A DNA stretch of 64,000 bases from Deltaproteobacteria bacterium (lineage in GTDB: Bacteria; Myxococcota; Myxococcia; Myxococcales; Anaeromyxobacteraceae). A program made the translations under genes and the position numbers. The notes beneath the pieces were generated by a model, which did not search any database, was not told the origin of the DNA, and saw nothing but the letters and a program-made list of their open reading frames with translations. The DNA lies in the NCBI GenBank assembly GCA_016214955.1, contig JACRMN010000011.1, positions 185,897-249,896 on the forward strand. The letters are read 5' to 3'. This document shows positions 1-64,000 of the stretch, in pieces. Within the stretch, counting starts at the first letter, position 1. Each line of letters begins with the position of its first letter.

Positions 1-1006
1 GGCGGGCCGCCGGCGACTCGCCCAGCAGGTCGGAGAGGGCGTGGCGGGCCACGAAGCGGCGGGGCCGGTGCTCCGAGCGCAGCGAGCGATCGACCCGCTC
101 GATGGCGCTGGCGTCCTGGCAGCTCACCAGCGCCCCGATGGCCACGCCCTGCTCGAAGAGCGGGATGCGGCTCGTCACCAGGGTGCGCCGCCCCAGCCGC
201 TCGATGCGCTCCAGCTCCGGCACGCCGCTCGCCAGCACGCCGGCCAGCGACAGCACCGGTGCCACCACCGACAGCCGCTCGCCCAGCACCGCCTCCGCCT
301 GGATGCCCAGGAGCCGCTCCAGCGCCGGGTTGAGGGACTGGATGCGCTCCCCGGCGTCCACCGCCGCCACCCCCTCGGAGAGGTGGGCCAGCACCGCGTC
401 GATGCGCTCGCGCTTGGCCTCCTCGCCCCGCGCCACCCGGGCGATCTCCAGCGCCCGGCGGAAGGCGTCGTTCACCGAGCTCTGCGAGTAGAGGAACACG
501 CCCGGCAGGCCGGCGGCCTCGGCCAGGTCGGTCACCAGCCCCGGGCCCACCACCGCTCCCACGCCGCGCTCCTTGAGGTCGCGCACCGCCTGCTCGGCGT
601 CGTCGCGGCTCTGGTAGGCGCGCGGCTCGATGGTGAGGCCGTAGAGGTCGCGGAACTGGGCCAGCTCCGGCGGCACCTCGCCGTAGGTGACGATGCCCAC
701 CCGCTGGGCGATCTGCCGCGCCCGCGACAGTGCCTGGAGGATGTCGAAGCCGGTGGGGGTGACCACCACCACCGGCAGCCCGGCCCGCTCGCGGAGGAAG
801 GCGCCGATCCAGCCAGCCGAGACCACCACGTCCACCGGCTCGCCCGCCGCCTGGCGGTGGCGGATGGTGTCGAGGGCGTCGTCGAAGCCCTGGTGGAAGA
901 CCTGGATGTCGGCCACCGCCGCGTACTGCGGCACCACGCTGGCGAGCAGCTCGTTCAGCCGGGAGAGGCTGAAGGCCCAGATGGCCGGCTTGCGGGTGGA
1001 GGCCAC
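1..1006 (-). CDS. PrpR-like sigma-54-dependent regulator, sensor half only (3' end outside window)
   Basis: The visible 335 residues read from a GTG at 1006 to the window edge. The first ~190 residues match the sensor domain of PrpR, the activator of propionate catabolism: an opening KPAIWAFSLSRL, then VVVVTPTGFDILQAL and GAVVGPGLVTDLAEAAG, the segments that surround the effector pocket (2-methylcitrate in enterobacteria). A PAS-like segment follows at about 205-300, which enteric PrpR lacks. The last residues, RHALSDLLGESPAAR, are the usual entry to the AAA+ sigma-54-interaction domain, so AAA+ and HTH domains should lie beyond base 1. No clear Shine-Dalgarno precedes the GTG, and a strong dyad overlaps the region just upstream. 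Family is clear; the effector and target genes are not visible. Confidence 0.85.
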   Translation of the reverse strand, partial: MASTRKPAIWAFSLSRLNELLASVVPQYAAVADIQVFHQGFDDALDTIRHRQAAGEPVDVVVSAGWIGAFLRERAGLPVVVVTPTGFDILQALSRARQIAQRVGIVTYGEVPPELAQFRDLYGLTIEPRAYQSRDDAEQAVRDLKERGVGAVVGPGLVTDLAEAAGLPGVFLYSQSSVNDAFRRALEIARVARGEEAKRERIDAVLAHLSEGVAAVDAGERIQSLNPALERLLGIQAEAVLGERLSVVAPVLSLAGVLASGVPELERIERLGRRTLVTSRIPLFEQGVAIGALVSCQDASAIERVDRSLRSEHRPRRFVARHALSDLLGESPAAR

Positions 1007-1035
1007 TGTTCCAGGCAGTGGAACACAACTGTTCC
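1007..1035. promoter_or_regulatory. Inverted repeat operator candidate at the PrpR-like start
   Basis: TGTTCCA (1007-1013), five bases, then TGGAACA (1019-1025) form a perfect 7-base inverted repeat directly abutting the GTG start of the PrpR-like gene. An extra TGTTCC half-site sits at 1030-1035. This spacing is typical of a dimer-binding site, and its position suggests autoregulation or control of the divergent rhodanese gene. The binding protein is inferred, not shown. Confidence 0.55.
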
Positions 1036-1216
1036 CAACCGAGAAGCCCCGACCCCGGGGAGCCGGAAGACCCCCAGCGAACCCGGTGCCGGACACCCCG
1101 AAAAACCCCGAAAAAGCGATGCCATGACAGGGATTTGAAAGGGCGGAAGGCGCAGGATGCTGCGCTGGCGCGCCACTTGCTGACACGGCAGGCGAACCCG
1201 ACGCCCGAGAGGCTCC

Positions 1217-1528
1217 ATGAACACCTGGCACATCACCCCCCAGCAGGTCCGGGCCCGCGTGGCTCGCCACGAGGTGCTCCGCTTCCTCGACCTCCGCAGC
1301 GACGCCGACTGCAGCCAGTCGGGTGCCCAGCTTCCCGGCGCCCTCCGGCCCGGCGCACCGGTGGCCCACGGGTCGGCGGTGGTGCTCTACGGCCAGCACG
1401 GCTGGGAGGCCGGCATCCACGAGGCCGCGGAGCGGCTGCGTGCCCAGGGGCACGGCGACGTGCGCATCCTGGCCGGCGGATTCTCCGCCTGGGCCGAGCT
1501 GGGCCTGCCGGTCGAGAAGCGCGCCTAG
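1217..1528 (+). CDS. Rhodanese-like domain protein lacking the catalytic cysteine
   Basis: This 103-residue single-domain protein has the rhodanese fold order: N-terminal FLDLRS strand, central VVLYGQHGWEAGIHEAAERL and C-terminal ILAGGFSAWAELGLPVE, the last being the classic GG...W...G-P ending. In active rhodaneses the central strand ends in a persulfide-carrying Cys (VVLYCxxG). Here that position is Gly, so sulfur transfer by the normal mechanism is unlikely and a binding or regulatory role is more plausible. The start follows a GAGAGG Shine-Dalgarno. The stop overlaps the stop of the convergent DUF1460 gene by 4 bases. Confidence 0.85.
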   Translation: MNTWHITPQQVRARVARHEVLRFLDLRSDADCSQSGAQLPGALRPGAPVAHGSAVVLYGQHGWEAGIHEAAERLRAQGHGDVRILAGGFSAWAELGLPVEKRA

Positions 1529-2391
1529 CGCGCTCCCGGCTCCTGCCGCATCTCCCCGGCGAGCAGCGCAGCGGCGCGCGCCGAGTTGTCCCGGATGGCC
1601 CACAGGCTCACGCCCACCACCGGCCAGCGCTGGCGGGCGGCGCGGGCCGCGAAGCGCGCCAGCGGCTCGTCCCGCACCCGCATCACCCCCGGCACGTCGC
1701 TGGCGTGGCGCAGCCGCCGCGCGCCCCCGGGCCCCTCCACCACCAGCCCGAGGTGGGTGACGCGGTAGGGGCGCCAGGGCCGGTCCTCGCGCACCACCAG
1801 GAGAATGGTGCCCGCCGGGATGCGGGGCGCCACCTCGGCCAGGTGGTCGAGCGGCAGGAGCGGCAGGGGGAAGGTGCCCAGCGGTCGCGCCGCCGGGTCG
1901 AGGCCCGGGAGCGTGGCGCCGGCCTTCTCGGCGGCGCGCCAGGTGCCGGGGGTGAGCCGCTTCTCGCCCGAGAGCGCCAGGTCGCCGCCCAGCGCGGAGG
2001 TGACGTCGGCGATCCAGCCCCTCTCCGTGTTCACCGGCAGCCACTGCGCCTCCAGGTAGTGGTTGCGGGCGGTGAAGGAGGGCGGGCCGTGGTAGCGGAT
2101 GTCGTCGAGCAGCACCCGCGCCTCGGCGGTGGAGCGGGCGTTGCCGAGCGCGATGGCGGTCTCGACCAGCGTGACGCAGTCGAAGGCGTCGAGCCGGAAG
2201 CGGGGATCGGAGTCGCGGCCGGCCCCCTCGCCGAGAGGCGAGAGGACGTAGGGTGCGCCGACGAGCAGGCCGCTCGACCACACCGCCCGGGCCGGGCCGG
2301 GCGCGGCCGAGCCCAGCCCGGCGTCGAGCGCCGCCTCGGGCGAGGGGCCGAGCAGAATCGCCAGCGCGAGCGGGAAGATGGGCGAGAGCAC
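1525..2391 (-). CDS. DUF1460 (amidase-like, NlpC/P60-related) secreted protein
   Basis: A 288-residue protein with a hydrophobic N-terminus (MLSPIFPLALAILLG) consistent with a signal sequence. FDCVTLVETAIALG at about 70-83 is the DUF1460 signature with its candidate catalytic Cys. RVTHLGLVVEG and LRHASD, about 200-230, supply the two conserved His-containing strands, giving the Cys-His-His arrangement of NlpC/P60-like hydrolases. DUF1460 members are described as N-acetylmuramoyl-L-alanine amidase-like, so a periplasmic cell-wall role is likely, but the substrate is unknown. It is transcribed towards the rhodanese-like gene. Confidence 0.8.
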   Translation of the reverse strand: MLSPIFPLALAILLGPSPEAALDAGLGSAAPGPARAVWSSGLLVGAPYVLSPLGEGAGRDSDPRFRLDAFDCVTLVETAIALGNARSTAEARVLLDDIRYHGPPSFTARNHYLEAQWLPVNTERGWIADVTSALGGDLALSGEKRLTPGTWRAAEKAGATLPGLDPAARPLGTFPLPLLPLDHLAEVAPRIPAGTILLVVREDRPWRPYRVTHLGLVVEGPGGARRLRHASDVPGVMRVRDEPLARFAARAARQRWPVVGVSLWAIRDNSARAAALLAGEMRQEPGAR

Positions 2392-2417
2392 GCGCCGACT
2401 CTACCACCCGGCCTTTC

Positions 2418-2446
2418 TTGACTCGCACCCTACCCGACGGTAGCGT
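2418..2446 (+). promoter_or_regulatory. Sigma-70-type promoter candidate for the lipoprotein-OmpA operon
   Basis: TTGACT (2418-2423) and TAGCGT (2441-2446) are separated by 17 bases and lie about 40 bases upstream of the TTG start at 2485. The -35 matches consensus in five of six positions and the -10 in three. A start site near 2453 would give a short leader carrying the GGAGAGG ribosome-binding site. Confidence 0.45.
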
Positions 2447-2484
2447 CCAGGCCGGCTTCACAGGCCCGAACCGGAGAGGCTTCC

Positions 2485-2775
2485 TTGCGATCCATCGCCC
2501 CGCTGCTCGCCGTGGCGCTCCTCGCGGGATGCGCCTCCATCGACGCGCAGCGCTCGCTGGCGCAGGCCGAGGTCTCGCTGGAGGGGGCCCGCGCCGCAGG
2601 CGCCGAGAAGCTGGCGCCCTACGAGTACACCTCCGCCGAGGCGCTCTACCAGAAGGCGCGCGAGGAGAATGGGCGCGCCCGGTACAACGACGCCGTCGAC
2701 CACGCCCGCCGGGCGGCCCGCATGGCCGACCAGGCGCGGACCCAGGCCACCGGACCCCGGCCGGAGGAGAAGTGA
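2485..2775 (+). CDS. Small DUF4398-like lipoprotein
   Basis: A 96-residue lipoprotein starting at TTG 2485, supported by GGAGAGG eight bases upstream. The lipobox LLAGC puts the acylated Cys at residue 16. The mature part is almost all helix and Ala/Glu/Arg-rich (AQAEVSLEGARAAGAEKLAP, then ALYQKAREENGRARYNDAV), the pattern of DUF4398 proteins that precede OmpA-family partners. Its TGA overlaps the ATG of the OmpA gene (TGATG), so the two are translationally coupled. A role in tethering or spacing the OmpA-like protein is inference. Confidence 0.8.
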   Translation: MRSIAPLLAVALLAGCASIDAQRSLAQAEVSLEGARAAGAEKLAPYEYTSAEALYQKAREENGRARYNDAVDHARRAARMADQARTQATGPRPEEK

Positions 2776-3758
2776 TGCGCCGCGCGCTCGTCGCCCTGGC
2801 GGCGCTGGGGCTGGCCTCCTGCGTCGCCGGCGGCAAGCTCCGCGCCCAGGCCGAGTCGCTGCGCGCCGAGGCCGACAAGGCCCGCAAGGCCGGCGCCCTG
2901 CGCTGCGCCCCGCGGGAGCTTGCCACCGCCGACGCCAACCTCGACTTCGCCGAGAAGGAGATCGCCGACGGCAACCCCGGCCGGGCCCAGGAGCACCTGG
3001 CCGTGGCCGAGCAGAGCGCCCGCAAGGCCAGCGAGCTCTCGCGCGACTGCGTCCAGAAGGTGATCGTCAAGAAGGACGTGCCCAGGCCGGTGATCATCAA
3101 GAAGGTCCAGGACACCGACGGCGACGGCATCCCCGACGAGATCGACCGCTGCCCCCTCGACGCCGAGGACAAGGACGGCTTCCAGGACGAGGACGGCTGC
3201 CCCGACGCCGACAACGACGGCGATGGCATCGTCGACGCCATGGACGCCTGCCCCAACAACCCCGGCCCGCTCACCAACCGCGGCTGCCCGGTGCTCGACC
3301 GCGACGGCGACGGCGTGCCCGACGACCTGGACCGCTGCCCCGACGTGGCCGGGACCCAGGAGAACGGCGGCTGCCCGTCCGAGCCCAAGAAGTACGGGCT
3401 CGTCGAGGTGAAGAAGGACCGGATCGAGATCCGCCAGCAGGTGAAGTTCGCCTCCGGCAAGTTCGCCGTGCTGCCGGCCAGCTTCGCGCTCCTCGGGCAG
3501 GTGGCCCAGGTGCTGAAGGACAACCCGGCGATGAAGGTCCGCATCGAGGGGCACACCGACAACGTCGGCGGCGAGGCGGCCAACCTCAAGCTCTCCCAGA
3601 GGCGGGCCGACTCGGTGCGCGACTACCTGGCGAAGAAGGGCATCGACAGGGCCCGGCTCACCGCCAAGGGGTACGGGCCCACGAAGCCCATCGCCTCCAA
3701 CCGCACCGAGAAGGGCCGGTCGCAGAACCGGCGTACCGAGTTCCTGATCCTCGAGTAG
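2775..3758 (+). CDS. OmpA/Pal-family lipoprotein with calcium-binding type 3 repeats
   Basis: A 327-residue protein beginning at the ATG that overlaps the upstream stop. A signal peptide ends in lipobox LASC (Cys about 16). Residues ~20-100 form a DUF4398-like helical region related to the upstream gene. Residues ~110-200 carry Asp-rich thrombospondin type 3 repeats (DTDGDGIPDEIDRCP, DNDGDGIVDAMDACP, DRDGDGVPDDLDRCP), known calcium-binding units. The C-terminal ~120 residues are an OmpA domain with IEGHTDNVG and the LSQRRADSVRDYL helix that bind meso-diaminopimelate of peptidoglycan. It should link the outer membrane to the wall. Duplication of the helical region across both operon genes suggests they evolved together. 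Confidence 0.92.
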   Translation: MRRALVALAALGLASCVAGGKLRAQAESLRAEADKARKAGALRCAPRELATADANLDFAEKEIADGNPGRAQEHLAVAEQSARKASELSRDCVQKVIVKKDVPRPVIIKKVQDTDGDGIPDEIDRCPLDAEDKDGFQDEDGCPDADNDGDGIVDAMDACPNNPGPLTNRGCPVLDRDGDGVPDDLDRCPDVAGTQENGGCPSEPKKYGLVEVKKDRIEIRQQVKFASGKFAVLPASFALLGQVAQVLKDNPAMKVRIEGHTDNVGGEAANLKLSQRRADSVRDYLAKKGIDRARLTAKGYGPTKPIASNRTEKGRSQNRRTEFLILE

Positions 3759-3780
3759 CCTGGCCGCGAACGCGGGTCCC

Positions 3781-3794
3781 GCGCCGCGCGGCGC
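3781..3794. terminator. Palindrome between convergent genes, possible terminator
   Basis: A 14-base perfect palindrome, GCGCCGCGCGGCGC, sits between the convergent ends of the OmpA gene and truD. There is no T-run, so termination activity is only inferred from position and stem strength. Confidence 0.3.
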
Positions 3795-3805
3795 TCGGCC
3801 CCGGT

Positions 3806-4852
3806 CTAGTCGTCGGACTCGGGCAGGGCCGCGCCCGCCTTGGTGAGCTCGCCCACCACCACCGTGGCATAGGAGCCCGAGGGCAGCTCGAAGCGGGCCC
3901 AGTAGCCGTCGGGGAGCGGCTCGATCTCCACCGACACCGCCAGCCGCCCGGGGCGGCGCGTCCCCTCGGCCTCGCCGCCGCCGCGCCGCAGGTCGGCGGG
4001 ACCGACGCCCGACTCCCGCAGCAGCCGCTCCTCGCGCTCGCGGGCTGCCCCCTCGGCCTCCCGCATCTTGTGGCCGAAGATGGGGCCGGCCGGCGAGATC
4101 TCGAAGGCGGCCACCCGCGGCCCGTCGGCCTCCGGGTCCTGGCAGACGAACACGCCGCCGGTGGCCAGCTTCTTCATGACGTCACCGGCGAGGGCCCTGT
4201 CGAAGAGGCCCTCGGCCATGCGCTCCGCCAGCCACCGGTTGAAGAGCTCCGACTGCCAGGCCGAGATGCAGAGCCGCCGCAGGAAGCGGTCGCGGGCGGC
4301 CTGCCGGGCGCCGGGCTCGTCGAGCCGGCCGGTGAGGAGCGCCTTGCCCACGGCGGCGTTCCGCCCCTCCGCGCCGAAGCGCTGGGCCCCGAAGAAGTTG
4401 GCGAAGCCGCGGGCCGCCAGCGCCCCGGCGGCGTCCCGGGCGCGGCCGGCGTCGCCGCCCCGCACCGCCACCTCGAAGCGGTTACCCCGGGCATGGCCCA
4501 GCCGCAGCTTGTTCTGGTGGCGCGAGGCCCGGAGCACCCGCCAGCCCTCGCCCGCCAGGGCGGCAGGATCGGGGTCGCGGGCCACCGGGAACGAGAGCCA
4601 CTGCACCGTCACCGCCGCCTTGTCCTTCTGGCCGGCGTAGCCCACCTCCCGCTCCGGCACCGAGAGGGCCGCCGCCAGCTCCCGCGCCAGCTCGCGGGTC
4701 GTCCGGCCGCGCTTCTCGGCCAGCAGCCAGAGGTGCGGCCCCGAGCCCTGTGGCAGGTAGGCAGGCTGCTCCTCGACGCGGAAGTCCTCGGGCGAGGCCT
4801 TGATGCGTCCGCCCGAGCCCGGCAGGTCGGCGGTGACGAAGGGCAGGCTCAT
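3806..4852 (-). CDS. truD: tRNA pseudouridine(13) synthase TruD
   Basis: A 348-residue enzyme that isomerises U13 of certain tRNAs to pseudouridine. The TruD signature GYAGQKDKAAVTVQW at about 90-104 contains the catalytic Asp (E. coli GYAGLKDRHAVTEQW). KASPEDFRVEEQPAYLPQG near the N-terminus and NFFGAQRFG around 155 are the other invariant TruD segments. Length is normal for the family. It lies 7 bases downstream of the DUF4388 gene on the same strand and is probably co-transcribed with it; no functional link is obvious. Confidence 0.95.
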   Translation of the reverse strand: MSLPFVTADLPGSGGRIKASPEDFRVEEQPAYLPQGSGPHLWLLAEKRGRTTRELARELAAALSVPEREVGYAGQKDKAAVTVQWLSFPVARDPDPAALAGEGWRVLRASRHQNKLRLGHARGNRFEVAVRGGDAGRARDAAGALAARGFANFFGAQRFGAEGRNAAVGKALLTGRLDEPGARQAARDRFLRRLCISAWQSELFNRWLAERMAEGLFDRALAGDVMKKLATGGVFVCQDPEADGPRVAAFEISPAGPIFGHKMREAEGAAREREERLLRESGVGPADLRRGGGEAEGTRRPGRLAVSVEIEPLPDGYWARFELPSGSYATVVVGELTKAGAALPESDD

Positions 4853-4859
4853 GGCCCGG

Positions 4860-6164
4860 TCAGCGCAGGCTCCCGAGGGCGTCGAGCCGCCGCTTCACCT
4901 CGGTGGAGAGCCGCTCGTCGGCCTCGCGCGGCAGCCGCTCGCCGGCCTGGAAGAGCAGGAAGAAGAGCAGCTCCCGCAGGCCGTCGTGCAGGTAGCGGGA
5001 CGGATCGCCCGAGGGCTCGAGCCGCACCAGGGCCGCCGGCGGGACGGCGGCCAGGTTGCCGAGGAGGCCGGCGGGGTCGAGGGTGCCGTCGGCGGCCGGC
5101 TGCAGGCCCACCCACAGCGGCGCGAAGCGGCTCTCGGTGTCGGCCAGGAAGCCGCGCAGGGCCGGGAGCAGCGGCTCGGCGCCGCGGCCGGGCACGATCT
5201 GCGCCGCCACGTCGCGGCACAGGGCGCTCATCTTCTCGCAGATGGCCACCTGCCGGGCCTCGGGGCTCACGGCCGGGGTGCCTGCGGCCGCGTCCACCGC
5301 CTCGAGGTAGCCGGCCTCGGCCAGGTGGTAGAGCACCTTGGTGGCGTCGAAGTCCGAGAGGTGGGCGGCTCGCGCCACGTCGGCAACGGTGCGCCGCCCG
5401 TCCACCAGCGCCAGGAGCTGGGCCTCGAGGGGCTTGAGCGCCACCTGGCGCCGCGGCTCGCGGCGCCGCAGGAAGGCGCCGGGGCCGGGGATGCGGGAGC
5501 GGAACAGCTCCAGCTCGTCGATGCGCCGGATGCCGTCCATGAGCAGCTGCTGGGTGTTCACCGAGAGGGGGATGCCGGGAAGCTCCGGCTCGGCCATGCC
5601 CAGGAGCGAGAAGACCCCTTCGCGCGCCAGCAGGATGGCGTGGAAGACCCCGGTCACCTGCTCGTGCAGGCACTTCCACAGCTCGGCCGGCTGCAGGAGC
5701 CCGCGCTCCACCAGCACCTTGCCGAAGAGCTTGCCGCCGCCGGCCGCCTCGGCGGCCGCCTTCTCGAGCTGGTCGGGCCGGAGGAAGCCCATGCGCAGGG
5801 CCACCTCGCCGATGCGCTCGCCCGGCGCCTCGGACTGGGCGCCGCGGACCTCGCCCTGCTTGAAGACCACGGTGCGCTCCACGCCGCCGCTGGCCACGGT
5901 GAGCCCGCCGGAGAGCCGGGCGGTGTGGAGGAAGCCGAGGAAGTCGGCGATGGGGAAGGCCGAGAGGTCGCCGCAGAGGACGCAGCGCGAGCCCTGGGGA
6001 AGGCCGCCGGCCGGCGGCTGGCGGCGGGCCAGCAGGAGGTCGAAGGCCGCCGGCAGCAGCACGAAGCGGCCGGCGCGGTCGCCCAGCGCCCGCCGCACCT
6101 CGTCGCCCTGGGGAACGAGGCGGCCGTGGGGATCGAGGTCGAAGGTGGGGCCGGAGCCGGTCAC
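4860..6164 (-). CDS. DUF4388 (PATAN-type) protein
   Basis: A 434-residue cytoplasmic protein. Residues ~60-190 form a DUF4388 domain: CGDLSAFPIADFLGFLHTARLSG, then a short beta segment (VFKQGEVRGAQSEAPGERIG) and helices ending LFGKVLVERGLLQPAELWKC. DUF4388 is abundant in Myxococcota signalling and polarity proteins and is thought to mediate protein-protein interaction. The middle part (VDGRRTVADVARAAHLSDFDATKVLYHLAEAGYL) resembles a winged-helix fold. The C-terminus shows no motif I recognise. It is downstream of the DsbA-like gene (40-base gap) and just upstream of truD. Function unknown. Confidence 0.75.
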   Translation of the reverse strand: MTGSGPTFDLDPHGRLVPQGDEVRRALGDRAGRFVLLPAAFDLLLARRQPPAGGLPQGSRCVLCGDLSAFPIADFLGFLHTARLSGGLTVASGGVERTVVFKQGEVRGAQSEAPGERIGEVALRMGFLRPDQLEKAAAEAAGGGKLFGKVLVERGLLQPAELWKCLHEQVTGVFHAILLAREGVFSLLGMAEPELPGIPLSVNTQQLLMDGIRRIDELELFRSRIPGPGAFLRRREPRRQVALKPLEAQLLALVDGRRTVADVARAAHLSDFDATKVLYHLAEAGYLEAVDAAAGTPAVSPEARQVAICEKMSALCRDVAAQIVPGRGAEPLLPALRGFLADTESRFAPLWVGLQPAADGTLDPAGLLGNLAAVPPAALVRLEPSGDPSRYLHDGLRELLFFLLFQAGERLPREADERLSTEVKRRLDALGSLR

Positions 6165-6204
6165 GGGCCCCCTCCCTGCACCCGCGCTGCGCCGGGACGC
6201 GCCA

Positions 6205-7104
6205 TCAGTCGCGGGCCCAGCCGCCGCTCCGGGCCCACTCCTCCTCGTCCTCGAGGGTGAACTGCAGCGCCGCCGTGCTGAAGTCGGTGAGGGTGTAGCG
6301 CCGCCCGTTGAAGAAGAGGGTCGGGGTGCCCGTCACGCCCGCGGCCCGCGCCTCCACCTGCGAGGCGGTGATCCGCGCCCGGTGGCCCTGCGACTGGAGC
6401 GCGGCGCGGAGCGCGGTGGCGTCGCCGCCGATCTCCCGGGCGCGGTCGGCCAGGTCCTCGTCCTGCAGCTCGTGGGGCCTGGCGAAGAGGGCGTCGTACA
6501 TGGGCCAGAAGAGGCCCGCCTGGCGGGCCCACTCCGAGGCCAGCGCCGCCTCCATCGCCCGGGCGTGGCCCATGATGGGGAAGGGCTTGTAGTGCAGCTT
6601 CACCCGGCCCGGGTTGCGCTTCACCAGGTCGTCGAGCACCGGCTTCAGCGCCTGGCAGTAGGGGCAGGTGAAGTCGGAGAACTCGACCAGGGCCACCGGG
6701 GCCTTGTCGTCGCCGCGGGGCGGGCCCGAGCCCGAGAGGTCGAGGCGGGCGCGCCGCCCCTTCTCGAAGGAGCCGTAGTAGCCGGCCAGCGCCCGGAGGA
6801 TCTCCCGCGCCTGCATTCCGGAGCCTGCCAGCCGCGCCGCGAGCCCGGCCATGCGCGGCGCGTGCTTGCACTCCCTGTGGGTGCTCAGGCACTGGGCCAG
6901 CGTGTGCGGGCAGCCGCAGTAGCAGAACTCGTCGCTGGCCACCTTGGCGAGCTCGCCGCGCTGCTGCGCGGTGAGGCCGTCGAGGGGAATGCCGGGGAGG
7001 AGCTCGGCGGCGCTGGGCGGCGCGGCCTGCGCCGGCGCGGTGCGCAGCGCGATCCAGGAGAGGGCACAGAGGGCGGCGAAGGCGGCGGTGGCGAGCTTAC
7101 GCAT
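6205..7104 (-). CDS. Periplasmic DsbA-family thioredoxin fused to a CcmH-like N-terminal domain
   Basis: A 299-residue exported protein. I chose the ATG at 7104 because a signal peptide (MRKLATAAFAALCALSWIAL...AQA) starts there. Residues ~55-110 contain FCYCGCPHTLAQC and a helix ending REILRALAGYYGSF; this Cys pair plus ReI...l..YG ending resembles CcmH/NrfF, the haem-lyase thiol oxidoreductases. Residues ~130-295 are a DsbA/thioredoxin domain with active site FTCPYCQALKPVL and the cis-Pro motif GVTGTPTLFFNG. The combination would give two redox-active thiol sites in one chain. A role in cytochrome c or general disulfide chemistry is inference; no ccm genes are in the window, though a small cytochrome c is encoded at 52.2-52.5 kb. 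Confidence 0.85.
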   Translation of the reverse strand: MRKLATAAFAALCALSWIALRTAPAQAAPPSAAELLPGIPLDGLTAQQRGELAKVASDEFCYCGCPHTLAQCLSTHRECKHAPRMAGLAARLAGSGMQAREILRALAGYYGSFEKGRRARLDLSGSGPPRGDDKAPVALVEFSDFTCPYCQALKPVLDDLVKRNPGRVKLHYKPFPIMGHARAMEAALASEWARQAGLFWPMYDALFARPHELQDEDLADRAREIGGDATALRAALQSQGHRARITASQVEARAAGVTGTPTLFFNGRRYTLTDFSTAALQFTLEDEEEWARSGGWARD

Positions 7105-7215
7105 GGCGCGCCGGAATTGTAGGTGCGGGTCGGAGGCGTAGCAACCCGACGCACCCGGCGACCCCGGCCCTGCGCTACCATGTGGCCCTTCCCCCCGTTC
7201 CGAGGTCCCACTCGC

Positions 7216-7755
7216 ATGAGAACCCTGCTGCTCGCCTCCCTGCTGCTCGCCGCGCCCCAGGCGGCGCGGGCCGACCGGTCCCTCGAGCTCCGCCTCCCCG
7301 CCCCGGCGCTCTCCATGAGCGCCCCGGCCGCCGGTCTCGGCGTCCCCGACCTGGAGCTCGGCAAGCTCACCGCCAGCGCCTTCTCCGCCGAGCGCGGCAG
7401 CGCCGCCCCGCGCCAGCGCATGGAGCCCGTCCTGTGCCTGGTGCTCGGCATCATCCCCGGGTTCGGCATCGGCCACCTCCTGGCCGGCTCCGATCGCTGG
7501 GTCACCTGGCTGGTGGTGGACATCGTCATCGCCCTGCTGTTCTGGGGGCCGTTCTGGTACTGGCCCGACCACCCCAACTACTTCCCGGCGCTCAACGTGC
7601 TGGTGCTGGTGGAGCGCATCTTCGAGGGCATCTTCGCGTACGAGGCCGCGGGAGGCGGGAGGGTCTTCCGCATGGATGGGAGGCTGGCGTCGGCGCTGCC
7701 CTCGCCGGCGCAGCTCGCGCTCCCGGTGGGCCGCACCGCCGGCGTGAGCTGGTAG
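7216..7755 (+). CDS. Exported or inner-membrane hypothetical protein
   Basis: A 179-residue protein. The ATG at 7216 opens a good signal peptide (MRTLLLASLLLAAPQAARA), so I prefer it over in-frame upstream codons. After a ~60-residue linker, residues ~78-130 hold two hydrophobic segments, VLCLVLGIIPGFGIGHLLAG and WLVVDIVIALLFWGPFW, separated by a short charged turn, then a third amphipathic stretch (FPALNVLVLVERIFEGIFA). The IIPGFGIGHLLAG segment resembles the Gly-rich hairpin of small TM2-like proteins. I do not recognise a family. It is divergent from the DsbA-like gene with a 111-base shared upstream region. Confidence 0.65.
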   Translation: MRTLLLASLLLAAPQAARADRSLELRLPAPALSMSAPAAGLGVPDLELGKLTASAFSAERGSAAPRQRMEPVLCLVLGIIPGFGIGHLLAGSDRWVTWLVVDIVIALLFWGPFWYWPDHPNYFPALNVLVLVERIFEGIFAYEAAGGGRVFRMDGRLASALPSPAQLALPVGRTAGVSW

Positions 7756-7796
7756 CTCCTTTCCGGCAGGCGAGCTCCAGCGCCTCCAGCACCGGG

Positions 7797-7829
7797 CGGG
7801 GCGGGGCCGATTGGGCGGTCCCCGCCCCG
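7797..7829 (+). terminator. GC-rich hairpin, terminator candidate
   Basis: CGGGGCGGGG (7797-7806) pairs perfectly with CCCCGCCCCG (7820-7829) around a 13-base loop. It follows the hypothetical membrane gene and ends 21 bases before the radical SAM start. It lacks a T-run. Confidence 0.45.
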
Positions 7830-7850
7830 CGGAATGCTTAGACTCCCGCG

Positions 7851-9599
7851 GTGATGGAAGCTCGGGCAGCGGAGCGCGGAGCCATCCGCAAGGAGCCGGG
7901 CGGCAAGCTCGGGGTGGCCCTCGTCTACCCCAACGCCTACCGGCTGGGGATGGCCAACCTCGGGCTCCACGCCGTCTACCGGCTCTGGAACGAGCACCCG
8001 CGCGTGGCCTGCGAGCGGGTGTTCCTGCCCGACGGCCCCGGCGCCCCTGCCTCGGTGGAGTCGGGCCGCCCGCTGGCCGGCTTCCAGGTGGTGGCCTTCT
8101 CCCTCAGCTTCGAGGAGGACTACCCCAACGTCCTCGCCCTGCTGGAGCGGGCCGGCCTGCCGCTGCTGGCCGCCGACCGCGGCCCGGGACACCCCCTGGT
8201 GGTGGCCGGCGGCGTGGCGGTGCAGATGAACCCGGAGCCGGTGGCGCCGTTCTTCGACGCCTTCCTGGTGGGGGAGGGGGAAGAGCTGTGCGGTCCGTTC
8301 GCCGACCTGCTGCTCGGCGCCGACGGGCGGCTCTCGCGCCCGGAGCTCCTGGCGGCCGTTGCCCGGCTGCCCGGCGGCTACGTCCCGGCCCTCTACGAGG
8401 TGGAGTACGCCGACACCCGCGCCCCGCCCGGCAGCGGCTGGGTGACCCGCTTCGCGCCGCGCCAGGGGGCGCCGGAGCGTGTGCAGCGCCGCTACGTGGC
8501 CGACCTGCGCCAGGTGGCCACCAGCCGGGTGGTGTCGTCGCCCGACGCCCAGTTCGGCGACCTCTTCCTCACCGAGGTGGCCCGCGGCTGCCTCTGGGGC
8601 TGCCGCTTCTGCGCCGCCGGCTTCGTGCAGCGCCCCTACCGCGAGGTGGAGCTCGAGACGCTGCGGGCCGAGGTGAAGCGGGGTATCGACCAGGGGCTGC
8701 GGGTGGGGCTGGTGGGGCCCGACACCAGCGACTACACCGGGCTGGGGCCGCTCACCTGCTTCATCGGAGAGCAGGGCGGGAGCTTCAGCCCCTCGTCGCT
8801 GCGGGTGGACGCCATCACCCCGGAGCTGTCGCGGCGCATGGCCCAGGGCGGCGAGCGCTCCATCACCATCGCCCCCGAGGCCGGCACCGAGCGGCTGCGG
8901 CGGGTCATCAACAAGGACTTCTCCGACGACACCGTGGTCCAGGCGGCGGTCCACGCCCTCTCGCAGGGGATGCAGCACGTGAAGATGTACTTCCTCTGCG
9001 GCCTGCCCACCGAGACCGACGAGGACGTGGCCGGCATGGCGCGGCTGGCGCTGCGCATCCGCGAGGAGGCCATGCTGCCGCGAGCCCGGGAGACCAAGCG
9101 CATGGGGCGCATCTCGCTCTCGGTGAACCCCTTCGTGCCCAAGCCCTGGACCCCGTTCCAGTGGGCCGGGCTCTGCGACGAGCCCGCCCTGCTCGCCAAG
9201 CGCAAGCTCCTCACGCGGGAGCTCCGGCCGCGCGGCGTGGACGTGGACTTCCTCTCGCCGCGCGAGGCCTACCTGCAGACGCTGCTCTCCCGCGGCGACC
9301 GGCGCGTGGCCGAGCTGCTGCTGCTCGCCCACCGCGAGACCGGCGGCGACCTCCGGAAGGCGCTCCGGCACTGGCCCCACGATCCGGCCTTCTTCGTGGG
9401 GCGCGAGGCCGCGTGCCACGAGCGGCTGCCCTGGGACTTCATCGACCACGGCCTCACCAAGCGCTTCCTGGAGCGGGAGTGGCGGCGCGGCGTGGAGGCC
9501 AGGGTCACGCCCAAGTGCGAGCTCTCGTCCTGCCGGGCCTGCGGCCTCGACTGCGCGGAGCACCCGGAGCTCCGGCTGCCGGAGTGGGCCGCGCCCTGA
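7851..9599 (+). CDS. Radical SAM protein with B12-binding-like N-terminus (TIGR03960-like)
   Basis: A 582-residue protein read from GTG 7851 (an ATG is the next codon). Residues ~18-165 form the cobalamin-binding-like Rossmann region typical of this family: VALVYPNAYRLGMANLGLHA, PLVVAGGVAVQMNPEPVAPF, FLVGEGEEL. The radical SAM CxxxCxxC motif is in RGCLWGCRFCAAGF at about 245-258. The C-terminus adds KCELSSCRACGLDC, a second Cys cluster that could hold another iron-sulfur centre or zinc. In many genomes this family is fused to or followed by a DUF2344 partner; none is adjacent here. The substrate is unknown. Confidence 0.85.
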   Translation: MMEARAAERGAIRKEPGGKLGVALVYPNAYRLGMANLGLHAVYRLWNEHPRVACERVFLPDGPGAPASVESGRPLAGFQVVAFSLSFEEDYPNVLALLERAGLPLLAADRGPGHPLVVAGGVAVQMNPEPVAPFFDAFLVGEGEELCGPFADLLLGADGRLSRPELLAAVARLPGGYVPALYEVEYADTRAPPGSGWVTRFAPRQGAPERVQRRYVADLRQVATSRVVSSPDAQFGDLFLTEVARGCLWGCRFCAAGFVQRPYREVELETLRAEVKRGIDQGLRVGLVGPDTSDYTGLGPLTCFIGEQGGSFSPSSLRVDAITPELSRRMAQGGERSITIAPEAGTERLRRVINKDFSDDTVVQAAVHALSQGMQHVKMYFLCGLPTETDEDVAGMARLALRIREEAMLPRARETKRMGRISLSVNPFVPKPWTPFQWAGLCDEPALLAKRKLLTRELRPRGVDVDFLSPREAYLQTLLSRGDRRVAELLLLAHRETGGDLRKALRHWPHDPAFFVGREAACHERLPWDFIDHGLTKRFLEREWRRGVEARVTPKCELSSCRACGLDCAEHPELRLPEWAAP

Positions 9600-9607
9600 A
9601 GCGGCGA

Positions 9608-9631
9608 GGGGCCGGCGCGGCGGCCGGCCCC
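9608..9631. terminator. Hairpin between convergent genes, bidirectional terminator candidate
   Basis: GGGGCCGGC (9608-9616) and GCCGGCCCC (9623-9631) form a 9-base perfect stem with a 6-base loop, placed between the radical SAM stop (9599) and the Ig-lipoprotein stop (9662), which face each other. No poly-T tail is present. Confidence 0.5.
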
Positions 9632-9661
9632 CCCTTGCTTCCGGATCGCGGGCGGTCCGGG

Positions 9662-12600
9662 CTAGCGGTCCTGGCAGATGCCGCTGATGGTCACCATCCG
9701 CTGCACGGGCGCGAGGGTGGCGGTCAGCTGCAAGGTGTCCGGCCAGTCGGTGGTGGCGCTGGCCGTGTTGCAGGCGCCGGTGACGTTCACCGTCCCCCAG
9801 GTGCCGTAGCCGAAGCCGGCGCAGCCGTCGCGAGCCGGGAGGTTGCAGTTGCCCACATTGGTCACCACGTAGCAGGGGGAGGTGCTGCAGACGTTCCCGC
9901 AGGTGGTGGGCGAGGTTGGGTGGTCGCAGTAGAGTTGAGTGAAGCTCATGCCCAGCCCGTCCAGTCTGCTGACCCCGGCGCCGAGGGGGAAGGCGGCGGT
10001 GACCTTGCCGTTGGCGGTCGAGAACGCGAATGTGGTGGTCGAGGTGAGCGGGTTCAGGTTGCCGTCCATCACGCCAACGGGGTGAGCCTCGGTGGTATTG
10101 CTCCCGGGGGCGGAGGTGACCGTGAAAGTGCTGCCAGCGGTCGGGTCGGGCACGGCATCGCCGGAGGAGTAGAACCGGGAGAGGGCGTTACCCGTTGTCA
10201 CCACCTGCTCCAGGTAGCCGGTGTAGACCACCCGGGTCTCGGCCCAGATCACCTTGCTGGCCTCCCACTGCCCGTCGGGCCCGTCGTAGGTGCCGTTGCC
10301 GTTGGTGTCGATGAACGTCTCGCCCAGGTCCCACCGCCCGTTGTCGTTGTCATCGACGTAGGGCTCTCCCATGTCGATGAAGGGCTCGCCGGCGTCGAAC
10401 TGGCCGTTGCCGTTCAGGTCCACGAACCCCTCCTCGCCGAGTGCGGTGGCAATGATGGTCACCAGGCCATCGCGCGGGTTGTGGACGAGGTTGGAGCCAT
10501 TGCCGCAGCCGTCGAGGTCGTGCGCGACCCACCGTTCACCTGCGAAGGGGGGGACGTCCCTGGGAAGCTTCCCTCCGTTCACCCGGATGATGTTGGTGGC
10601 GATGCCCAGGTTGCCCTGGCTGGTCGGGGCCTTGGTGGGGTCGTAGGCCGGCGTGGTAGCCGGCTGGCCGGCGGCGCCGGCCTCGCTGGCGAAGGTGACC
10701 AGGGTCGCGACGCCCAGCACGTTGTTGAATCGGTCGGCGAAGGTGGCGGTGCAGGTGACGTTTTCCACCCACTGTGAGTTGGTGCAGTCGTCGTTTGTGA
10801 GCGCAGGGACGTTCTTGCGGCCGCAGTCCACGGTGATGTGGGAGCCGCTGGCCTTGGCCCCGATGATGGGCAGATTGGCGGCGGAGCCGGAAGCGGTGGC
10901 GCCGCCGGCGGTGGCGGTCGCGCTCACCGAGACCACGCCCGCGACCCGCCCGGAGTTGAGCACCACTGCGACCCTGCCGGTGGCGTCGGTGACGCCCGTG
11001 GCGACGCAGGAAGCCGGCGGCCCGGCGAGGCAGTCGGGCGCGATGCCCAGGTAGGAGTCCCCGAGCCGCTCATGGGAGAAGGCGACCTGGAGGCCCGACG
11101 GGTATGCCTGCCCACCGTTGTCGAGCGCCTGGAAGGTGATCTGGTTGGCTTCCCGGTAGCCGGAGTAGCGGACGCCCATGACCGGGTACTGCGTGAGGAC
11201 GACCTGGAAGGCCCCCAGCGCCGGCATGGTCACGGTGGTGCCGGCCGAGACGCTGGGGGCGCTGGTCATCGCCGCCGAGATGGTCGCCACTCCGGCAGAC
11301 GCCGCGGCGGTGAGGGTCACTGTGGCGGTGCCGTCGTTCCCGGTGGTCGCCGAGGTGGCCGAGAGGCTGCCCAGGGTGGTGCCCAGGGACACGTCCACGC
11401 CCGGGGCGGCGGCGCCATTGCGGGTCACCCGGACGACGACGGGCGTGGTGTTGGTCCCGTCGGCCGGGATGCGCGCGCGACCCGGAGTGACCGTGATGGC
11501 GGCGCCGTCGTCGACGTCCACGAACGCGATGTTGGCCGTACCGCTCCTGCCGGTGGGATCGGTCGCGGTGACCGTGGCCGATCCGGCGCAGCCCGGCTGG
11601 ACCCCGACCGAGTTGCAGGAGGTCAGGGTCAGGTTGCCCGAGGTGCCGGCCACCTCGGCCGTGGTACCGCCGCCGGTGAGCGTGCCGCGGGTCGTCGTGA
11701 CGGTGATGGGGCCGGTGGCGCCGGTGGTGCTTACGGCCAGGGCCACGCTGTTGGCCCCATCGGCCAGGACGGAGGTGGTCGAGGGAGTGACGGTCACCAC
11801 CGGGATCGGCGAGCAGGTGCCGGAGATGCAGATCCCGCTCGCCTGGGTGGGGCTGGAGCAGGCGCGGCTGGCGCAGGCGGCGACGTCCACGGTGCAGTCC
11901 GCCGCGCAGAGGGCGTTGGTCCCGAAGGTCACCTGGCCGGTCCCGGCGGTGCCGGTGGGGTCGGTGGCGGTGATGGTGGCGGTGCCGGCGCAGGTGGCGC
12001 TGGTGGCGGTGTTGCAGGTGGTGAGCGTCAGCGCGCCGCTGGTGCCGTTGACGGTGGTGCTGGTCACGCCGCCCGGGAAGGTGCCGCGGGAGGTGGAGAC
12101 CAGGATGGGGCCGCTCCCGGAGGTGCTCACCTGGACGTTCACGCTGTTGACGCCATTGGCGAGCGCGGTGGACCGCGAGGGGGTGACCGTGACGGTGGGG
12201 GGCGGCGCGCAGGCGCCGGCGGAGCAGAAGCCGCTGCGGATGGTGGCGCTGGCGCAGGCGTGGAACTCGCAGGCGGCGGCATCCACCGCGCAGTCGCTGG
12301 AGCACAGCGAGGCGGTGCCGAAGGTGACCTGGCCGGTGCCGCTGGTGCCGGTGGCGTCGGTGGCGGTGATGACGGCCGTGCCCGCGCAGGTGGCGCTGGT
12401 GGCGGTGTTGCACGTGGTCAGGACCAGGTTCCCTGCCGAGGCGTTGATGATGGCGGTGCTGGCGCCGTTGGCGAAGGTGCCCCTGGTGGTGACCACGGTG
12501 ACGGGGCCGTTGCCGCTGGTGCTCACCTGCAGCTCGACGGTGTTGACGCCGTTCGCCAGGGCCGCCCCGCGCGAAGGCGTGACGGTGATGGTCGGAGGCG

Positions 12601-13477
12601 GCGCGCAGGCGCCGGCGAGGCAGAAGCCCCGCTGGACCGTGGCGCTGGCGCAGGCCCGGTTGGTGCACACGGCGTCGATGCTGCAGTCGGTGGAGCAGAG
12701 CGAGACCGTCCCGAACGTCACCTGGGCCGTCTTGCTGGTGCCGGTGCGGTCGGTGGCGGTGAGCAGGGCGGTGCCGGCGCAGGTGCTGCTCGAGGCGGTG
12801 TCGCAGGTGGTGAGCACCAGCGCGCCCGACGCGCCCGGGACCACGGCGCTCTGCACGCCGCCGGGGAAGGTGCCCCGGGTGGTGGTGACGGTGATGGGGC
12901 CGCCGCCGCTGCTGGCCACGGCGACGCCGACGGTGTTGACGCCGTTGGCCAGCGCGTTGGCGCTGGAGGGCGTGACGGTCACCGTCGGCGGCACGGCGCA
13001 GGCGCCCGCGGCGCAGAAGCCGCTGGGAACGGTGGCGCTGGAGCAGGGGTAGTCGGCGCAGGCGGCGTCGGCGGCGCAGTCGGAGGCACAGGCCGGCATG
13101 CCGCCGAAGGTGACGGTGGCGGCGGCGGCGGTGCCGGGGCGCCGGGCGGTCACCCGCGCCACGCCGGCGCAGGAGGGGGTCGCCACGGCGTTGCAGGTCA
13201 CCAGCACCACGTCGCCGGAGGCGCCCGGCACCGAGGTGGCGGTGGTGCCGGTGTCCTGGAAGGTGCCGCGGTCGGTGGTGACGGTGATGGGCCCGGTGCC
13301 CGTCGAGGTCACGTGGAGGCCGACGGTGTTGGCGCCATTGGCGAACACGCTCGACTGCGTGGCGGTGATGGCGACCAGCTCCGCGGTGGTCGTCTTCTCG
13401 TCGCCGCCGCCCTTGCAGGCGGCGAGGCCCAGCGCGCAGAACAGCGCGGCCGCGTTGCGGTTGATGCGCAGCGTCAT
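9662..13477 (-). CDS. Giant surface lipoprotein with repeated Ig-like and Cys modules
   Basis: A 1271-residue protein starting at ATG 13477, with lipobox LGLAAC (Cys 21). Residues ~35-645 consist of four full ~130-residue repeats and a partial fifth. Each has an Ig-like half (VTVTPS...ALANGVNTV...GPITVTTTRGTF, resembling bacterial Ig/invasin domains) and, in the full repeats, a Cys-rich half with about eight Cys (LCSTDCSIDAVC.NRACASAT). Further Ig-like domains follow to ~800, then a stretch with EF-hand-like Asp motifs (DLNGNGQFDAGEPF, DTNGNGTYDGPDG). The C-terminal 200 residues are Cys-containing and unfamiliar. It is likely exposed on the outer membrane and disulfide-stabilised; adhesion is a reasonable guess only. 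A good promoter lies upstream. Confidence 0.85.
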   Translation of the reverse strand: MTLRINRNAAALFCALGLAACKGGGDEKTTTAELVAITATQSSVFANGANTVGLHVTSTGTGPITVTTDRGTFQDTGTTATSVPGASGDVVLVTCNAVATPSCAGVARVTARRPGTAAAATVTFGGMPACASDCAADAACADYPCSSATVPSGFCAAGACAVPPTVTVTPSSANALANGVNTVGVAVASSGGGPITVTTTRGTFPGGVQSAVVPGASGALVLTTCDTASSSTCAGTALLTATDRTGTSKTAQVTFGTVSLCSTDCSIDAVCTNRACASATVQRGFCLAGACAPPPTITVTPSRGAALANGVNTVELQVSTSGNGPVTVVTTRGTFANGASTAIINASAGNLVLTTCNTATSATCAGTAVITATDATGTSGTGQVTFGTASLCSSDCAVDAAACEFHACASATIRSGFCSAGACAPPPTVTVTPSRSTALANGVNSVNVQVSTSGSGPILVSTSRGTFPGGVTSTTVNGTSGALTLTTCNTATSATCAGTATITATDPTGTAGTGQVTFGTNALCAADCTVDVAACASRACSSPTQASGICISGTCSPIPVVTVTPSTTSVLADGANSVALAVSTTGATGPITVTTTRGTLTGGGTTAEVAGTSGNLTLTSCNSVGVQPGCAGSATVTATDPTGRSGTANIAFVDVDDGAAITVTPGRARIPADGTNTTPVVVRVTRNGAAAPGVDVSLGTTLGSLSATSATTGNDGTATVTLTAAASAGVATISAAMTSAPSVSAGTTVTMPALGAFQVVLTQYPVMGVRYSGYREANQITFQALDNGGQAYPSGLQVAFSHERLGDSYLGIAPDCLAGPPASCVATGVTDATGRVAVVLNSGRVAGVVSVSATATAGGATASGSAANLPIIGAKASGSHITVDCGRKNVPALTNDDCTNSQWVENVTCTATFADRFNNVLGVATLVTFASEAGAAGQPATTPAYDPTKAPTSQGNLGIATNIIRVNGGKLPRDVPPFAGERWVAHDLDGCGNGSNLVHNPRDGLVTIIATALGEEGFVDLNGNGQFDAGEPFIDMGEPYVDDNDNGRWDLGETFIDTNGNGTYDGPDGQWEASKVIWAETRVVYTGYLEQVVTTGNALSRFYSSGDAVPDPTAGSTFTVTSAPGSNTTEAHPVGVMDGNLNPLTSTTTFAFSTANGKVTAAFPLGAGVSRLDGLGMSFTQLYCDHPTSPTTCGNVCSTSPCYVVTNVGNCNLPARDGCAGFGYGTWGTVNVTGACNTASATTDWPDTLQLTATLAPVQRMVTISGICQDR
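11530..13375 (-). repeat. Tandem ~393-base coding repeats (four full, one partial)
   Basis: Within the giant lipoprotein, units of about 130-131 codons recur head to tail. Conserved landmarks per unit are LANGVN, RGTF, TSATCAG, ATDxTG and a Cys block ending CAPPP or similar. Neighbouring units are similar enough at the DNA level to allow recombination, so copy number may vary between strains. The last (fifth) unit has lost the Cys block. Confidence 0.8.
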
Positions 13478-13507
13478 GGTGTTCCCTCGGAGTGCGGTGA
13501 GACGGCG

Positions 13508-13537
13508 AGTATTTCTGACTCGAAGTGTGTGTGTCAA
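13508..13537 (-). promoter_or_regulatory. Sigma-70-type promoter of the giant lipoprotein
   Basis: Read on the minus strand, a perfect TTGACA (13537-13532) and AATACT (13513-13508, four of six) are 18 bases apart. Transcription would start near 13500, 20-25 bases before the ATG at 13477. This is one of the few AT-rich spots in the region. Confidence 0.55.
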
Positions 13538-13597
13538 AGGCGGCCCCGTCCCACGAATGGGGCTGCGGCTGGCTCCGTGGCGAGGTAGAAGGCACCC

Positions 13598-14068
13598 GTG
13601 GACGACGTCGCCGCAATGGGGGAGGCGCTGGCGCTGGCCCGGGAGGCCGCCGCCGACGGCGAGGTGCCCGTGGGCGCGGTCGCCGTCTTCGAGGGGCGGA
13701 TCGTCGGCCGTGGTCGGAACCGGCGCGAGGCGGATCGAGACCCCACCGCCCACGCCGAGCTGCTCGCCATCCAGGAGGCGGCCCGGACGCTGGGCCGCTG
13801 GCGGCTCACCGGCGTCACCGTGGTGGCGACCCTGGAGCCGTGCGCCATGTGCGCCGGGGCCATGGTGCTGGCCCGCATCGAGAGGCTCGTCTACGGCGCC
13901 TCCGATCCCAAGGCCGGCGCGGTGGGCTCGCTGCAGGACCTCTCGCAGGATCCGCGCCTCAACCACCGCTTCCCGGTGGAGCGGGGGGTGGAGGCCGAGG
14001 CATGCGGGGCGGTCCTCAGGGACTTCTTCCGGCAGAGGCGACTTGGCTCCGGGGGGGAAATCGGCTAG
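13598..14068 (+). CDS. tadA: tRNA adenosine(34) deaminase TadA
   Basis: A 156-residue zinc deaminase that converts wobble A34 of tRNA-Arg(ACG) to inosine. The zinc and catalytic residues are in place: H52-A-E54 in THAE-type context (DPTAHAELLAIQ) and C82/C85 in LEPCAMCAGAMV. DPKAGAVGSL and LNHRFPVERGV are the usual substrate-loop and C-terminal segments. The start is GTG 13598. Its stop is 10 bases before tRNA-Ser(CGA). It opens a block tadA-tRNAs-ffs-dnaX-ybaB-recR whose protein order matches Bacillus subtilis yaaJ-scr-dnaX-yaaK-recR. Confidence 0.95.
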   Translation: MDDVAAMGEALALAREAAADGEVPVGAVAVFEGRIVGRGRNRREADRDPTAHAELLAIQEAARTLGRWRLTGVTVVATLEPCAMCAGAMVLARIERLVYGASDPKAGAVGSLQDLSQDPRLNHRFPVERGVEAEACGAVLRDFFRQRRLGSGGEIG

Positions 14069-14078
14069 ATCCGCGCGC

Positions 14079-14169
14079 GGAGAGCTGGCCGAGCTGGTCG
14101 AAGGCGCCTGACTCGAAATCAGGTGTACCGGCAACGGTACCGGGGGTTCGAATCCCTCGCTCTCCGCCA
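14079..14169 (+). tRNA. tRNA-Ser (anticodon CGA)
   Basis: Acceptor stem GGAGAGC (14079-14085) pairs with GCTCTCC (14159-14165), followed by G and an encoded CCA (14167-14169). The anticodon arm is CCTGA-CTCGAAA-TCAGG with CGA at 14114-14116, reading UCG. A long variable arm (GTACCGGCAACGGTAC) identifies a class II tRNA, and the T arm contains GGTTCGAATCC. Confidence 0.97.
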
Positions 14170-14175
14170 GTTTCT

Positions 14176-14268
14176 GGAGAGGTGACCGAGCGGCTGAAGG
14201 TGCACGACTGGAAATCGTGTGTCCGGCCAAAAGCTGGACCGTGGGTTCAAATCCCACCCTCTCCGCCA
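14176..14268 (+). tRNA. tRNA-Ser (anticodon GGA)
   Basis: Acceptor GGAGAGG (14176-14182) pairs with CCTCTCC (14258-14264), then G and encoded CCA (14266-14268). The anticodon arm is CACGA-CTGGAAA-TCGTG with GGA at 14210-14212, reading UCC and UCU. The long variable arm GTCCGGCCAAAAGCTGGAC marks tRNA-Ser. It lies 6 bases after the CGA isoacceptor. Confidence 0.97.
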
Positions 14269-14295
14269 GAACGCAGCAAGCGGCAAGGCCGGAAC

Positions 14296-14404
14296 GAGCC
14301 GGCCCAGAATCCTCGGGCGACGTGGGGCCCTTCGAACCCCGCCAGGCCCGGAAGGGAGCAACGGTAGGAGGTCCTCCGTGCGCCCGGGGATTGTGGGCCG
14401 GCTC
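14296..14404 (+). ncRNA. ffs: 4.5S signal recognition particle RNA
   Basis: The ends GAGCCGGCCCA (14296-14306) and TGGGCCGGCTC (14394-14404) pair over 11 bases, and the interior folds back on itself. The apical domain IV signature is CAGGCCCGGAAGGGAGCA at 14344-14361 with its GGAA tetraloop flanked by CCC/GGG, the site bound by Ffh. At about 109 bases it is the short 4.5S type. It sits 27 bases after a tRNA-Ser and 67 bases before dnaX, as in many bacteria. Exact ends are approximate. Confidence 0.93.
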
Positions 14405-14471
14405 CGCCGCGCCGCGAGGCGCTGCGCCCCTTCCCCCTCGCGGATAAAGCTGCTACCTCAGGTCGCCTTCC

Positions 14472-16226
<1,755 letters not shown>

Positions 16227-16242
16227 CCGCAGGAGGAGACCG

Positions 16243-16563
16243 ATGGCCGGCTTCGACATCCAGCACCTGATGCGCCAGGCGCGCAAGCTCGAGAAGGCCA
16301 TGGCCGAGGCCAAGGAGAAGCTCGGCGAGCTCTCGGTGGAGGCCGAGGCCGGCAGCGGGCTGGTGAAGGTGACCATGGACGGCCGCTGCGGGGTGAAGAA
16401 GCTGCAGATCGACCCCAAGGTGGTCGATCCCGCCGACGTGGCCATGCTGGAGGACCTGGTGTCCGCCGCCGTCAACGCCGCCGTCGAGAAGGCCCGGACC
16501 GCGGCCGAGGCCTCGATCCAGAAGGCCACCGGCGGGGTGCAGATGCCGGGGCTGCCGTACTAG
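16243..16563 (+). CDS. ybaB: YbaB/EbfC family nucleoid-associated protein
   Basis: A 106-residue small DNA-binding protein with the family pattern: [20 protein letters not shown] (N-terminal helix), [17 protein letters not shown] (beta sheet), [20 protein letters not shown] (C-terminal helix). It forms tweezer-like dimers. GGAGGAGACC precedes the ATG. It sits 16 bases after dnaX and 40 before recR, its conserved place. Confidence 0.95.
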
Positions 16564-16603
16564 GTGTGTCGGGGCCCAGGCCCCCGCCCCGGGAGAAACG
16601 CCC

Positions 16604-17200
16604 ATGGCAGTCGCCGACCCCATTGCACGGCTGGTGAAGGAGCTGGCGCGGCTCCCGGGCATCGGCGAGAAGACCGCCCAGCGCCTCGCCTTCCACGTGC
16701 TCGAGGCCGGGCCGGGCTACGCCCAGGCCCTCTCCGAGGCCATCACCGGCGTGGTCCGCGACGTCCACCTCTGCAGCCGCTGCCAGACCCTCACCGACCG
16801 CGACCCGTGCCCCATCTGCGCCGACCCGCAGCGCGACGCGCGGGTGGTGTGCGTGGTGGAGGGGGTGCCCGACCTCCTGGCCCTGGAGCGGACCCACGAG
16901 TACCGGGGCCGCTACCACGTGCTCCACGGCTCGCTCTCGCCCCTCGACGGCGTGGGGCCGGGCGACCTCAAGATCCGCGAGCTGCTGGTGAGGCTCGAGG
17001 AGCAGCCGGCCGACGAGATCGTCATCGCCACCAACCCCGACGTGGAGGGGGAGGCGACCGCCCTCTACCTGGCGAAGCTCCTCAAGCCCCTGGGGCTCAA
17101 GGTGACCCGCATCGCCCAGGGCGTCCCCATGGGCGGCGACCTGGAGTACGCCGACCAGGTGACCCTGGCCCGGGCGCTGGCCGGCCGGCGCGAGATCTGA
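16604..17200 (+). CDS. recR: Recombination mediator RecR
   Basis: A 198-residue protein that with RecO/RecF loads RecA at gaps. It has the N-terminal helix-hairpin-helix (LARLPGIGEKTAQRLAFHVL), a four-Cys zinc finger (CSRCQTLTDRDPCPIC at about 58-73), a Toprim domain (VCVVEGVPDLLALERT, then HGSLSPLDGVGPGDL) and the C-terminal VTRIAQGVPMGGDLEYAD. Length is typical. It is the last gene of the dnaX operon. recA itself is 12 kb downstream. Confidence 0.96.
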   Translation: MAVADPIARLVKELARLPGIGEKTAQRLAFHVLEAGPGYAQALSEAITGVVRDVHLCSRCQTLTDRDPCPICADPQRDARVVCVVEGVPDLLALERTHEYRGRYHVLHGSLSPLDGVGPGDLKIRELLVRLEEQPADEIVIATNPDVEGEATALYLAKLLKPLGLKVTRIAQGVPMGGDLEYADQVTLARALAGRREI

Positions 17201-17235
17201 CAGGGCGATATCGCCGCGGGCGGTAGGATTCCGCT

Positions 17236-17307
17236 GGATCCGGGCCCTGCCTGCGGCGGCGAGGCCGCCAGTGAAGGCCGGAGCGCAATTGCCTGACGCC
17301 CGGATCC
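17236..17307 (+). other. Structured intergenic element upstream of mglB
   Basis: GGATCCGGGC (17236-17245) and GCCCGGATCC (17298-17307) are a perfect 10-base inverted repeat. Nested inside is a GGCGGC-GAG-GCCGCC hairpin (17255-17269). It could be the recR terminator, an mglBA leader RNA, or a small RNA. No RNA family I know matches. Confidence 0.5.
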
Positions 17308-17356
17308 CTGCTATTCGGCTTGTTGGACGCGGTCTTACCGGGAGCGGCCGAACCGA

Positions 17357-17836
17357 ATGAACAGCGGTCTGGTCATGTACGAGGAGGAGTTCCGGCTCAT
17401 CGCCGGGATCTGCGACCGCCTCACGCGCGACGCCAACGCCAAGGTGGTGTTCCTGGTCGACAAGAACGGCCAGCTCATCGCCTCCTCCGGCCAGGCCCAG
17501 AACCTCGACACCACCTCGCTGGCCTCGCTCACCGCCGGCAACGTGGCCGCCATGGGCGGCCTGGCCAAGCTCATCGGGGAGAAGGAGTTCCCCAACCAGT
17601 TCCACGAGGGCGAGAAGGAATCGCTCCACATGAGCATCGTGGCGGGGCGGGTGGTGCTGGTGGTCATCTTCGACGCCAAGAGCTCCCTCGGCCTGGTCCG
17701 CCTGCGCGTCAAGAAGGCGGGCGAGGAGCTGGCCCGGGTGTTCGACGCCCTTGCCAAGAAGCAGGCCGCACCCGGAGCCCAGAGCCCATTTGCCGAGATC
17801 ACCGACGACGACATCGACAATCTCTTCAGCGAGTAG
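17357..17836 (+). CDS. mglB: MglB, Roadblock-domain GAP for MglA
   Basis: A 159-residue Roadblock/LC7 protein. It follows Myxococcus xanthus MglB almost residue for residue: LVMYEEEF, CDRLTRDANAKVVFLVDKNG, TTSLASLTAGNVAAMGGLAK, EKEFPNQFHEGEK, and the C-terminal SPFAEITDDDIDNLFSE. MglB stimulates GTP hydrolysis by MglA and marks the lagging pole. It is 9 bases upstream of mglA. The acidic C-terminal tail is preserved. Confidence 0.96.
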   Translation: MNSGLVMYEEEFRLIAGICDRLTRDANAKVVFLVDKNGQLIASSGQAQNLDTTSLASLTAGNVAAMGGLAKLIGEKEFPNQFHEGEKESLHMSIVAGRVVLVVIFDAKSSLGLVRLRVKKAGEELARVFDALAKKQAAPGAQSPFAEITDDDIDNLFSE

Positions 17837-17845
17837 CCGCCGCCG

Positions 17846-18433
17846 ATGAGCTTCATCAACTACAGCTCGCGCGAGATCAACTGCAAGATCGTCTACTACG
17901 GGCCTGGCCTGTGTGGGAAGACGACCAACCTGCAGTACATCTACGCCAAGACCAACCCGGAGGCGAAGGGGAAGATGATCTCCCTCGCCACCGAGACGGA
18001 GCGGACGCTCTTCTTCGACTTCCTGCCCCTCTCGCTCGGCGAGATCCGCGGCTTCAAGACCCGCTTCCACCTCTACACCGTGCCCGGCCAGGTGTTCTAC
18101 GACGCCAGCCGGAAGCTGATCCTCAAGGGCGTGGACGGCGTCTGCTTCGTGGCCGACTCCCAGATCGAGCGCATGGAGGCCAACCTGGAGTCGGTGGAGA
18201 ACCTGCGCACCAACCTGGGCGAGCAGGGCTACGACCTCGACAAGGTCCCCTACGTCGTCCAGTACAACAAGCGCGACCTCCCCAACGTCGCCACCGTCGA
18301 GGAGCTGCGCCGGCTCCTCAACCCGCGCGGCGTGCCCGACTTCCAGGCGGTGGCCCCCACCGGCGCCGGCGTGTTCGACACGCTGAAGGCCGTGGCCAAG
18401 CTGGTCCTCACCGAGCTGAAGAAGGCCGGGTAG
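17846..18433 (+). CDS. mglA: MglA, Ras-like polarity GTPase
   Basis: A 195-residue small GTPase. The P-loop is GPGLCGKTT at 19-27 (Lys25, Thr26). Arg53 and Gln82 (TVPGQ), the residues used for hydrolysis in M. xanthus MglA, are present. The guanine-specificity motif is VQYNKRDL, with NKRD. Switch regions are unaltered. In M. xanthus it sets the leading pole for gliding and type IV pili; in non-gliding relatives a general polarity role is presumed. Convergent with the AraC-type gene. Confidence 0.97.
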
Positions 18434-18460
18434 ATCTCCTCCGCAGCGCCGTTCTCGCGG

Positions 18461-18477
18461 GCGCAGCCAGGCTGCGC
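18461..18477. terminator. Stem-loop after mglA
   Basis: GCGCAGCC (18461-18468) and GGCTGCGC (18470-18477) are a perfect inverted repeat one base apart, about 28 bases past the mglA stop; a practical hairpin is GCGCAG-CCAGG-CTGCGC. It lacks a U tail. It may terminate mglBA. Confidence 0.45.
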
Positions 18478-18497
18478 GCGGCACGGGTGTGCCCGGG

Positions 18498-18600
18498 CGA
18501 GGTCGGGATGGAGGGTGCGGTCGGGATCCGGGTCGAGGTAGGCCTCCCGGCCCTGGCCCGCCGGGGCGGGCCCTCGCTCGGGGCAGGGGTCGGGGTCGCG
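18498..18600. repeat. Dispersed element: hexamer tract plus 32-base core (copy A)
   Basis: Degenerate GGTCGG/GGTCGA units (18501-18540) lead to a core at 18557-18588 and then GGTCGGGGTCGCG. The core matches 48707-48738 with three differences in 32 bases (C/A, G/A and G/A). The core is itself a partial inverted repeat (CCCGCC-GG-GGCGGG inside). It occupies the gap between the convergent mglA and AraC-type genes, the usual habitat of REP-like elements. Confidence 0.65.
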
Positions 18601-18688
18601 CTGGACGTCGGCGAGCCTCTCCAGAGGAAGGCGGTCAGCGCGTGGAGGAGGGCGGGACCGGAGAGCGGGAGCACGGGGCCGGGGGCCG

Positions 18689-19612
18689 TCAGGCGAGCGG
18701 GACGCGGATCTCGGTCAGCAGGTCGGCCGGCGCGGCCGTCGAGGGATCGTTGCGGTAGACCTCGAGCGATACGCCGGCGCCGACCCGGTGGCCGCTGGCC
18801 GGCAGCCACTCGCCCATGAGCCGCGCCCAGGTGTCGCCGAGGAGCGTGTAAGGGCCCCGGTGCAGGGTGCAGGCGTAGCGGCCCGCCGGGAGGCGCAGTT
18901 CGGCGAGCTCCTCGGGCAGCCGGGTGCCGCGCGGGATCACGAGGCCGGCGTCGGAGCGGAGCTCGGCAGCGGGCGTGGCCTCCGGGTCGTCGTGGTAGGT
19001 GGCCACCATGGTCGCTCCGCGCAGGGCGAAGAGGCCGGCGCGGGCGGCGACGCTCCCGAGCCGCTCGAAGGCCCGGGAGATGGTGGGGTAGGGGCCGGTG
19101 TGGCGCACGGCGGCGACGGTGAGCTCGGGGAGCTCCAGGATCTCGACGTCCATGGGGTCCGCTCCTTGCGGGTGCGGCGGGTGGAAGGCGAGGGCCGGTT
19201 CGGCGCCGAAGTGCAGGCCGCAGCGGGCCGCCAGCCAGTGGGCTGGGGCAGCGCCGCAGGCCAGGGCGGCGCGGGCCCGGGCCCGGTACTCGCTGGGCGA
19301 GACGGCGTAGGCCTGCCGGAAGGCGCGCGTGAACGACTCGTGGGTCTCGTAGCCGGCCTCGAAGGCCACCCGGACCACCTGGCCGTCGCCGGTGGCGAGC
19401 CGCACCGCGGCCCGCTCCAGGCGCAGGCGCCGGTGGACCTCCAGCGGCGTCTCGCCCACCATGCCGCGGAACACGTGGTGGAAGTGGAGCGGGGAGAGGG
19501 CGGCGGCGCGCGCCAGGGCGGCGAGGTCGAGGGCGTCGTCGAGCCCGGAGGCGATGCGCCGGAGGGCCGACTCGACGGCGGTGGCGTAGAAGGAGAGGGT
19601 CTCGGTCTTCAC
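18689..19612 (-). CDS. AraC-family regulator with GyrI-like effector domain
   Basis: About 307 residues from GTG 19612; an in-frame ATG at 19729 would add 39 residues, some encoded by the hexamer repeat, so I prefer the GTG. Residues ~10-115 are the double helix-turn-helix (LDLAALARAAALSPLHFHHVF and VVRVAFEAGYETHESFTRAFRQAYAVSP in two segments). Residues ~155-305 form a GyrI/SbmC-like domain (VEILELPELTVAAVRHTGPY; the C-terminal EVYRNDP near the end) that binds small drug-like effectors in Rob/BmrR-type proteins. It is divergent from the GNAT gene, an obvious candidate target. Confidence 0.88.
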   Translation of the reverse strand: MKTETLSFYATAVESALRRIASGLDDALDLAALARAAALSPLHFHHVFRGMVGETPLEVHRRLRLERAAVRLATGDGQVVRVAFEAGYETHESFTRAFRQAYAVSPSEYRARARAALACGAAPAHWLAARCGLHFGAEPALAFHPPHPQGADPMDVEILELPELTVAAVRHTGPYPTISRAFERLGSVAARAGLFALRGATMVATYHDDPEATPAAELRSDAGLVIPRGTRLPEELAELRLPAGRYACTLHRGPYTLLGDTWARLMGEWLPASGHRVGAGVSLEVYRNDPSTAAPADLLTEIRVPLA

Positions 19613-19687
19613 GCGGAGGAATGTAGCCAGCCGCGGGGCGCCGGTCTTGACGCTCCTTGCGAAAGCGGAGGCGCGGGAAACGGCCCC

Positions 19688-19710
19688 GGTCGGGGTCGGG
19701 GTCGGTCGCG
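19688..19710. repeat. Short GGTCGG hexamer tract
   Basis: GGTCGGGGTCGGGGTCGGTC lies between the divergent AraC-type and GNAT genes. It has the same hexamer as the tracts in dnaX, at 18.5 kb and at 48.6 kb, but no adjacent 32-base core is recognisable. Confidence 0.6.
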
Positions 19711-19743
19711 CTCGCGCCAACCCATCCATGCGACTCTCTCCTC

Positions 19744-20259
19744 ATGCCCCCTCCCTTCCAGGTCCGCGAAGCCACCCGGTCCGACCTCCCCGCGCTGGCC
19801 CGCCTGGGCGCCCGGCTGGCGCGCATGCACCACCGCATGGACCCGCGCCGCTTCTTCGTGCTCCCCGCCATGGAGGACGGGTACGCCCGGTGGCTCGCCA
19901 GGGAGCGCCGGAACCGCGGCGCGGTGGTGCTCGCCGCCGTGCGCCCGGGGCGCGGCGGCCGGGAGCAGGTCGTCGGCTACGCCTACGGCCGCATCGAGCC
20001 GCGCGACTGGAACTCGCTCCGCGAGCGCTGCGGGGTGGGCATCGACCTCCTGGTCGCGCCGCGCGCCCGGCGGCGCGGGGTCGGCAAGGCGCTCGTGGAG
20101 GCCCTCGCAGAGGGCCTGGCGCGGCGCGGCGCCCCCCGCGTGGTGATCCAGGTCGCCACCGAGAACCCGGAGGCGCGGGCGGTCTTCGCCCGGCTCGGCT
20201 TCCGGCCCACCATGCTGGAGATGACCCGGGAGCTTCGCCCGCCTCGCCGGCGGGCCTGA
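19744..20259 (+). CDS. GNAT-family N-acetyltransferase
   Basis: A 171-residue acetyltransferase; the ATG at 19744 gives a start just before VREATRSDLPALARLGARLA, the usual first strand and helix of the fold. The acetyl-CoA pyrophosphate loop is VAPRARRRGVGKALVEAL at ~108-125 (R/Q-x-x-G-x-G/A type), and NPEARAVFARLGFRP is the C-terminal motif. The acceptor is unknown. It is divergent from the AraC/GyrI regulator. Confidence 0.88.
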   Translation: MPPPFQVREATRSDLPALARLGARLARMHHRMDPRRFFVLPAMEDGYARWLARERRNRGAVVLAAVRPGRGGREQVVGYAYGRIEPRDWNSLRERCGVGIDLLVAPRARRRGVGKALVEALAEGLARRGAPRVVIQVATENPEARAVFARLGFRPTMLEMTRELRPPRRRA

Positions 20260-20545
20260 GGAGGGTGCCGGGAGCCCGCTGCGGCAGGCCGCTCCAGCCC
20301 CCCGATGGGCCGGATTTCCTCGCATTTCCAGCCGGTACGGCGTGTGATATGAACCCGCCGCTCCCCCGAAAAACGAGGGTTTCCGTGGCCCGTCTGATCC
20401 CCCACCTGCCCCCCGTCGCCCGACGGGCGCCGGCCCCGCGGCCTCCCCGCGGACGCGCGCAGGCAGGCGGATGCGGCGCCTGCCCTCGCGACACGCGGGC
20501 GGCGGCGCGGACGAACCACTTCCCACAGCACCCCAGGGACTCCCA

Positions 20546-22081
20546 GTGAACATCTCCCATCGCAGCCTGCTGCTCCTCCCCCTCCTCGCCGCCTGCGCCG
20601 GGGCGCCTGCGGTGCCGACCGGGCCGCGCTTCCAGCCCGCCGGCAAGCCGCTGCCGGCGCCGGCGACCATCGGCGACGCGACCGAGCAGGCCAAGCTCTC
20701 CGACATCACGGTGCAGACGCGGCTCGCCGACACCGCGCGCGACGCCGGCAACGCCGACGCCGCCCGCGCCGGCTGGAAGGATGCCGGCACCGGGCTCCTG
20801 GCCCTGGGGGCCACGCCCTCGCAGTGGCGTCTCGTCTACCAGGCGGCCGGCGCGCGCCTGCTGCAGCAGGCCGGCGACTACGAGGGGGCCGCTGCCGCCG
20901 CCCAGAGGCTGCTGGCCGATCCCGACGCCGACGCCGAGTCGCGCGCCGTGGGCGCCCGCACCCGTGCCGCCGCCCTGAACCAGCTGGCCACCGCCGAGAT
21001 CAAGGCCGGCCGGCTCGAGCCCCTCTCCAACGCCGGCGCCGACAAGCGCAAGGGCAAGGCGCTGCAGCCGCGGCCGCCGGCCGACGTCTGGAAGCGGCTG
21101 CTCGAGGCCGACGACGCCTACGTCAAGGTGTACAAGGCCGACCCGGAACCGGGCCTGGAGAACGCCGCCGGGGCCGCCTACCAGGCGGGCCTCATCGAGT
21201 ACACCCACGACAACATGGACGAGGCGGCCCGCCGCCTCTGGGGCGTGGTGGATCAGTTCCCGTCGGCGCGCGTGCTGTCCGACGCCGTCGGCCTGTGGCT
21301 GCAGACCTTCCTGGTCCGCGGCGACGCCGCCGGCCACGCCGCCGGGCTCGACAGGGCCGCGGCCGCGGTGCAGGCCGAGGCCAGGCGGGTGGCGGCGGCC
21401 CCGGCCACGGCGGAGGGCAAGGCGCGCGGCGAGGCGCTGGCCAGGCTCCAGGAGCAGCTCCAGCGCGAGAAGGAGGGGCTGGGCTTCTCCGCCGGCAGCA
21501 GGCTGCTGGCCGAGGGCAAGGGCAAGGAGGCGGCCACCGCCCTCGAGGCCTTCGCCGCCCAGCACCCCGAGCACCCCGACGCCCCCAGCGCCCTCTACAA
21601 CGCCGCCATCGGCTGGACGCAGGCCAAGGAGCGCAAGAAGGCGGTGGCGGCCCGCGAGGCGGTGATCGCCCGGTACCCGACCTCCCGCGTGGCCCCCAAG
21701 GCGCTCCTGGCCCTGGCCGGCGACCTGTACGGCACCGGCGACCACGCCGGCGCCGCCAAGCTCTATGCCCAGTACCTGGAGCGCTGGCCCACCGGCGACG
21801 ACCGCTGCCTCGCCGCCCTCAACGTCGGCGCCGAGCTCGACGCGGCCCGCAACACCGCCGACGCCGCCCAGCGCTACCTGGCCTTCGGCACCGACCCGCA
21901 GTGCAGCAAGGCCGACCCCAACACCGCCGCCCAGGTGCTGTACCGCGCCGCCGCCATCCTCGCCAAGGGCGGCAAGAAGGCCGACGCCCAGGCGGCGCTC
22001 AAGGCGCTGGCCGGCCTCGGCGGCGTCACCGACGCCACCGCCAGGTCCTACGTGGAAGACGCCCGCGCGCGCGTGAAGTGA
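20546..22081 (+). CDS. TPR-repeat outer-membrane-type lipoprotein
   Basis: A 511-residue lipoprotein. I take GTG 20546 because it opens a signal peptide with lipobox LLAAC (VNISHRSLLLLPLLAAC). The rest is helical, with tetratricopeptide-like pairs such as ADAARAGWKDAGTGLLALGA, AALEAFAAQHPEHPDAPSAL and DHAGAAKLYAQYLERWP, spread over residues ~60-500. It resembles TPR lipoproteins that act as scaffolds in envelope machines, but no partner gene is adjacent. The 286 bases upstream (20260-20545) hold no gene; a TGTGATATGAA stretch near 20342 is the only AT-rich patch. Confidence 0.78.
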   Translation: MNISHRSLLLLPLLAACAGAPAVPTGPRFQPAGKPLPAPATIGDATEQAKLSDITVQTRLADTARDAGNADAARAGWKDAGTGLLALGATPSQWRLVYQAAGARLLQQAGDYEGAAAAAQRLLADPDADAESRAVGARTRAAALNQLATAEIKAGRLEPLSNAGADKRKGKALQPRPPADVWKRLLEADDAYVKVYKADPEPGLENAAGAAYQAGLIEYTHDNMDEAARRLWGVVDQFPSARVLSDAVGLWLQTFLVRGDAAGHAAGLDRAAAAVQAEARRVAAAPATAEGKARGEALARLQEQLQREKEGLGFSAGSRLLAEGKGKEAATALEAFAAQHPEHPDAPSALYNAAIGWTQAKERKKAVAAREAVIARYPTSRVAPKALLALAGDLYGTGDHAGAAKLYAQYLERWPTGDDRCLAALNVGAELDAARNTADAAQRYLAFGTDPQCSKADPNTAAQVLYRAAAILAKGGKKADAQAALKALAGLGGVTDATARSYVEDARARVK

Positions 22082-22142
22082 CGGCGCCAGCGCCCTCCGC
22101 TCGGCAGGCGCACAGCAGGGCTCTCGCCAGGCGGGGGGCGCC

Positions 22143-22865
22143 ATGAAGCGCGCACCGGCCGGGCGAACGCACCCGGCAGCGGGCGCGCTGCTCGAGCGGC
22201 TCTCGCGGCAGATCGTCGCCTGCCGGCGCTGCCCGCGGCTGGTGGCCTGGCGCGAGCGGGTGGCGCGCGAGAAGCGGCGCGCCTACGCGGAGGAGGCCTA
22301 CTGGGGACGGCCGGTCCCCTCCTTCGGCGATCCGGCGGCGCGGCTGCTCCTGGTGGGCCTGGCCCCCGGCGCTCACGGCGCCAACCGCACCGGCCGCATG
22401 TTCACCGGCGACGGCTCCGGCGACTTCCTCCACGCCGCGCTCCACCGCGCCGGGCTGGCCTCGCATGCGGTCTCGCGCGCCCGGGACGACGGGCTCCGCC
22501 TCCGCGGCTGCGCCATCACCGCCGCCTGCCGCTGCGCGCCGCCGGGCAACCGGCCGCTGCCGGCCGAGCTCGAGGCCTGCAGCCCCTTCCTCGACCGCGA
22601 GCTCGGGCTCCGCACCGGGGTGAAGGTGGCCCTCTGCCTGGGCGCCATCGCCTGGGAGGCGATGCTGGGGTCCCTGGGCAGGCGCGGGATCGCGATTCCG
22701 CGCCCGCGCCCCCGCTTCGCCCACGGCGCCTCGCTCCGGCTCCCGGGGGCGCCCCTCCTCCTCGCCAGCTACCACGTCTCGCGGCAGAACACGCAGACCG
22801 GGCGGCTCACGCCGGCGATGTTCGACGCCGTGCTGCGCGAGGCGGCGGCACAGGCCGGCCTGTAG
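22143..22865 (+). CDS. Family 5 uracil-DNA glycosylase (UdgB)
   Basis: A 240-residue iron-sulfur UDG that removes uracil and other deaminated bases from DNA. The family 5 active-site motif GLAPGAHGANRTGRMFTGD lies at ~78-96; the family lacks the polar Asp/Asn used by families 1 and 4. HVSRQNTQTG near 215 is motif 2. Cys of CRRC (near 27-30) and later Cys in the AACRCAPP and LEACSP segments are the likely 4Fe-4S ligands. High-GC genomes often carry this enzyme. It starts 61 bases after the TPR gene and may share its transcript. Confidence 0.92.
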   Translation: MKRAPAGRTHPAAGALLERLSRQIVACRRCPRLVAWRERVAREKRRAYAEEAYWGRPVPSFGDPAARLLLVGLAPGAHGANRTGRMFTGDGSGDFLHAALHRAGLASHAVSRARDDGLRLRGCAITAACRCAPPGNRPLPAELEACSPFLDRELGLRTGVKVALCLGAIAWEAMLGSLGRRGIAIPRPRPRFAHGASLRLPGAPLLLASYHVSRQNTQTGRLTPAMFDAVLREAAAQAGL

Positions 22866-22980
22866 CGCGGCGCGGCCCGGGGGGAGGCGGGCGCCGGCGC
22901 CGCGCGCGGCAGCGAGGAACCGGCGCTGGCGCCCCGGCCGGGCTACGATGGGGCGCGGTCCGATGGAGAGGGGGCTCCCC

Positions 22981-25031
<2,051 letters not shown>

Positions 25032-25032
<1 letters not shown>

Positions 25033-25082
25033 GGCCCACGCCCACCTGCGTCGCCTCCTTCGCGCCCCACCTGGGCGGGCCC
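25032..25082 (+). terminator. Long hairpin after glgX
   Basis: GGGCCC (25032-25037) plus GCCCA (25040-25044) pair with TGGGC (25072-25076) plus GGGCCC (25077-25082), leaving a two-base bulge and a 27-base loop. It begins at the glgX stop codon and precedes the small ORF. Likely a terminator or 3' stabiliser. Confidence 0.45.
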
Positions 25083-25163
25083 CACCACCGCCAGGGGCTG
25101 CTCACGCCGGGCCGCTGCGGTGTCTACCGGACAGCGGCAGCGGCACCGAGGAGGGAGCCAGCC

Positions 25164-25328
25164 ATGCACGGGATGATCACCGGGAAGCACGTGGTCCTGC
25201 ACTGCACCACCATCATCCGCGGCTTCGGGCTGGGCTGCTGGCTGCGCTGCCTTGCGGCGCTGCTGTCCCCCCGCCCGACCACCTTCCTCGCCGTGGCCTG
25301 CCCCATCCGTCCGAGGCGGCTCCGGTAG
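25164..25328 (+). CDS. Small Cys-containing hydrophobic/basic protein (54 residues)
   Basis: ATG 25164 is preceded by a near-ideal Shine-Dalgarno (GAGGAGGGA, about 8 bases upstream), unusual in this window. The peptide has Cys at 14, 25, 29 and 46, a hydrophobic middle (VVLHCTTIIRGFGLGCWLRC), a RPTTFLAVAC segment and a basic tail PIRPRRLR. I do not know a family for it. It stands alone between a hairpin and a receiver-domain gene. Against it: no homologue is known to me and codon bias is hard to judge at this length. Confidence 0.55.
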   Translation: MHGMITGKHVVLHCTTIIRGFGLGCWLRCLAALLSPRPTTFLAVACPIRPRRLR

Positions 25329-25444
25329 GCACCGCGATGAGCGATCCGCACGCCAGCCCACCCCCGTCCCCGATACCGGCCGCGAGCGCGGGCCCCTGCA
25401 GGGCCCGGCCTGTAACCTGCGCCAACGACGCTCGTCCCCCCCAC

Positions 25445-25846
25445 ATGGCCGAGGATCTCGCCCCGTCGCCAGCAGACGTCCGCAGCCCGGGACGCCACCG
25501 GGTGCTGGTGGTCAATCACCTCCCGGAGCTTCGCGAGCTGATCGCGCGCCTGCTGCGGCGTGACCAGCACGATGTCGCGACGGCGGGCGACGCCGGCGAG
25601 GGCCTGGCGCTCCTGGGCTCCGGGCCGCTGCCGTGCGCCATCCTGGTGGACTTCCTTTCGCCGGAGTCCGGCGGCCCGCAGTTCGTCTTCCAGGCGCGGC
25701 GCGACCCGCGCTGGTCGCAGGTGCCCATCGTGGCCATGACCGGGGCGCGGGACGGGCAGGGGAGCGAGTCGGCGGCGGCGCGGCTCCGCAAGCCCTTCCG
25801 GAACGCCGACCTGCGCGAGGTGCTCGGGCGCGTCTGCGGGCACTAG
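25445..25846 (+). CDS. Degenerate response-regulator receiver protein
   Basis: A stand-alone receiver of 133 residues from ATG 25445; an in-frame ATG at 25337 would add 36 residues of poor codon bias. The fold is clear: [20 protein letters not shown], phospho-acceptor [21 protein letters not shown] and RLRKPF with the conserved Lys. The acidic pair that binds magnesium (usually DD after VLVV) is NH here, so phosphorylation is doubtful or altered. No output domain. The histidine kinase at 26.8-28.0 kb is a possible neighbour in function. Confidence 0.8.
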
Positions 25847-25886
25847 CAGCGCGTCCGGGCGGCAGCGCCGCGACGGGGGCCCCCGC

Positions 25887-26684
25887 TCACGCCGCGCCGA
25901 GCAGGAAGTCGAGCGCCTCGCGCCAGAGCGGGTCGGCCGGGTCGTAGCGGACGGTGTTGTGGGAGGCCTCGGGCTGGAGCCAGAGCCGCTTCCGGCCCGG
26001 GTAGGCGGCGTGGAGCGCCAGCCCCAGGTCCGCGAACACCACCTCGTCGCGCCCGGCCACCAGGAAGCCCACCGGCCCGCCATAGCCGGGCAGCGCCTCG
26101 TCGGCGCGCCAGGGGTCGGGGACCAGGAACGAGGGGGCGAGGCCGTAGTGGCGCCGGGCCACCGCCGGCACGCTGGCGAGCGGCGTCACCAGGAGGAGGC
26201 CGTCCACCTCGGCCGGCGCGGCGGCGGCGCAGAGGGCGGCCACCGCCGTGCCCAGCGACTCGCCCACCAGCACCACCGGCCCCGGCTCGCGCCGCAGCCC
26301 CGCCACCGCGGCGCGGCAGGCGGCGAGGAGGGACTCCTGGGTGGGCTCGCCGGGACGCGGCCCGTAGCCCGGGTACTCGAGGAGCAGCACCTCCACCGGG
26401 AGGGGCCCGTGGTGGGCGGGGAAGACCCGGCGGAAGTAGGGCCTGTCGAGGGCCGAGCCGGCGTTGCCGTGGAGCACGAGCAGCCGCACCCGCGGGCCGG
26501 ACGGCGGCGAGGCCTCGCGCCAGCCGACGAGCTCTCCGCCGGAGTCGCGCCAGGGCGCGAGCCCCAGGCCGCGCGCCCGCTCCGCGGCCGGAGCCAGGGG
26601 TTGCCGCTCGGGGAAGTAGAGGAGCTGGCGCACGCAGCCGGCGAGGAGCGCCGCGGGAAGGAGGAGGAGGAGCTCGCGGCGCAC
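25887..26684 (-). CDS. Alpha/beta-hydrolase lipoprotein
   Basis: A 265-residue lipoprotein with lipobox LLAGC (Cys 17). It is of the bem46/YfhR-like type: oxyanion loop [29 protein letters not shown], nucleophile elbow [12 protein letters not shown] (Ser), acid region [10 protein letters not shown] and catalytic His in [10 protein letters not shown]. An esterase or thioesterase activity anchored in the envelope is likely; substrate unknown. It converges with the receiver gene and is 78 bases downstream of the histidine kinase. Confidence 0.85.
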
Positions 26685-26762
26685 CGGGGGAGCGTAACAC
26701 CGACGGCGGTGCGGGCGCCGAGGAGGCCTGACCCGACCCCGAGACCCCGGCCGAGCCCGGCC

Positions 26763-28016
26763 TCAGGCCGCCTGTGCGGGCAGGTACACGTCGAAGGTGG
26801 TGCCGGCCCCCGGCGTCGAGGCGCAGCGGACGATCCCCTCGTGCTGCCGCACCACCCGGGAGACCACCGCCAGCCCCAGGCCCGTGCCCCGGCTCTTGGT
26901 GGAGAAGAGCGGGTCGAAGATGCGGCCCATGATCTCGGGCGGGATCCCGCAGCCATCGTCCGCCACCGAGACGTGGCCGTAGCGGCCGGGCCGGGCCCAG
27001 GGGTGAGGCTCGACGAAGGCGGCGCCCAGGAGCTGCTCGTCCACGCCGACGCGGATGGTGCCGGCCGGGCCGATGGCGTCGCGCGCGTTGAGGAGCAGGT
27101 TGGCGAGCACCTGGTCGACCTGCACCGGATCGCCGTTCACGCGGGGCACCGCGTGGGCGTCGTGGGTCACCCGCACCTTGCGCGGGAGGGCGGAGCGCAC
27201 CAGGTGGAGCGTGCTCGCCACCCGCTCGTTGAGGTCGAGGGGCTCGCGCCTGGCGCCGTGGGCGCGGCCCAGCGCCAGGAGCTGCTGCACCACCTCGCGG
27301 GCCTTGCCGACGGCGAAGTCGACGTCGGCCAGCACCGCGGCCTCGCCGCCGTCCGGGCGGAGGAGGCCGACGTTGGACTGGATGATGGTGAGGTAGTTGG
27401 CGAGGTCGTGGGCCACGCCCGAGGCCAGGACGCCCATGATCTCCACCCGCTGCAGCGACTCGAGGTGGCGCTCGAGATGGTCGCGCGCGGCGGCGTCGCG
27501 GCGCCGCTCCTCGAGGAGCTGGAGCCGGGAGTAGGCCGAGGCCAGCTGCACCCCCAGCACGGTGAGGAACTGGAGCTCGTCGTCGGTGGGCGCGAACGCC
27601 GGCTCGTCGCCGAAGGTCCCCACCCCGAAGGCGCCGAGCAGGGTGGGACCCAGCACCATGGGCACGTTGACGATGCTGCGGTTGCCCAGCCGGGCGACGA
27701 TCTCCTTGTTGGTCCGGGGGTCGGTGGCCGCATCCACGACCACCACCGGCATCCGCCCCTCGACGATGGCCTGGACCATGGGGTCGCCGGCGACCGGGAT
27801 GAGCGGACAGTTGGCGAGCACGAAGTCCCCGTGCTCCCCGGCCGCCTGCACCACCCGGGCGCAGGTGTTCCCCTCCTCGAACAGGCAGAGCCAGGCGTGC
27901 GGGTACCGGGTGTGGCTGCGCGAGGCGCGCCAGGCCTCCTCGACCAGCTCCTTCAGCGACAGCACGCGCTGGAGCGCTCCGGCGAACTCCAGGGCTGCGC
28001 GAAGGTCGGTGCTCAC
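26763..28016 (-). CDS. Soluble GAF-domain sensor histidine kinase
   Basis: A 417-residue cytoplasmic kinase with no membrane segment. Residues ~15-170 form a GAF domain ([40 protein letters not shown]). A short coiled coil leads to the H box [14 protein letters not shown] (His about 208). The catalytic domain has N box [11 protein letters not shown]1 [16 protein letters not shown] and G2 GTGLGLAVV. The class is NtrB-like HPK4. No cognate regulator is adjacent on the same strand; the receiver at 25.4 kb is degenerate. It diverges from comM across 214 bases that show no clear site. Confidence 0.9.
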
Positions 28017-28230
28017 TCGTGGGCCTCGGACCCCGGATCGCCGGGGATCTGCAAGTCTAGCCCGCGGAGGGCGCTTTCCGAAGTCGGTGGTTCATGGGTC
28101 CCGGATCGCGGGAGCGGTGGCCGCGAGGGCGCGCCGCGTCCCCACCGTCCGCCCTGCGCCCGGAGCGCGGGGCCAGGTGCGCGGAATCACGAGGCCGGGC
28201 CCGGCACGTCCCCTGCTCCAGAGGCCGGCC

Positions 28231-29736
28231 ATGCTGGTCCGCGTCCGCTCCGCCTCGGTGCTCGGCGTCTCCGCCGTGGGCGTGGACGTCGAGGTGGACG
28301 TGGCCCTGGGCATGCCGGCCTTCAACCTGGTGGGGCTGGCGGCTGGCGCGGTGCAGGAGTCGCGGGTGCGGGTGCTGGCGGCGGTGCGCAACCTGGGGGT
28401 GAAGCTGCCCGACAAGCGCATCACCGTGAACCTCGCCCCCGCCGACCTGCGCAAGGAGGGCACCGGCTTCGACCTGCCCATCGGCCTCGCGCTCCTGGCC
28501 GCCTGCGGCGAGGTCCCTCCCGACGCGCTCGAGGGACTGCACCTCACCGGCGAGCTCTCCCTCTCCGGGGAGGTGAAGGCGGTGCGCGGCGTGCTCCCGC
28601 AGGCCATCGAGGCGCGCCGGGCCGGCGCCCGCGGCCTGGTGGTGCCCGAGGCCAACGCCCGGGAGGCGGCGGTGGTCGACGGAGTGGCGGTGCGGCCGGC
28701 CCGCCACTTCGGCGAGGTGGTGGCCTGGGCCCGCGGCCTCGCCGACCTGCCGCCCCGTCCGCCCGAGGCCATGGAGCCCCCGGCCGGGGGCGGGCTGGAC
28801 CTCGCCGACGTGGCCGGGCAAGAGCAGGCCAAGCGGGCGCTGGAGATCGCCGCCGCTGGCGGCCACAACCTCCTCCTCTTCGGGCCGCCCGGCAGCGGGA
28901 AGACCATGCTGGCCCGGCGGCTGCCCTCCATCCTGCCGCCCCCGACCTTCGAGGAGGCCATCGAGGCAACGGTGGTCCACAGCGTCGCCGGCCTGACCCG
29001 GGGGCGCGGCCTGCTCTCCGAGCGCTCCTTCCGGGCGCCTCACCACTCCATCTCCGACGCCGGGCTGGTGGGCGGCTCCTCGCAGCTGCGGCCGGGCGAG
29101 GTCTCGCTGGCCCACCACGGCGTCCTCTTCCTCGACGAGCTGCCCGAGTTCCGGCGCCACGTGCTCGAGGCGCTGCGCCAGCCGCTGGAGGACGGCGAGG
29201 TCTGCATCGTCCGGGCGGCCCGGGCGGTGAGCTTCCCGGCCGCCTTCACGCTGGTGGCGGCCATGAACCCCTGCCCCTGCGGCCACCACGGCGATCCGCG
29301 CCGCGCCTGCCGCTGCACCGGCCACGAGCTGCTCCGCTACCGCCGCCGCATCTCGGGCCCGCTGCTCGACCGCATCGACCTGCACGTGGACGTCCCGGCG
29401 GTGCCGGTCGGCGCGCTCCCGGCGGCCGGGAGCGGGGAGGGCAGCGCCGCGGTCCGCGCCCGGGTGGCGGCGGCCCGGGCCCTCCAGGCGGCCCGCGGCG
29501 GGACGGTGAACGCCCGGCTGCGGGGGGCGGGCCTGCGCCGCGCCTGCGCCCTCGACGAGGCCGGCCGCGGCCTCCTGCAGAAGGCGGCGGAGAAGCTCGG
29601 CCTCTCGGCCCGCGGCCACGACCGGATCCTCCGGGTGGCCCGCACCATCGCCGACCTGGAGCGGAGCCAGGCCATCGCCCCCCACCACCTGGCGGAGGCG
29701 GTGCAGTACCGGGCGCTCGACAGGCAGGCGCCCTGA
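28231..29736 (+). CDS. comM: ComM/YifB AAA+ branch-migration helicase
   Basis: A 501-residue Mg-chelatase-like AAA+ protein. The N-terminal Lon-like domain has [17 protein letters not shown] and [20 protein letters not shown]. The AAA+ core has Walker [10 protein letters not shown] (~213-221), Walker [11 protein letters not shown] and [12 protein letters not shown] with its Cys pair, plus [18 protein letters not shown]. ComM is a hexameric helicase that extends heteroduplex during natural transformation in Vibrio. Here it is 38 bases upstream of recA on the same strand, linking it to recombination directly. The start follows a GAGG sequence. Confidence 0.94.
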
Positions 29737-29774
29737 CCACCCACACGTGCCCCGAGAGCGGGCGAGGAGGCAGC

Positions 29775-30794
29775 ATGAGCAGGCTGGCGGAGAAGATGAA
29801 GGCGCTCGCCAACGCGGTGGGCGCCATCGAGAAGCAGTTCGGCAAGGGCAGCATCATGCGGCTCGGGGAGCAGGGGGAGGCCCCGCCGGTGGCGGTCATC
29901 CCCTCGGGCTCGCTGGGGCTCGACCTGGCGCTGGGCGTGGGCGGCTACCCGCGCGGCCGGGTGGTGGAGATCTTCGGGCCCGAGTCGTCGGGCAAGACCA
30001 CGCTGGCGCTCCACGCCATCGCCGAGGTCCAGCGCCAGGGCGGCGTGGCGGCCTTCGTGGACGCCGAGCACGCCCTCGACGTCGGCTACGCCCGCAAGCT
30101 GGGCGTGGGCCTGGCCGACCTGCTGGTCTCCCAGCCCGACACCGGCGAGCAGGCGCTGGAGATCGCCGAGCAGCTGGTGCGCTCCGGGGCGGTGGACCTC
30201 ATCGTGGTGGACTCGGTGGCGGCGCTGGTGCCCAGGGCCGAGATCGAGGGGGAGATGGGCGACGCCCACATGGGCGTGCAGGCCCGGCTCATGAGCCAGG
30301 CGCTGCGCAAGCTCACCGCGGTGGTCTCGCGCAACCAGTCCACCGTCATCTTCATCAACCAGATCCGCATGAAGATCGGCGTGGTCTTCGGCAACCCCGA
30401 GACCACCACCGGCGGCCACGCCCTCAAGTTCTACGCCTCGGTGCGGCTGGACATTCGGCGCATCGGCGCGCTCAAGGAGGGGGAGCAGGTGGTGGGCAAC
30501 CGCACGCGGGTGAAGGTGGTGAAGAACAAGATGGCCCCGCCCTTCCGCGAGGCCGAGTTCGACGTCCGCTACGGCGTGGGGGTGGACCGGATGGCCGAGG
30601 CGGTGGACCTGGGGGTGGAGCGCGGCCTCATCGAGAAGTCCGGGGCCCACTTCGCCCTCGGCGGCGAGCGCATGGGGCAGGGGCGGGAGAAGGCGGCCGA
30701 GTGGCTGCGCCAGAATCCGGCGGCGCTGGCCGACCTCACCGCCCGGCTCCAGCCGTCCGAGGCCACGCCGGCGGCGGGGAGCGCCGCCGCCTGA
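29775..30794 (+). CDS. recA: Recombinase RecA
   Basis: A 339-residue recombinase. Walker [11 protein letters not shown] is at about 69-78; [20 protein letters not shown] and [19 protein letters not shown] are RecA hallmarks. The C-terminal tail is short and Ala-rich rather than acidic as in E. coli. GCGAGGAGG precedes ATG 29775. No SOS box is evident in the 38 bases after comM, so expression may depend on the comM promoter. Some myxobacteria have two recA genes; which one this is cannot be told. Confidence 0.97.
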
Positions 30795-30835
30795 GCCTGC
30801 CGGACCCCGGGGCCGGGTGGGGCCCCGGGGCAGGC
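30795..30835. terminator. Strong bidirectional terminator hairpin after recA
   Basis: An outer stem GCCTGC (30795-30800)/GCAGGC (30830-30835) encloses CCCCGGGGCC (30805-30814)/GGCCCCGGGG (30821-30830) with a 6-base loop. It lies exactly between the recA stop and the stop of the converging peptidase/barrel gene. Confidence 0.7.
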
Positions 30836-33800
30836 TAGAAGAAGGCCCAGCGCAGGGTGACGTTGGTCACCCAGCGGTGCGTGCCCTCCAGCGCCGGCGT
30901 CTTCTGCCCGCCGATGTCCCACGGGTAGCCGAAGTGCACCCGGAGGAGCAGCGGGCCCAGGAGGGCGTTCACGCCCAGCACGCCGGTGAGGGTGCGGGCC
31001 TGCCACAGGCCGCGGGTGGTGCCGTCGGGCTGTCGCACGTCCTTCCACTGGGTGGCGACGCCGCCGAAGTCGAGGGCGGCCACGCCCTCCAGGTAGTCGA
31101 AGAAGAAGAGGCGGACGAGGTAGTCGAGGGGGAACTGCAGCTCGGCGTTGGCCACGTAGTAGTAGGGGCCGATGAGGAAGGAGGTGTCGAAGGGCGAGAA
31201 CCCGCGCAGGTTGTCGGCCGAGGTGAGCCACCAGGAGCGGGCCCAGCCGTAGCCGTTGCGGTCGGGGGCGAAGCTGCCGCCGGCCGCCGCCCGGAACATG
31301 AGGTTGGAGCGGCCCACGAGCGGGACCCAGCGGGCGGCGTCGAGGCGGGCGAAGCCGTGGGCGGCGTTGCGCCACGGCAGCCAGCCGCCGCCCAGCTCCA
31401 GCACCAGCGAGCCGCCGTCGATGGGGCCCGTGTAGGGGTCGAGGCGGACGGTGTCGTAGCCGAAGCGGGCCGTTGCCACGGTGCTGGGGGTGATGGAGCC
31501 GTTGTCCCGGCGCCAGGCCTGGGTGGTGGAGGGCGGCGCCAGCACGCGGCCCGAGCATGCCACCGGGAGGCTCACCGAGAAGTCGGTGAGGCAGTAGCGC
31601 TCGCTGGCCCCGGCCTGCAGCTCCAGCTCGAAGCGCCGGAAGCGATCGAGCGGGAAGCGGAGCCCGCCCAGCAGGCCGAAGTCGCGCTGGAAGAAGGCCA
31701 GCGAGTCGTTGAAGCGGTCGACCTGCTGGTTGACGAAGTGGAAGGCGCCGAGCACCAGGCCGGTGCGCGACTGCCGGTCCTCGTAGAGTACCAGGGCCTG
31801 CGTGTAGTCGAAGGAGCCGAGCACCGCGACGTCGAGGTACAGCGACCGGTCGCGGAGCACGTCGGCGAGGAGCAGGGCGGCGCGGCCGGCCACCGCGTTC
31901 CCGCCGCCGCCGCCGAAGATCATGCCGTTCTCGGGCCGCCAGTTCTGCCACGAGTACGGCTGGTAGGGCGGGGCCTCCTCGGGGATGGGCTCCCGGGCCG
32001 GCTCCTGCACGGGCCGGACGGCCGGGGCCACCGCCTGCGGCGGATCCTCGAGCCAGGCCACCCGGGGCACCTCCACCAGCCGGAAGCGGCCGCGGTGGAA
32101 GGTGCCGGCGAAGAGGCCGCGCCCGAGCGGCGCCGCCGCCGGTGAGGCGAGGCCGGTGGAGAAGTCGGTGAGCCGCGCGATCCTGCCGTCGGTCAGCCGG
32201 TGGATGTCGGTGCGGCCGCCGGCGTCGGAGGAGAAGAGGATGGAGCCGTCGGCCTGGACGGAGGGGTAGCGGTCCGCGGTGGGGGCGGTGGTGAGGCGGG
32301 TGACGGCGCCGCTCGCCGGGTCGAGCAGGAAGAGGTTGGTCTTGCCGTGCTCGGTGGCGTCGCTGGCGAAGGCCAGGCCGGCCGCGCCCCACGAGAGGTC
32401 GCGCTCGGCGTAGTCGTCGCGGGTGAGCTGGCGCGCCACGCCGCCGGTCCCGGGCACCACGTAGACGTCCCGCTGCCCCTGCTCGGTGAGGGCCACGAAG
32501 GCGATCTGCTTGCCGTCGGGCGAGAGGGCCGGGCTGCCCAGCTCCACGAAGCGCTGGCCGCTGGGCGCGCGCACCTCGACGCGGCGGCGGCTCCCCAGGG
32601 AGATGCGCGGCGCCTTGCCCTCCCTGGGAGGCGTGTGGGTGAAGGGCACGACGTAGAGGGCGTCGGCGTCGGCGGCCTGGGCGGTGAAGACCAGCTCGTC
32701 GCCGGAGAGCGCCAGGATGGAGGTCTCCACCGGGTGCAGGCTCTCGACCCCGGGCTGGTTGTCGCCGACCACGTGGACCGCGCCCTTGGGGTGGCGCACG
32801 TCGAAGAGGTAGATGTGGGCGCGGCCGCGCTCGCGGTCGAGGGCCCGGTAGGCCACCAGCCAGCCGTCGGGCGAGGCGGCGTAGTGCTCCGCCTCCCCCG
32901 GCAGGTCGGAGTAGTCGCGGACCTGGGGCAGGTCCTGCCGGGCCCTGAGGTAGTCGGGGAAGTAGCGGCGCTTCAGCCAGGCACGCCAGCGGATCTCCAC
33001 CTGCTCGGGCGGATCGTTGAGCACCCGCCGCACCAGCGCCGCGAAGCCGCCCCGCTGCCGCCCGCCGCCGGACTGGCCGGCGGTGGCGCTGGGGGCGTAG
33101 GCGCTCTCCAGGAGCTCCTGCACCTTCTCGCCCCCGTAGGTCTCGGCGATGAAGGCCACCCGCGCCTGCCCGATCTTGTAGGTGGGGATGTAGCCGCGGG
33201 CCCGGTCCTCGACGAACGGGATCATCATGTAGCCGCGCTCCGGGTCCGGGTTCCAGACCAGGTCGCGCAGGTACATGTCGGTCTCGGCGTCGAGGCCGTC
33301 CTTGGTGTAGTACTCGGCGATGCCCTCGATGAACCAGAGCGGCAGGTTGTCGAGGAAGTCGAGCTGGTCGGCGCCCGCGATGTCGAGCAGCTTCTGGATG
33401 GTGAACTGGTGCACCATCTCGTGGGTCGAGACCTCGCGGAACTTCTCGTGGTCGCCGAAGTAGGGCAGCGACATCTTCAGGTCGCGCGGCGAGGTGACGC
33501 CCAGCACCGACTCGCCCACCTGGAAGATGTTGGTCGTCTGGAACTCCCGCTGCGAGCTGTAGAGGAAGTAGGGGATCTGCTTGGTGGGTGAGTAGTGGAA
33601 CTGCTCCACCAGCTTGAGGAAGGTGGCCCGGATGGCCGGCAGCGCCCGCTCGGCGATGGCCCGCTCGCGCCGGTAGAAGTAGAGCCGGATGCCGCCCTTC
33701 CCGCCCGAGGGCGAGGGCACGTCGAAGTGCTGCCACTCGAAGTCGTACCAGCTCACCTGGTTCTGGCCGGGCCGCTCCGGCAGCACGTAGTTCTGCTCCA

Positions 33801-33933
33801 GCCCCTGGCGGCGGGCGCGCTGGCGATCCATCTCGCGCAGCGCCTGGCCCACGTCGGGCGGCGCGGGCAGGAGCGGCTGCGCGGCGGCGGGGCCGGAGGC
33901 GGCCAGCAGGAGGGCGAGGACGAGCCGCTTCAT
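30835..33933 (-). CDS. Metallopeptidase - beta-propeller - Omp85-like barrel fusion protein
   Basis: A 1032-residue exported protein starting at ATG 33933 (AGGTGA before it; signal peptide [19 protein letters not shown]). Residues ~90-260 are a gluzincin domain of the peptidase-MA type: HEMVHQF (HExxH, about 170) and the downstream Glu in [14 protein letters not shown]. Residues ~350-640 contain TolB/PD40 propeller blades ([40 protein letters not shown]). Residues ~690-1032 are beta-rich and end in [11 protein letters not shown], a C-terminal aromatic barrel signal, with an Omp85/bacterial surface antigen character ([16 protein letters not shown]). All catalytic residues look intact. It could be a surface-anchored protease. 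Confidence 0.85.
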
Positions 33934-34001
33934 GGTGTCACCTGCGGTGTGCGTGGGCCCGCGGCCGGAGCGGCCGAGGATAGCGCCAAGGGGGGCGGGC
34001 G

Positions 34002-34472
34002 TCACTCCGGCACCACCGGCCAGGCCCGGCCTCCGAGTCGGAGCTGGAAGCGCCCTGGCTCCGGCTCCTCGAGGAGCGCGCCCAGTGCCGCCTGGGCGGC
34101 GCGCTGGAAGCGGGCCCGGTGCTCGCCCCTGGCGCCGCAGTGGAGCACCCCGTCCTTCCCGAGCCGGAGGGTGGCCGGGTCGAGCGGCTCGGTGCCGCCG
34201 TCGGTGAGATGCAGGAGGAGGCCGCCGGCTTCGGGCGTGACGCCGCGCACCCCGTAGGGCGCGTGCGGCACCTCCACCAGCCCCACCTCCCGGCCGATCT
34301 GGACCTGGTAGCGGCCGTCGGGGCGGCGCCGGAGCGAGCCCCAGAGGACCTCCAGGGTGCGGGCGTGGGTGATGGGCTCACCCCGGTGGCGAAAGCGCCC
34401 CTCGTCGTCGATGGAGAGGCCGCTCTGCGCCCGCAGCGCCTCCAGGGGGTCCTGCTCGCCGGATGCGGTCAC
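34002..34472 (-). CDS. DUF1285 family protein
   Basis: About 156 residues from GTG 34472, the only plausible start near the conserved region, though no Shine-Dalgarno is visible. LSIDDEGRFRHRGEPITHAR, VLWGSLRRRPDGRYQVQIG and VGLVEVPHAPYGVRGV match the DUF1285 pattern of a small beta-rich protein of unknown function common in Proteobacteria. It is 68 bases upstream of the peptidase/barrel gene on the same strand. Confidence 0.72.
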   Translation of the reverse strand: MTASGEQDPLEALRAQSGLSIDDEGRFRHRGEPITHARTLEVLWGSLRRRPDGRYQVQIGREVGLVEVPHAPYGVRGVTPEAGGLLLHLTDGGTEPLDPATLRLGKDGVLHCGARGEHRARFQRAAQAALGALLEEPEPGRFQLRLGGRAWPVVPE

Positions 34473-34547
34473 GGGGGGAGCATACGGCGGCGGGGGGCCG
34501 TCGCCACCGCCCTTGCGGGCGCCGCCGCAGCCGGGTATGGACCGCCG

Positions 34548-34994
34548 ATGGCCGACGAGCCCCTGGTCCGCGTCCGCTGCCCCGATGCCGGCGACGCCGC
34601 CCGCTGCCGCGCCGTCCTTTCCGCCGCCGGGCTGGCGCCGGAGGAGTCGCTCACCTTCCTGGTGGTCCGGGACGCCGATCCCGACCGGGTGAACGAGCTC
34701 CTGGTGGCCGGTGGGGCGCGGGGCCGGGCCGTGGCCCGCGAGCAGGTGGGCCGGACCATCGCCTGGCTCCTGGACCACGGCGCCGAGCTCGCCGGGCGCG
34801 GCCCCACCCTGCAGCAGCTGGTGAAGCGGGCGCTCTCCGAGACCGGCCTGGCCGCCCGCTACGCGCCTCGCGACGAGGCGGCGCTGGTGGCCGGCGCCGC
34901 CGAGCTCCACGAGCGGCTCCTGGCCACCGCCGGCGGCTTCGTCTCCTGGGAGGCCTACACCCGGGCCTTCTGCGCCCCGCGCGCCGGGGGCTGA
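34548..34994 (+). CDS. Conserved-looking hypothetical protein
   Basis: 148 residues from ATG 34548. The first ~70 residues alternate strands and helices (PLVRVRCPDAGDAARCRAVL, LTFLVVRDADPDRVNELLV), reminiscent of a small ferredoxin-like or ACT-like fold. The rest is helical (GRTIAWLLDHGAELAGRG, LVKRALSETGLAARY). No family recognised. It diverges from the DUF1285 gene and precedes the VOC operon by 107 bases. Codon use is normal for the window. Confidence 0.6.
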   Translation: MADEPLVRVRCPDAGDAARCRAVLSAAGLAPEESLTFLVVRDADPDRVNELLVAGGARGRAVAREQVGRTIAWLLDHGAELAGRGPTLQQLVKRALSETGLAARYAPRDEAALVAGAAELHERLLATAGGFVSWEAYTRAFCAPRAGG

Positions 34995-35040
34995 CGGCCG
35001 CGCCGCCCGCCATCCCCGGTGGGGCGCGGCCTTGCAGATC

Positions 35041-35058
35041 GTTAACGCGTTCGTTAAC
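35041..35058 (+). promoter_or_regulatory. GTTAAC-N6-GTTAAC operator candidate upstream of VOC-ArsR-SRPBCC
   Basis: Two GTTAAC hexamers (35041-35046 and 35053-35058), each self-complementary and each preceded by C, sit 44 bases before the VOC start in a markedly AT-rich island continuing into TATATC. TTGCAG at 35033-35038 is a possible -35. An ArsR-type repressor encoded in the operon is the natural candidate to bind here. Confidence 0.5.
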
Positions 35059-35101
35059 TATATCTCGCCGCCCACCTGCGGGCGGCGAAAGGCAGGCGCA
35101 C

Positions 35102-35572
35102 ATGAAGCCCACCCCGGGAGGCTGGCCCCGCATCTCCGCGAGCCTCTACTACCAGGACGCCGGCGTGGCCATCGACTGGCTGGGCCGGGCGTTCGGCCTC
35201 GAGCCCCGGCTCATCGTCGAGGGCGACGACGGCGACATCGTCCACTCGGAGCTCACCTTCGGCGAGGGGGTGGTGATGGTGGGCTCGGCCGCGCACCGGC
35301 CCTGGTACCGGAGCCCGCGCGCCCTGGGCGGCGGCAACAGCCAGTCGCTCATGGTGTACGTGGACGACGTCGAGGAGCACTGCGCCCGGGCCCGGGCCGC
35401 GGGCGCCACCATCGCCACCGAGCCCTCCACCAGCGACTACGGCGAGGAGTACTGGAGCGACCGCTCCTACGAGGCGGTGGACTGCGAGGGGCACCACTGG
35501 TGGTTCTGCCAGCGGCTGGCCACCGGGACCGCGCCGCGGAAGGGCGGCGTCCGCGTGAAGGAGCACGGGTAG
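35102..35572 (+). CDS. VOC-superfamily (PhnB/glyoxalase-like) protein
   Basis: 156 residues with the paired beta-alpha-beta-beta-beta halves of the vicinal-oxygen-chelate fold: ISASLYYQDAGVAIDWLGRA, HSELTFGEGVVMVGSA, then SLMVYVDDVEEHCARARAAG and YEAVDCEGHHWWFCQ. The YYQDAGVAIDWLGRAFGLE opening is typical of PhnB-like members. Whether it is an enzyme or a binding protein is not visible. It is the first gene of a tight operon: arsR-type GTG follows its stop with no gap. Confidence 0.85.
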   Translation: MKPTPGGWPRISASLYYQDAGVAIDWLGRAFGLEPRLIVEGDDGDIVHSELTFGEGVVMVGSAAHRPWYRSPRALGGGNSQSLMVYVDDVEEHCARARAAGATIATEPSTSDYGEEYWSDRSYEAVDCEGHHWWFCQRLATGTAPRKGGVRVKEHG

Positions 35573-35932
35573 GTGACCGCCGCCGCCCTCGACCGCACCC
35601 TCCAGGCGCTCGCCGACCCCACCCGCCGCGGCGTGGTGGAGCTCCTCCGCGGCCGGCCGCGGCGCGCCGGGGAGCTGGCGTCGGCCCTGCGGACCAGCCC
35701 TCCCGCGCTGTCGCGCCACCTGCGGCTCCTGCGCCAGACGGGGCTCGTCGAGGAGGAGCCGCTTCCCGGCGACGCCCGGGTGCGAGTGCTGCGGCTGCGC
35801 CCCGAGCCCCTCGCCGAGCTGCGCGCCTGGTTGGAGGAGGTGGAGCGCTTCTGGGCCGTGCAGCTCGCCAGCTTCAAGGCCCACGCCGAGGCGGCCGGGC
35901 CGGCGCCCGCCCGGCCGAGGAGGCGGCGGTGA
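35573..35932 (+). CDS. ArsR-family repressor (first ArsR-SRPBCC module)
   Basis: 119 residues, GTG start immediately after the VOC stop. The winged helix is clear: LQALADPTRRGVVELLRGRP, RAGELASALRTSPPALSRHLRLL (recognition helix), then VEEEPLPGDARVRVLRLRPE. There are no metal-binding Cys of ArsR/SmtB type, so it belongs to the non-metal group often paired with SRPBCC proteins. Its C-terminal FWAVQLASFKAH helix is typical of that group. It overlaps the SRPBCC gene by 4 bases. Confidence 0.9.
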   Translation: MTAAALDRTLQALADPTRRGVVELLRGRPRRAGELASALRTSPPALSRHLRLLRQTGLVEEEPLPGDARVRVLRLRPEPLAELRAWLEEVERFWAVQLASFKAHAEAAGPAPARPRRRR

Positions 35933-36420
35933 AGGGCGACGGCGTCCGCGTGGCCACCTTCGTGGCGGTGGCGCCGGGGCGGGCCTTCGAGCTCTTCACC
36001 CGCGACATCGGCCGCTGGTGGCTCCCGGGGCCGCGCTTCCGGTTCGCGGGCCCACGGGACGGCACGCTCCGATTCGAGGGCGGGGCCGGCGGCCGGCTGA
36101 TCCAGGAGCGGGGCGGCGGCGAGGAGCCCTTCGTCGTCGGCGCGGTGCGGGCCTGGGAGCCGGCCGCCCGCCTGGTGGTGGAGTGGCGGCTCGGCAACTT
36201 CGCCCCCGGGGAGGCCACCGAGGTGGAGGTGCGCTTCGAGGCGCAGGGCCGGGGCACCCGCGTCACCGTGGAGCACCGCGGCTTCGCCTCGCTCCGGCCC
36301 GACCACCCGGTGCGCCACGGCGAGGAGGCGCGCGCCTTCGCACACCGGCTGGGCCGCTGGTGGGGGGAGCTGCTGACCTCGCTGCGGGAGGCCTCGGAGG
36401 AGCCGCCGGACGCGGCCTAG
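35929..36420 (+). CDS. SRPBCC/AHSA1-like protein
   Basis: 163 residues, GTG start overlapping the ArsR stop (GTGA), with GAGGAGG ahead. It has the START-like fold pattern VATFVAVAPGRAFELFTRDIGRWW, LIQERGGGEEPFVVGAVRAW, WRLGNFAPGEATEVEVRFEA and a long C-terminal helix HRLGRWWGELLTSL. Ligand unknown. The final 4 bases overlap the convergent cinA stop. Confidence 0.87.
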   Translation: MKGDGVRVATFVAVAPGRAFELFTRDIGRWWLPGPRFRFAGPRDGTLRFEGGAGGRLIQERGGGEEPFVVGAVRAWEPAARLVVEWRLGNFAPGEATEVEVRFEAQGRGTRVTVEHRGFASLRPDHPVRHGEEARAFAHRLGRWWGELLTSLREASEEPPDAA

Positions 36421-37649
36421 CGCAGCGCCAGCCGGAGCTGGTTGAGGGCGTCGTACGCGGCGGTGCTGCGGATGCGGTCGCGGTCGCCCGGGTACTTGCG
36501 CCACCAGTGCTCGGTGCCGCCGGGCCCTGCCAGCGCCAGGTGCACCGTGCCCACCGGCTTGTCGGGCGAGCCGCCCGTCGGCCCGGCGATGCCGGTGATG
36601 CCCACGCCCCAGGTGGCCCGGCCGCGCTGGCGCACGCACTCGGCCAGGGCCCGCGCCACCGGCTCGGAGACGGCGCCGTGGGCCTGGAGGAGCGAGGCCG
36701 GCACGCCCACCACCTCGGCCTTCATCTCGTTGGCGTAGGCCACCACCCCCAGGTCGAAGACCGCCGAGGCCCCGGGCACCGAGGTGAGCACCTGCGCGAG
36801 CATCCCGCCGCTGCAGCTCTCGGCCACGGCAACCTTCTCGCCGCGCGCCAGGAGCCGCGCCACCACCAGCTGCGCCAGCTCGTCCTTGCCGGTGCCCCAG
36901 ATCGAGTCGCCGAAGAGCCTCCGCACCTCCTCGAGGATGGCGTCGGCGTGGGCCGCGGCCGCGGGGCCGGTCACCGTCCACTTCACGTGGATCTCGGGCC
37001 AGTGGGCTCGGTAGCCGAAGCGCACGCCGCGGTTGCGCGGGTCGTCCATCACCGGGCGCATGCGGTTGTCGGCGTGCGACTCGGGCACGCCGAAGAGCTT
37101 CACGATGCGGGCCGCCGGCACCTCGGCCAGCCGCGCCGCAAGCCGCGGGATGACGACCTCCTGGCACAGCCCCTTGAACTCCACCGGCACCCCCGGCAGG
37201 CAGATCACCTCGCCCTTGCCCAGCGGGGCGATGAAGCCCGGGGCGGTGCCGAAGCGGTTGGCCACCACGGTGGCGCCCCGCGGCACCCGGGCCTGCTTCT
37301 CGTTGTTGGGGGTGAGGGTCCGGCCCATGCGCGCGAAACGCTCGCGGATGGCCTGCAGCGTGGGCTCGTGCAGCTCGAGCGGCGCGCCCATGGCGGCGGC
37401 GACGCACTCCGCGGTGAGGTCGTCCTCGGTGGGGCCGAGACCGCCGCTCATCACCACCACCTGGGCCCGGCCGGTGGTCTCCCGCAGCGCCGCCAGCAGG
37501 CCCTGCCGGTCGTCGCCGACCAGCGTCTTGCGGGAGACGCCCACCCCCAGGTCCCAGAGCCGGTCCATGAGCCAGGCGGAGTTGGTGTCCACCACCTGGC
37601 CGGTGAGCAGCTCGTCGCCGGTGGAGAGGATCTCGACGTCGAGGCTCAT
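36417..37649 (-). CDS. cinA: CinA: MocF-type domain plus nicotinamide-nucleotide amidase
   Basis: 410 residues. The N-terminal COG1058 domain has LSTGDELLTGQVVDTNSAWL and SGGLGPTEDDLTAEC. The C-terminal PncC domain has VAVAESCSGGMLAQVLTSVPGAS with its catalytic Ser and TGIAGPTGG. It recycles NMN/ADP-ribose by-products and is traditionally called competence/damage-inducible. The start at 37649 overlaps the pgpA stop (ATGA). Confidence 0.95.
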   Translation of the reverse strand: MSLDVEILSTGDELLTGQVVDTNSAWLMDRLWDLGVGVSRKTLVGDDRQGLLAALRETTGRAQVVVMSGGLGPTEDDLTAECVAAAMGAPLELHEPTLQAIRERFARMGRTLTPNNEKQARVPRGATVVANRFGTAPGFIAPLGKGEVICLPGVPVEFKGLCQEVVIPRLAARLAEVPAARIVKLFGVPESHADNRMRPVMDDPRNRGVRFGYRAHWPEIHVKWTVTGPAAAAHADAILEEVRRLFGDSIWGTGKDELAQLVVARLLARGEKVAVAESCSGGMLAQVLTSVPGASAVFDLGVVAYANEMKAEVVGVPASLLQAHGAVSEPVARALAECVRQRGRATWGVGITGIAGPTGGSPDKPVGTVHLALAGPGGTEHWWRKYPGDRDRIRSTAAYDALNQLRLALR

Positions 37650-38212
37650 GGCAAGAGCTCCAGGCACCAGAAGGCCGTCGCCGGGTGGCAGCCCGCGAAC
37701 GCGCGCAGGAGGTGGACGGCGGCGGCGTAGGTGGCGGCGGCCCAGACGCCGGCGGCCAGGTCGTCGGCCACCACGCCGGCGCCGGTCTTCCAGCGATCCA
37801 GGGCCGAGGCCGGCCAGGGCTTCAGCACGTCGTGGACGCGGAAGAGCAGGAAGCCGAGGAGCGCGCCGCCGGGGCTCCAGGGCACCAGGGCCATGGTCAC
37901 CAGGTACCCGGCCACCTCGTCGATGACGATGGGCGAGGCGTCGGCGGTCTTCCAGTAGGCGCCGGCGGCCTCGGCGGCCCGGATGGCCAGGGCCACGAAG
38001 GCAGCCAGGGTGACGAGGTAGAGCCAGAGCGGCAGCGGCCGCAGCAGCCAGAAGAGCGGGACGGCGCCCAGCGTGCCCACCGTTCCCGGCGCCACCGGCG
38101 AGAGGCCGCAGGGGCCCCAGGCGGCCAGCCACACCCATGCGCCGGGCTTGCCGTCGGGCCTGCCGCGACGGAGCGTGAAGCGAGCGGAGAAGGGGCGAGG
38201 GGCTGCGGGCAT
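37646..38212 (-). CDS. pgpA: Phosphatidylglycerophosphatase A
   Basis: 188 residues, an inner-membrane enzyme removing phosphate from phosphatidylglycerophosphate to make phosphatidylglycerol. GLSPVAPGTVGTLGAVPLFW, IVIDEVAGYLVT and FRVHDVLKPWPASALDRWKTGAGVVADDLAAG (in parts) are the PgpA hallmarks, with three to four membrane segments. It lies 32 bases after pssA and overlaps cinA by 4 bases, forming pssA-pgpA-cinA. Confidence 0.94.
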   Translation of the reverse strand: MPAAPRPFSARFTLRRGRPDGKPGAWVWLAAWGPCGLSPVAPGTVGTLGAVPLFWLLRPLPLWLYLVTLAAFVALAIRAAEAAGAYWKTADASPIVIDEVAGYLVTMALVPWSPGGALLGFLLFRVHDVLKPWPASALDRWKTGAGVVADDLAAGVWAAATYAAAVHLLRAFAGCHPATAFWCLELLP

Positions 38213-38244
38213 GGAGAGGCGCGCGGGGAGGGACCGCGGAGAGG

Positions 38245-39102
38245 CTAGATGTAGATGTCCTCCTCGTTCTTGTCCGGCTCCCCGTCGTCCTCGTCGTCCG
38301 GCTCCAGCGCCTCGTCGGCGGCCAGCTCGGCCTGCACCTGGGGCGGCAGCGGCGGGTGCGGGTGGGGACGGCCCAGCGACAGCAGCCACTCGGCCGGGCC
38401 CATGGCCATGTAGGCGGCCATGTAGACCACCAGCACGAAGGCCGGGCGCGTGGCCACTGCCACCACCACCCCGGCCATCACCAGGAAGCCGAAGACCAGG
38501 AGGCTCTTCAGCGAGAGGTGGACGTCCTTGAAGGTCCGGTAGCGGATGGTCGAGACCATCAGGAAGGCGAGCAGCGCCACGAAGCCGGCGATGGCCGCCC
38601 GGATGGAGTCGTCGGTGATGCCGCCGATGGCCCGGTGGTGAGCGATGACCAGGGCCACGATGGCGCCGGCGGCCAGCGGGATGGGCAGGCCCACGAAGAA
38701 CCGGGAGGAGCCCTTGTCGCCGCGCTGGGCCAGCACGTTGAAGCGGGCCAGGCGCAGCGCGCCGCAGGCGGCGAAGGCGAAGGAGAGGAAGAAGCCCAGG
38801 AAGCCCAGCGGCCAGAGCGCCCACTTGTAGACCAGCAGCGCCGGCGCGGCGCCGAAGCTGATGACGTCGGCGAGGCTGTCGAGCTGCACGCCGAAGTCGG
38901 ACTGGGTCTTCGTCATCCGGGCGACGCGCCCGTCGAAGGCGTCGAAGAAGATGGCGAAGAAGATGGCCAGGGCCGCCTGGTTGAGCTGCGCCGGCGAGGG
39001 GTCGCCCGCGCAAAGCGTCATGGCGTAGAAGCCGAGGAAGATGGAGCTGACCGTGAACAGGTTCGGCAGCACGAACATCGCCTTGCGGAGATTGATCTGC
39101 AT
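38245..39102 (-). CDS. pssA: CDP-diacylglycerol-serine O-phosphatidyltransferase
   Basis: 285 residues, membrane enzyme making phosphatidylserine from CDP-diacylglycerol and serine. The CDP-alcohol phosphotransferase motif is complete: DAFDGRVAR, eight residues, G, three residues, D, three residues, D (FDAFDGRVARMTKTQSDF then GVQLDSLAD). About seven hydrophobic segments follow. The C-terminal ~45 residues are very acidic (DEALEPDDEDDGEPDKNEED) and cytoplasmic, an odd extension. First gene of the pssA-pgpA-cinA operon. Confidence 0.94.
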   Translation of the reverse strand: MQINLRKAMFVLPNLFTVSSIFLGFYAMTLCAGDPSPAQLNQAALAIFFAIFFDAFDGRVARMTKTQSDFGVQLDSLADVISFGAAPALLVYKWALWPLGFLGFFLSFAFAACGALRLARFNVLAQRGDKGSSRFFVGLPIPLAAGAIVALVIAHHRAIGGITDDSIRAAIAGFVALLAFLMVSTIRYRTFKDVHLSLKSLLVFGFLVMAGVVVAVATRPAFVLVVYMAAYMAMGPAEWLLSLGRPHPHPPLPPQVQAELAADEALEPDDEDDGEPDKNEEDIYI

Positions 39103-39198
39103 GCCGGGTCTAGCCCCTCTTGGGGTGAGCGGAGGCGGGAAGTCTACGCCCGGGGGCGGCCCGGGCACCAGCAACCGGCGCCACTCGCCCCGAGTGGC

Positions 39199-40134
39199 CT
39201 ACCGGCCGCCGTCCCCGAGCGCGAGCTGGGTTCCCAGAAGAGCCAGTGGATCCAGGGCCTTGCCCTCACGCCAGACCTCGAAGTGCAGGTGCGGCCCGGT
39301 GGCGCGGCCGGTGTCGCCGACGAGCCCCACCACCTGGCCGGCCTCCACCTCGTCGCCTGGGTTGCAGAGGATGCGGGAGAGGTGGCTGTAGCGGCTGGTG
39401 ACCTCGCCTGGATGGCGGACCTCCACCAGCCAGCCGTAACCGCTCATCCAGCCGGCCAGGACCACGTAGCCGGGTCCGGCGGAGGCCACCACCCGGCCGG
39501 GCGCGGCGGCGAGGTCGATGCCCCAGTGCATCCGGCGCTGGCCGTCGATGGGGTGGACCCGCATGCCGAAGCCGGAGGAGAGACCGGCCCCTTCCAGCGG
39601 CCAGCGGAGGGCCGGCGGCGCCCGGTGGGCGAAGAGCCGGGCGCCCACCGCGCGGGCGGCCTCGGCGCGGGCGTCGAGCCTGGCGAGGAGCGGGTCGAGG
39701 CGGGCGGCGAGGTCGGCGGGCATGGGGCCGAAGCGGCGCTCGTCGAAGGCGCGCTCCGATTCCACCGTCACCCGCGTGCGCGCCAGCTCGAGGAGCGGGG
39801 TGTGGGGCATGGGCCGCTGCAGGTAGCGGGCGAGCTCGTCGCAGAGTCCCGCCCAGGCCTGAGCCGCCTCGGCGGGGAAGCGGCCAGCCGGAACGCGGCC
39901 GCGGCGGGCGCGGGCCTCGGCGGCGAAGGGCAGGAGCACGGCGTCCACCGGCGGGCCGGCCGGCACCTCGGCCGGCGCGGCGCGGGGTGCGGCGACCTTC
40001 ACGGGAGGTGCAGGCGGTCCCTCGGGCTCGGCGGCGGCCAGCAGCCCGGCCTCGGCGAAGGTCTGCTTGGCCGGCGCGTGGGCGCAGGCGGCCAGGGTGG
40101 CGGCGAGGCACGCCGCTGCGGTTCGAGCCCTCAC
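39199..40134 (-). CDS. M23 (LytM) peptidase lipoprotein
   Basis: 311 residues; lipobox LAAC (Cys 17). After a Pro/Ala-rich linker and helical region, the C-terminal M23 domain has HWGIDLAAAPGRVV (zinc His and Asp) and GPHLHFEVW (HxH), about 220-290. The first zinc ligand is in GFGMRVHPIDGQRRMHWG. So the site looks complete for endopeptidase cleavage of peptidoglycan cross-links. A 96-base gap separates it from pssA downstream. Confidence 0.9.
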   Translation of the reverse strand: MRARTAAACLAATLAACAHAPAKQTFAEAGLLAAAEPEGPPAPPVKVAAPRAAPAEVPAGPPVDAVLLPFAAEARARRGRVPAGRFPAEAAQAWAGLCDELARYLQRPMPHTPLLELARTRVTVESERAFDERRFGPMPADLAARLDPLLARLDARAEAARAVGARLFAHRAPPALRWPLEGAGLSSGFGMRVHPIDGQRRMHWGIDLAAAPGRVVASAGPGYVVLAGWMSGYGWLVEVRHPGEVTSRYSHLSRILCNPGDEVEAGQVVGLVGDTGRATGPHLHFEVWREGKALDPLALLGTQLALGDGGR

Positions 40135-40211
40135 ACCGCCGATGGTACCGGGCGAGGCGTGGAGGAGTCAGTCACCCGGGGTGAACGCCGGTGCGCCCCG
40201 CTCCCACCGCG

Positions 40212-41243
<1,032 letters not shown>

Positions 41244-41280
41244 GGGGACTCCGCGGTGAGGAGGGGCGGCGGATGCTAGC

Positions 41281-42033
41281 ATGCGCCGCGACGTGGCCGC
41301 CCGCGCTCCCCGCCCTCCTCCCGCCGCCGAGCAGGCCCGCGCCCTCCGGGTCCTCGACCTGCTCGACGCCGCCCTGCCCGAGGCCCGGATCGCGCTCCGG
41401 TTCGGGAGCGACCACGAGCTGCTGGTGTCGGTGATCCTCTCGGCCCAGTGCACCGACGCCCGGGTGAACCTGGTGACCCCGGCCCTCTTCGCCCGCTACC
41501 CGGAGCCGGCCGCCTACGCCCGCGCCGAGCCCGAGGCGCTCTGGCCCTTCATCCAGAGCTGCGGCCTCTATCGCAACAAGGCGCGCAGCATCGTGGCCGC
41601 CATGCGGGCCATCGAGGAGCGGCACGGCGGGAAGGTGCCGCGGGAGCGGGAGGCGCTGGAGGAGCTGCCGGGCGTGGGGCGGAAGACGGCCGGCGTGGTG
41701 CTCATCCACCTCGGCGCCGGGCAGCACTTCCCGGTGGACACCCACGTCGGCCGGGTGTCGCGGCGGCTGGGCTTCACGCGCGAGCTCGACCCCGGCAAGG
41801 TGGAGCGGCGGCTCATGACCCTCTTGCCGCCGGAGCGCTGGAACCGCGGGCACCAGCTCCTGGTGTGGCACGGCCGGCGCTGGTGCGCGGCCCGCGCACC
41901 CGACTGCGGCGGCTGCCCGGTGGCGGCGCTCTGCCCGCGGCGCGGCGTCGAGCGGGTGCGGGCTACAGCGCCGACTCGTGGCGCGGCGCCTTCTTCACGT
42001 CGTCGGCGCGCTCGGCGGCCTTCTCGGCCTTGA
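41281..42033 (+). CDS. nth: Endonuclease III
   Basis: 250 residues, glycosylase/AP lyase for oxidised pyrimidines. [14 protein letters not shown], helix-hairpin-helix [14 protein letters not shown] with the catalytic Lys, [13 protein letters not shown] with the catalytic Asp, and the 4Fe-4S loop C-x6-C-x2-C-x5-C ([17 protein letters not shown]). After the last Cys a 40-residue Arg/Ser-rich tail ([15 protein letters not shown]) is encoded antisense to the 3' end of def over 71 bases and has no family counterpart. Confidence 0.95.
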
Positions 42034-42520
42034 GCTTCTTCATCCGCTTGCGGATGAGCTCCCGCTTCAGCGCCGAGAGGTGATCGACGAAGAGGGTGCC
42101 GGAGAGGTGGTCGGTCTCGTGCTGCACGGCGATGGCCAGCAGCCCCTCGCACTCGAGCTCGAAGGGCTTGCCGTCGTAGCCGAGCGCCCGGACCCACACC
42201 TTGGCGGCCCGCTCCACCTCCTCGGCCTCGCCGGGGATGGAGAGGCAGCCCTCGGTGTAGTGGGTCACGCCCTCGGTGCGGACGATCTCCGGGTTCACGA
42301 AGTGCAGGAGCTTCTGCCCTTCCTGCCGGGGAGAGGTGTCGATGACCAGGCAGCGCTTGAGCTCGCCCACCTGCGGGGCGGCCAGGCCCACGCCATCGGC
42401 GGCGTACATGGTCTCGGCCATGTCGTCGAGCAGGGCGCGGAGGTCGTCGTCCACCGCGGCGACCGGCTTGGCCTCCTGCTTGAGGAGGGGATCGGGCCAG
42501 ATGAGGATCTCGCGGATCAT
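41963..42520 (-). CDS. def: Peptide deformylase
   Basis: 185 residues, Fe/Zn enzyme removing the N-formyl group from nascent proteins. Motif 1 GVGLAAPQVG, motif 2 EGCLSIPG (metal Cys) and motif 3 QHETDHLSG (HExxH) are intact. The C-terminal ~35 residues are Lys/Glu-rich. Its 3' end overlaps nth by 71 bases, tail to tail. The ATG at 42520 follows an AGGGTGG Shine-Dalgarno within a leader that can fold two ways. fmt, its common partner, is not adjacent. Confidence 0.95.
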   Translation of the reverse strand: MIREILIWPDPLLKQEAKPVAAVDDDLRALLDDMAETMYAADGVGLAAPQVGELKRCLVIDTSPRQEGQKLLHFVNPEIVRTEGVTHYTEGCLSIPGEAEEVERAAKVWVRALGYDGKPFELECEGLLAIAVQHETDHLSGTLFVDHLSALKRELIRKRMKKLKAEKAAERADDVKKAPRHESAL

Positions 42521-42522
42521 TT

Positions 42523-42551
42523 GGATTCCACCCTTCGAATCCCGCGGATTC
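42523..42551 (-). promoter_or_regulatory. def leader with two mutually exclusive hairpins
   Basis: Read as RNA: GAAUCC, GCG, GGAUUC, GAAGGGUG, GAAUCC, AA, AUG. The central GGAUUC (42542-42537) can pair perfectly with the upstream GAAUCC (42551-42546, 3-base loop) or with the downstream GAAUCC (42528-42523, 8-base loop GAAGGGUG, which holds the Shine-Dalgarno). The second fold would end two bases before the start codon and hinder initiation. Activity as a switch is inferred from sequence only. Confidence 0.5.
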
Positions 42552-42663
42552 TAACCGGGAAGTCCGCTGGCCGCACGCCGGCCTGGCGCTCCTCCGAAGG
42601 GTTTCCGCGCCCCGGCCTCCAAGGGGAGGAGCGGCCCGGCGAGCGGGCTGCCGGGAGGTGGGC

Positions 42664-43497
42664 ATGGACGCCGTGGCGATGGGCTGGAACCTGGCGACGG
42701 GACTGGCGATGGCCGTGGTGGGGCTCCTGGCGGTGGCCTGGGGGCGGCGGAGGTTCGGGCCGGGGGCCGGCGGGTGGGCCGGCGCCAGCGCCTGGACGGT
42801 CTCGGTGTCGCTCAAGATCGGCGCCGCCGCCCTGACCTACCGGGGGGTGGAGGGCCTGCTGCAGGAGTGGACGGGAGCCGGGGTCGCGGCCACGGTCCTG
42901 GAGGCGCTGTACAACGGCCTCCTCACCGGGGTCTTCGAGGTGGGGCTGGTGGCCGGGATGGCATGGCGGGGGAGCCTTCGCCGCGCCGGGTTCGCCCAGG
43001 TGGCCCGCTTCGGCATCGGCTTCGGGGCGGCCGAGGCGGTGTCCCTGGGGACGACCCTGCTCGGCCTGGCGCTGCTGGCCGGCCTGGCGCCGGACCGGCT
43101 CCCCGGCGCCGCCCTCTGGTTCGTCCGGCAGATGCGGCAGACCGGCGGCCCGCTCGACCTCCTCTGGCCGGCGCTGGAGCGGGGCTCGGCGCTCGCCATC
43201 CACGCCGTCGCGGCGCTCCTGGTCGTCGCCGGGTTCCGCGCCCGCCGCCCGGGGCTGGTGGCCGCGGCCTTCCTCTACAAGGCGGCGGTGGACGCCGCCG
43301 CGGCGGCTCTCGTCGTCACGGAGGGCGCCGGCCTCTCCGGCGGAGCCGCGATCGCGGGCGAAGGGCTGTTCCTGGCCATGGCGCTCGCCGGCCTGCTCGC
43401 AGTCCCGCCGCTCCGCCGCCACCTCGCGGTAGGATCCTCCGACGGTGAAGACGCGGGAGGGGGCGCGAACCTCCGGGAGCGGGCGTGGACTGCGTAG
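42664..43497 (+). CDS. Multi-pass membrane protein, first gene of an ECF sigma operon
   Basis: 277 residues from ATG 42664, preceded by GGGAGGTG. It has about seven hydrophobic helices (MGWNLATGLAMAVVGLLAVA, GVFEVGLVAGMAW, ...AMALAGLLAV). RFGIGFGAAEAVSLGTTLLG has a Gly/Glu pattern faintly like the YhfC intramembrane-protease family, but the usual His residues are not evident, so I leave it unassigned. Its last 13 bases overlap the anti-sigma gene, implying coupling. A role in signal input to the sigma/anti-sigma pair is a guess. Confidence 0.7.
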   Translation: MDAVAMGWNLATGLAMAVVGLLAVAWGRRRFGPGAGGWAGASAWTVSVSLKIGAAALTYRGVEGLLQEWTGAGVAATVLEALYNGLLTGVFEVGLVAGMAWRGSLRRAGFAQVARFGIGFGAAEAVSLGTTLLGLALLAGLAPDRLPGAALWFVRQMRQTGGPLDLLWPALERGSALAIHAVAALLVVAGFRARRPGLVAAAFLYKAAVDAAAAALVVTEGAGLSGGAAIAGEGLFLAMALAGLLAVPPLRRHLAVGSSDGEDAGGGANLRERAWTA

Positions 43498-44153
43498 CCT
43501 TCGAGATCGCCGTCGAGCAGCGGCGCCACGGCGCCCTCGGGCCGGAGGAGACGCGCGCGCTGGAGGCTCACCTCGCGGGCTGCGAGCGGTGCCGGGCCTA
43601 CGCCGGGGAGGCGGCCCGGGCCGACGCCGCGCTCGCCGCCTCGGCGGAGGCGGCGGTGGGAGGCGCCGACTGGGCGCGGCTCGAGGCCAGCGTCCGGAGG
43701 CAGGTCCGCTCGGGCGCCCGGCGCGTGGTCTTCGACCTGGCGACCGTGGCCGTGGCCGTCCCGCCCGCCGTCCTCGGCCTGGCGCCGGAGGGACGGCGCG
43801 CCGGGGCCCTCGGGGCGGCGCTCCTCGCCTGCGCCGCGGCGGCGCTGGTGCGCGGCGGATACCACGGCTTTCTGGCCCGGCGCGCCCGCGGGCTCGCCGG
43901 GCAGGAGCTGCTCGCCTTCCACCGGGCGGCGCTGCGCGCCGACCTGCGGCGCGCCCTCGCGGGGCGCTGGCTGGCGCTGGCCGGCGCGCTGGGCTTCGCC
44001 GCCTGGGCGATGGCGCCCGGCGTGGCGCCGCTGGGGCGCGTGGCCCTGGCCGAGGCTTCCCTCCTCGTGGCCGGCACCTGGATCTACGTCCTGGCGGTGC
44101 GGGTGCCGCGCCTCCGGCGGCAGCTGGCCTCGCTGGGCGAGGAGCGCGGCTGA
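43485..44153 (+). CDS. Putative membrane anti-sigma factor (zinc-finger HxxxCxxC)
   Basis: 222 residues, GTG 43485. LEAHLAGCERCRAYAGEAAR at ~27-46 carries the H-x3-C-x2-C of ZAS anti-sigma factors. It then has about four hydrophobic helices (FDLATVAVAVPPAVLGL, GAALLACAAAALV, WLALAGALGFAAWAM, ASLLVAGTWIYVLAV). Its TGA overlaps the ATG of the sigma gene (TGATG). Anti-sigma before sigma is the reverse of the usual order. Confidence 0.82.
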   Translation: MDCVAFEIAVEQRRHGALGPEETRALEAHLAGCERCRAYAGEAARADAALAASAEAAVGGADWARLEASVRRQVRSGARRVVFDLATVAVAVPPAVLGLAPEGRRAGALGAALLACAAAALVRGGYHGFLARRARGLAGQELLAFHRAALRADLRRALAGRWLALAGALGFAAWAMAPGVAPLGRVALAEASLLVAGTWIYVLAVRVPRLRRQLASLGEERG

Positions 44154-44704
44154 TGGCGCGGCCGCCGCCCCTCGACGCCGCCGCCGAGGAGGCGCTGCTC
44201 CTCCGGGCGCGCCAGGGCGGGCGCGCCCGCGAGGAGGTGGTGGTGGAGCTGTTCCGCGGCCACCGCGCGCCGCTCCTCGGCGTCTGCCTGCACCTCACCG
44301 GCGATCGCGCCGACGCCGAGGACGCGCTCCAGGAGGCCTTCCTCTCCGCGCACCGTGCGCTCCCGGCCTTCCGGGGCGAGGCCCGGCTCTCCACCTGGCT
44401 CTGGCGCATCGCGGTGCGCGCGGCCCTGGAGGTGCGAGGGCGCCGCCGCCCCGCCGCGCCGGTGGATCCGGAGCTCCCCGCGCCTCCCGCCGAGCCGCCC
44501 CTGCTTGCCCGCGACGAGGCGCGCCGCGTGCTGGCGGCGATGGACCGGCTCCCGGCGGAGCACCGGGTGGTGCTCTCGCTCTTCGCGGCGGAGGGGCTGC
44601 GCCACCGGGAGATCGCCGAGATCCTGGGCGTGGCCGAGGGCACGGTGTGGTCGAGGCTCCACGAGGCGCGGCGCCGCCTGGCGGCAGCGCTGGGCCGCCG
44701 CTAG
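44153..44704 (+). CDS. ECF RNA polymerase sigma factor
   Basis: 183 residues. Region 2: LFRGHRAPLLGVCLHLTGDR, ADAEDALQEAFLSAHRALPAF, STWLWRIAVRAALEVRGRRR. Region 4: MDRLPAEHRVVLSLFAAEGL, HREIAEILGVAEGTVWSRLH. It has RpoE-like organisation and length. Overlapping translation with the upstream zinc-finger protein and the membrane gene supports one signalling unit. I see no matching autoregulated promoter upstream of the operon. Confidence 0.93.
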   Translation: MARPPPLDAAAEEALLLRARQGGRAREEVVVELFRGHRAPLLGVCLHLTGDRADAEDALQEAFLSAHRALPAFRGEARLSTWLWRIAVRAALEVRGRRRPAAPVDPELPAPPAEPPLLARDEARRVLAAMDRLPAEHRVVLSLFAAEGLRHREIAEILGVAEGTVWSRLHEARRRLAAALGRR

Positions 44705-44788
44705 CCGTGGAGCCCGGGGACCTCGTTCACCGGGAGAGCGCGTTCGCCCGTGCGCCGCCGGGGAGGAGGCGCCCGGCTGCGCCGCGGC

Positions 44789-46093
44789 TCAGCCGGCAGC
44801 GCGGCCCACGCCGACGTAGGTGAAGCCGGCGGCCCGCGCCCGGGCCGGGTCCCACACGTTGCGGCCGTCGAGCAGCAAGGTCCCGCGCATGGCGCGCCGC
44901 AGCCGCGCGTAGTCGGGAGAGCGGAACTCGCTCCACTCGGTCACCAGCACCAGCGCGTCGGCCCCCTCGGCGGCGGCGTAGGGCTCGCGCGCCAGCTCGA
45001 CATGGGGACCGACGAGCCGCGAGGCCACCTCGGCGGCCACCGGGTCGTGGGCGGTGACATGGGCCCCGGCGCCGGTGAGGAGCTGGACCAGGGTGAGCGA
45101 GGGCGCCTCGCGCATGTCGTCGGTCTTGGGCTTGAAGGCCAGGCCCCACAGGGCGAAGCGCTTCCCGGCCAGCGAGCCGAAGTGCTTCAGGGCCTTGTCG
45201 AAGAGCAGCCGCTTCTGCCGCTCGTTCACCCGCTCCACCGCGCGCAGCAGGTCGAAGTCGAGCCCCTGCTGCCGCGCCATGCTCATCACCGCCCGCACGT
45301 CCTTGGGCAGGCACGATCCGCCGAAGCCCACCCCGGGGAAGAGGAAGGCGTGGCCGATGCGGCGGTCCGCCCCCAGCCCGCGCCGCACCTGGTCCACGTC
45401 GCAGCCCAGCCGATCGCAGAGCGCGGCCACGTCGTTCATGAAGGAGATGCGGATCGCCAGCATGGCGTTGGCCGCGTACTTGGCGAGCTCCGCCGAGCCC
45501 GCGTCCATGAAGAGGATGGGCTGCTCGGTGCGCACGAAGGGCGCGTAGAGATCGCCCAGGATGGCCCGCGCCCGATCGGAGGCCGTGCCCACGATCACCC
45601 GGTCGGGCCGCATGAAGTCGTCGATCGCCGTGCCTTCCTTGAGGAACTCGGGGTTCGACGCCACGTCGAAGGGGACCCGGGTCAGCGCCGCGATGCGCTC
45701 GGTCACGAGGCGCGCGCTTCCCACCGGGACGGTGCTCTTGTTCACCACCACCGTGTACTGGCGCAGGTGCCTGGCGATCTCCTCCGCCGCGGCCATGACA
45801 TGGGACAGGTCGGCGTCCCCGGTCTCGCCGGGTGGCGTCCCCACGGCGATGAAGACCACGTCGCTCCCGGGCACGCATTCGTCGAGCGCGGTGGCGAACC
45901 CGAGGCGCTGCTCGCGCACGTTGCGGACCACCAGCTCCTCGAGCCCCGGCTCGTAGATGGGGATGCGCCCGGCCCGCAGGCCGGCGATCTTGCCCTCGTC
46001 CCGGTCGGTGCAGGTGACCTGGTTGCCGGCCTCGGCGAGACAGGTGCCGGTCACGAGTCCCACGTAGCCCGTTCCGACGACCGTGATCTTCAT
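44789..46093 (-). CDS. ugd: UDP-glucose 6-dehydrogenase
   Basis: 434 residues; oxidises UDP-glucose to UDP-glucuronate for polysaccharide synthesis. NAD-binding VVGTGYVGLVTGTCLAEAG, VGTPPGETGDADLSHV, KSTVPVGSA, NPEFLKEGTAIDDF, and the catalytic Cys in GVGFGGSCLPKDV (~259); C-terminal WGLAFKPKTDDMREAPS. It is the last gene of a leftward run that begins with galU, which makes its substrate. Confidence 0.95.
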   Translation of the reverse strand: MKITVVGTGYVGLVTGTCLAEAGNQVTCTDRDEGKIAGLRAGRIPIYEPGLEELVVRNVREQRLGFATALDECVPGSDVVFIAVGTPPGETGDADLSHVMAAAEEIARHLRQYTVVVNKSTVPVGSARLVTERIAALTRVPFDVASNPEFLKEGTAIDDFMRPDRVIVGTASDRARAILGDLYAPFVRTEQPILFMDAGSAELAKYAANAMLAIRISFMNDVAALCDRLGCDVDQVRRGLGADRRIGHAFLFPGVGFGGSCLPKDVRAVMSMARQQGLDFDLLRAVERVNERQKRLLFDKALKHFGSLAGKRFALWGLAFKPKTDDMREAPSLTLVQLLTGAGAHVTAHDPVAAEVASRLVGPHVELAREPYAAAEGADALVLVTEWSEFRSPDYARLRRAMRGTLLLDGRNVWDPARARAAGFTYVGVGRAAG

Positions 46094-46166
46094 GCGCGGT
46101 GGCTCCTCGCGAAGGGCAAAGCAGGCGACGATAGCCCCGCGGAACGGATGGGTGCAACGACGGCCG

Positions 46167-47186
46167 CTACCTCGGGAGCTGGGCGACGAAGCGCTCCCAG
46201 AGCTCGGGCCGGCGCCGCGAGTAGAGGCCGCCGGCCAGGAAGCGCTCCAGGAAGCGCACGTTCTCCTCCAGGATCTCGGGCCGCTCGCGCCGGAGCCGGA
46301 GGGCCCGCTCCAGCGCCGGCAGCACCGGCGCCCCGTCCTCCACGTGGACCATGCCCTCGCTGGGCAGGGGCACGAGGGTGTGCAGCCGGCGGAAGTCGCA
46401 GGTGACGAGCAGCGAGCGGGCGTAGATGGCCTCGTAGTGACGGTAGGACCAGGGGGCGTTGCCCTCGGGCGTGAGGGCCACCCGGCTCCGCCGCAGCGCC
46501 GCGAAGTAGCGGTGGAAGGGGACCTTGCCGCGGAGGACGAAGCGCGAGAGGTCGCCGTACCGCTCCTGCAGGCCCGGTGAGACGCTGCGCGCCAGGAGCC
46601 CGCCCCACACCTTCAGCTCCGGCGCCTGGTCCCGCAGCTCGAGGAGCCAGGAGACGCGCTGGTTGGGCACCAGCGCCGGGTCGGCGCCGCGCGGGTCCCG
46701 CCCGGTGGCGGCGCCCAGGAAGAGGGCGTCGTACCGGTGGTCCGGCTCGGGGAGCCCCAGGCCGCGGCGCAGCCGGCCCGCCTCCACCGCGAGCCGCAGC
46801 TTGGCGTAGCGGCGCACCGGGGCGAGGCCCATGCGGATGCCGAAGTCCCAGCGCTCGTCGGTCCAGCACTTGAGGTAGAGCCCCGAGGCGCTCCGCAGGA
46901 GCTCGCGGTTGGCGTCGTCCCAGAGCGGGTAGTGGTGGTCGTGCAGGTCGAAGAGGACGAGGTGGCGGTGGCGGAGCCTGGCGAGGTGGCGCTCGCCGGC
47001 CGGGCTCGGCAGGCCCAGGAAGACGGTCTTGGCGCTGCGCGGACCGCCCGCCAGGAGCTCGTCGGGGGTGCAGGTCTCCACCGCCCGCCGGCCGGCGTAG
47101 GTGCGGAGGAAGCCCGCCAGGGTGTGGCCGCTCACGCCCCGGCCGTGCGCGGCCGAGACGCTGGTCACCACCAGGAACTCACGCAT
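46167..47186 (-). CDS. Glycosyltransferase-like protein
   Basis: 339 residues. The N-terminal half has Rossmann-like strands and an HRHLVLFDLHDHHYPLWDD segment. The C-terminal half, ALTPEGNAPWSYRHYEAIYA then SLLVTCDFRRLHTLVPLPSEG, resembles the donor-binding lobe of GT-B enzymes (CgeB/exostosin-like, E-x-Y/A-x-G/R type). Donor and acceptor unknown. Placement directly before ugd suggests exopolysaccharide or LPS work. Confidence 0.7.
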   Translation of the reverse strand: MREFLVVTSVSAAHGRGVSGHTLAGFLRTYAGRRAVETCTPDELLAGGPRSAKTVFLGLPSPAGERHLARLRHRHLVLFDLHDHHYPLWDDANRELLRSASGLYLKCWTDERWDFGIRMGLAPVRRYAKLRLAVEAGRLRRGLGLPEPDHRYDALFLGAATGRDPRGADPALVPNQRVSWLLELRDQAPELKVWGGLLARSVSPGLQERYGDLSRFVLRGKVPFHRYFAALRRSRVALTPEGNAPWSYRHYEAIYARSLLVTCDFRRLHTLVPLPSEGMVHVEDGAPVLPALERALRLRRERPEILEENVRFLERFLAGGLYSRRRPELWERFVAQLPR

Positions 47187-47231
47187 CCACGATCCTCCAC
47201 GGGGTAAGGGCCACGGCGGCCGCGCGGTTCG

Positions 47232-49730
47232 CTAGCCGAGCCCCTCGAGGTACGAGGCCCGCAGGTCCGGGTCGAGCAGCACGTCGCGGGCCTCGGCCAC
47301 CACCCGGCGCACCTCGGCGAGCCGCTCGCCCAGGCCCGGCTCGTCGAGGAGCGCCCAGCGCGGCGCGTCCAGCTCCTGCAGCAGCCTGTCGGCGCTGCTC
47401 CGGAGCTCGTAGGGCGTCGCCGAGCGGGAGACGCCGAGGATGGTGAAGTAGTCGGCGCGCCGCACCTGGTCGAGCTTCTCGGCCAGCCGGGCCAGGTCGA
47501 TGTCGGCAGTGGAGCGGGTCGTCAGCGGCTCGCTGCGGATGCGGACCGCCAGCGAGCCCACCTCCACCAGCGCCGCCAGCACCTGGCGGGCCGAGAGCGG
47601 GTCGAGCGGGCTGTCGCCGGCGATCTCGTCCACGGAGCGGAGCCCGTCGGCCAGCTCCAGCAGCCGCCGCTCCTCGCGCCCCAGCCCGAGCTCGTCGCGC
47701 GGCGGCCCGCCCAGGGCGGGCGTGAGCAGCGAGGCCGGCCCGCCCAGCAGCCGGTCGAGCCGATCGGCCCCCCAGCGGCGCCGCACCCCCTCCACGGCAA
47801 GGGCGTGGGGGCTGCGGCCGAGGGCGGTGCGCTCGTCGGGCGGGACGCGCGCCGCGGCGTGGCGCCAGGTGGCGCCGGGCTCGGCGAAGAGGGCGAACAC
47901 CACCTCCTCGGCGCGCCGCCGCACCAGGCTGGTCAGCTCCTCCGGCTTCAGGAAGCCGGCGTCGAGGAGCGCCAGCGCCGCGCGGCGCGAGGGAAGGCCG
48001 GCGCAGGCAGGAGAGGCCTGGCGGTGTTGCTCGCGGGTGATGAGGCCGAGCCGCAGCGCCACCTCCTCGACGCGCTCCGCCGGCGCGCCGCTGGTGGCGC
48101 CGACGATGCGCCCCTCCTCCCAGTAGAGGGAGCGGGGGGCGGAGCCGGCGAAGTCGAGCCTCCCGCTGAGCCGCGACCGGGCTGCGCGCGAGAGCAACCA
48201 GGCGGCGGAGCTCCGCTCGAGGGAGCCGGCCGTGAGCTCGGCCGGCACTGCCGGGGCCTGCTCCTCGAGCGGCGGGGTGGGCGCAGGCGCGGCGCCGCGG
48301 GGGGGAGGCAGCGGCTCCGGAGGCGGGGGCGGCGGCGCCTCGGCCTGCTTGCGGGCGCGGGCCGCCTGGGCCCTTCGCTTCGCCTCCTCGCGCGCGGCCA
48401 CGGCGGCGGCGACGGCCGGGGTCGTTGCCGCGCGTGCCGGCACCGGCGCGAAGCGCGGAGCGGCACGCGGCAGCGGTGGCGGCGGCGGCGGCGGCGCAGG
48501 GTGCGACACCGGCGGGGGCGTGACGCCGGGGCGGTGGGGCACTCCCTGTGGCGGCGGGCCCTCGCCAGGGGAAGGGGATGGGCTGGCCGAGGTAGGGGTC
48601 GGGGTCGGGGTCGAGGTAGGGGTCGGGGCCGGGGTCGGGGTAGGGGTCGGGGTCGGGGTCGAGGTCGGGGTCGGGGTCGGGGTCGGGGTCGGCCCTTCGA
48701 CTCGGGCCCGCAGGGGCGGACCCTCGCTCAGGGCAGGGCTGCCCCGGTCAGCACTCCTCCCCGCCTCCGGCGTCCGCGACCCACCCGGCGGCTGGCCGAT
48801 GGACCCCCCCGGCTCCTCCATCTCGAAGCCCGCCCGCGGGAACGGCACCGGGGTCGCGCTGGGCTGCGGCGTCAGCTCCTCCCGACCCTCTCCCACCTCC
48901 TCCGCGAGCTGCCGGAGCGCCTCCTCCGCCTCGCTGGTGGCCAGGGCCCGCCGCACCTCCTCCTCCGCGCGGGCCCGCGCCTCCGCCTCCGCATCGATCC
49001 GGCCGCGCTCCTCCAGCTCGATCTCCTCCTCGCGCCGCCGCTGCGCCTCGCGCTCCCGCCGGGAGCGCTCCTCGGCGCCCGCCCGCCGCAGCTCCTCGGC
49101 CCGCGCGCGGAGAGCCTCGGCGGCACGGCGCCGGTCCTCCGCGTCCGGAGAGGTGGGAGCCGGGGTCGCCCTGGTGGGCTGCGTCGGCGGTGCCGCCGGC
49201 TTCGGGCCGGCGGTGGGGCCTGCGCCTGGGGTTGCGGTCGGGGTCGCGGGCGCGGTCGGGGTCGGGGTCGCGGCAACGGGTGGGCTCGCGGTCGGGCCCA
49301 CGGACGAAGCCGAGGAGCCCGCCGCCCGGCCGGAGGGCTGGGGCGGCGCGGCGGGAGGGCTGGCAGCAGGCTGGGCCGCGGGGGCGCGCGGCACCTTCAG
49401 GATCCGGCGCAGCTCCTCGGCGAGCAGGCCGGGGTCGAGGGGGCGGGTGAGGACGGTGCCCGGCGCCTCCTCCTCCGGCGCGCCCAGCAGGAGCAGCGGC
49501 AGGTCGCGCGTGGCCTCGTCCGCGGCCAGGCGCCGCGCCAGCCGGAGCCCCTCCCCGTTCTCGCAGTCGGGCGCCACCAGCACCAGCTCGGGCCGCCGCG
49601 CCGCCAGGGCCGCCATGGCATCGGTGGCGTTCGTGGCCAGGTGGGCCAGGGCGCCCTCTCGCAGGAGGACGCGCTTCACCGCCGAGATCTCGGCGATGTC
49701 GTCGTCGACGAGGAGGACCCGGCGCGGCAC
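47232..49730 (-). CDS. Pseudo-receiver / DUF4388 / J-like multidomain protein with Thr-Pro repeats
   Basis: 832 residues from GTG 49730. Residues 1-115: receiver-like fold with [11 protein letters not shown] but the phospho-acceptor position is Ala (LVLVAPD) and the conserved Lys is Arg (TRPLD), so a pseudo-receiver. Then a Pro/Thr linker, a charged coiled coil (~200-300: [20 protein letters not shown]), a TPTPTPTS tract encoded by the GGTCGG hexamer, a poly-Pro stretch, a DUF4388 domain (~495-600: [20 protein letters not shown]) and a C-terminal J-like domain ([18 protein letters not shown]) without HPD. Such architecture recalls myxobacterial polarity or motility scaffolds. It is 145 bases after priA, 45 before the glycosyltransferase. 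Confidence 0.82.
48588..48738. repeat. Dispersed element: hexamer tract plus 32-base core (copy B), inside a CDS
   Basis: About 17 units of GGTC(GG/GA) and GGTAGG run from 48588 to 48692, followed by CCCTTCGACTCGGG and the 32-base core 48707-48738, which matches 18557-18588 with three differences. On the coding (minus) strand the tract reads ACC-CCG, giving Thr-Pro and Thr-Ser. A second shorter tract lies in the same gene at about 49235-49275. Confidence 0.8.
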
Positions 49731-49875
49731 GCGCGTTCGATGATGGATCGCGGATGGGGGGGCGGCAAGCCGGCGCCTCCACGGCGCGTGCGGGCGATAG
49801 CGCCTGCCGGAGGTGCAGGGAGCAGGGGACGGTGGCCGCCCGCCGGCGGCCTGCTGGAGGGAAACGCCAGTCGGG

Positions 49876-52077
49876 CTACAGCAGAGCGTTCGGGTCCACG
49901 TCGAACCGGACCGCGGCCCCGCCGGGCGGGTGCTCGGCCACCGGCCGGAGCGCCCGGTGGATCCTGCGCAGCGCCGACGGGTCGGCGGCCCGGAAGAGGA
50001 GCTGCCACCGGCTCCGGCCCCGGAGCCGCTCCAGCGCCGCCGGCGCCGGGCCGAGCATGGCCACGTCGCTGCCGAGCGCCGGGAGCGCCGCCGCCGCCAG
50101 CGCCTCGGCGGTGCGCCGCGCCCCCGCCTCCGAGCCCTCGACCCGCACCGCGACCAGCCGCTGGTAGGGCGGCCAGCCGTGGGCCCGGCGCGAGGCCAGC
50201 TCCTGCTCGGCGAAGCGGGCGTAGTCGTGGGTGGCGGCGCAGGCCACCGCCGGTGTGCCCGGGTTCCAGGTCTGCACCAGCACCCGGCCGGCGTCTCCGC
50301 CGCGGCCGGCCCGGCCCGCAACCTGGGTGAGGAGCTGGAAGGTGCGCTCGGCGGCGCGGAAGTCGGGGAGCGACAGGCCGGTGTCGGCCAGCACCACGCC
50401 CACCAGGGTCACGCCGGGGAAGTCGTGCCCCTTGGTGACCATCTGCGTGCCCACCAGCACGTCGATCTCGCGCCGGGCGAAGCGGGCCAGCACCGCGGCC
50501 ACGTCGCCGGCGCTGCCCACCGCGTCGCGGTCGAGCCGCTCCACCCGCGCCTCGGGCAGGAGCTTCCGGGCCGCCGCCTCCACCTGCTCGGTGCCCACGC
50601 CCAGCCCGATCCGCGGCCCGCCGCAGGCCGGGCAGTCGTCGGTGCGCCGCTCGGCGTGGCCGCAGTAGTGGCAGAGCAGGAGCCCGCGGCGCTGGTGGAA
50701 GGTGAGCGACACCGCGCAGGAGGGGCAGCGGGCCTCCTGGCCGCAGGCCTCGCACAGCACCAGCGTCTGGAAGCCGCGGCGGTTGAGGAAGAGGATGGCC
50801 TGGCGCCCCTCGCCCACCGTGGCCGCCAGCGCGTCGGCCAGCGGCGGCGAGAGCAGCCCGAAGGCCGGCACGGTGCGGCGCAGCCTCGCCAGGTCCACGA
50901 GCTCCACCGGCGGCATGGGCCGGTCGTCGATGCGGCGGGGCAGCTCCAGCAGCCGGTAGCGCCCGCGGCGCGTGTTCTCCAGCGTCTCCAGCGAGGGCGT
51001 GGCCGAGCCCAGCAGGCACACCGCTCCGGCCTCGCGGGCCCGCACCACCGCCAGGTCGCGCGCCTGGTAGGGCGGCCCGTCCTCCTGCTTGAAGGAGCCG
51101 TCGTGCTCCTCGTCCACCACCACGATGCCCAGCTCCTGCACCGGGGCGAAGACGGCGCTGCGCACGCCCACGCAGATGCGGGCCTCGCCGTGGCGGAGCC
51201 GCAGCCACTCGGCGTGGCGCTCGGCATCGGAGAGGCCGGAGTGGAGCAGGGCCACGTCGTCGCCGAAGCGGGCCCGGAAGCGGCCGGCGAGCTGCGGCGT
51301 GAGCGCGATCTCCGGCACCAGCACCAGCGCCCCCTTGCCCGCGGCCCGGAGCCGGCCGATGGCCTGGAGGTACACCTCGGTCTTGCCCGAGCCGGTGACG
51401 CCGTGGAGCAGGTAGGTGGCGAAGCCGCCGGCGCCGGTGACCGCCTCCAGGGCCGCCGCCTGCTCGGCGGTGAGCGGCAGCGGCTCGGCGCGGGCGTCGA
51501 GCAGCCCCCCCTGGGCCACGCGGCTCCCGGCGTCGACGCGTGCCAGCCCGCGGCGGGTGAGGGCCAGCAACGCGGCCCGCCCCTGGGGGAAGGCGGTGCG
51601 CAGCTCCTCCAGCGGGATGCGGCCGCGGGCCAGCAGGTACTCGAGCACCGCGTGCTGGGCGCGGGCGCGGCGGGCCAGCGACGGGAGCGCCTCGGCCGCC
51701 CCCTCGGTGGGCGCGGCCCACTCCACCCCGCGCCGGGCCGGCGCCGCCTTGCCCCGCCGGGCGTTGAGGCCGGGGGGCAGCGCTGCCCGGTGAAGCTCGC
51801 CGGGCGGGCAGAGGTAATACTCCTCGGCCCAGCGCAGGAGCTTCACCAGGTCCGGCGTGAAGAGCGGGAAGGTGTCGAGCACCTCGGCGAGGTCGCGCAG
51901 CTCGACGCCCGCCGGGGCGCTGGTGGGGAAGCCCACCACGTAGCCGGTGGCCCGCGGGCTCCGGCCGAAAGGCACGGCCACGCGCCGGCCGAGGGTGACC
52001 TCGGCGGCGAGGTGGGAGGGTACGCGGTAGGTGAACGTCCCCCGCACCGCCGCGGCCACGGCGACCTCTACGAGCAC
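49876..52077 (-). CDS. priA: Primosomal helicase PriA
   Basis: 733 residues, restarts stalled replication forks. N-terminal 3'-end binding domain ([36 protein letters not shown]), Walker [20 protein letters not shown] box [13 protein letters not shown], zinc-binding Cys cluster ([29 protein letters not shown]) and AGRAGRGG motif VI. Start ATG 52077. It lies 86 bases after the cytochrome c gene. Confidence 0.96.
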
Positions 52078-52163
52078 GGGCGGAGTCTAGCAGGGACGTC
52101 CGGCGCCGCCCGCCACCCGGAAGGTGGGCGCGGGGGCGCCGGGCAGGAGAGGCGGAGGGCCGG

Positions 52164-52457
52164 CTACTTCAGGCCCTTGACGAAAGCGGCGACGGCCTTG
52201 TGCTGCTCGGCGGAGAGCCCCTTCACCGCCATCATCTTGGTGCCCGGCTTGCCATCGGTGGAGACCTTCTCGATCTCGGCAGCGGTCAGCTTGGTTCCCA
52301 GCAGGCTCTTCACCTTGAGGGCCTTGCCCATGGGGACCTCGCCCTTGCCGTCCGGGCCGTGGCAGCTGGCGCACTTGGCCTTGAAGAGGGCGGCGCCGTC
52401 CTCGGCGAGGGCCGGGGCGGCGAGGACGAGGGCAAGGGCGGCGGCGAGCGTCTTCAT
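52164..52457 (-). CDS. Small periplasmic cytochrome c
   Basis: 97 residues with a signal peptide (MKTLAAALALVLAAPALA). A single haem site CASCH at ~30-34, with Met ligand candidates in TKMMAVKGL. It is a class I monohaem cytochrome of about 8 kDa. AAGGAGGTC precedes the ATG. The partner oxidoreductase is not in the window; the CcmH-like/DsbA protein at 6.2-7.1 kb could bear on cytochrome maturation. Confidence 0.93.
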   Translation of the reverse strand: MKTLAAALALVLAAPALAEDGAALFKAKCASCHGPDGKGEVPMGKALKVKSLLGTKLTAAEIEKVSTDGKPGTKMMAVKGLSAEQHKAVAAFVKGLK

Positions 52458-52518
52458 GGTGTGAGACCTCCTTGGAAGAAGGAACGTCAGTCTAGGCCGC
52501 CGTATTCAGGGCGGCGAA

Positions 52519-53279
52519 TCAGAAGATGGAGTCCGGGACCTTGGGATTGCCGAGAACGCGCTCCGTCACCAGCCGGAGCACCGGCTGCCCAGCGGCCAGC
52601 ACCTCCACGGCGCGGGGGAAGAGGTCGCCTCCGGTGGAAGAGCCCCAGTCGAGGAAGCGGACCTCGTGGCGGGCGCCGCCCAGCGTGGCGGCCAGCCGCA
52701 GGGGCTGGTAGCCCTGCTTGTCCACCCAGGCGAGCGCCTTCTCGCCGTTCGGCTTCCCGCCGATGACGTAGGCCACCCGGCCGCCGGCCCGCCCCAGCGA
52801 GATCTCGTCGAGGGAGACGCCCAGGGCCGAGAGGGCCTGTACCCAGGGCCGCTCCGGCTCGGCGCCGCCGGGCCGCTCCCCCAGGAGCGCGCACACCGCC
52901 TGCAGCGCCGCCACCGCCGCCGGGATCCTCTCCAGGCCGCGGACCCCATGCAGCCGGCTCCCCTTCTGAGAAACGGCGGGCCGCTCGGCGGGCGCGGCGT
53001 CGGGCAGCGCCAGCTCCAGGCGGCACTTCCCGGGCACCTTCACCGTCAGGAAAGCGGGGGAGGAGGCCTCGTTGCCCAGCAGCGGGACACCGGCGCCCGC
53101 GGCCCGCACCGCCGCCTCGCCCAGGAAGGTGACGGTGCCCTGCACCTCCATGGTGGCCACCGCCTGCTCCTCGCGCTTCTGCGAGAGCCGCTTCAGCACC
53201 GCGGTGGCCGGCGGGACGTAGGCCTGCGCCGCGCCCCAGGCCAGGGCGCCGGCGAGGCCGACCGCCAGCCGCAGCGCCT

Positions 53280-53283
<4 letters not shown>
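52519..53283 (-). CDS. Exported hypothetical protein downstream of galU
   Basis: 254 residues from GTG 53283, which overlaps the galU stop (GTGA). A signal peptide, VKALRLAVGLAGALAWGAAQA, is followed by a mostly beta protein (AVATMEVQGTVTFLGEA, FLTVKVPGKCRLELALP, YQPLRLAATLGGARHEVRFL). The alternating strands are somewhat like outer-membrane lipoprotein-sorting (LolA-type) folds, but I cannot assign it. Coupling to galU hints at an envelope role. Confidence 0.7.
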
Positions 53284-54149
<866 letters not shown>

Positions 54150-54206
54150 GGGCGGCGACTGTAGCGGCCCGCGGGCCGGGCGGGAAGTGCCGCGCGAAGG
54201 CGACGC

Positions 54207-54926
54207 TCAGCGGGCGGCGGCCCGCTCCGCCAGGTACTGGCGGTGGACGCCGTCGAGGTCCGGGCGGAAGGGCTGGTCCTCCAGCACCCGTGCCCGGCGC
54301 ATGCGGTCGAGGCGGAACATGCGGACCACGCCCCGCTCCCGGTCGCGGCACAGCAGGTACCAGGCGGGCAGCTCGACGAGCAGCCCGTGGGGCTCGACGG
54401 TGCGGCTGCTGGCCTGCCCGCGGCGGTCGACGTAGTCGAAGGCCAGGCAGGCGCAGGAGGCGAAGGCCCGCTCCACCGCCGACAGGAGCCCCGGCGACGG
54501 GGCGCGGAGCTCCGCGTAGATGCGCGCCGACGCCGGGCGGCCCACCACCACCCGCCGCGCCAGCGCGCGCAGGGCGCGAGCCCGCTCCCGGGGCAGGCTG
54601 GCCATCACCTTGTCGAGCGCGCTCCGGGCGGCGTGGCCCCAGGGGGTGGAGGCGGCGGCCGCCGCCAGCGTCGCCGAGAGCCACAGGGCGATGACCTCGC
54701 CGAGGGCGAAGTGCACCGAGACCAGGCCCCGGTCCGCTTCGAGGCGGAAGCCGCCCCCGGGGCCGGCCTGCGCCTCCACCGGCACGCCCTGGTCGCGCAG
54801 GGCGGTGAGGTCGCGCAGCACGGTGCGCTCGCTCACGCCCAGCTCGCCGGCCAGCTCCCGGGCGGTGGCGCTCTCGCGGCCGCGGAGCAGCGACTGGAGG
54901 TGGGCGACGCGCTCGAGCCGGCTCAT
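54207..54926 (-). CDS. WYL-domain (YafY-type) transcriptional regulator
   Basis: 239 residues. N-terminal HTH (LERVAHLQSLLRGRESATAR, LAGELGVSERTVLRDLTALRD with a wing VPVEAQAGPGGGFRL) and a WYL-like ligand domain (SSRTVEPHGLLVELPAWYLLC, RMFRLDRMRRARVLEDQPF). The middle WYL residues are AWYLL. It diverges from an alpha/beta-hydrolase gene, with a TGACA-N5-TGTCA dyad in the 58-base gap. Confidence 0.9.
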   Translation of the reverse strand: MSRLERVAHLQSLLRGRESATARELAGELGVSERTVLRDLTALRDQGVPVEAQAGPGGGFRLEADRGLVSVHFALGEVIALWLSATLAAAAASTPWGHAARSALDKVMASLPRERARALRALARRVVVGRPASARIYAELRAPSPGLLSAVERAFASCACLAFDYVDRRGQASSRTVEPHGLLVELPAWYLLCRDRERGVVRMFRLDRMRRARVLEDQPFRPDLDGVHRQYLAERAAAR

Positions 54927-54946
54927 GCGGGGGGTCCCTCCATACC

Positions 54947-54961
54947 TGACAGATGTTGTCA
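54947..54961. promoter_or_regulatory. TGACA-N5-TGTCA operator candidate
   Basis: A perfect 5-base inverted repeat (54947-54951 and 54957-54961) in the 58-base space between the divergent WYL regulator and hydrolase starts. This is the expected place for the WYL protein to control both genes. Confidence 0.6.
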
Positions 54962-54984
54962 TGGTTCGGGGCGAGGCTGCAGCC

Positions 54985-55809
54985 ATGCGAACGGCACTTC
55001 TCCTGCTCGCGGCCGCCGGCTGCGCCACCTCCCCAGGGACCTCCTCCATGACCCTCCCGTCCGCCTCCCCCGTCGCCCTCCACGCCGACGACGGCGGCCC
55101 ACCCGGCCCCGTCCCGGTGGTCTTCCTGCACTCGGCCGCTGGCGACGGCACCCACTTCGCCGCGCAGCTGGCCCACCTGCGCGCCACGCGCCGCGCCCTG
55201 GCGCTCGACCTGCGCGGCCACGGCCGCTCGCCAGCGGGCGCGTCGCTGGAGGTGGACGACGCGGCCGGCGACGTGCTGGCGGCGCTCGACGCCCGAGGCG
55301 TCGACCGCTTCACGCTGGTGGGCCACTCCTGGGGCGGCGCGGTGGCGGTGGCGGTCGCCGGGCGAGCTCCGCAGCGCGTCGCGGGGCTCCTGCTCCTCGA
55401 TCCGGCCTCCGACGGGCGGCTCCTGCCGCCGGAGGTGGCCGAGGGGCTACGTCGCTCGCTGCGCGACGACTACCAGGGCGTGGTGCGCGCCTACTGGGCG
55501 TCGATGCTCGTCGGAGCGCGGCCGGCGGTGCGGGAGCGGCTCCTCTCCGAGATCGACCGGGCCCCCCGGTCGCTGGTGATCGGCACGCTCGACTCCCTGC
55601 TCACCTTCGACCCGGTGACGCCGCTCGGGCGCTACCGCGGGCCGCGCCGCACGGTGATCACGCCGCTCAACGACCGGCCCGACGCCTACCAGAACCGGGT
55701 GCCCGACCTCCCGGCGACGCGGGTGGAGGGCACCGGTCACTGGCTCCACCTCGACGCGCCGGAGGAGGTGAACGGCATCCTCGACGCCTTCCTCGCCGGG
55801 GTCCGGTAG
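54985..55809 (+). CDS. Alpha/beta-hydrolase lipoprotein (WYL-linked)
   Basis: 274 residues from ATG 54985. Lipobox LAAAGC (Cys 12). Canonical hydrolase: oxyanion HSAAGDGTHF, LDLRGHGRSPAG, nucleophile elbow VGHSWGGAVA (Ser), catalytic His in EGTGHWLHLDAPEE. It probably acts on a small ester or epoxide in the periplasm. Divergent WYL gene suggests inducible expression. Confidence 0.88.
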   Translation: MRTALLLLAAAGCATSPGTSSMTLPSASPVALHADDGGPPGPVPVVFLHSAAGDGTHFAAQLAHLRATRRALALDLRGHGRSPAGASLEVDDAAGDVLAALDARGVDRFTLVGHSWGGAVAVAVAGRAPQRVAGLLLLDPASDGRLLPPEVAEGLRRSLRDDYQGVVRAYWASMLVGARPAVRERLLSEIDRAPRSLVIGTLDSLLTFDPVTPLGRYRGPRRTVITPLNDRPDAYQNRVPDLPATRVEGTGHWLHLDAPEEVNGILDAFLAGVR

Positions 55810-55813
55810 CCGC

Positions 55814-56260
55814 TCAGGCGCGCGCCGCGGCCCGCTCTCGCAGCCTCGCCCCGGCCCAGACGCAGGGCAGGGCGAGGGCCACGAGCGCCAGGGGATACCA
55901 GTGCGGGCCGAACTCCGGCCCGCGGTTCCAGGTGGCGACGGCGCCGGCCGTGGCCGCCGCCAGGCCGACGGCGCCCAGGACGAGCGCGTGGCGCATCGGG
56001 CGGGCCGGCGCCAGCCGGGCGGTGAGCCAGCCGCCGGCGACCGTGTAGACCGAGCGGTACGCGGTCGCCAGCACGAAGAGCCCGTCGGCCATCGGCTGCC
56101 CGAAGGGCGGGAAGACCCCGGTGGCGTGCAGGAGCGCGTCGGTGGCCACCGAGAGGACGAAGGTGAGGGCGAATCCGGCGGCCACCGCGCCGGCGCTGCG
56201 GAGGGGGTGGCCGGCCGCGGCCCGCGCCGGGGCCTGCGGGGTGGCGCTGGCGGTGCTCAT
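55814..56260 (-). CDS. Small four-helix membrane protein of the second ArsR module
   Basis: 148 residues with four hydrophobic helices (AGAVAAGFALTFVLSVATDAL, MADGLFVLATAYRSVYTVAG, ALVLGAVGLAAATAGAVATW, YPLALVALALPCVWAGARL; all partial). ATG 56260 overlaps the AHSA1 stop. I know no function, but similar small membrane proteins often trail ArsR-AHSA1 pairs. Confidence 0.75.
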   Translation of the reverse strand: MSTASATPQAPARAAAGHPLRSAGAVAAGFALTFVLSVATDALLHATGVFPPFGQPMADGLFVLATAYRSVYTVAGGWLTARLAPARPMRHALVLGAVGLAAATAGAVATWNRGPEFGPHWYPLALVALALPCVWAGARLRERAAARA

Positions 56261-56751
56261 CGGGCGAGCGCCTTCCCGAGCCTGGCGAGCTCCATCTCCC
56301 AGCCCTGGACGGCGCGGCCGGTCCAGATCTCGTCGTGCATGGCCTCGAAGGTGAGGGTGAGCTTCGTGCCCTTGCCCTCGGGCGCGAGCTCCACCAGGTA
56401 GGCCACGTCGTAGGGCTCGACTCCCGGGATGAAGTCGGCGGCGTGCAGGTAGGCGAGCCGCCGCGGGGGCACCACCTCGGTGATGCGGATGCGGGCGGCG
56501 GTGGAGAGCGGCGCGTTGGCCTGCTTCATGAACGCGATCTGGTCCGGGCCGGTGGCGATCATGTCGTAGAGCAGCTCGCCGCCGGGGCGGAGCTCCAGCT
56601 TCTTCACCTTCACCTCGAAGCCGTCCGGCCCCCACCAGGCCTCGATGCCCTGGCGGGTGGTCCACATCTCCCAGACCTCCTCGAGGGTCGCCTGGTAGGT
56701 CCGCTCCAGGGTGATCCGGCGGCGGGGGGCTGCCTGCGGCCTGCTAGCCAT
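56257..56751 (-). CDS. AHSA1/SRPBCC-family protein (second module)
   Basis: 164 residues. RRRITLERTYQATLEEVWEM, WWGPDGFEVKVKKLELRPGG and the C-terminal helix QGWEMELARLGKAL are standard AHSA1 features (compare Aha1/START fold). Ligand unknown. Its ATG overlaps the ArsR gene by 8 bases, so the pair is coupled. Confidence 0.9.
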   Translation of the reverse strand: MASRPQAAPRRRITLERTYQATLEEVWEMWTTRQGIEAWWGPDGFEVKVKKLELRPGGELLYDMIATGPDQIAFMKQANAPLSTAARIRITEVVPPRRLAYLHAADFIPGVEPYDVAYLVELAPEGKGTKLTLTFEAMHDEIWTGRAVQGWEMELARLGKALAR

Positions 56752-57091
56752 GCGTGCTCTCCTTGCGATGCGGTCGGGCCCCCTGCTTGCGCTGCAGCGC
56801 CAGGCCGAGCCGGTCGAGCCGCGCCTCCCAGAGCGCGCGGTACCGGCTCACCCAGGCGTCGATGTCGCGGAACGGCTCGGCCCGCAGCGAGTAGAGCCGC
56901 CGCGGCCCGTCGGGTCGGACCTGGACGAAGCCGGCCTCGTGGAGGATGCGCAGGTGGCGCGAGACGCCCGACTGGTGGATGTCCACCTGCTCCACCAGGT
57001 CGTTCACCGACCGCTCGCCGGCCAGCAGCGCCTCCACCAGGAGGAGCCGCGTCGGGTCGGCCAGGGTCTGGAAGGCCACCGCATTCGCCAT
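56744..57091 (-). CDS. ArsR-family repressor (second ArsR-AHSA1 module)
   Basis: 115 residues. FQTLADPTRLLLVEALLAGE, VNDLVEQVDIHQSGVSRHLRIL (recognition helix), PDGPRRLYSLRAEPF (wing), then an AHSA1-partner C-terminal helix. No metal Cys. No Shine-Dalgarno lies before the ATG and a promoter -10 ends 7 bases ahead, so the mRNA may be leaderless. Repeated GCGCATAT sites overlap this promoter. Confidence 0.92.
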   Translation of the reverse strand: MANAVAFQTLADPTRLLLVEALLAGERSVNDLVEQVDIHQSGVSRHLRILHEAGFVQVRPDGPRRLYSLRAEPFRDIDAWVSRYRALWEARLDRLGLALQRKQGARPHRKESTHG

Positions 57092-57092
57092 G

Positions 57093-57126
57093 GCGCATAT
57101 GTATGAGCGCGCATATCTGGAAGCAA
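57093..57126 (-). promoter_or_regulatory. Promoter and direct-repeat operator of the second ArsR gene
   Basis: On the minus strand TTGCTT (57126-57121), 17 bases, TACATA (57103-57098), then the ATG at 57091, so transcription would start at or near the A of the start codon. GCGCATAT occurs twice in the same orientation (57093-57100 and 57109-57116), 16 bases apart, across the promoter, consistent with autorepression. Confidence 0.55.
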
Positions 57127-57160
57127 GCGGTGAACCCTCCTGGGCCGAGGGCGAGGCTCA

Positions 57161-57177
57161 GGTCGGGGTCGCGGTCG
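57161..57177. repeat. Short GGTCGG/GGTCGC tract
   Basis: GGTCGGGGTCGCGGTCG sits just beyond the stop of the M61 peptidase gene, between it and the ArsR promoter. Same hexamer as the longer tracts; too short to be sure it is not chance in such GC-rich DNA. Confidence 0.4.
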
Positions 57178-57181
57178 CCCC

Positions 57182-58999
57182 TCACCGCGTCCGCGGTGTC
57201 ACGATCGCCTCCAGCCTGTCGGGACGCTCCGGGAGTCGCTCCAGGGAGGGAGCACGCGGACCCCCGTCGTAGGCAATGGACAGGGCGCGGAAGGCGTCGC
57301 CGTCCTCGACGAGGAGCTCCAGGCGCCCGCGCTTCTGCGCCGCCCGCAGGCTGCGCTCGAGGGCCGACGCTGCCAGGCGCCGGCCGTCCACCGCCAGCAC
57401 CTTCTGCCCGGGAACGATGCCCGCCGCCGCCCCGGGAGATCCTGGCCTCACGTCGATGACCAGCTGCTTCCCGTCGATCCCCAGGCCAAGGGACCACCAG
57501 GCAAGAATGGCGCCGGGGCGCGCCCGCTCCGCAGCGGCCGACAGGTATGGCCCCGGTGCGGTGGCGTAGGACATCCGCCAGCCCGTGACCTCGGCGGAGG
57601 CCTGAGGGGGTGGCTCCAGGGACTCGGTCCGCGCCGCGAAGAACCCCTTCCAGTCCTGGTGCTCCACCGCGTCGAGCGCCGCCAGCACCTCGCGCCGCTC
57701 GTAGGCGTGGACCCGCGGCGGTCCGCTCTCGCCGCCGAGGAAGGCCCTCGCGAAGTCGTCGAGCGAGCGCCGGCCCTGGCCGCGCTCGCGGATCAGGGCG
57801 TCGGCCTCGAGCCAGGCCGCGAAGCCCTCGACGTAGGCCATCCACGGGGCGCGGCGGGCGCCGCTCCACTCGACCGGTGCCTCCACGTAGGTGGGGAAGG
57901 TGGCGGAGGCGTCGTCCAGCGTGCGCCAGCCGCCGGACCCGGGCCCGCGAGAACGGGCCAGCGCGTTGGCGGCGAGCTCGCGGAAATCGCTGGAGGAGAG
58001 GAAGCCGCTTCGCGTGGAGAGCACGTAGCCCAGGTACTCGGTGAGCCCCTCGTAAATCCAGAGGTCGCGGGTGCGGAGCGGCTCCTGGAAGTCGACGGTG
58101 GCCATTCCAAGCGGCCGCCGGTACTTCCCGTTCCAGGAGTGGGCGTACTCGTGGGGCAGCACGTAGCCCAGGTCGCCGGGGTCGCCCTGCTCCGGCAGGC
58201 CGCCCACCGGGGCGCCCACTGCCACCGACTGGTGGTGCTCGAGCATCTTGCCCTTCACACCCTCGACCGCGGCCACGAGAAAGCAGTAGCGGTCGAAGTG
58301 GCGCGCACCGAAGAGCGCGTCGGCCTCGGCCACGAGTCGCTCGAGCCGCTCCTTCCAGGCCCCCCGCAGCTCCAGCCCGGCCTCCTCTTCGGCCACCATC
58401 ACCACGCTGACCGGGCGCTCACCGGGCGCGCCTAGCGGCGTCTCGCGACGGTGGCGCGCCAGCACGACGGGCGAGTCGGCGAGGGTCTCGAGGTCCACTG
58501 GCTCGAAGGCCACCTGTCCCGGCTCCGCGGGTCGGGTGCGCAGGGCGGAGCCTGCCTGCCAGCCGGGCGGGACCAGCAGCGTAGCCTGCCAGCGCTGCTC
58601 TCGCACCGGCGTCCCCAGCGGATAGAGGATCACGTCCAGGAAGGAGAGGATGGCCCCGCCGGCGGCGGTGTCGGGCGCTGCCACCCGCCGCAGCGAGGCC
58701 TCGACGGAGCGCGCGCCCGGCGGCACCTGGAGCTGGAACACGAAGGGATCGACCTCGTCGCGGCTCCAGGCGAGCGGCCTGCCGAGGGCGGTGAAGCGCA
58801 CGTCCACCAGGTCGGCGATCTTGCCCGAGGGCCGGTGCTCGCCGGGGATCCACCTGGGGAAGGCGAGCCGCAGCGGCCCCGGGCGTGCCGGGACGGCGAT
58901 GCGCGCCTGGAGGGTGTGGTGCGCAGCGCCGCGGAGGTCCACCTCGAGCAGGACCGGATCGGCTGCGGCGAGGGACAGCGCCAGGACGAGCAGGTGCAT
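57182..58999 (-). CDS. M61 glycyl aminopeptidase-like protein with PDZ domain
   Basis: 605 residues, signal peptide MHLLVLALSLAAA, GGAGG ahead of ATG 58999. N-terminal beta domain (RLAFPRWIPGEHRPSGKIAD), then zinc motif PHEYAHSWNGKYRRP (HExxH, about 300) and the Glu ligand in WIYEGLTEYLGYVL. A C-terminal PDZ lies at ~510-590 (LGIDGKQLVIDVRPGSPGAA, GIVPGQKVLAVDGRRL). All catalytic residues are present. Likely periplasmic aminopeptidase. It is monocistronic as far as I can see. Confidence 0.92.
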   Translation of the reverse strand: MHLLVLALSLAAADPVLLEVDLRGAAHHTLQARIAVPARPGPLRLAFPRWIPGEHRPSGKIADLVDVRFTALGRPLAWSRDEVDPFVFQLQVPPGARSVEASLRRVAAPDTAAGGAILSFLDVILYPLGTPVREQRWQATLLVPPGWQAGSALRTRPAEPGQVAFEPVDLETLADSPVVLARHRRETPLGAPGERPVSVVMVAEEEAGLELRGAWKERLERLVAEADALFGARHFDRYCFLVAAVEGVKGKMLEHHQSVAVGAPVGGLPEQGDPGDLGYVLPHEYAHSWNGKYRRPLGMATVDFQEPLRTRDLWIYEGLTEYLGYVLSTRSGFLSSSDFRELAANALARSRGPGSGGWRTLDDASATFPTYVEAPVEWSGARRAPWMAYVEGFAAWLEADALIRERGQGRRSLDDFARAFLGGESGPPRVHAYERREVLAALDAVEHQDWKGFFAARTESLEPPPQASAEVTGWRMSYATAPGPYLSAAAERARPGAILAWWSLGLGIDGKQLVIDVRPGSPGAAAGIVPGQKVLAVDGRRLAASALERSLRAAQKRGRLELLVEDGDAFRALSIAYDGGPRAPSLERLPERPDRLEAIVTPRTR

Positions 59000-59188
59000 G
59001 GCGGCCTCCGGGCGGCGCGGGGCGTCCGCGGGCGAGAAGGCAGGGGAGACCCGCGGTAGGCCCCGCGTGACGACGTGCCCCAAGCGGAGTGCCGCGGCCG
59101 GGCGAGCGAGCGGGCTGTTGCGGTATGGCGGGGACGGAGCACCAGCCCCGGGGGGCGGCGCCCGAAGCGGCGGCGCTGCCCCCGGCCG

Positions 59189-59539
59189 CTACTCCTTCTG
59201 CTCCGCCTCCCGCTTGCAGTCGATGCAGAGCGTCGTCACCGGGCGGGCGCGCAGCCGCGCCGGCGAGATGGCCCCGCCGCAGGACTCGCACTTCCCGAAG
59301 GTGCCGGCCTCGATGCGCGCCAGCGCCTCCTCCACCTTGAGGATGAGCTTGCGGTCCCTGTCGCGGAGCCGCAGCAGCCGGCCCTGGTCGGTCTCGCGGG
59401 TGGCCCGGTCGTTGGGGTCGGGCAGATCCTCTCCCGGCGCGCCGGCCATGGCATGCACCGTCTCGGCGCCGTGCCCCAGCAGCTCGGCGCGCTGCGCCGA
59501 CAGCCGGGTGCGGAAGCGAGCCAGCTCCTGCTTGCGCAT
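59189..59539 (-). CDS. DksA/TraR-family zinc-finger protein
   Basis: 116 residues: coiled-coil helices (LARFRTRLSAQRAELLG...), an acidic tip DLPDPNDRATRETDQG resembling the DxxD that enters the RNA polymerase secondary channel in DksA, and a zinc finger CESCGGAISPARLRARP...CIDC. A likely modulator of transcription initiation. GGAGGTGACC precedes the ATG. The 189 bases before it (59000-59188) contain no gene or clear signal. Confidence 0.92.
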   Translation of the reverse strand: MRKQELARFRTRLSAQRAELLGHGAETVHAMAGAPGEDLPDPNDRATRETDQGRLLRLRDRDRKLILKVEEALARIEAGTFGKCESCGGAISPARLRARPVTTLCIDCKREAEQKE

Positions 59540-59634
59540 GGGTCACCTCCTCGCGAGCGGGTGTCCCGATGCTAGGCAGATCGCACGGGCGGCCGCCACC
59601 TTGCCCCGGGCCCTTCCCGCGGTATCCTGCCGCG

Positions 59635-60507
59635 GTGCCCCGCCTCCTGGCTTCCCTCCTCGCGGCTCTCGTGTCCTCGACGGCGCTGGCCGGCGAGCCG
59701 GCGGCCCCCCCGAGCGCCGCCGACCTGACCGGCGCGCGCAGCCTCTCCCTGGGGGCGGGCATCGGCATCACCGGCGGCAACGAGGGAATGTTCACCAACC
59801 CCGGCACCCTGGCGGCGCGGAGGCGCTACGCCATGGAGGCCCAGTACCTCGACGACCGGCTCGACGGTGCGCGCCGCTGGCAGTGGGCCCAGGGCTCGGT
59901 GGTGGACTCCGAGACCAGCCCGGTGACCGGCGGGTTCGCCTACGCCCGCATCTTCGCCGGCGAGGCCACCGGCAGCCTCTACCACCTGGCCATGGCGTCG
60001 CCGGTGAGCGGCGGGCTCTACGCCGGCGTCACGGGCAAGTACCTCTCCATCGACTCGGCCACCGGCCGCAAGACGCGCGCCGTCACCGTGGACGCCGGCC
60101 TCTACTGGCAGGCCTCGCAGCTCGTCGGCCTCGGCGTGGCCGGCTACAACCTCGTCCCCATCGGCAACCGGCAGGACGCGGCGCCCGGCATGGGCGCCGG
60201 GTTCTCGGTGGGCGACGGCCGTCGCTTCCTCCTGGCTGGCGACTGGCGCCGCGACTTCGAGCGGGCCGGCAAGTCGGCCGACGCCTGGGCCGCCGGCGCC
60301 GAGGTGATGCTGCTCGACGCCCTGCCGCTTCGGGCCGGCTGGCAGCGGGACGAGATCCGGCGCGGGAGCTTCTGGTCGGCGGGCCTGGGCTTCGTGGCCG
60401 CCGGCGCCGGCGTCGCGGTGGACCTCGCCTACCGGCAGGGGATCGAGGCACCCAGGGACCGCACCGCCATGGCGGCCCTCAAGATCTTCATCGCCACCCC
60501 GCAGTAG
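59635..60507 (+). CDS. Exported, probably outer-membrane beta-barrel protein
   Basis: 290 residues from GTG 59635, where a signal peptide begins (VPRLLASLLAALVSSTALAG). The mature part has repeated amphipathic strands with Gly/Tyr/Trp (ARSLSLGAGIGITGGNEGMF, GGLYAGVTGKYLSID, DAGLYWQASQLVGLGVAGYN, DWRRDFERAGKSADAW), similar to PorV/FadL-like barrels. The last residues ALKIFIATPQ are less barrel-like. Function unknown. It converges with the ABC ATPase gene. Confidence 0.72.
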   Translation: MPRLLASLLAALVSSTALAGEPAAPPSAADLTGARSLSLGAGIGITGGNEGMFTNPGTLAARRRYAMEAQYLDDRLDGARRWQWAQGSVVDSETSPVTGGFAYARIFAGEATGSLYHLAMASPVSGGLYAGVTGKYLSIDSATGRKTRAVTVDAGLYWQASQLVGLGVAGYNLVPIGNRQDAAPGMGAGFSVGDGRRFLLAGDWRRDFERAGKSADAWAAGAEVMLLDALPLRAGWQRDEIRRGSFWSAGLGFVAAGAGVAVDLAYRQGIEAPRDRTAMAALKIFIATPQ

Positions 60508-60524
60508 GGCGGCCGGCCGGGCGG

Positions 60525-61316
60525 CTACCCGATCTCCCGGGGGTGGACCACCGGCGCGCCGGTGGCGCCGTTCAGGCCGCGCCACACCGGCAGCCCCCAC
60601 ACCTCCTCCACCCGCTCGGCGGTGAGCACCTCGGCCGGTGCCCCCTCGGCCACCACCCGGCCGCGGGAGAGCACCACCAGCCGGCTGCAGGCCTGGGCCG
60701 CCAGGTTGAGGTCGTGGAGCACGGCCACCACGCAGAGGCCGGCGCGCGCCGCCACCACCGCCATGCGCATCGCCATCACCTGGTGGGCCAGGTCGAGGAA
60801 GGCCGTGGGTTCGTCGAGCAGCAGCAGCCGCGGCTCCTGTGCCAGGGCGCGGGCGAAGAAGACCCGGCGGCGCTCTCCGCCGGAGAGGGTGTCGAGCCGG
60901 CGGTCGGCGAAGGGGCGCAGGTCGCAGGCCTCGAGGGCGCCATCCACCGCGCCCTGGTCGAAGCGGTCGGGCACCGCCAGGAGCCCCTGGTGGGCGGCGC
61001 GGCCCATCATCACCGCCTCGCGCACCGTGAAGGGCCAGTGCACCTGGGCCTCCTGCGGGACCAGGGCGCAGACCCGGGCCACCGCGCGCCGCGGCGCCCG
61101 CGCCGGGTCGAGCCCCTGGAGCCGGACGGCGCCCTTGCCGGGCGCGACCAGGCCGGCCACCAGCCGGAGCAGCGTGCTCTTGCCGGCGCCGTTCGGCCCC
61201 ACCAGCCCCACCAGCTCGCCGGGCGCGGCCTGGAAGGAGACGCCCTGCAGGGCCGGCAGGGCCCCGTACGAGAAGGAGGCGTCGCGCACCTCCACCAGCG
61301 GCGCGCCGGGGCTCAT
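60525..61316 (-). CDS. ABC transporter ATPase (iron-siderophore/B12 type, BtuD-like)
   Basis: 263 residues. Walker A GLVGPNGAGKSTLL, Q-loop LVPQEAQVHWP, signature DTLSGGERRRVFFARAL, Walker B LLLLDEPTAFLDL and H-loop VLHDLNLAAQ. The VLHDLNLAA and insertion pattern fit the FecE/BtuD/HmuV class. Its ATG overlaps the amidohydrolase-like stop. With the permease and binding protein at 62.4-64 kb it forms an import system. Confidence 0.92.
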   Translation of the reverse strand: MSPGAPLVEVRDASFSYGALPALQGVSFQAAPGELVGLVGPNGAGKSTLLRLVAGLVAPGKGAVRLQGLDPARAPRRAVARVCALVPQEAQVHWPFTVREAVMMGRAAHQGLLAVPDRFDQGAVDGALEACDLRPFADRRLDTLSGGERRRVFFARALAQEPRLLLLDEPTAFLDLAHQVMAMRMAVVAARAGLCVVAVLHDLNLAAQACSRLVVLSRGRVVAEGAPAEVLTAERVEEVWGLPVWRGLNGATGAPVVHPREIG

Positions 61317-62332
61317 CCGCGCTCCGCCGCGAAGCCGAGCAGGCGCTCCGCGTTCCGGTGGTAGAGCCGGTGCAGCGCCGCGCGCGGCAGCCCCAGGCCT
61401 CCGGCGGCAGTGCCCTCCGGCACCGGGATGTGGGGGTCGCGGCTCTCGAAGAAGCGGTACTGGGCCGAGTAGAAGTCCCGCACCTGCGCGGCGTCGCGGC
61501 CGACGTTGCGCACTTCGACCTCGTCCTTGCCGGAAAGGCCGAGCGCCACCGAGGTGCCGAAGAGGAAGCGGTCGGGGTGGGCCAGCACCGCGGCCCGGGC
61601 TCCCGCCGGATCGCGGGCCCAGGCGGCGAGCCGCACGCCCACCGAGACGTGCAGCGCCGGGTGGCGCGCCAGCAGCGCCTGCACCTCGGCCGGCGGCAGA
61701 TCCAGCCCGAGGGCCAGGAGCGCCAGCCCGGGGCGCCTGCCGGCGGCGCGCGACAGTGCGGCCACGTCCGCGGGCCCGGCCACCTTCACCGCCACCGGGA
61801 GGCGGAGCCGCAGGCACTCCTCGAGCACGCGCTCGAGGGGCGGGGCGTCGAGGGCCACGGGCCCGCCGGCGTCGAGGAAGAGCCCGGCGGCGCCGGCGGC
61901 GCGGCCCGAGGCCACCCGGGCGGCCTCGCGGGCCGACCAGTCCTCGCCGCAGCAGCCCCGCGGGTCGAGGTTCATGAAGACCTTCACCTGCCCCACGTGC
62001 CGGGCCGCGGCGGCGAGCTGCGTCTCGAGGCCGTTGCCGAAGAAGCCGCCGGTGAGGCTCACCAGCCGGTCGATCCCCTGGGACCGCGCCAGCCGCAGGG
62101 CGTGGTCCACCACCGGGCTCTCCAGCCGCTCCTCCACGTCGATGCGGTCGAAGGGCAGCGGCGCGAAGGGCCCGTCGGCGGGCCGCGCCAGGTCGGGCCG
62201 GAGCCGGGAGACGGCAGCACCCACGCCGACGGCCACCGCCAGCGCCAGGAGCGCCACGCCGCCGATCCGGAGCCAGGCCGCCCGCACGCGCCGCATCCTA
62301 CACGCCCGACGGCGATCCGGTAGCGAGGCCAT
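61313..62332 (-). CDS. Membrane-anchored amidohydrolase-like (TIM-barrel) protein inside an ABC operon
   Basis: Up to 339 residues from ATG 62332; ATG 62296 may be the true start. One N-terminal membrane segment (IGGVALLALAVAVGVGAAVS) then a periplasmic amidohydrolase-2-like domain: LPFDRIDVEERL, LVSLTGGFFGNGLETQLAAA, VKVFMNLDPRGCCGEDW, HPDRFLFGTSVALG, and C-terminal YHRNAERLLG. The HxH motif at the first strand is replaced (IDVEE), so metal binding is doubtful. GCCGEDW contributes two Cys. It lies between the permease and ATPase genes with ATGA overlap to the latter. Confidence 0.72.
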   Translation of the reverse strand: MASLPDRRRACRMRRVRAAWLRIGGVALLALAVAVGVGAAVSRLRPDLARPADGPFAPLPFDRIDVEERLESPVVDHALRLARSQGIDRLVSLTGGFFGNGLETQLAAAARHVGQVKVFMNLDPRGCCGEDWSAREAARVASGRAAGAAGLFLDAGGPVALDAPPLERVLEECLRLRLPVAVKVAGPADVAALSRAAGRRPGLALLALGLDLPPAEVQALLARHPALHVSVGVRLAAWARDPAGARAAVLAHPDRFLFGTSVALGLSGKDEVEVRNVGRDAAQVRDFYSAQYRFFESRDPHIPVPEGTAAGGLGLPRAALHRLYHRNAERLLGFAAERG

Positions 62333-62398
62333 CGCCGTGTCCGGGATGGGGCCCTGACGAGCTTCGCTCGGCCGGGCGGGGGCGTGGCCCGGGCAACG

Positions 62399-63421
62399 TC
62401 AGCCTCGCTGCTCGTGGCGGCGAAGCAGCCACAGGAAGAGGGGGCCGCCGGCGAAGGCGGTGAGCGCGCCCACCGGCGGCTCGCTGCCCAGCGCCAGGAA
62501 GGCCACCCGCGCCAGGGCGTCGGCCACCACCAGGAAGGCGGCGCCGAACAGCGCCGAGGCCGGCACCAGGATGCGGTGGTCCGACCCCAGGATCCGGCGC
62601 ACCACGTGGGGCACGATGAGCCCCACGAAGCCCACCATGCCCGAGAGCGCCACCGCCGCGCCGGTGGCGGCGCTGGCCGCCAGCAGCACCACGGCGCGAA
62701 GCCGCCCCACCTCCACGCCCAGCGAGGCCGCCTCCTCGTCGCCCAGCGCCAGCAGGTTGAGCTGCGCCGAGAGCAGCACCAGAGCGCCCACCGCCGCGGC
62801 CACCACCAGCGCCGCGGCCAGGAGCGTGCCCGGCGGCTCGTAGCCGATGGTGCCCATGAGCCAGTAGAGGAGCCGCGCCGCCTGCTCCGGCGGCACCAGC
62901 ACCTTGAGGATGGTGATGAGCGCGGCGGCGAAGGCGTTGAAGACGATGCCCACCAGCAACGCCGCCTCCGGCACCAGCCGCCCGCCGATGCGCCCCACCG
63001 CGAAGACCAGCACGGTGGCGCCAGCCGCGCCCCCCACCGCGAAGGCGGTCACCGGCGAGCCGTGGCCCAGCGCCGCGAGCGGCGCCCAGACCGAGCCCAG
63101 CAGCGCCGCCGCCACCAGCGCCAGCGCCCCGCCCAGCGCCGCGCCGCCGGAGACGCCGAGCACGAAGGGCTCGGCCAGCGGGTTGCGGAGCAGCGCCTGC
63201 AGCGCCGTGCCGGAGGCCGCCAGCGCCAGGCCCACCACCGCGCCCAGCAGCGCGCGCGGCAGCCGCAGGCCGAAGAGGATGGAGCGGTCGGGCTCCTGGC
63301 CGGCGAAGGCGGCGGAGAGGGTGACAGGCTGCGCCCCGGTGAGGCAGGAGAAGGCCAGGGAGGCCGCCACCGCGGCGGCGCCGAGGAGCAGCACCAGCCC
63401 GAGGCGCGGGCGCATCCGCAT
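62399..63421 (-). CDS. ABC permease of the FecCD/BtuC family
   Basis: 340 residues, about ten membrane helices. LRLPRALLGAVVGLALAASG, GTALQALLRNPLAEPFVLGV, GMVGFVGLIVPHVVRRILGSDHR (in parts) are hallmark BtuC/FhuB segments, the last holding the EAA-like coupling helix. Its ATG overlaps the binding-protein stop (TGATG). It transports iron-chelate or cobalamin; the sequence cannot tell which. Confidence 0.94.
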   Translation of the reverse strand: MRMRPRLGLVLLLGAAAVAASLAFSCLTGAQPVTLSAAFAGQEPDRSILFGLRLPRALLGAVVGLALAASGTALQALLRNPLAEPFVLGVSGGAALGGALALVAAALLGSVWAPLAALGHGSPVTAFAVGGAAGATVLVFAVGRIGGRLVPEAALLVGIVFNAFAAALITILKVLVPPEQAARLLYWLMGTIGYEPPGTLLAAALVVAAAVGALVLLSAQLNLLALGDEEAASLGVEVGRLRAVVLLAASAATGAAVALSGMVGFVGLIVPHVVRRILGSDHRILVPASALFGAAFLVVADALARVAFLALGSEPPVGALTAFAGGPLFLWLLRRHEQRG

Positions 63422-64000
63422 CAGCGGGCGGCCTCGGGGTGCACCAGGCGGAAGAGCCGCTCCAGGCCGGCGATCATCCGCGGGCCAGGCCGCAGGAGCC
63501 CGTCGTCGGGGAGGCGCGCCACCGCCCCGCGCCGCACCGCCGGGATGGCGGCGAGCCGCTGGATGCCCTCGGGCGGCTCCCGGGCGGCGGCGTCGATCAC
63601 CAGGTCGGGATCGTCCACCACCGCCCTCTCCAGCGGGTAGACCGGCCACGGGCGCGGGCCGGTGGCCACGTTCCTCGCCCCGGCGAGCCGCAGGAGCTCG
63701 TCGGCGAAGCTGCCCGGCCCGGCCACCACCAGCGGCTCGCGCCCGACGACGAAGAGCACCCGTTTCGGCGGGAGCGTGGCCGCCTGGCGCTGCACCCGGT
63801 CGGCGGTGGCCCGCAGCTGCGCCGCCAGCCGCTCGCCGCCGGCGGCGTCGCCGAGCGCGTCGCCCACGAGGCGCGCCGAGGCGTAGACGTCGGCCACGGT
63901 GACGATGGGGATGGCCAGGATGGGGAAGGGCCGGCGCGAGGCACGCGACAGCTCCGCCAGCCGCCGCACCGCCGGCAGGGCGCCGCCGTCGGTGACCCAG
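63421..64000 (-). CDS. Periplasmic substrate-binding protein (BtuF/FhuD type), 5' end outside window
   Basis: The reading frame enters from the edge (WVTDGGALPAVRRLAELS) and continues ~193 residues. A long interdomain helix (ILAIPIVTVADVYASARLVG, ADRVQRQAATLP), RVLFVVGREPLVVAGPGSFADELL, AGARNVATGP, YPLERAVVDDPDLVIDAA and the C-terminal RPGPRMIAGLERLFRLVHPE are typical class III binding-protein features, the last being the PGPR docking turn. First gene of the BtuFCD-type operon as seen here; its N-terminal lobe and signal peptide are missing. Confidence 0.9.
   Translation of the reverse strand, partial: WVTDGGALPAVRRLAELSRASRRPFPILAIPIVTVADVYASARLVGDALGDAAGGERLAAQLRATADRVQRQAATLPPKRVLFVVGREPLVVAGPGSFADELLRLAGARNVATGPRPWPVYPLERAVVDDPDLVIDAAAREPPEGIQRLAAIPAVRRGAVARLPDDGLLRPGPRMIAGLERLFRLVHPEAAR

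Follow-up and report, generated by a model that had tools for sequence, protein, structure and literature searches.

The stretch of Myxococcota DNA analysed here (64,000 nucleotides from a genome of the Anaeromyxobacteraceae; the window) encodes a real three-part outer-membrane protein, common across phyla, in which a predicted zinc peptidase, a TolB-like beta-propeller and a BamA-type barrel are combined. Domain identity, conservation of the catalytic residues and the Omp85 type of the barrel are supported by tool results, and the structural assignment is strong; the function, that is the activity, the substrate and any role of the barrel beyond anchoring, is what we infer. The family, as yet uncharacterised, is matched in about two thirds of the sampled Bacteroidota genomes and in over half of those sampled from the window's phylum.

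Gene and protein

The coding sequence occupies positions 30835-33933 of the window as a single open frame of 1032 aa, running from an ATG at 33933 to a TAG at 30835; the initial annotation had placed it correctly without giving a strand, which is the minus strand for the gene and for the features mapped on it below. Codon-position GC (0.71/0.48/0.99) provides a strong coding signature, and the long plus-strand frames overlapping the gene are devoid of this pattern and represent shadows. With third-position GC close to 99%, a simple dN/dS calculation gave no usable information, and nothing near the gene matched an RNA family, a sigma-70 promoter or a terminator. Residues 1-18 (33880-33933) have the appearance of a signal peptide on sequence inspection, the AlphaFold2 model placing a helix at residues 2-12, and the protein is probably exported via Sec.

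A single-sequence scan against Pfam and NCBIfam proved insufficient as sole evidence, as it gave only a sub-threshold hit for the peptidase and none for the barrel, and profile as well as structure comparison was needed. Structure models, which the initial annotation had proposed as a check, were built from 9-11 sequences and recovered the peptidase, the propeller and an Omp85-type barrel with moderate confidence (mean pLDDT of the domain models 62-65). Sequence, profiles and models thus agree with the original description of three domains joined in one exported 1032-residue chain, and the features listed there (aromatic C-terminus, signal peptide, PD40/TolB repeats and HEMVH) are all present.

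Peptidase domain and its inactive clade

The metallopeptidase domain comprises residues 56-335 (32929-33768) and is of gluzincin type, as indicated by Peptidase_MA_2 in members of the alignment and by a profile match to M9 collagenase. Against the isolated domain of the query protein Peptidase_MA_2 stays sub-threshold (18.2 bits, cut-off 32.4); it matches ten out of ten members of the peptidase-domain alignment at E <= 0.1, the best at 6e-19. When the peptidase profile was compared with solved structures, the M9 collagenase 7wss came out best (E 3.9e-5), followed by more collagenases and, weakly, by M1-type aminopeptidases, a single de novo design (E 0.04) being the exception; the natural peptidases among these matches (M9 collagenase and M1-type aminopeptidase chains) are all gluzincins. 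HEMVH (residues 171-175; 33409-33423) lies on model helix 162-186, and the predicted third zinc ligand E203 (33325-33327), part of the IEGIAEY stretch, on helix 199-210, which corresponds to the HExxH motif with a glutamate on the following helix that characterises gluzincins (Peptidase_MA clan). All four residues (H171, E172, H175, E203) are invariant in the 29 Myxococcota sequences compared, where the peptidase also has the highest share of invariant positions (25%, propeller 12%, barrel 11%). The intact HExxH gluzincin domain of the initial annotation, which had named a non-metallopeptidase fold around HEMVH as the observation that would speak against it, therefore holds, the model giving the gluzincin helix arrangement and the profile a collagenase match.

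Of the 121 distinct full-length relatives, which represent several phyla, 103 keep HExxH and the downstream glutamate, hence all four catalytic residues. In the other 18 the active site is lost, with full architecture and length retained; they form one side of a single branch (support 100), corresponding to one change on the tree, and are drawn from the Bacteroidota sample (L042, L141, L142, L144, L209-L222). Most of them have none of the four residues, and two have a glutamate left at a single position (KERS; YKDE/EGSE at the third-ligand position). The inactive form mostly is the sole match at E < 1e-50 in the sampled genomes that have it, where scoring covered no more than four candidates per genome. 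Since the peptidase is dead and the architecture kept, propeller and barrel have a non-catalytic role in this Bacteroidota clade, and outside it the active site has been maintained by selection. With active and inactive clades both occurring in nature, the role of catalysis is open to direct test.

Propeller, linker and barrel

Residues 336-640 (32014-32928) form a TolB-like beta-propeller, recognised by PD40, by sequence and fold matches to TolB and in the AlphaFold2 model. PD40 matches the query protein at 8e-9, and among solved structures E. coli TolB (3iax) comes closest by sequence (1.4e-15), as TolB does by fold (1.6e-10), in line with the TolB/PD40 blades noted at the outset. The TolB equivalog TIGR02800 reaches 53.8 bits, far from its cut-off of 343; judged by sequence, the propeller is homologous to TolB and the protein is not TolB itself. 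A low-confidence linker follows (residues 641-680; 31894-32013), pLDDT being below 50 across most of 629-723. No Pfam family for POTRA was matched in the protein, whose interval between propeller and barrel is this short linker, nor was one for patatin, and the combination of patatin and POTRA that marks PL-Omp85 proteins (PlpD) is thus not found.

The Omp85-superfamily beta-barrel extends over residues 681-1032 (30838-31893), with 14 predicted strands, and is based on profile comparison, AlphaFold2 and Foldseek. In the single-sequence Pfam scan of the query protein neither PF01103 nor another barrel family was matched, and PF01103 matches one of the 11 sequences of the family alignment (3.5e-12). 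Comparison by hhalign of the family profile with the aligned Omp85 proteins of the window's genome, BamA included, gave a probability of 96% (E 2e-9), and in it LRGF (residues 909-912; 31198-31209) aligned with the L6 motif of BamA. All 50 matches listed by Foldseek for the barrel model belong to the Omp85 superfamily (BamA, Toc75, FhaC, Sam50, TamA). In the barrel-only AlphaFold2 model, L6 is preceded by nine strands and followed by five (mean pLDDT 62, TM-score about 0.5); the canonical Omp85 barrel consists of 16 strands, eleven before L6 and five after it. Residues 1021-1032 (30838-30873) constitute a C-terminal aromatic strand resembling a BAM signal, and its aromatics are, like LRGF, conserved. 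The homology to BamA, TamA and FhaC and an L6 motif of the RGF/Y type are the marks of the superfamily, and the Omp85-like barrel with aromatic terminus of the initial annotation is accordingly supported at the level of models and profiles, as is its predicted service as outer-membrane anchor for protease and propeller.

Because the barrel is even-stranded with a C-terminal aromatic strand, both ends of the protein would be periplasmic. In PlpD, the single fusion of an enzyme with an Omp85 barrel to have been studied, the enzyme domain was found by experiment to be kept in the periplasm (PMC11116518). By barrel topology and this precedent, peptidase and propeller would sit at the outer membrane facing the periplasm.

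Distribution and second copy

The initial annotation had implied that the fusion is rare and had suggested an architecture search; once run, this revealed a widespread family, matched in 114 of the 195 genomes that represent the window's phylum (mostly by a single gene of full length, although some of the weakest hits cover the propeller only), in 134 of the 198 sampled genomes of Bacteroidota, the phylum of a Flavobacteriales MAG (one to four copies each), and in other phyla. Full-length HExxH relatives were detected by genome scan in Zixibacteria, Neomarinimicrobiota, Gemmatimonadota, Bacteroidota, Ignavibacteriota and Acidobacteriota, and a divergent one in Bipolaricaulota. About five divergent copies are present in a Bipolaricaulota (Acetothermia) MAG (G206, L058). 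If the barrels of Bipolaricaulota are real, an outer membrane is implied in that lineage. A frame change divides the gene in one draft genome (L015, G041:C77), possibly through an assembly error.

The window's genome itself possesses a second, divergent copy of the same peptidase-propeller-Omp85 plan (C17:127031-129832), with HELTH, WLTEGL, PD40 (3e-14) and Omp85 (8e-12). A search with this second form gave a match in 30 of 41 genomes, the window's own included; some relatives carry the second form only, others the query form only. Neither form was matched in three genomes of one family (G056, G057 and G058, two of them 94-97% complete and one 69%) and in one genome of another family (G044, 74% complete), and the protein is therefore not universally required.

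Gene neighbourhood

Directly upstream of the gene lies a small conserved ORF of 156 aa (34002-34472, minus strand) without a Pfam family, which is found next to it in five out of five Anaeromyxobacter-like loci compared and is a possible operon partner. recA is situated downstream in convergent orientation in Anaeromyxobacter-like genomes, and the neighbours in Myxococcaceae differ from those of the Anaeromyxobacter-like loci. In 28 of 30 Bacteroidota loci (L161-L190) rnr (RNase R) directly precedes the intact-type gene, as it does in L035/L036, and murA does so in both Zixibacteria loci (L031:6381-7640, L054:6401-7657). An ORF of 1501 aa, assigned by eye as TamB-like, is located two genes upstream in an Ignavibacteriaceae MAG (L036:1156-5658). 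No universal gene partner was found across the lineages compared, and as the neighbours vary by lineage, they indicate neither a partner nor a substrate.

Proposed function and alternatives

We see the balance tilting slightly towards an outer-membrane-anchored, periplasm-facing metallopeptidase acting on envelope proteins, a reading that follows from the placement of the enzyme in the periplasm by topology and by PlpD. A POTRA-less Omp85-superfamily barrel would anchor the TolB-like propeller and the zinc gluzincin at the periplasmic side of the outer membrane, and the propeller might be the platform binding a substrate or partner. Proteolysis of envelope proteins would be the most likely task, be it in quality control, with misassembled outer-membrane proteins and lipoproteins as targets, or in the maturation of specific substrates. 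Its counterpoint is the dead Bacteroidota clade, by which proteolysis is dispensable for the retained function in some lineages. One may even regard the protein as a non-catalytic scaffold in all lineages, HExxH being kept solely to bind zinc or to stabilise the fold, as the full length of that 18-sequence clade would suggest; this we hold to be improbable, since E172, which zinc binding does not require, varies no more than the ligands do both in Myxococcota and in the 103 intact relatives, and since loss of the active site was one event on the tree. The initial annotation had spoken of a self-inserting surface protease. TpsB-type Omp85 relatives such as FhaC do translocate proteins, and peptidase and propeller could, in an autotransporter-like way, exit through or around the barrel, but in a fusion that begins with the enzyme and ends with an even-stranded barrel the N-terminal domains lie in the periplasm, and a folded peptidase and propeller differ from a beta-helical passenger. 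The enzyme domains of PlpD and FplA, moreover, are not on the surface (PMC11116518), and surface exposure is very improbable overall. Self-insertion is unsupported as well, the C-terminal aromatic strand resembling an ordinary BAM substrate signal.

A further alternative, to which we would grant a minor yet appreciable probability, is that of a barrel-assembly or translocation factor, in which the barrel inserts or exports outer-membrane proteins, the propeller is BamB-like and the peptidase is accessory or trims clients. The Omp85-type barrel with its L6 RGF motif, the retention of propeller and barrel in the dead-peptidase clade and the TamB-like gene of the single Ignavibacteriaceae locus point this way, as does the resemblance to a BamA-BamB fusion proposed for WD40-Omp85 proteins in the main text of PMC4104836. 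No POTRA domain was found, however, the predicted strands number 14 instead of 16, PlpD has an Omp85 barrel and is not an assembly factor (PMC11116518), and four genomes, two of them 94-97% complete, contain neither form. A processing unit tied to barrel assembly, as suggested by the initial annotation, is possible. Returning to the periplasmic metallopeptidase, the fusion of an envelope protease with a BamA-type barrel would represent a new coupling of proteolysis and outer-membrane biogenesis. More speculatively, and with considerable reservation, the family may be viewed as a widespread class of outer-membrane proteases, where Omp85 barrel, BamB/TolB-like propeller and gluzincin act as one client-recognising machine with periplasmic cleavage, and from which a Bacteroidota branch dropped catalysis and kept the barrel-propeller function.

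Comparison with known systems

M9 collagenases and other members of Peptidase_MA, among which the closest solved structure to the peptidase profile is found, have in common with our protein the gluzincin fold, in which a glutamate follows downstream of HExxH, but are secreted soluble enzymes without the fusion to propeller and barrel. BepA (M48) is a periplasmic HExxH protease acting in outer-membrane protein assembly, which is soluble, has a TPR domain and is separate from BamA. At the outer membrane BamA likewise supplies an Omp85 barrel and BamB a partner propeller, but as separate proteins, with POTRA domains in BamA, 16 strands and no peptidase. The BAM accessory subunits BamM and BamP of Flavobacterium were considered as relatives and rejected, as the words peptidase, propeller and WD40 are absent from the paper on them (PMC12611786). 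No entry recognisable as the query protein was seen in the outer-membrane proteomics of M. xanthus (PMC3222651), and a literature search for the three-part peptidase-propeller-Omp85 architecture turned up no paper.

In PlpD and the patatin-like Omp85 proteins an enzyme also precedes the Omp85 barrel, but PlpD is a phospholipase instead of a peptidase, has one POTRA and no propeller, and forms a homodimer (PMC11116518). The 'Metallo' subfamily of Omp85 resembles our protein in its N-terminal metal-dependent enzyme; according to the main text of PMC4104836, this enzyme belongs to PF00149 (calcineurin-like phosphoesterase family), not to the HExxH peptidases, and there is no propeller. By domain description the protein is best filed in the named, uncharacterised WD40-Omp85 subfamily, introduced in 2014 by Heinz and Lithgow with function unknown and a BamA-BamB-like role proposed (PMC4104836, main text), whose N-terminal TolB-like propeller, C-terminal Omp85 barrel and lack of POTRA are all found here. 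The main text of that paper nowhere uses the word "peptidase", although the domain may be in its supplementary tables, and the peptidase domain of the family is undescribed in the readable literature; all full-length relatives recovered by us, in contrast, carry it in an intact or degenerate form.
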